The position numbers were made by a program, and so were the translations under genes. 20,128 nt of DNA, taken from a virus. Below are positions 1-20,128 of this stretch, in pieces. Every line of letters begins with the position of its first letter. The first letter of the stretch is position 1. The notes under the pieces were generated by a model. The model saw only the letters and a list, made by a program, of their open reading frames with translations, was not told the DNA's origin and made no database searches. The stretch is taken from IMG/VR virus record IMGVR_UViG_3300009163_000223, positions 1 through 20,128 of that record. One strand, written 5' to 3'.

Positions 1-906
1 AAAAACACACTTATTCTCACTAAGTAGCTCTACAGATTTCTGTCTCCCTGCAGAATCCCAGTCAAACCAGTATTTGACGTTTTCTACATCAAAGGGGAAT
101 TTATTTTCTACAGAACAAAGAGCTATAGAATTAGGCCAAAACCAAGAATCCATAGGACCTTCAAATAATGTTATGGATCTTGCAAAGTCTAGAGATCCTA
201 TTCCAAAGAGACTTGCGATAGGATCAATCTTCTGGGCATTGGAAATAATTTCTGGATCCTTGACTTTCAATATCTTCTCATAGATCCCACTGAGTTTATA
301 AGTGTAGTACTTAGAAGATCCTTTTATCGAATTCATGTTTCTAACCTGAAGGCCCAGAATTTGATTTTCGGGGGTTAAATTCAAAAGATACAGTTTTTCC
401 CACTTGGGATCCCAAGCAAATCTTGAATCTAATTTCTGACATCTCTTTAATAAATAAGAAGCTATCGGAGAATCGTACACCTCCTTTAATTTTAAGGATT
501 TCATGAATTCCTGTCTAGGAATAAGAATCTGATCTAAATCAGTATCGAAGAAAAGGCTCAGATCTACTTTGCCATAAAAATTCCTTCTCTTGCTTTTGTT
601 TTCTTCTATTTGATTTTTAATCTGAGATTTCTCATCCTCTGTAAGTTTTCCATAAACACTAAAGTCCCTAAAAAAAGAAGCGGAATCCTTGAAGATCCCG
701 CATCCGCCATTATAGCATTTAAACGATAAAGTGTCTATGTAGAAATTTCCCCTCTTCTTTTTAGAATCTCTTGTGGAATCGCCACAGTACGGGCAGGAGA
801 AATTTAATCTATTCCCTGCCTTGTAAATAACATGGCGAGAAGCATCCCCTCTAAATTCCTTAGAAAGGATTAAACTAATAATATCTTGGGCTCTACTTAA
901 TTCCAT
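1..906 (-). CDS. DNA primase, T4 gp61-like (3' end beyond window)
   Basis: Synthesises RNA primers for lagging-strand replication, working with a gp41-type helicase in T4-like phages. I translated 302 codons from the ATG at 904-906; the frame stays open to base 1, so the C-terminus lies outside. Residues 38-69 form a zinc ribbon: C38-P-Y-C41-G-D-S, then C64 and C69, closely matching the CPxCGDS start of the gp61 zinc domain. Residues about 245-292 form a TOPRIM core: an EGPMDS motif with E249 and D253, then a hydrophobic strand ending in F-D-W-D (D282, D284). T4 gp61 has 342 residues, so roughly 40 may be missing. The order of zinc ribbon then TOPRIM is that of gp61/DnaG-type primases. The start codon lies 3 bases after the T-tract of a terminator hairpin and has no Shine-Dalgarno. 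No better in-frame start exists before the zinc ribbon. The family call is firm; the start is less so. Confidence 0.88.
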   Translation of the reverse strand, partial: MELSRAQDIISLILSKEFRGDASRHVIYKAGNRLNFSCPYCGDSTRDSKKKRGNFYIDTLSFKCYNGGCGIFKDSASFFRDFSVYGKLTEDEKSQIKNQIEENKSKRRNFYGKVDLSLFFDTDLDQILIPRQEFMKSLKLKEVYDSPIASYLLKRCQKLDSRFAWDPKWEKLYLLNLTPENQILGLQVRNMNSIKGSSKYYTYKLSGIYEKILKVKDPEIISNAQKIDPIASLFGIGSLDFARSITLFEGPMDSWFWPNSIALCSVENKFPFDVENVKYWFDWDSAGRQKSVELLSENKCVF

Positions 907-909
907 AGC

Positions 910-943
910 AAAAAAAAGGACAATATCCCTAAGATATTGTCCC
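910..943 (-). terminator. Intrinsic terminator after the gp32-like gene, hairpin usable on both strands
   Basis: On the minus strand a perfect 10-bp stem (GGACAATATC paired with GATATTGTCC, plus-strand 918-927 and 933-942) closes a 5-base loop and is followed by eight T (910-917). Read on the plus strand, the same hairpin is followed four bases later by seven T (947-953), so it could stop transcription in both directions. It begins about 15 bases after the stop of the ssDNA-binding protein gene. Its T-tract ends 3 bases before the primase ATG. Confidence 0.85.
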
Positions 944-957
944 GAGTTTTTTTAAAA

Positions 958-1920
958 TTATAGATCGTTGTAGAGATCCTCCAAAGAAGAACTTGACGAG
1001 CTTTGAGATTTAGTTGCTTGTGATGGCTTGGTCTCCATATCTGCAGAACTGTTAAAAGAGTCCTGATATATCTCTTGAGATTGTGATTTTGATTCCGCTG
1101 GCGAAGATTGATTTTTAGCAGAAGGAGAAGAAGACACAGATCCAACGATCTCGTTTATTAATCTGCTTTCAGGAATGGTGTTTCTAATAACACCCATTAC
1201 TTTTTCTGTAACCTCATCGTCCCAGTCCTTGTAATCAAACGAAGTTAGATTTTTTGGATCTTTATTAAGATACTCGAGGATTTTTTCCATGTCCTCCTGA
1301 GTTTTCTTCATCTGAACACCATTAACTTTAATTGGTGTTTTTTCCCCAACAAAACCACAAAGATCGTAGTTGTTCCACTCCCCAACTTTTCTTACATTAA
1401 TTGCAAATTCTCTTCCTTCGAAAAGATCGTATGGGTTACATGGATCGCCATATTCTGGCTGAAGCTGTGCTTCTATAAGATCATTTAGTTTTTTACCGAA
1501 TTTGAAAAGCATTACTTTACCCTCGATTTCTGGTTTATTCTTGTCCTGTACTATCTGGATCAATGAATAGTAATCTTCTTTTCGAGAAAAACTTTTTGCA
1601 ATCTCCTGATCTGCTGCTGAGTGTGAGTTTTTAAGCTTCCAAAAAAGCTCTTTTAGGATAGATTTTTTTCCAACAGTTGAAGGGCAATCTACCGAAAAGC
1701 TATTTCCGCTTACTGGATCTTTCAGGTAAACGTAATATTTGTGGATTTTTGATTTCGACGGATTAGCTGGATTCGGAATAAATCTCACTAAAGATTTATA
1801 AACCCCATCCTTTCCGTCTTCAGGATACGGCTTATAAAAGTCCAGATCCTTTCCTTGATTTTGATTTGTTTTTGTTACAAATGTTTCTGCGTCTAAGTTA
1901 AAAATGTCTAAATTTCCCAT
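958..1920 (-). CDS. Single-stranded DNA-binding protein, T4 gp32-like, zinc site missing
   Basis: Coats single-stranded DNA during replication, recombination and repair. The 320-residue protein has the gp32 layout: a short N-terminal cooperativity segment; a core with R-F-I-P-N-P at 46-51, the E-G-K-V...F-K-F-G-K-K block at about 133-144, and N-Y-D at 184-186; then a Ser-rich linker and an acidic tail ending LEDLYNDL. T4 gp32 has an equivalent Ser-rich acidic tail that recruits replication proteins. The zinc ligands of T4 gp32 (one His, three Cys) are absent: the matching stretch has only C79, and the usual CPxC is replaced by a Ser-Ile-Leu stretch. The start ATG is preceded by an 89-base AT-rich leader holding a promoter candidate, with no Shine-Dalgarno. 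A strong terminator follows. The gene therefore looks like a separate transcription unit, in keeping with the high demand for this protein. Confidence 0.88.
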   Translation of the reverse strand: MGNLDIFNLDAETFVTKTNQNQGKDLDFYKPYPEDGKDGVYKSLVRFIPNPANPSKSKIHKYYVYLKDPVSGNSFSVDCPSTVGKKSILKELFWKLKNSHSAADQEIAKSFSRKEDYYSLIQIVQDKNKPEIEGKVMLFKFGKKLNDLIEAQLQPEYGDPCNPYDLFEGREFAINVRKVGEWNNYDLCGFVGEKTPIKVNGVQMKKTQEDMEKILEYLNKDPKNLTSFDYKDWDDEVTEKVMGVIRNTIPESRLINEIVGSVSSSPSAKNQSSPAESKSQSQEIYQDSFNSSADMETKPSQATKSQSSSSSSLEDLYNDL

Positions 1921-1947
1921 AAATTGTTTTTTAATTTTTAATTTTTA

Positions 1948-1980
1948 TAAATGTATGATCCTATTGAAGTTTTTATGCAA
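1948..1980 (-). promoter_or_regulatory. Candidate Bacteroidetes-type promoter for the ssDNA-binding protein gene
   Basis: On the minus strand a TTG (plus 1978-1980) is followed after 22 bases by TACATTTA (plus 1948-1955). This matches the Bacteroidetes pattern TTG-N17-23-TAnnTTTG except for the last base. It sits in the longest gap of the window (1921-2009), about 28 bases before the ATG. In such AT-rich DNA a chance match is quite possible. The nearby TTATAAAAAT could instead be a degenerate T4-type late element. Confidence 0.3.
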
Positions 1981-2009
1981 TTTGTATTCTTTAGTTTCCA
2001 ATAAATATT

Positions 2010-2693
2010 TTATTTCGGGGTATCGTAATTATTTTTTATCAGATTATCCAAATAAAGGGTAATCCAGGTTGAATCGACTAAATCGTCAAGTGGCTTATTA
2101 ACCTGCCCCGCTGGGGTAATCCACTCTGATCTATTGTCTTTAAGAATACTAGTAAATTTATTTAAATTGGTTTCATCGTTTTTTAATGCAATTAGAGCAT
2201 CATAGAGCTGGTCTTTTTTTGCATTACCCTTCATTGCGAATTTTTTTATAGAGGTTGGGGAAAAAACATGGAAATTTTCCGAACCTATTTTTTTTATAAT
2301 AAGTAGTCTTAAAAAAGCAGTGGCCATTGAGATATCGATGAGAGAGTTTCCATTCGAGGAAAAGCTTAATCCCTCCATTGCAACCTTGAAATTTCTGTCT
2401 CCAACTTTCTCTAAAATCTTGTTCCAAATCAATTCCGCTATTTCATAAAAGTATATTATCTTAGTTCTTTCCCTACCTGAATAGTCATCAGGGATTTGTT
2501 TCCTATCTATAAAAATAATCTCAAATCCATCTGTTTCAGATAAAACGGAGAAAGGCTTCTTCTTGTTTTTCGTTAAAGAATCAGCACTTCTATCTGACCT
2601 CGTAATAGAGGTCCATGAAAAATTGTTATCTGATAATATACAAAAAGAAGGGGAATTCAAGGAGAAATCTATTCCTATTAATGTTTCTTCCAA
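2010..2693 (-). CDS. RuvC-like Holliday junction resolvase
   Basis: A predicted RNase H-fold endonuclease that would resolve branched DNA during recombination or before packaging; T4 uses the unrelated endonuclease VII (gp49) for this. The 227-residue protein shows RuvC-type acidic positions in order: D9 in the first strand (I-G-I-D-F-S), E107 in V-A-M-E-G, and D203, D204 and D207 in a C-terminal helix (DDLVDSTW). Between them, residues 144-160 read F-S-P-T-S-I-K-K-F-A and K-G-N-A-K-K, like the basic P-x-x-V/I-K segment of RuvC. The reading frame opens with TTG; there is no in-frame ATG between the upstream stop and the first catalytic strand, so TTG is the likely start. It lies 16 bases after the preceding small gene and directly upstream of the gp32-like gene, so it belongs to the replication/recombination group. 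Confidence 0.75.
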   Translation of the reverse strand: MEETLIGIDFSLNSPSFCILSDNNFSWTSITRSDRSADSLTKNKKKPFSVLSETDGFEIIFIDRKQIPDDYSGRERTKIIYFYEIAELIWNKILEKVGDRNFKVAMEGLSFSSNGNSLIDISMATAFLRLLIIKKIGSENFHVFSPTSIKKFAMKGNAKKDQLYDALIALKNDETNLNKFTSILKDNRSEWITPAGQVNKPLDDLVDSTWITLYLDNLIKNNYDTPK

Positions 2694-2709
2694 CGATAAA
2701 AATTTAAGA

Positions 2710-3048
2710 TTAAGTAAAAGGAGTTTCTGTAAAAAACCTTAATAAAAATGGATCGCCAATACCAAATCTCCAATCTAGAGAGGTGTCTCCCATTTTGAAT
2801 GATATAGAATCACGGATATCATTTACCAGAAAAGAGATATCCTTAGGCATTTCATCCCTGGGAGGATCGAATTCAGTCATAAACATTAAAGTGCTAACAA
2901 CATCGTAGTTGATAGCACGTAGTCCGTGTTTTTCAAAAAGCTTTCCGATCCAATCCCAATTCTCCCTTAAAAATTTATCAAGAGGATTTTTTGGGTCTGG
3001 ATCTTCTTTCTGCTGAGAAAAAAAGTTAAACTCTTTTATATGATCCAA
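2710..3048 (-). CDS. Uncharacterised 112-residue protein
   Basis: I do not recognise this protein. It has a charged N-terminal half (residues 1-50, rich in Lys, Glu and Asp, with a W-D-W-I-G motif at about 31-35), a predicted helix around 40-60 with D-Y/V-V-S-T-L-M-F-M-T, and an aromatic C-terminus ending in LLRFFTETPFT. It has no signal peptide, membrane segment or Cys. The start is TTG, 4 bases after the stop of the upstream gene; the next in-frame ATG would remove about half the protein, so TTG is preferred. The tight spacing on both sides and the lack of any competing frame support a real gene. It lies between a tail-tube-like gene and the RuvC-like gene, so its role could be structural or replicative. 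Confidence 0.65.
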   Translation of the reverse strand: MDHIKEFNFFSQQKEDPDPKNPLDKFLRENWDWIGKLFEKHGLRAINYDVVSTLMFMTEFDPPRDEMPKDISFLVNDIRDSISFKMGDTSLDWRFGIGDPFLLRFFTETPFT

Positions 3049-3052
3049 AGTA

Positions 3053-3286
3053 TTATTTAATTTTTGGACTTACTACTTGTCCATAAGAACCGGTGTAACC
3101 GTAGACTTTAGAAAGCTTATCGAAGCATTTCACAAGTTGCTCCTCAGAAAGACAATCAACAAGATCGTTTAAAACTCTTTGGTCGTTTCCAGAGGCTGCG
3201 ATCAATAAATTTTTTATTTTATCCTTCTCTGTACCAAAAGGTGAAGCGTACTTCATTTCCACCAATTTTTCAGTTAATGTTCTCAT
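3053..3286 (-). CDS. Uncharacterised 77-residue protein
   Basis: Small acidic/basic, mostly helical protein with no recognised domain. Residues 1-50 look like two amphipathic helices (T-E-K-L-V-E-M and D-K-I-K-N-L-L-I-A-A), followed by L-S-E-E-Q-L-V-K-C-F-D-K-L at about 46-58 and a Gly/Tyr-rich tail. It has two Cys residues, which are not arranged as a metal site. The start is ATG in an A-rich leader (AAACATAAAT) without Shine-Dalgarno. It begins 17 bases after the tail-tube-like gene and ends 4 bases before the next gene, so it is probably co-transcribed. In T4-like phages, small proteins next to tail genes are sometimes assembly factors, but nothing in the sequence shows that here. Confidence 0.6.
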   Translation of the reverse strand: MRTLTEKLVEMKYASPFGTEKDKIKNLLIAASGNDQRVLNDLVDCLSEEQLVKCFDKLSKVYGYTGSYGQVVSPKIK

Positions 3287-3303
3287 ATTTATGTTTCTTT
3301 ACA

Positions 3304-3861
3304 TTATATATCTTTTCTTGCTTCGTATTGATAGTCAAGATAGTTGCATTTAAAGCCAAGAGAGAAACTTTGGAATTGTGGATTGTTAGCTGTGTAGCTA
3401 AAAGAGATCTCAGAAAAAGATGTGAATATTACCTCCTTAAAAGTGAGAGACACAATTACATTTCCTTCGCTGTCCATGATTCTAACCGGTAAATCCTGGA
3501 TAAAAATCTGGGGATTTCCAAAATTTAAAAAATCTAAAACAGTGTCTAGCATTATAAAATAATTAATAAATCCATCTGTTTCTTTAAATCCTATGGTGAA
3601 ATCCTTTGAGAATAAATCCTGTATAGGTGTTGAACTTTTATAGTTGGCTTTTTTTCCAAGATATCTAACTTGTTCAACAGAATCAATAGACAAGCCAGGA
3701 ATGTTTATAGACTGAATAGTACTATTTACGTATTGCTGTACATTGTCAAAAGGTATCGGCTGTTTTTTTATATAAGCCTCGTATTTACCGGTAACCCTTT
3801 CACTAAAAAAACCCTTAGGAAAATTAAAATAAAAGCTGTTTAATTTTGGATTTATAAGCAT
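3304..3861 (-). CDS. Tail-tube-like protein (T4 gp19 family fold, tentative)
   Basis: The 185-residue protein resembles the tail tube subunit of contractile-tailed phages (T4 gp19, 163 residues). Visible family traits are an N-I-P-G-L motif near residues 53-57 (the lPG turn of tube proteins), a strand near D-F-T-I-G-F-K, and a helix around 99-112. Then comes a C-terminal module: F-K-E-V-I-F, the turn F-T-S-F-S-E-I-S-F-S-Y, and a final strand F-Q-S-F-S-L-G-F-K-C-N-Y. The last part lines up by eye with the end of gp19 (GLWP.nVGEIqLdwdsNNEiqtFeVtFalDY). The baseplate tube proteins gp48 and gp54 share the fold, so it could be a tube initiator rather than the main tube protein. It starts 15 bases after the Hint-containing virion gene. 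A sheath gene, which precedes gp19 in T4, is not seen next to it. Confidence 0.55.
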   Translation of the reverse strand: MLINPKLNSFYFNFPKGFFSERVTGKYEAYIKKQPIPFDNVQQYVNSTIQSINIPGLSIDSVEQVRYLGKKANYKSSTPIQDLFSKDFTIGFKETDGFINYFIMLDTVLDFLNFGNPQIFIQDLPVRIMDSEGNVIVSLTFKEVIFTSFSEISFSYTANNPQFQSFSLGFKCNYLDYQYEARKDI

Positions 3862-3876
3862 CCTTTGATATTTTTT

Positions 3877-6507
3877 TTAAGCCGTATTAAATCCAGATCC
3901 GGTAGTGTCATCACCTTCTCCAATATATGATCTTCTAGTTTGTGGACGTGTGCTTGCTGGTCTATCGTTATTAGGTGGCTCTGGTGCAACTTTATTGTGA
4001 ACAAGAATTCCGTTTGCGAAGTAACAGTGATTACCTGAAACTTCAAAATTGTATGTCAAGACATCTTCATCAGTATTAATGATTTCTATATTGTCAACAG
4101 TTACTTCTATATTCTCTCCGCTATCCGAATTCATTAGAATATCACCAACACATATAGCTTGACTTTCTATTCCATGAATTTCAAAAGTACTTTCTGGTTT
4201 ATATGAAACCCAGCATTTTTTATTAGAGCTCCAATACGGGTGAGTAAGAGAACTTGTTATTTCCGTTTGATCAGACAAAGTTAATTTGATAAGCGTATCA
4301 TGGAAAACATTTATCAGACTAAGGACATTTCCAGGTTCAAATACATTTTCCAATAGATTAAAGGATCTGATGGTGTCGCCAATGCACACTTCTTCTATGG
4401 GTATAATAGACCCGTCCCATAGTGTTATTAAGGTTCCTGCAACAAAGCAACCTCCTCCACTAGGAGCAGCAGGAGGAACTGATTTAATTATCGGTTTCTT
4501 GGGTCTTATGATTACAATTTCATCCAGTATATTTATAACAGGTCCTGTTGGTCCTGTTGCTGCCGGGATAACTGCTGGTCCTGTAGCAGATGGGATTGGT
4601 TCAGGTTGAAGGATCTGGGTTATCTCCCCCTCCTTTTTCCAATAACCCCAGTAAACAACCGATGCAGGAAGACTAGAATTCACAGGAACGTTGTTTGTTG
4701 TAGTTATCGCACTTGATAAGATATCTGTTGTTCTTTGAGGATTACCAGAAATAGAGTCAGTATTCTGTGCAATCCCTATTAAATTGGTTCCAGTTGCTCC
4801 TACTGGTGTTTGACCCCCGTTAACGATAAAAAATCTTCTATCTGTGAAAGATACTATTTTTACTGAAGTAGACTCATCCACCTTGAACGCAAGTTCGCCA
4901 ACACTAGATCTTGCAATAGTTGGATCTAATAAAGCTGGTATGTAAATTTTATTACCCTGGTCATCAAGAAAAGACATATTATAATTTCCAGAGGTACTTA
5001 AATCAATAGAGGCTGGATTCCCATCTAATCCCTGCTTTAAAAATTGAAACTTGTAGTAGTTATCAAAAGGTGAAATACTGATGGTAAGATTCCCGCTAGA
5101 TAAAGCTGTAGTTGATGAAGTTGGGTTTGAAATTGTAGAGCTAGCATTATCAGTTAGCACACCAGCCTGAAAAACTAGATTCTTAAATACCGCGGAGATT
5201 TGATACTGCTGTATAAAAACATTAGTAAATTTATAAATCTCCCTTGGCGGGGGAGCAACAAATCCGCCAAGCTTAATTTGTGGTTGGTTGTAAACCCGAT
5301 TGTAAATTTTTTGTACTTGTGGAAAATTGCTTAGCTGTATTGGGGTTATAGTTAATCCCCATTCAGCGGGATTATTTGATGAATAAGTAGATATCCTAGT
5401 AATCCTGGATTGATCCACCGCATTAACTAGAGACATTGTATATCTCAAAAAGAATGTTGCAGCATAAGCTGCATTTTTAACTATTGGTCTATAATAGTTT
5501 GGCGTATCGTAGGCGGTGGTTTGAATTTGTTCAAATCTAGAAGTCTCTATTATAGCAGCTCCGATTTGTTCTAGTACTTCTATCTGATGATTTATATAAT
5601 ACTGATTTCCAATAGAATTTTGGAATAATATAAAATCCTCTATAAATCCCTCGTTATCGGTAGCAAAATACTCAAAAAACTGTCCTTGATCTGACTCTTG
5701 TATGATTGCACCAATGTTTGCAAATTGGTCTTCCTCCTCTAAAGATAGAGTCCCTATTTTAATACAATCATATCTTGGATAACCAGCAAAGCTTTGCGTG
5801 CTTTGAACTTGCCAGACTGACACTACCATAGGAGCACCATAGAAAAATCCATTTCCACTTTGGCTTAAAAGACCACCAAGGGATTGAGATATGAAATTAG
5901 AAGGTGTATTTATGAACTTGTTGTTCATATCTTGCAAACTCGGGATCTTTATCTGAACATATTTGTCATAAATATTAGAACCAATTGTTACCGGATTTGG
6001 ATTAAGAATATACGTTTGATCTGTTCCCTTCTGTATAAAAATTTGTGACATAGTCACAAAATTCAAATTAGAATCCTGAAAATCAATACCCACGACTATA
6101 CCATCGATATTCTGTAGGTTATAACCAGCTCTTACATGATATCTCACAGTGTCATAAACAACAGAGAGATTGCTAGGAAAAACAACAGGTAGACTTGATG
6201 TGTTGGTAAGCTCATCTGAATAATCATTAAAGGGTATGATTAAATTAGAATCTAATGTTACAAAAGAGTTTACTGCTATTTTAACAACACTGTTTAATGT
6301 TGTATTATTAGTTATAGAGGCGTCTGCTGTAGGATTAAAATTTTGAACAGAATCGCTTTGATATCCATTTATTAGTTTATTATATCCAACGGTCTGTCCT
6401 CCAGAATTGGTAAAGTAGCTCTCTGGCGTAGGCTGATCAGCATACATATACTCCATTAATAAATATGGAGTGAGCTGAACAAATTTTGATGTTGATGTGT
6501 AAGCCAT
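3877..6507 (-). CDS. Large virion protein with C-terminal intein-like Hint domain
   Basis: The 876-residue protein falls into four parts. Residues 1-635 are beta-rich, Asn/Ser/Thr/Gln-rich and typical of a tail or baseplate component, but I cannot name the family. Residues about 636-686 are a Pro/Gly linker with short collagen-like T-G-P-T-G-P pieces and a G-G-G end. Residues 687-838 are a Hint (hedgehog/intein) domain, described separately. Residues 839-876 are a short polar tail. The start ATG lies 20 bases after the 79-residue gene, without a well-placed Shine-Dalgarno. The gene sits between the fibre cluster and a tail-tube-like gene, which supports a structural role. Self-cleavage or ester/amide transfer at the Hint domain could detach or attach parts during virion assembly; this is inference. 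Confidence 0.8.
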   Translation of the reverse strand: MAYTSTSKFVQLTPYLLMEYMYADQPTPESYFTNSGGQTVGYNKLINGYQSDSVQNFNPTADASITNNTTLNSVVKIAVNSFVTLDSNLIIPFNDYSDELTNTSSLPVVFPSNLSVVYDTVRYHVRAGYNLQNIDGIVVGIDFQDSNLNFVTMSQIFIQKGTDQTYILNPNPVTIGSNIYDKYVQIKIPSLQDMNNKFINTPSNFISQSLGGLLSQSGNGFFYGAPMVVSVWQVQSTQSFAGYPRYDCIKIGTLSLEEEDQFANIGAIIQESDQGQFFEYFATDNEGFIEDFILFQNSIGNQYYINHQIEVLEQIGAAIIETSRFEQIQTTAYDTPNYYRPIVKNAAYAATFFLRYTMSLVNAVDQSRITRISTYSSNNPAEWGLTITPIQLSNFPQVQKIYNRVYNQPQIKLGGFVAPPPREIYKFTNVFIQQYQISAVFKNLVFQAGVLTDNASSTISNPTSSTTALSSGNLTISISPFDNYYKFQFLKQGLDGNPASIDLSTSGNYNMSFLDDQGNKIYIPALLDPTIARSSVGELAFKVDESTSVKIVSFTDRRFFIVNGGQTPVGATGTNLIGIAQNTDSISGNPQRTTDILSSAITTTNNVPVNSSLPASVVYWGYWKKEGEITQILQPEPIPSATGPAVIPAATGPTGPVINILDEIVIIRPKKPIIKSVPPAAPSGGGCFVAGTLITLWDGSIIPIEEVCIGDTIRSFNLLENVFEPGNVLSLINVFHDTLIKLTLSDQTEITSSLTHPYWSSNKKCWVSYKPESTFEIHGIESQAICVGDILMNSDSGENIEVTVDNIEIINTDEDVLTYNFEVSGNHCYFANGILVHNKVAPEPPNNDRPASTRPQTRRSYIGEGDDTTGSGFNTA
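3994..4449 (-). other. Hint (intein-like autoprocessing) domain, residues 687-838 of the 876-residue protein
   Basis: The block begins C687-F-V-A-G-T-L-I, then W-D-G-S, I-E-E-V and G-D-T-I: the N-terminal splicing block A of inteins and bacterial intein-like domains. A block-B-like motif, S753-L-T-H756-P-Y-W, supplies the conserved His, with Ser in place of the usual Thr three residues before it. The C-terminal block reads Y-N-F-E-V-S-G-N-H, F-A-N-G-I-L-V-H837-N838, with the penultimate His and terminal Asn of inteins. The domain is 152 residues long and has no room for a homing endonuclease. The residue after N838 is K839, not Cys, Ser or Thr, so ordinary protein splicing is not expected; N- and/or C-terminal cleavage as in bacterial intein-like (BIL) domains is more likely. 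Confidence 0.88.
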
Positions 6508-6527
6508 CTTATAAATTATTTCCTATT

Positions 6528-6767
6528 TTATTTTTCCCAGCAAAAACTTAGTGGATTTAATTTTCCAGTTCCGTAAGTTTTTTCCATATCCCCCATTAAA
6601 TTATTTTCCTCATTTCTGCAATCTTCAAGCTCACTGATAAGCTTTGATGATAAATTCTGGAGATCCTGCATTTTTTTTTCTACTATAGAAATGTTTTGAT
6701 GAATTTCTAAATATTTTTTAGAAATTTTTAAAATTTTAGCTTGATCTACCCCATTTATTTTCTTCAT
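6528..6767 (-). CDS. Small coiled-coil protein, 79 residues
   Basis: I do not recognise this protein. Residues about 10-60 are strongly heptad-patterned (I-L-K-I-S-K-K-Y-L-E-I, I-V-E-K-K-M-Q-D-L and L-S-S-K-L-I-S-E-L), predicting one long coiled coil. They are followed by a Gly/Pro tail ending in F-C-W-E-K. The start is ATG after an A-rich leader (TATATAAA), 18 bases after the third fibre gene. The Hint-containing virion gene starts 20 bases downstream. Small helical proteins beside tail-fibre genes can be fibre-assembly chaperones, or trimeric connectors in the virion. Either would fit the position, but the sequence does not decide. The gene is supported by the coiled-coil pattern and by its exact fit between neighbours. 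Confidence 0.7.
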   Translation of the reverse strand: MKKINGVDQAKILKISKKYLEIHQNISIVEKKMQDLQNLSSKLISELEDCRNEENNLMGDMEKTYGTGKLNPLSFCWEK

Positions 6768-6785
6768 TTTATATATTTAATTTTT

Positions 6786-8603
6786 TTATTCAGGTGTAAA
6801 GGTTCCGGTAAAAACAATCGGCCCGCTTAAAAATCCTACAAATCTAGGTGGGAGTGTTGTTGCTCTAGGAGGTGGTGTGGTTGAACCAACCGCATATTTG
6901 TTTGTTATGTTTATAAAACCTGCGCTACCAGTGCACGTTTTCCAAAGAATTATAGGATTAGCATTGGTGCTACTTGTGATATAAGAATAGGTAAGATCTA
7001 TATAGCTGCAGCCAAACCCGGTATAAGCACCTGCTGTTGTATCTCTAGAGATCGGAAAATTCATAAACATCTTCACAACCACTGGGGTTGTACTAGAAGA
7101 AGATGTGAAATGGTAATAATCCCATACAATACCAAAGATCTTAGAGTCAGAATTAGGGGGAATATGTGATGATGCAACTGGTGAAATGTCGTTTATAAAA
7201 ATACGGTATGTGTTATTCTGATCTCTATAAAAAAGCGGAGGAGTAGGTTCAAGAATTGTTGGAACGTATAAATAAACTGAAGGTCCGGTACTTCCAGGAG
7301 TTACTATAATATAATTGGTGTCCCAATTTTGAATTGGGGTTATATCCAAAACAGGGCTAATACTCTGTCTAGGTGTTGAAAGATTGCTACCAGAAAAAAG
7401 TATAGGTGACCCGTAAGAAACACAGCTTTGGGTTGAGTAATTACTGCTTCGGATTTCTCTAAATTTTTGAACCTTGTAAAAATAAGGTCCAGCAGTTCCC
7501 CCAGGGGTTAATCCACCAGTAGATCCGAAAAATGTTTGAGAGTATTGCCCAGTAAGATTGCCGCTTGGCATTGCTCCAAAAATAGTTGCAGAATTAGAAT
7601 CTAAAAATTGAAACTGGTATAGACTCGAATTTGTTGTTTGTATATCAAGTCCAAAAGATGTCCCGGTGGATACAGGATATTTATCTGTGCTAAAAGCAAA
7701 TCCAGCTGAAGAACTTGTGATTCTAAAAGGGGCTATAGATGTCAGAGAAGATGATCCCAATCTAAAATTTCTGGAGGATACTGAGAAAAAGTTTCCAGAT
7801 CCTACAGTAGTATTAGAATTGAAAAAAAAGTCACCTGGGTGATTAATATAAAAACCGGAAGGTGCTGAAATATTCATGGAATTACCGGTTAACAAAGTTC
7901 TAGAAGTAGCAGAATCTATGGTAATACCAAGTAGTGAATTGATGGTAAAATTATAAGAGGATAGAAATTTAAGTTTCAAAGAAGACCCTGCAGATGACCA
8001 ATAAAAAGAAGGAGCTCCTGAAACAACATTTGTTGATTTAACAAAAGAAAAAATAGGTATGCTTGTTTGGTCATCAGTAACTACAAGTAGCTTACTATTA
8101 TTTGGATTTGAATTCGAAGCGCTTGGGGTAGCGTCACTAATTACTAAATTTGTCCCGCTCTCGTTATACGGGGATAATATACCAGTATTGGAAAGACCTA
8201 TAGCAAAACGATCCGTAACACCAGCTGGTCCAGATACACCGGAGTAAGACCTGAAAAAGTTTGATGAGAACAAGCTATATCCAGTGTAATTCCAAGATCC
8301 GGTTGCACTATACTCTTTTATCTGATAATCGCTTGTTGATTGATCGACCCATTTATCATACTCTATAGAGGATGCTGAAGATGGCTGGATGATACTGGTA
8401 ACCCATCGGTTTGCTCTTATCCCATTTGAGCCAATAAATCCTTTTTTTCCAGCTGGTCCAGGTATCCCTGTTGGACCTCTTTCCCCTTGATGACCGTTCG
8501 GACCAACAGCAAATGAAAGTATCTGATCAAAATTATAATTGATCTTGCCACCGATCTCTGTTTTATCGTCCCCCTGAAAAATATATTTAGTGTTAAAATG
8601 CAT
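6786..8603 (-). CDS. Tail fibre protein 3 with collagen-like segment (605 residues)
   Basis: Probable trimeric receptor-binding fibre, third of three paralogs. Residues 1-33 are an anchor with the shared motif K-I-N-Y-N-F-D-Q-I-L. Residues 34-66 are Gly-X-Y triplets, in which the last Gly has become A64. A conserved R-W then leads into a Y-D-K-W-V-D region. The rest is Ser/Thr/Asn-rich beta structure typical of fibre shafts. The C-terminal third differs from the other two: it has an F-G-I-V-W-D-Y-Y segment, an S-Y-I-D-L-T-Y-S-Y-I segment, and a Pro/Thr-rich stretch (TTPPPRATTLPP) before the end. The tip specificity has therefore probably been replaced. The ATG lies only 3 bases after the stop of the previous fibre gene (TAAAAAATG), which implies co-transcription. 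Confidence 0.8.
   Translation of the reverse strand: MHFNTKYIFQGDDKTEIGGKINYNFDQILSFAVGPNGHQGERGPTGIPGPAGKKGFIGSNGIRANRWVTSIIQPSSASSIEYDKWVDQSTSDYQIKEYSATGSWNYTGYSLFSSNFFRSYSGVSGPAGVTDRFAIGLSNTGILSPYNESGTNLVISDATPSASNSNPNNSKLLVVTDDQTSIPIFSFVKSTNVVSGAPSFYWSSAGSSLKLKFLSSYNFTINSLLGITIDSATSRTLLTGNSMNISAPSGFYINHPGDFFFNSNTTVGSGNFFSVSSRNFRLGSSSLTSIAPFRITSSSAGFAFSTDKYPVSTGTSFGLDIQTTNSSLYQFQFLDSNSATIFGAMPSGNLTGQYSQTFFGSTGGLTPGGTAGPYFYKVQKFREIRSSNYSTQSCVSYGSPILFSGSNLSTPRQSISPVLDITPIQNWDTNYIIVTPGSTGPSVYLYVPTILEPTPPLFYRDQNNTYRIFINDISPVASSHIPPNSDSKIFGIVWDYYHFTSSSSTTPVVVKMFMNFPISRDTTAGAYTGFGCSYIDLTYSYITSSTNANPIILWKTCTGSAGFINITNKYAVGSTTPPPRATTLPPRFVGFLSGPIVFTGTFTPE
8406..8504 (-). repeat. Collagen-like Gly-X-Y segment, residues 34-66 of fibre 3
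   Basis: Ten consecutive Gly-X-Y triplets (G34 to G61) plus an eleventh whose Gly is replaced by A64, ending immediately before W67. They include G-P-T, G-I-P and G-P-A triplets. Such segments form collagen-type triple helices in trimeric phage fibres. Confidence 0.85.
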
Positions 8604-8606
8604 TTT

Positions 8607-10325
8607 TTAAAAAGGTGTTGAATTATATGTATAAAGGGTTCCGCATTTAGTTGTATCGTCCCAAGTAGAATATCCTCCCAGATTTCCCCCGTAAGCAGAG
8701 TAATAAACTTTAAACCATCTTGACGCTGATGTGCTTGCTGGGTTTGAGATATTCATTATAGTAAACTCCACCTGAGTTGCTCCATATGCAATATTTCCTG
8801 ACAAATCTACAAATTGTCCATTCCCCGCTGTCGAACCAAATGTTCCGGTAGGAGCTGAAGTTTGGTTTCCGGTAGATAATCCAAGAAATCTAAAATATCT
8901 ATCCGGGTGAGCCATTTTAACTCTAACGGTTAAACATTCATTTTCATTTAAAAGAGAAAGCCATCCACCATTGCTATTTAAAGGGGATGCAGCATATGTA
9001 AAAGATGAAGGGGTCCACAATGAAATACCTATCTGATCAGTAGGTCCATATTTATCCGGATCTATAACAACATCTATTCCATTATTTAGAACAGCAGAAC
9101 TAGAAGAAGCAGCTGCAGTTAAAGCTATGCTAGGTAAAATAGAAACCCAGTAAACGGATGCGGTAGCTCCTATATTTACGGGAGAAGTAGAGGAAAGTGT
9201 AACTGTTTTTGAGCTCTCAAAAGAATTTACTGATCTGTTTAGCAAAACATCTCCATTCCCAAAAACATTAAAAATAGACTTCGAAGATGCTGAATCAGTA
9301 ACGTCTGTTGATCTTAAAAGAAAAGATTCTCTTGATGATCCAATATTAGATTTGTGTCTAATATTGGATGTTTGTGAATTCGTTGTTTGGATAAGCAGAG
9401 GTGCATTTGCTCCTGTTGCGCTGGTCTGGAAAAAACTACTGCTTAATGGAATATAGTAATTTGTATCTAAATTAAAATTAGTATTAGAAAAATAAGCAGT
9501 TCCACCAAAACTAAAGTATATGTTACCCGCTGCGGTATTTACTGCAAGGGGTAAAGATGAATTTAAATTTATATTAAATCCAGAGGTATTAAATTTAACA
9601 AAAGAGGTTCTCGAGTTAAGATTAAGATCAGAAGTCCCTACATTAATCTCAAGTCCGTCCTGTGAGCTTAATCCAAGTCCATATTGACCAGCAGTTGCTC
9701 CTGGACTAAGGAAATAAAAATTAGGATTTTTTGACGATATCGAAGAGGATTGATTAATTGTTTTACCAAATTCAATCAATCTTTTAGATGGACTAATTAC
9801 ATTATTAACTGAAATAACCATCTTAGAATACTGTGGATTGTACGAGTAAATGCTACTCACAGGGTTGAAAGTGGAATCATTCAAAACAATACTATAATTC
9901 TCAGGATTTGTTGGTGTTATGAAATACCCGTATTTAGAGCTTACCCCGGAAGATGTTTGTAGAGGTCCAGATATTCTAAATAAATCCTGAGAGGATATAC
10001 TTGAATCTGTTATTTCCCATCCATTTGTTGTGAATGTGTAGATTCTATTAGATGAGTTCACATTCAGCCAATAGTCCCCAGATATAGATCCAGTAGCAGA
10101 AGGCTGTGTTGCACCAACATTCCAAAGGGTGCCTCGGATTCCAGGGTCTCCAAAAGAACCGATTGGACCTGTGATCCCCGCTGGACCCTGAGGTCCTTGA
10201 GGGCCAACTTTACCGTAAGGTCCTCCTCCAAACCCCAAAATATTATTGAAGTTTTGATTTATTTTGTCTATAAAAACTTTTTGTGAGTCACCGTTTTCAA
10301 TTCTCACAAGTTTTAAGTCAGGCAT
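8607..10325 (-). CDS. Tail fibre protein 2 with collagen-like segment (572 residues)
   Basis: Probable trimeric receptor-binding fibre, second of three paralogs. The layout is an N-terminal anchor with K-I-N-Q-N-F-N-N-I-L (residues 21-30), eleven Gly-X-Y triplets (35-67), then W68 and a G-D-Y-W...I-Y-T-F...G-W region shared with fibre 1. A long Ser/Asn-rich beta shaft follows, including N-V-F-G-N-G-D-V-L-L-N. The C-terminal domain resembles that of fibre 1: a Y-W-V-S-I-L-P strand, I-G-I-S, R-Y-F-R-F-L-G-L-S-T-G, V-E-F-T-I and K-V-Y-Y-S-A-Y...G-G-Y. It starts with ATG at 10323-10325, 30 bases after the stop of fibre 1, in a gap that contains a short direct repeat. It probably attaches through its conserved N-terminus to the same baseplate site as its paralogs. 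Confidence 0.82.
   Translation of the reverse strand: MPDLKLVRIENGDSQKVFIDKINQNFNNILGFGGGPYGKVGPQGPQGPAGITGPIGSFGDPGIRGTLWNVGATQPSATGSISGDYWLNVNSSNRIYTFTTNGWEITDSSISSQDLFRISGPLQTSSGVSSKYGYFITPTNPENYSIVLNDSTFNPVSSIYSYNPQYSKMVISVNNVISPSKRLIEFGKTINQSSSISSKNPNFYFLSPGATAGQYGLGLSSQDGLEINVGTSDLNLNSRTSFVKFNTSGFNINLNSSLPLAVNTAAGNIYFSFGGTAYFSNTNFNLDTNYYIPLSSSFFQTSATGANAPLLIQTTNSQTSNIRHKSNIGSSRESFLLRSTDVTDSASSKSIFNVFGNGDVLLNRSVNSFESSKTVTLSSTSPVNIGATASVYWVSILPSIALTAAASSSSAVLNNGIDVVIDPDKYGPTDQIGISLWTPSSFTYAASPLNSNGGWLSLLNENECLTVRVKMAHPDRYFRFLGLSTGNQTSAPTGTFGSTAGNGQFVDLSGNIAYGATQVEFTIMNISNPASTSASRWFKVYYSAYGGNLGGYSTWDDTTKCGTLYTYNSTPF
10125..10223 (-). repeat. Collagen-like Gly-X-Y segment, residues 35-67 of fibre 2
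   Basis: Eleven uninterrupted Gly-X-Y triplets from G35 to G65, rich in Pro and Gln (G-P-Q-G-P-Q-G-P-A in the middle), ending directly before W68. Length and placement are identical to the segment in fibre 1. Confidence 0.9.
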
Positions 10326-10332
10326 CGTTAGA

Positions 10333-10350
10333 ACTAGATTTTACTAGATT
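10333..10350. repeat. Short tandem direct repeat between fibre genes 1 and 2
   Basis: ACTAGATT occurs at 10333-10340 and again at 10343-10350 (plus strand), one helical turn apart, within the 30-base gap upstream of the fibre 2 ATG. It could be an operator or promoter element or simply AT-rich noise. No inverted repeat with a T-tract is present, so it is not a terminator. Confidence 0.3.
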
Positions 10351-10355
10351 ATATA

Positions 10356-11948
10356 TCAAAAAGTGAAATACCCCCCGGAACATCCATACCCTCCTGTTCC
10401 CCAATTGTACGCTTTGTAATAAACAGTCAATTTTGATCCAGTAACCCCCTTAGCTATAGTAAAATCAATCGCTTGGGCTCTGAAAGGGAAAGTTGCCTGG
10501 GTACTAATAGAACCAGTTGTACCGTAACCAATATACCTAACCCCGTAAGAATTGCTTGCAGTAACACCAGAGGAGTTATTCCAGTACCCACCAATCGAAT
10601 TATTTGCAACAAAAAGATTTACATCTATGGATTCACCGTTTTGCAGATAAGGCCTTATGGTACCAGTAGATCCCCATCCATATGAGTCTGTACCAAAACA
10701 AATTCCAACATCCTGAGAGGTTGTAGTCCCCTCCGGAGAAATTATAATAGTATTGCCCGAAGTTAACGGGGTATATGGAGATGGACTACCTGGGACAGAA
10801 AGGAAATACCATCTTAAATTGGAAGTGCTTGTAGCTCCGATTGAATTATTAGGATATGCGATTCCATCAGTTACTTTATTAATCTTCAGTTTACCTTTTG
10901 TGTTAAGATATAACTGGGTATCGATATTATTCTCTAGCTTTAGGTGATAAACAGAATTGGACAAAGTATTATAGGTATCACCAGATCTTTGACTTTTAAA
11001 CCCGGTGCTTCCTGCAGAGTAAACATAAACCATGGGTATCTGTGATTCTATATAAGCTGTCATACCTACTGATTTAGAGAAATAACCAGATCCACCAGTA
11101 ATACCAAAATGTGTGCTTGAAAAATATAAATCCCCAGAGGGAGCAACAAATTGAAATCCCCCAGTTGAAAAAATACCAGAGTTTGCGCCTGAAGATGAAT
11201 CTATGGTAAAATTAGAGGAAGAATTTATGTTAGATACTCCAAAATTAGATTCAAATCCTCCGCTTGCTCCAATATTAAAACTTCCTCCTGGTGATTCTAA
11301 GACTAGTGAGCTGTCACCCGAGGTAAAATTAAACCATCTGAATATGGGATGCAAGGAGTAATCGGATATCTGACCATTTTCTAAATTGCTTCTAGAAAAT
11401 TCTAAGAGCGGGTATGGATCTATTAAAGGATTAGTAGACACGAGAAATTTAGAAAGAGATTCAGATATTATTTGAGACTCTGGGGTAACGTCAGAGACAT
11501 TGAATGTATAGTTATTTGGAAACAGCTGGTTTTCAACTATAGCTTGTCCGGTCCCTCCTATCGAAGGAGAAAATGTGCTCAAAAGTGAGCTAAAAACAGC
11601 ACCGGATGGGTTAAGATTATACGTTGTATCAGCCCACCCGCTTTGTGTAAAAATGTAGATCTCCCCGTTAATTGAATCTATCCAATAGTCACCCTCTATT
11701 ATAACTTCGCCAGATCCTCCAAGAGGTGCGGGGTTGTTCACAAACCATCTAGTTCCACGAGATCCGGTAACTCCAACTTCTCCTCTCAGTCCATTTTCAC
11801 CTATTGCTCCTTGAGCACCGGTAGGACCGGTTAAACCCTGGCTGCCTCCATGAAACTCTACAACTTCATCAAAATTATTATTGATCTTACTAATAATTTC
11901 TGGTTGATTGTCTGAATAATTTAAAGATAAAATATTTGTATTTGGCAT
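10356..11948 (-). CDS. Tail fibre protein 1 with collagen-like segment (530 residues)
   Basis: Probable trimeric receptor-binding fibre, first transcribed of three paralogs. Residues 21-30 carry the anchor motif K-I-N-N-N-F-D-E-V-V. Residues 35-67 are eleven Gly-X-Y triplets. W68 and a G-D-Y-W-I-D...I-Y-I-F...G-W region follow. The shaft is Ser/Gly/Asn-rich beta structure. The tip resembles fibre 2: a W-Y-F-L-S-V-P strand, V-G-I-C-F-G, R-Y-I-G-Y-G-T-T-G, I-D-F-T-I-A and T-V-Y-Y-K-A-Y...G-G-Y-G, ending in aromatic residues. The ATG follows the stop of the 1827-codon gene after only 2 bases (TAAAAATG), so the giant protein and the fibres are surely on one transcript and possibly translationally coupled. 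This suggests that the giant protein is the baseplate partner to which the fibres attach; that is inference. Confidence 0.82.
   Translation of the reverse strand: MPNTNILSLNYSDNQPEIISKINNNFDEVVEFHGGSQGLTGPTGAQGAIGENGLRGEVGVTGSRGTRWFVNNPAPLGGSGEVIIEGDYWIDSINGEIYIFTQSGWADTTYNLNPSGAVFSSLLSTFSPSIGGTGQAIVENQLFPNNYTFNVSDVTPESQIISESLSKFLVSTNPLIDPYPLLEFSRSNLENGQISDYSLHPIFRWFNFTSGDSSLVLESPGGSFNIGASGGFESNFGVSNINSSSNFTIDSSSGANSGIFSTGGFQFVAPSGDLYFSSTHFGITGGSGYFSKSVGMTAYIESQIPMVYVYSAGSTGFKSQRSGDTYNTLSNSVYHLKLENNIDTQLYLNTKGKLKINKVTDGIAYPNNSIGATSTSNLRWYFLSVPGSPSPYTPLTSGNTIIISPEGTTTSQDVGICFGTDSYGWGSTGTIRPYLQNGESIDVNLFVANNSIGGYWNNSSGVTASNSYGVRYIGYGTTGSISTQATFPFRAQAIDFTIAKGVTGSKLTVYYKAYNWGTGGYGCSGGYFTF
11748..11846 (-). 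repeat. Collagen-like Gly-X-Y segment, residues 35-67 of fibre 1
   Basis: Eleven uninterrupted Gly-X-Y triplets from G35 to G65 (including G-L-T-G-P-T-G-A-Q and G-E-V-G-V-T), ending directly before W68. It has fewer Pro residues than the segment in fibre 2 but exactly the same length. Confidence 0.9.
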
Positions 11949-11950
11949 TT

Positions 11951-14900
11951 TTACAATTTAGTAATATAAAAGTTAAACTGCAATGAATATGAATAAGATT
12001 TTTCAAGTTGAAACGAGAAATCATAAATTAGATTACTATTTTGTGTCAATTTAAAATTAGGATCTAAAACATATCCAGAGGTAAGTAGATCAGATTTATA
12101 GATATCACCTCTGATTAAAAGATTAACGTCTAGTGTTTCCGACCCATTTTTTTTCACGTACAGATTTAGCTGATTTCCCTCGTAAATAGGAACTACATTT
12201 GCTTCTATATAGTCTATAACGTCGTCATCAATAGAATCTGGATTACCCACACCAAAATCCGAAATCATATTATTTATAAACTCCTTCTTAACGCCGGAAT
12301 TCAATAATTGTCTTCTTAATACTCTATCTAGTCTAAGAGTTCCAGATACTGTCAGGGTATCAGGAAAATATTGCCAGATCACTTCAGCACTTGGAAAAAT
12401 ATTCGGATCTATCTTATTGAAATCAACAGGTGAAAGATATGGTCCAATTCTTCCTACACCAGTTCCAGAGTTAGTAGAGGAAATATTCTGAACAGGGTAT
12501 ATTGCACTAAATATTTCATTATTTATTTGTTCAACACTGGTAGTTCCGCTTGTTCTAGATATTTGGAGTGTAATATAATTATAGGAAAGAACTGGGTCAG
12601 GGGTTTGCATTATTTTAGACCCAAAGAATGTATTATACTCCGTCATAGACCTTGTTCCTGCAACTCTCTCAAAATCTTTAGCGTTCAAATATCTTTCATA
12701 ATATCCAGGGTCCCAGGAAGAAGAGAATAAATTAAAATCTTTTTTCGCAATAGGGGTTTGATTTATTAAAGGGTAAACTGCTCCCTCCGGGAATTTACTA
12801 GAAAGTGCAAGAATTTGGTTTCCAAGTGAAACCTTTGTGTATGATAAATTTCTTGAAACCCCGAAGTAGTACTTATTCGGTGCGAAATTGCAATTTCTAA
12901 AAGATAAATCTATCAATGAGCCTGATCCAAATATTGTATCTGATTTATCAAGGTCAAAGAAAATAACCTTTCTAAAAAGAGGCTCATAGCCACCAGAATA
13001 TCTCAGTAAAGTTGAAGGAAGATTTGGCTGATTTGGTCGCAACACATAGCTACTAGCAACAGAGTTACCCTTTAACTCTTGAGGTCCTTCGAAGGATTCG
13101 GAATAAGAGGTTCCTAGCGGCTTAAGTATCCTAGTAGGTGATTCAAAATAAACCTCAAAGTCGTCACTTTTTTCAACAGTTACACTATTTAGGCTATCCC
13201 ATGAGAATGTTCTGTATTTTATGTATGGTGATCTAGCATTGGCTATTTTAGAGATATAAGAAACAGTTACTCTATTTAATAAGGAACTAAAATATTTGGA
13301 TCCCCCAGATACCTGAAAAACTGGAGAAGTTTTATAAATAGATGAAGGGCCAACAGGAACCTCAGCAGGGGTACTTGTTGCAAAAGGTATAGAAAAAGTA
13401 TAATTCGAGGTTGTCGAGATCAGGCCGAATTGTACAAATTTAGGACCAATTCCTATAGGCCATGGATAAGTTGAAGATATAGTAGGCACATTAAAACTTC
13501 CTAGCCCGGTTGGACTTAGACCAGCAGTGGCTCCAACTGTATTCTCCACGAAAAATGTATTAATCTCCTCCCTAAGATCAGTGTCATAATCTGGATTTTC
13601 TACAATGTTAATTCTTCCGGAAGATGTTGTAGTTACATAACTACCCGACGAAAGTGAAAGGTCGAGTCCACAACTTAATTTGATCGTGTCAATAGTTGTA
13701 AAATCCTGTCCGGAAAAAAGAGGATATGTCAGCTTAGTTTTATCTGACATTGAGTATAGTGTAGTATAATCAAGTATAGGATTTCCACCAGTTCCTCCAG
13801 TATATCCAATTTCAAAAACCCTTTGGTCTTTAACTACCAAATCGCAGATAAAAACTATAAATTTCTGTTGGGTATTTTCTATAAATTGATATTTGATCGG
13901 GGATTGGATTGTTGTTGAATCTTCAGGTATTGCTCTTATTATAGCGGAGAAGTTATATCCCTCGTAAGATCTAGAGAATTGAATATATCTATTTAAGGAA
14001 TCGGTTTCGCTACTTGCAAGTGACGATCTCTTCTTGAAGACAACCTTAACACCTCTAAATAGTGTTTCATAATATCCAGATGCCTGATTATAAACAAGAG
14101 GGGTAAACAATTCCTTGGTGTAAGATCTAAGATCCCTATAATCCTGGGAATAATCCTGAGGCTCAACCGTAAAATAAGATGAGGTGTATAAAGAATTCGC
14201 CGGATCAGCATCTATTAGTTTATTTAGATCGATCTTACCCGGTAGATAGCTCTTTTGTGAATTCATAAATTCTACAGGAAAATCTATCGGGGGTTGCTCT
14301 AATAAAAACCACTCATGATTAAGATATTTAGGATCGGGTAAAATCCTTTCAAGGCTCGGTGAAAAATTAAGCGGAGAGAATGCAGGGCTTGAATTTAATC
14401 TGTACTGGTTACCCCTAGCATCCAATCCTCCAGAGTAACCCCATTTATTAATATAAGGGACTATTCTAGAAATATTGGATCTGGATGTCGTGTAATTTTC
14501 CTTTAGGTAATCATATTCTGTTGCAAGTTTTCCTAGCTCAAATGCTTGTTCCTTAGAAGCACTTTGTTTTAATGTTCCAGGAAACAAATCCTGTATTCCA
14601 ATAAATCCTAGGAATGCTTCAAAATCTTTGTAATAGCCTATGTTAGAATAAGATGTAGCAGACGAATCGAAAGTTACATCAGAAAATTGAGCAGGGAAAA
14701 CTACTGGGTAAGAATCAGGACCAGGATTTATATTTTGGAAAGAAGTACTACCTGTTGCTCCGTAGAATATTTGTCCCTGATTATATAATGTTCCGCTATA
14801 AACGATTTGTCCGGATTTAACAAAATAAGGGGAATTTGGATAAATAACACCATCGGTATCTGCAAGAATCTGAAAGTATCTAAAAGTTTCTGGATTGGGA

Positions 14901-17434
14901 TTATAAGAATAATCAGATGACCAAAAATCAAAATCAAATTCTTTAGTATCAAAGAAGGTAAAAACACCAACTCCCGTATTAGATGTCGAGTATATGCTCA
15001 CAGATTTATCTGTTCCTAGATCTACCTCAGCATAATCATTTTTTAGGTTTGCAACAAGTAAGGTCTCGAAATTTTCGAACGAGATAACTTTCTCAGTATC
15101 CGTACTCTTTATTGGAGAATCAACATATCTGGTAATCTGATTAACTTCAACATATCCTTTAACTGTAGGAATAAAATACCCAGGCTGAATTATATTAGAA
15201 TCTGAAAGTGGAAATATGATCCTATTGTTGGGTAAAATGGTACCTCCTCTGAATAGAGAGTTTGAGGTTATTTCTGAGGCATCAACCCCGCAGATTTCAA
15301 CATATCCAGAACTAGAGAATGTGTTGTATGGATTCCAAACAGTACCGCCAGGCTCGGTATTTAAAGACGAAGAAGATGCTGGGATGTTTATATTAGCCTC
15401 GAAATAATTATTATTATACAAGACAACATCGCCTGAGGTATAGCCAGAAATATTTGACCAGGTTCCCTTATAAACCTGTGTGAATGCTGAATAGTTATCA
15501 AAAGCAGTTATAGAGAAATTATCATTACCGAAAGTTCCTGAGCTAGTAACTCTTATTATTGAATAATTCCCGTTTGATCCGGTATCCCATATTATATCAT
15601 CAACATCTTTTAGTACATCAGAGAAAGCTCTAGCAACATCTCCTGTAGTTCCTGTTTCTGCATTGAAATAATAGGAATTACCAGAGGAATAATATGATCC
15701 GCCAACCCATCTCAGTATAGCAGAGAAATCACCGGATCTAACTATATCAAATTTACGTGATCCCTCTTTTTGCGATCCGTTCGGCCAGAATATCTTAAAT
15801 GTTAACGGATTGGGTAAATCGTAATTCTTTAAAAATTTAATATCAATATATGCTTTACCGCTTTCCTTGGTTTTTTCAGCAGACACGGTTCCTATTTTTT
15901 GAATAGGATCGTCATTTCCAGTGAAAGATAGCAGATCAACAAAAGAATTCCCTAAAACGAAAGACCCAGAGGTTGCTCCGCTAGATCCCGTTGCTGTGAA
16001 TTGACCTAGAGAATAGTCATAAGGTCCGTATGTATACTCCGGACCGCTTCCGCCAGCTTGTGTATAAGTCTCAGATCTTTTTAAGGTATAAAAATTATCA
16101 TACTTGTCAGTTACATAAAAAATTTTATTAGAATCATATAGATTAACATTATCAGATCCAGGTAAGAATCCTGATGCATCCTCGTAGAATATTCTGACCC
16201 CAGAGGTAGCAGCAATGACATCTGAGTAATTATTATCATAATAACCTACGTTGTTAATCGAGGGTTGAGGGTAATTTTCATTACCTTGTATATTTCTATA
16301 TTCATAGAAAAAATTTCCATTAAGTCTAAATTTAGCAAAATCATTTCTAGAGACATAAAAACCAAAATACCTGTTAATTGTGAAATTCTCAGACTCGTCA
16401 TCATTGAAAAGAAATTCTAAATTCAAGAGATTAGGACAGATTACTCCATTTCTGGAAAATCCAGAAGTGACATAATCCTCAAAATCTATCATAGGGTCAG
16501 AGCTACTCGAGGAAAGAAATTCAGTAAGTAGTTCTGCTTTTCTAGTGTAAACACCATCAGCATAACTAACACCCTTGAAATAACTATATGAGTTTAATCC
16601 CCAGCTAACTTCGATTGGAGAATTTGAAAATCCTGGATTGTTGAATATCTGTCTAATATATTTTCCAATTTTCGTATTTTCCCTAAGGTCGAAGGTTTTA
16701 ATAACAGAGCAATTAGGGAGAATCTTGTTCTCAAAAGTATATTGAACATCATCAGATAAAGAGATGTATGCAAGCTCATCAAATATTGCAATTTTTCCAG
16801 ATCCACTGATTATTGAATATCCAGTATAATTGGAGTTTCCTATAAAAGTCTCACCTGCAGCATAGAAAACATCAGCACCTGCTGCATTCTTCCCGTAATT
16901 AATCACAAAATTACCGTCGCTGTCAAAATCCTGTATGACTTTATAAACAACACCCGATGATATGTTGGTAGCATTTTGTGAATAGGGATAATTTAGAGGT
17001 CCAGGGGTTTTAAAGATCACAAAAAAATCTGGGATTTCACTTTTTAGCCAAAGTGGGGCAAAGTATCTAAAATCCTCTGTGTAATTCTTATCAGCTAAAA
17101 CATTTGCACCGCTCCCGTAAAAAAAATCATACTGACCTGAAAAATTTTCTGCAGACTGGGTTTCTCCTTTCACACTGGAACTTACTTCAAATACAAGATC
17201 TTTTGAAGTTTGACCTTGATCAAAGAAATTAAACAGATCCTTAGCTAGATTATTCTCCCCCGTTATGTTATATTTTTTAAATCTGGAGTCGCTTAAAGTT
17301 TGGTTTGCGTCTATCGAATTAAACCAGACACCTCCGCTTGAATCTAAAGTAATTTTATAATTACCAGATAATTTAGGATTCGTTCTAGTCAGAGCGAAAG
17401 AAGAATTATAATCAAATAATTTAGATTGAGACAT
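11951..17434 (-). CDS. Giant tail/baseplate structural protein (1827 residues)
   Basis: I cannot assign a named family. The protein is long, beta-rich and dominated by Ser, Gly, Asn, Tyr and Phe, with few Cys and no signal peptide or membrane segment, as is typical of large baseplate or tail-fibre components. The N-terminal 150 residues include an aromatic stretch (F-R-Y-F-A-P-L-W-L-K) and F-F-V-I-F-K. Residues about 655-703 resemble a CBM5/12-type carbohydrate-binding module, listed separately. The C-terminus ends with alternating strands (Y-S-Y-S-L-Q-F-N-F-Y-I). The ATG lies 19 bases after the preceding gene in an A-rich leader (ACAAGAAA). Position between another large structural gene and three fibre genes suggests a baseplate or fibre-attachment role. 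An arrangement with long-tail-fibre proximal proteins is an alternative. Confidence 0.75.
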   Translation of the reverse strand: MSQSKLFDYNSSFALTRTNPKLSGNYKITLDSSGGVWFNSIDANQTLSDSRFKKYNITGENNLAKDLFNFFDQGQTSKDLVFEVSSSVKGETQSAENFSGQYDFFYGSGANVLADKNYTEDFRYFAPLWLKSEIPDFFVIFKTPGPLNYPYSQNATNISSGVVYKVIQDFDSDGNFVINYGKNAAGADVFYAAGETFIGNSNYTGYSIISGSGKIAIFDELAYISLSDDVQYTFENKILPNCSVIKTFDLRENTKIGKYIRQIFNNPGFSNSPIEVSWGLNSYSYFKGVSYADGVYTRKAELLTEFLSSSSSDPMIDFEDYVTSGFSRNGVICPNLLNLEFLFNDDESENFTINRYFGFYVSRNDFAKFRLNGNFFYEYRNIQGNENYPQPSINNVGYYDNNYSDVIAATSGVRIFYEDASGFLPGSDNVNLYDSNKIFYVTDKYDNFYTLKRSETYTQAGGSGPEYTYGPYDYSLGQFTATGSSGATSGSFVLGNSFVDLLSFTGNDDPIQKIGTVSAEKTKESGKAYIDIKFLKNYDLPNPLTFKIFWPNGSQKEGSRKFDIVRSGDFSAILRWVGGSYYSSGNSYYFNAETGTTGDVARAFSDVLKDVDDIIWDTGSNGNYSIIRVTSSGTFGNDNFSITAFDNYSAFTQVYKGTWSNISGYTSGDVVLYNNNYFEANINIPASSSSLNTEPGGTVWNPYNTFSSSGYVEICGVDASEITSNSLFRGGTILPNNRIIFPLSDSNIIQPGYFIPTVKGYVEVNQITRYVDSPIKSTDTEKVISFENFETLLVANLKNDYAEVDLGTDKSVSIYSTSNTGVGVFTFFDTKEFDFDFWSSDYSYNPNPETFRYFQILADTDGVIYPNSPYFVKSGQIVYSGTLYNQGQIFYGATGSTSFQNINPGPDSYPVVFPAQFSDVTFDSSATSYSNIGYYKDFEAFLGFIGIQDLFPGTLKQSASKEQAFELGKLATEYDYLKENYTTSRSNISRIVPYINKWGYSGGLDARGNQYRLNSSPAFSPLNFSPSLERILPDPKYLNHEWFLLEQPPIDFPVEFMNSQKSYLPGKIDLNKLIDADPANSLYTSSYFTVEPQDYSQDYRDLRSYTKELFTPLVYNQASGYYETLFRGVKVVFKKRSSLASSETDSLNRYIQFSRSYEGYNFSAIIRAIPEDSTTIQSPIKYQFIENTQQKFIVFICDLVVKDQRVFEIGYTGGTGGNPILDYTTLYSMSDKTKLTYPLFSGQDFTTIDTIKLSCGLDLSLSSGSYVTTTSSGRINIVENPDYDTDLREEINTFFVENTVGATAGLSPTGLGSFNVPTISSTYPWPIGIGPKFVQFGLISTTSNYTFSIPFATSTPAEVPVGPSSIYKTSPVFQVSGGSKYFSSLLNRVTVSYISKIANARSPYIKYRTFSWDSLNSVTVEKSDDFEVYFESPTRILKPLGTSYSESFEGPQELKGNSVASSYVLRPNQPNLPSTLLRYSGGYEPLFRKVIFFDLDKSDTIFGSGSLIDLSFRNCNFAPNKYYFGVSRNLSYTKVSLGNQILALSSKFPEGAVYPLINQTPIAKKDFNLFSSSWDPGYYERYLNAKDFERVAGTRSMTEYNTFFGSKIMQTPDPVLSYNYITLQISRTSGTTSVEQINNEIFSAIYPVQNISSTNSGTGVGRIGPYLSPVDFNKIDPNIFPSAEVIWQYFPDTLTVSGTLRLDRVLRRQLLNSGVKKEFINNMISDFGVGNPDSIDDDVIDYIEANVVPIYEGNQLNLYVKKNGSETLDVNLLIRGDIYKSDLLTSGYVLDPNFKLTQNSNLIYDFSFQLEKSYSYSLQFNFYITKL
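15326..15472 (-). other. CBM5/12-like carbohydrate-binding segment, residues about 655-703 of the giant protein
   Basis: The pattern W659-x5-Y665-x2-G-D-V-V-x-Y-N-N-N-Y-F-E-A-N, then a P/G stretch and W700, matches the chitin-binding CBM5/12 signature (W...Y..GD.V.Y.g..Y.a......P......W). In other phages this small aromatic module sits in tail proteins and binds cell-surface or extracellular polysaccharide. Assignment is by eye from spacing and aromatic residues only. Confidence 0.6.
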
Positions 17435-17453
17435 TTTCTCTTGTTTATATCAG

Positions 17454-20128
17454 TTACACAAATAGCGATCTTGTTCCGCCTGAGAAATTAGGAGCGACCA
17501 AAGTGTCATTTTGGTATCCGCCACTGACAATAACATCGAAAGAAAAAATATCGCTATTTGCAACTTGTATATCTATTCCTATTTTTTTTGTATAGTTGAT
17601 GTTTGTAAGATTTCCAGATTTTCTCCATCCCCCTATATAGCCAGCTTTATCAACACATCTAAACTGGAATACCATTGGTATATTTATTGCGTTAGTTTCC
17701 CCTCCTAATAAAGTTCTATATGATAAGCTAGTTGTGCCGCTTACTTGTAATAAATCACCAGAGCTTGGTGCTAAAAATAAGTAAGATCCGCATGAAAATT
17801 TCCCGATTAGATATTCATCATTCGAAGAGAATCCAAGTTTATCTGGGTACATGTCATCCTCTCTTGGATCAGTCGAAGCAGAAGGAAAGGATAATGGCAC
17901 TCTAAAAGCCTGCTGAACGTAATTCACATTTAAAGAGGTATCGCCCCAGAATGATTGTGTGTGCCTGAATGGTGCATAAGAAACCCCAGACGATGCAAAA
18001 GGTTTAACTAAATCACCATAGGTTGTGAATGTAGTCGTAGCACCAACCTCTACGAGATATGGATGTCTTTTATCAATACAAAATTCAGAAATAAATCCTC
18101 CCCCTACAGGATCACCACCTGTAACGCCAGTAAAAGTTCCGTTCCAAACGTTAGCAGCTGTTCCTCCAATTACAGAGGAATAGTTAGCATATAATGTTGG
18201 ATCATAAGGGGTAAAGATCGTTCCATTCTGTGGATATACCCCAGAAACACCGAAATTTTGTTGTGTCGAAGACGAAACGCCATCATATGAGTATGTTGAA
18301 GAGTATATTGCAGTAAAATTAGCTGCAAGGTTTTCAACACCAGATGGGGGATTAGGATTATTCAAAAGTATCTGGTTGAATCCCACGTTTTTATATCTAG
18401 GGTAAATGTACTGAGAATATGCATTCTGAGATGCAAACGGAGGAGCCTGTCTAATTTCTTGATTGGATATAACCTGAGGTCTTGTTAATGAGGTAACAGA
18501 AATAGGTCCATCAGAATATCTCAAATTGGTATTATATCCCTGAGGATTATTAGTTCCGATAAAGGTTGGTGCTGCAGTCTGAAGACCTCCAGGTATGGAA
18601 GATGCAAGCTCGAGCGCAGATGCCTCTATATTAACAAGCTGAATGCTGTAAATTACAGAAGCCACTTTACCAGCATCATTTGTTAACGGAGCAGAGAAGA
18701 AGTCAGCATAAAATCCTGCATTCAAGCTGATCGTTGTTCCTCTAGTAGCTTTTACTTTGTTTCCGGACGAATCAACAAGGTAGACTTCAAGAACACCAAC
18801 TACTGCGCTAACACTTGCCTTTAATTGGTTTAGTTGATTTTGTAAATCTACCAGTTTATCGTATAAACTTAAAACAGATCCAGCTGTGGAATAAAATCCA
18901 CTTGATATTCCTACCGCAGTATGATAATAAGTTCTATCTGCAGCAGTGAACTGTTCTGAAAGGTGAGAAGGAAGACCCTGTGCATTCAGATTTGCCTGAA
19001 CCTTTACCACCGCAGAATCCTCGTTATTAGTTTTAATTAATTCTGCAGAACCTGTCACTGTAAGATTATCAGGAAATGAGATAACAACTGAGGTTGAATA
19101 TTCAGAGGTAAGTGGATTATTTGGCCAACCAGCTTCGGATATTGAAGCTATTTGAATTTCTACCTTCTCACCTTTTGTAATAGGTATATCCAATTGGTTT
19201 ATGTTCTGAACATTCGAATCAGCAGTGACCTCCGGTGTCCAAACATAAAATCCAGTATTTGGGTCGTATACTTTTTTACGAATATCCGTTTTATACTCTA
19301 CCCAGTTTGAAAAAGCACCAACTTTTTTAACGTTATCAACGTCAAGATATTCTATCTGTTCTGATGGCTGAGCTGATCCAGAATCAGTAAGATATCTGTA
19401 TCTTACGGAGAATTGAATAACAGCCTGCTCCCCTGTTGCAGGACTTAATTTAGGAGCTGGAATAGCCCAAAACCCGCGGACTCTGTATTTAGGAGGTTCT
19501 AAAACTTGTGGTACATCCTGGGAAAGAGTACTAACTTCATCAACAATAGAGGAATACAAAGCTACTTTCTTTACCCTTTCGTCAATCAAATTACTAAGAT
19601 CAGCCTGAAGGGAATTCGTATTTACACCTATCCGATTATTTGTTTGTGCTAAGCTTCCCTCACTAGATGGGATATCTACAGGACTTATCCCGCTTAATCT
19701 AGAGAGTAGAGACGCAGCTCTTGAATTTTGCTGATTTGATGTTGCAAGCCCTGTGTTGAGCTGGATCTTCGTGTTGTTTATTGCATCATCCAAAGAGTTT
19801 ATTTCACTTTTTAAAGTGCTCTTGACCTGTAATTTATCATTTATTACTTTAACGCTAGTGGATTCAGTTACCTGCTTATTTATTTGAACCACCTTGAAAT
19901 TATCAGGAACAACTAGAGGGACATCAGGAATTAATCCTTGAACTGCTGGAACGGTTTTATCTTTTGCCATTCCTAATAGAATTTTACCAATATCGGAAAC
20001 GTCGCTTAAATAGTATTGCTCAAGGGAAACCACCTCGCCGTCAGGATTTTTAGTTACCAGATCATTCGTCCAAAGTATTACTCCAGTAGACCAGGTTGCT
20101 CCTACTATATTAAAATTATCATCTATCG
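17454..20128 (-). CDS. Large virion protein with coiled coils and FN3-like region (5' end beyond window)
   Basis: The reading frame is open to the right edge, giving 890 visible residues. An in-frame GTG at 20031-20033 is not convincing as the start, because 31 well-formed residues upstream (including N-F-N-I-V-G-A-T-W and V-I-L-W-T-N-D) continue the same protein. Visible residues about 85-190 are heptad-rich (L-K-S-E-I-N-S-L, L-S-N-L-I-D-E-R-V) and predict coiled coil. About 214-352 look like a fibronectin-III-type domain (R-V-R-G-F-W-A-I-P, Q-F-S-V-R-Y-R-Y, V-E-I-Q-I-A-S-I-S-E-A-G-W, ending S-V-V-I-S-F-P). A second short coiled coil (L-V-D-L-Q-N-Q-L-N-Q-L) lies at about 424-440. The rest is beta-rich and aromatic. 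FN3 plus coiled coil is common in tail-tip and baseplate proteins. It is the first visible gene in the structural run, 19 bases before the giant protein gene. Confidence 0.75.
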   Translation of the reverse strand, partial: IDDNFNIVGATWSTGVILWTNDLVTKNPDGEVVSLEQYYLSDVSDIGKILLGMAKDKTVPAVQGLIPDVPLVVPDNFKVVQINKQVTESTSVKVINDKLQVKSTLKSEINSLDDAINNTKIQLNTGLATSNQQNSRAASLLSRLSGISPVDIPSSEGSLAQTNNRIGVNTNSLQADLSNLIDERVKKVALYSSIVDEVSTLSQDVPQVLEPPKYRVRGFWAIPAPKLSPATGEQAVIQFSVRYRYLTDSGSAQPSEQIEYLDVDNVKKVGAFSNWVEYKTDIRKKVYDPNTGFYVWTPEVTADSNVQNINQLDIPITKGEKVEIQIASISEAGWPNNPLTSEYSTSVVISFPDNLTVTGSAELIKTNNEDSAVVKVQANLNAQGLPSHLSEQFTAADRTYYHTAVGISSGFYSTAGSVLSLYDKLVDLQNQLNQLKASVSAVVGVLEVYLVDSSGNKVKATRGTTISLNAGFYADFFSAPLTNDAGKVASVIYSIQLVNIEASALELASSIPGGLQTAAPTFIGTNNPQGYNTNLRYSDGPISVTSLTRPQVISNQEIRQAPPFASQNAYSQYIYPRYKNVGFNQILLNNPNPPSGVENLAANFTAIYSSTYSYDGVSSSTQQNFGVSGVYPQNGTIFTPYDPTLYANYSSVIGGTAANVWNGTFTGVTGGDPVGGGFISEFCIDKRHPYLVEVGATTTFTTYGDLVKPFASSGVSYAPFRHTQSFWGDTSLNVNYVQQAFRVPLSFPSASTDPREDDMYPDKLGFSSNDEYLIGKFSCGSYLFLAPSSGDLLQVSGTTSLSYRTLLGGETNAINIPMVFQFRCVDKAGYIGGWRKSGNLTNINYTKKIGIDIQVANSDIFSFDVIVSGGYQNDTLVAPNFSGGTRSLFV

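Follow-up and report, generated by a model that had tools for sequence, protein, structure and literature searches.

A C-terminal Hint domain with BIL-like features in a presumed phage tail protein

Gene organization of the locus

The window, as the DNA analysed here is called, comprises the 20,128 nucleotides (20 kb) of one viral IMG/VR record. In the direction of transcription, three collagen-like fibre genes are followed by a gene for an 876-amino-acid protein, a tail-tube/baseplate-like gene, and gp32 and primase genes. The features discussed below all lie on the minus strand.

3877..6507, minus: 876-amino-acid presumed tail/fibre protein whose N-terminal ~680 residues form a conserved body common to other IMG/VR loci (from homologues and gene order)
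3994..4449, minus: Hint domain, residues 687-838, C687 to N838 (from phmmer, Pfam, AlphaFold2, Foldseek and TIGR01443)
4447..4449, minus: C687, candidate N-terminal nucleophile (Hint residue 1), directly preceded by SGGG (from the invariance of this Cys)
4240..4242, minus: H756 of SLTHPYW, the block B histidine (His and the next Pro invariant in 46 aligned Hint domains)
3994..3999, minus: H837-N838, the C-terminal block (His invariant and Asn in at least 90% of alignment A3)
3991..3993, minus: K839, the +1 lysine (from K/R conservation at +1/+2)
3880..3993, minus: 38-residue C-terminal extension behind N838 (block-mean pLDDT 47-57)
6786..8603, minus: collagen-like fibre gene, without a Hint domain in the window; its homologues in loci L003, L004, L005 and L025 end in a type-A Hint domain
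3304..3861, minus: downstream tail-tube/baseplate-like gene (phrog_45, tail tube, E=4e-10)

The three collagen-like genes, which lie in a row at 6786-11948, match tail-fibre PHROGs, and their N-terminal parts are alike (GxxGPxGxxGPxG). Homologues of the downstream gene at 3304-3861 occur in Flavobacterium, Tenacibaculum, Prevotella Lak and other large phages, and the one in Flavobacterium phage MaF61 is annotated as a baseplate wedge.

The 876-amino-acid protein is 46-70% identical to 31 homologues. Its N-terminal 690 residues had no match in PHROG, Pfam or PDB, and the structure model of the body is poor (pLDDT 52). Since the body resembles no known virion family, its designation as a tail/fibre protein, and with it a location in the virion, leans on gene order. 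An earlier note on this DNA had called it a tail protein; this agrees with the tail-type neighbourhood, and we retain the term as a presumed identity. The note had also described the Hint domain as lying near the C-terminus, and N838 is followed by just 38 residues. The low model confidence there indicates that this tail is probably disordered, and no Pfam domain was found after N838.

Fold and relatives of the Hint domain

The earlier note had placed an intein-like Hint domain at 3994-4449. These coordinates are exact: on the minus strand, the codon for C687 starts at 4449 and that for N838 ends at 3994. The three blocks C687-F-V-A-G-T, S-L-T-H-P-Y-W and V-H837-N838 are all present within 152 residues, a length that leaves no room for an endonuclease. 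The best phmmer match in PDB, over the full domain, is BIL2 of the Tetrahymena thermophila BUBL1 polyubiquitin locus (6tmm/6y75, E=2e-15), and the second is a Clostridium thermocellum BIL. Pfam searches with the same domain matched the AXH (2e-9), PT-HINT (6e-5) and intein splicing (6e-4) models, and the NCBIfam model intein_Cterm (TIGR01443) scored above its cut-off at residues 818-838. Taken together, such matches are far from what chance would produce. The window domain falls short of the gathering cut-off of PT-HINT (PF07591; 23.8 vs 27.7 bits), which is passed by relatives in L049, L062 and L072; the model itself matches 45 of the 46 aligned type-A Hint domains, type A being the subfamily of the window domain.

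An AlphaFold2 model was built from the alignment of these 46 type-A relatives (alignment A3), which are 28-40% identical to the window domain. It has pLDDT values of at least 90 in 139/205 residues, and block means in the Hint part are mostly 93-98, with one block at 77. Foldseek searches with this model ranked BIL2 at the top (E=1.6e-14, TM 0.87-0.92 depending on the target, rmsd 1.6-1.7), with the C. thermocellum BIL at E=3e-11 and many inteins at 1e-6 to 1e-9. The gp41-1, RecA, DnaB and hedgehog Hint domains come after the two BIL structures. Both the profile and the structure comparisons, proposed in the earlier note as ways of checking the domain, came out in its favour. The model shows the horseshoe fold of the Hint superfamily, and Cys1, the block B His and the terminal His-Asn are all in place. 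The prediction strongly supports a complete Hint domain, free of endonuclease, at residues 687-838.

Several known systems resemble the window domain in part. It shares with BIL2 the predicted fold, a full-length alignment, the block B His region, a KxWxS..P motif, and a short form free of endonuclease. However, the two are 25-27% identical, and BIL2 sits between ubiquitin-like domains whereas the window domain lies between a fibre body and a 38-residue tail. The A-type BIL of C. thermocellum (2lwy) likewise has a Hint fold, an HN end and no intein-kind +1 nucleophile; the window domain differs in its position at the extreme C-terminus of a virion-type gene and in its conserved +1/+2 lysine.

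Cys1 is kept in 46/46 aligned type-A Hint domains. A decayed Hint domain, retained purely for structure or binding in the way that seems to hold for the AXH domains of animals, would account for the fact that the Pfam AXH model matches 42/46 members, and no AXH domain is known to cleave itself. This reading is nevertheless very unlikely, as Cys1, the block B His, the penultimate His and the Asn show little or no variation over very diverged sequences. The same near-invariance, over relatives so distant from the window domain, argues for a functional module.

Gain, loss and exchange of C-terminal Hint domains

The same protein body is encoded by 46 viral IMG/VR loci, including L002, which is the window's own phage (100% identical). 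In 39/46 loci the body protein carries no Hint domain, and most of these homologues end instead in a domain of ~70 residues (LTGSALISALSAQIQGY...). A second Hint subfamily, type B (CPTPDM...SHNK), is found at the C-terminal end of the body protein in six loci (L003, L004, L005, L014, L018 and L043). Types A and B align with an hhalign probability of 97.5% at 17% identity. The window protein lacks the ~70-residue domain and bears the type-A Hint domain at the same point. The relatives closest to it are L005 (72% identical) and L003, which group with it in a clade at 100% bootstrap; in both, the ~70-residue domain is kept and is followed by a type-B Hint domain.

Neighbouring genes show the same variability. 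In L005 and L003, a type-A Hint domain ends the upstream collagen-like fibre gene, whose copy in the window has none. Type A is also present on the fibre gene of L025 and on a neighbouring long gene in the L026/L063 contig. In all, it ends tail-type genes other than that of the body protein in L003, L004, L005, L025 and L063. Type B occurs on two adjoining genes in L014, L018, L043, L137 and L146. From this distribution over neighbouring virion-type genes, we conclude that C-terminal Hint domains have repeatedly been gained, lost and exchanged. Among the body homologues, none was seen in which the body is joined directly to the tail, as at an empty insertion site.

A wider set of viral C-terminal Hint domains

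When viral contigs were scanned with two Hint alignments, 80 and 43 loci were recovered. Hint domains followed by a tail of at most 60 residues were taken as C-terminal and clustered at 70%, yielding 47 domains, all with Cys1. An HN end is present in 40/47, with 1-52 residues behind it; those of L103 and L111 lack it and end in SN|C, which is intein-like. The carriers of the 40 HN-ending domains are mostly tail-type or unidentified proteins. Where an N-terminal partner can be recognized it is mostly a tail fibre, tail protein, virion structural protein, DUF4815 or crAss muzzle protein, with one terminase match and one protease match as exceptions; many partners match nothing. Among 154 pairs of Hint domains with above 60% identity, which are not independent of one another, the median dN/dS is 0.13 and the maximum 0.47. 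These low values indicate that the domains are maintained by purifying selection, a result that holds for the family, the window copy having no close non-identical relative.

At the sensitivity of tblastn, no cultured phage in the collection searched carries the same C-terminal Hint domain. Type B matches nothing among cultured phages, and type A matches only Vibrio phage helicase inteins and a Ruminococcus phage protein with a tail of ~94 residues.

Other arrangements were also encountered. Arrays of 2-4 head-to-tail Hint domains occur within one phage open reading frame (L053-L057, L069 and L079; also L065, L067, L081, L084, L087, L166 and L167), with linkers mostly of 2-8 residues (for example LVHN-IPPK-CFVAGT) and longer ones in the type-B pair of L166/L167. 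In several arrays the first Hint domain lacks Cys1 and the last lacks HN, so not all members need both junctions, which counts against the autoprocessing reading discussed below. Type-B Hint domains are found inside very large proteins (L156-L160, L165 and L168) with ~390-1,120 residues behind them; the example in L157 (L157:919-9198) matches DUF4815/phrog_358. A split Hint domain, its halves ~800 bases apart and with stop codons in the second part, is possibly an interrupted intein (G021, L035 contig, 360719-361966; G014, L021 contig, 17242-18489).

Two observations concern the annotation of these domains. The family phrog_16259 ('DNA helicase'), noted alongside Vibrio phages K389 and K453-K461, matches only the Hint part of several non-helicase phage proteins, and its name can therefore mislabel Hint-bearing virion proteins. 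Matches of phage Hint domains to the AXH model (ataxin-1/HBP1) reach E=2e-21 and cover residues 687-793 in the window. This similarity in sequence suggests that the animal AXH domain may be part of this Hint branch; a paper joining AXH, Hint and intein was not found in the literature searched.

A conserved lysine behind the His-Asn end

Inteins have Cys, Ser or Thr at +1, the position occupied in the window by K839. Among the 40 non-redundant HN-ending C-terminal Hint domains, one has C/S/T at +1. K or R is present at +1 or +2 in 37/40, and the residue is Lys in 36/40; the retrieval patterns do not cover this position, although the type-A model closes with a column in which 4/5 rows have Lys. 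In the rest of the tails, Lys accounts for 5/487 residues (1%), and K plus R for 6.6%. The lysine is mostly at +1 in type A, and in type B at +1 or at +2 behind Ile, Leu, Val or Arg. When domains are grouped by single linkage, it is found in 17/20 clusters at 50% and in 4/5 at 40%; with only five clusters at 40%, the independent events number fewer than 40. Gly at -1 is also frequent (50% of C-terminal Hint domains vs 8% background).

Hint domains from bacterial genomes, gathered with the same query as the viral set, have K/R at +1/+2 in 16/47 and C/S/T at +1 in 15/47. The difference in K/R between viral (37/40) and bacterial-genome (16/47) domains is significant (Fisher p=1e-8). Tails in many of these bacterial-genome matches are ~100 residues long. 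Helicase inteins from the same survey read HN|C. The +1/+2 lysine on C-terminal phage Hint domains is new here.

These junctions bear on whether the domain is a mini-intein, one that would join the 38-residue piece to the body by splicing and apart from that be a neutral or parasitic insert. The Hint fold has all intein blocks, and true mini-inteins of the same sequence group exist in phage helicases (DE|C...HN|CHH in Vibrio phage 268E42.1). Those of Vibrio phages 268E42.1, PS65A.1 and K389 are ~31% identical to the window domain over its whole length, but they are inserted in the helicase DE-HH motif with HN|C (read for 268E42.1) and are canonical inteins. In the window, by contrast, the +1 Cys/Ser/Thr is absent, which closes the canonical splicing route. 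Moreover, no homologue joins the 38-residue tail to the body, the homologues show no empty site but close with a different domain or a different Hint domain, two Hint subfamilies occupy the same C-terminal place, and several relatives have a one-residue tail. We consider the mini-intein reading highly improbable, and a plain intein was dropped as the preferred label in view of the +1 Lys and the lack of an empty site.

The earlier note had preferred an autoprocessing module to a parasitic intein. That preference is strengthened by the fact that the domain breaks into no conserved sequence, by the differing ends of homologues, by the missing +1 C/S/T, and by the recurrence of C-terminal Hint domains on several virion-type genes, with two subfamilies at one place in sister phages. 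Its further proposals, self-cutting and a role in virion maturation, are putative; the conserved +1/+2 lysine and the wider distribution did not figure in it.

Discussion

BIL domains are reported to cleave at either end, with alternative splicing in some A-type domains (PMC7765530, PMC5874633), and classic BILs sit in variable bacterial proteins (PMC7765530). The window domain has the predicted Hint fold, the HN end and no +1 intein nucleophile, and it lies in a variable region where a Hint domain is present, absent or exchanged at the C-terminus. We think it reasonably probable that it is a functional, A-type BIL-like autoprocessing module at the C-terminus of a phage tail/fibre protein. PT-HINT domains are placed just before a toxin domain (PMC3482391) and frequently have Cys/Ser/Thr behind the Hint domain, whereas the phage domains have the +1/+2 Lys and no toxin follows; what lies behind the window domain is the 38-residue low-confidence tail. 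Toxin release was rejected on this ground.

Known Hint chemistry and the conserved residues lead us to predict a thioester at G686-C687 and cyclisation of N838. The fibre body would fold first, and C687 would then attack the Gly-Cys bond before it in an N-S acyl shift, so that the SGGG linker would end in a thioester. In the simplest case, this thioester would be resolved by water or a thiol, with release of the Hint domain and its short tail. Alternatively, an amine such as the +1/+2 lysine might do so and give an amide or isopeptide product. Cyclisation of N838 would free the 38-residue tail. The fibre would thereby lose its C-terminal domain and might be left with a joined C-terminus.

In one special case of the autoprocessing module, the lysine serves as acceptor in splicing or conjugation. 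The thioester would pass to the +1/+2 lysine (in cis) or to a lysine on an adjacent virion or host protein (in trans), leaving an isopeptide-linked fibre end. The placement of lysine at +1/+2 and its scarcity elsewhere in the tails, the Gly at -1, and the closest structure, BIL2, for which ligation by an isopeptide bond at the K epsilon-NH2 is reported (PMC8616854), all point this way. However, the role of the lysine may be no more than to adjust Asn cyclisation or to anchor the C-terminus, and in many type-B domains it stands at +2 behind Ile, Leu, Val or Arg. In six cluster representatives (L065, L066, L067, L074, L081 and L087), HNK are the final residues; joining to a single lysine would have no obvious use, which counts against the autoprocessing module. 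We judge the lysine acceptor unlikely in this form, yet, given the Gly-rich approach and the lysine, the isopeptide route is a serious option, plain cleavage being the simpler one.

Another special case is a cleavable folding or assembly aid, in which cleavage only removes the domain once the fibre is assembled. The Peptidase_S74 tail-spike chaperone offers a functional parallel as a C-terminal, self-removing fibre domain: it has a catalytic Ser/Lys, detaches and helps folding (PMC7824862). The phage Hint domains share this topology and occupy the C-terminal place on collagen-like fibres. However, the S74 domain has other catalytic residues and another fold, the Hint domain is minimal, with no trimerisation or chaperone part, and many homologues manage without it. 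A role of this kind is conceivable, if somewhat doubtful.

The phage papers found treat Hint domains as inteins of enzymes for replication and packaging. An earlier report of the present pattern, whether as Hint, intein or BIL domains, was not found for phage structural proteins in the literature searched, most subscription journals lying outside it. A recurrent, exchangeable C-terminal Hint domain on tail, fibre and muzzle proteins, together with its near-invariant lysine, points to self-processing in tail building or host contact, which is absent from the phage literature found. The family also offers a large natural set of short, endonuclease-free Hint domains that lack the usual nucleophile at +1; BIL chemistry could be studied on them, and they might serve lysine-directed protein joining. 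As a bolder and quite unlikely proposal, a widespread class of tailed-phage Hint domains might pass the acyl group to the lysine directly behind His-Asn, or to a lysine of a partner, and thereby join fibres covalently by an isopeptide bond. If true, the virion would contain its own means of conjugation, ubiquitin-like and ATP-free.
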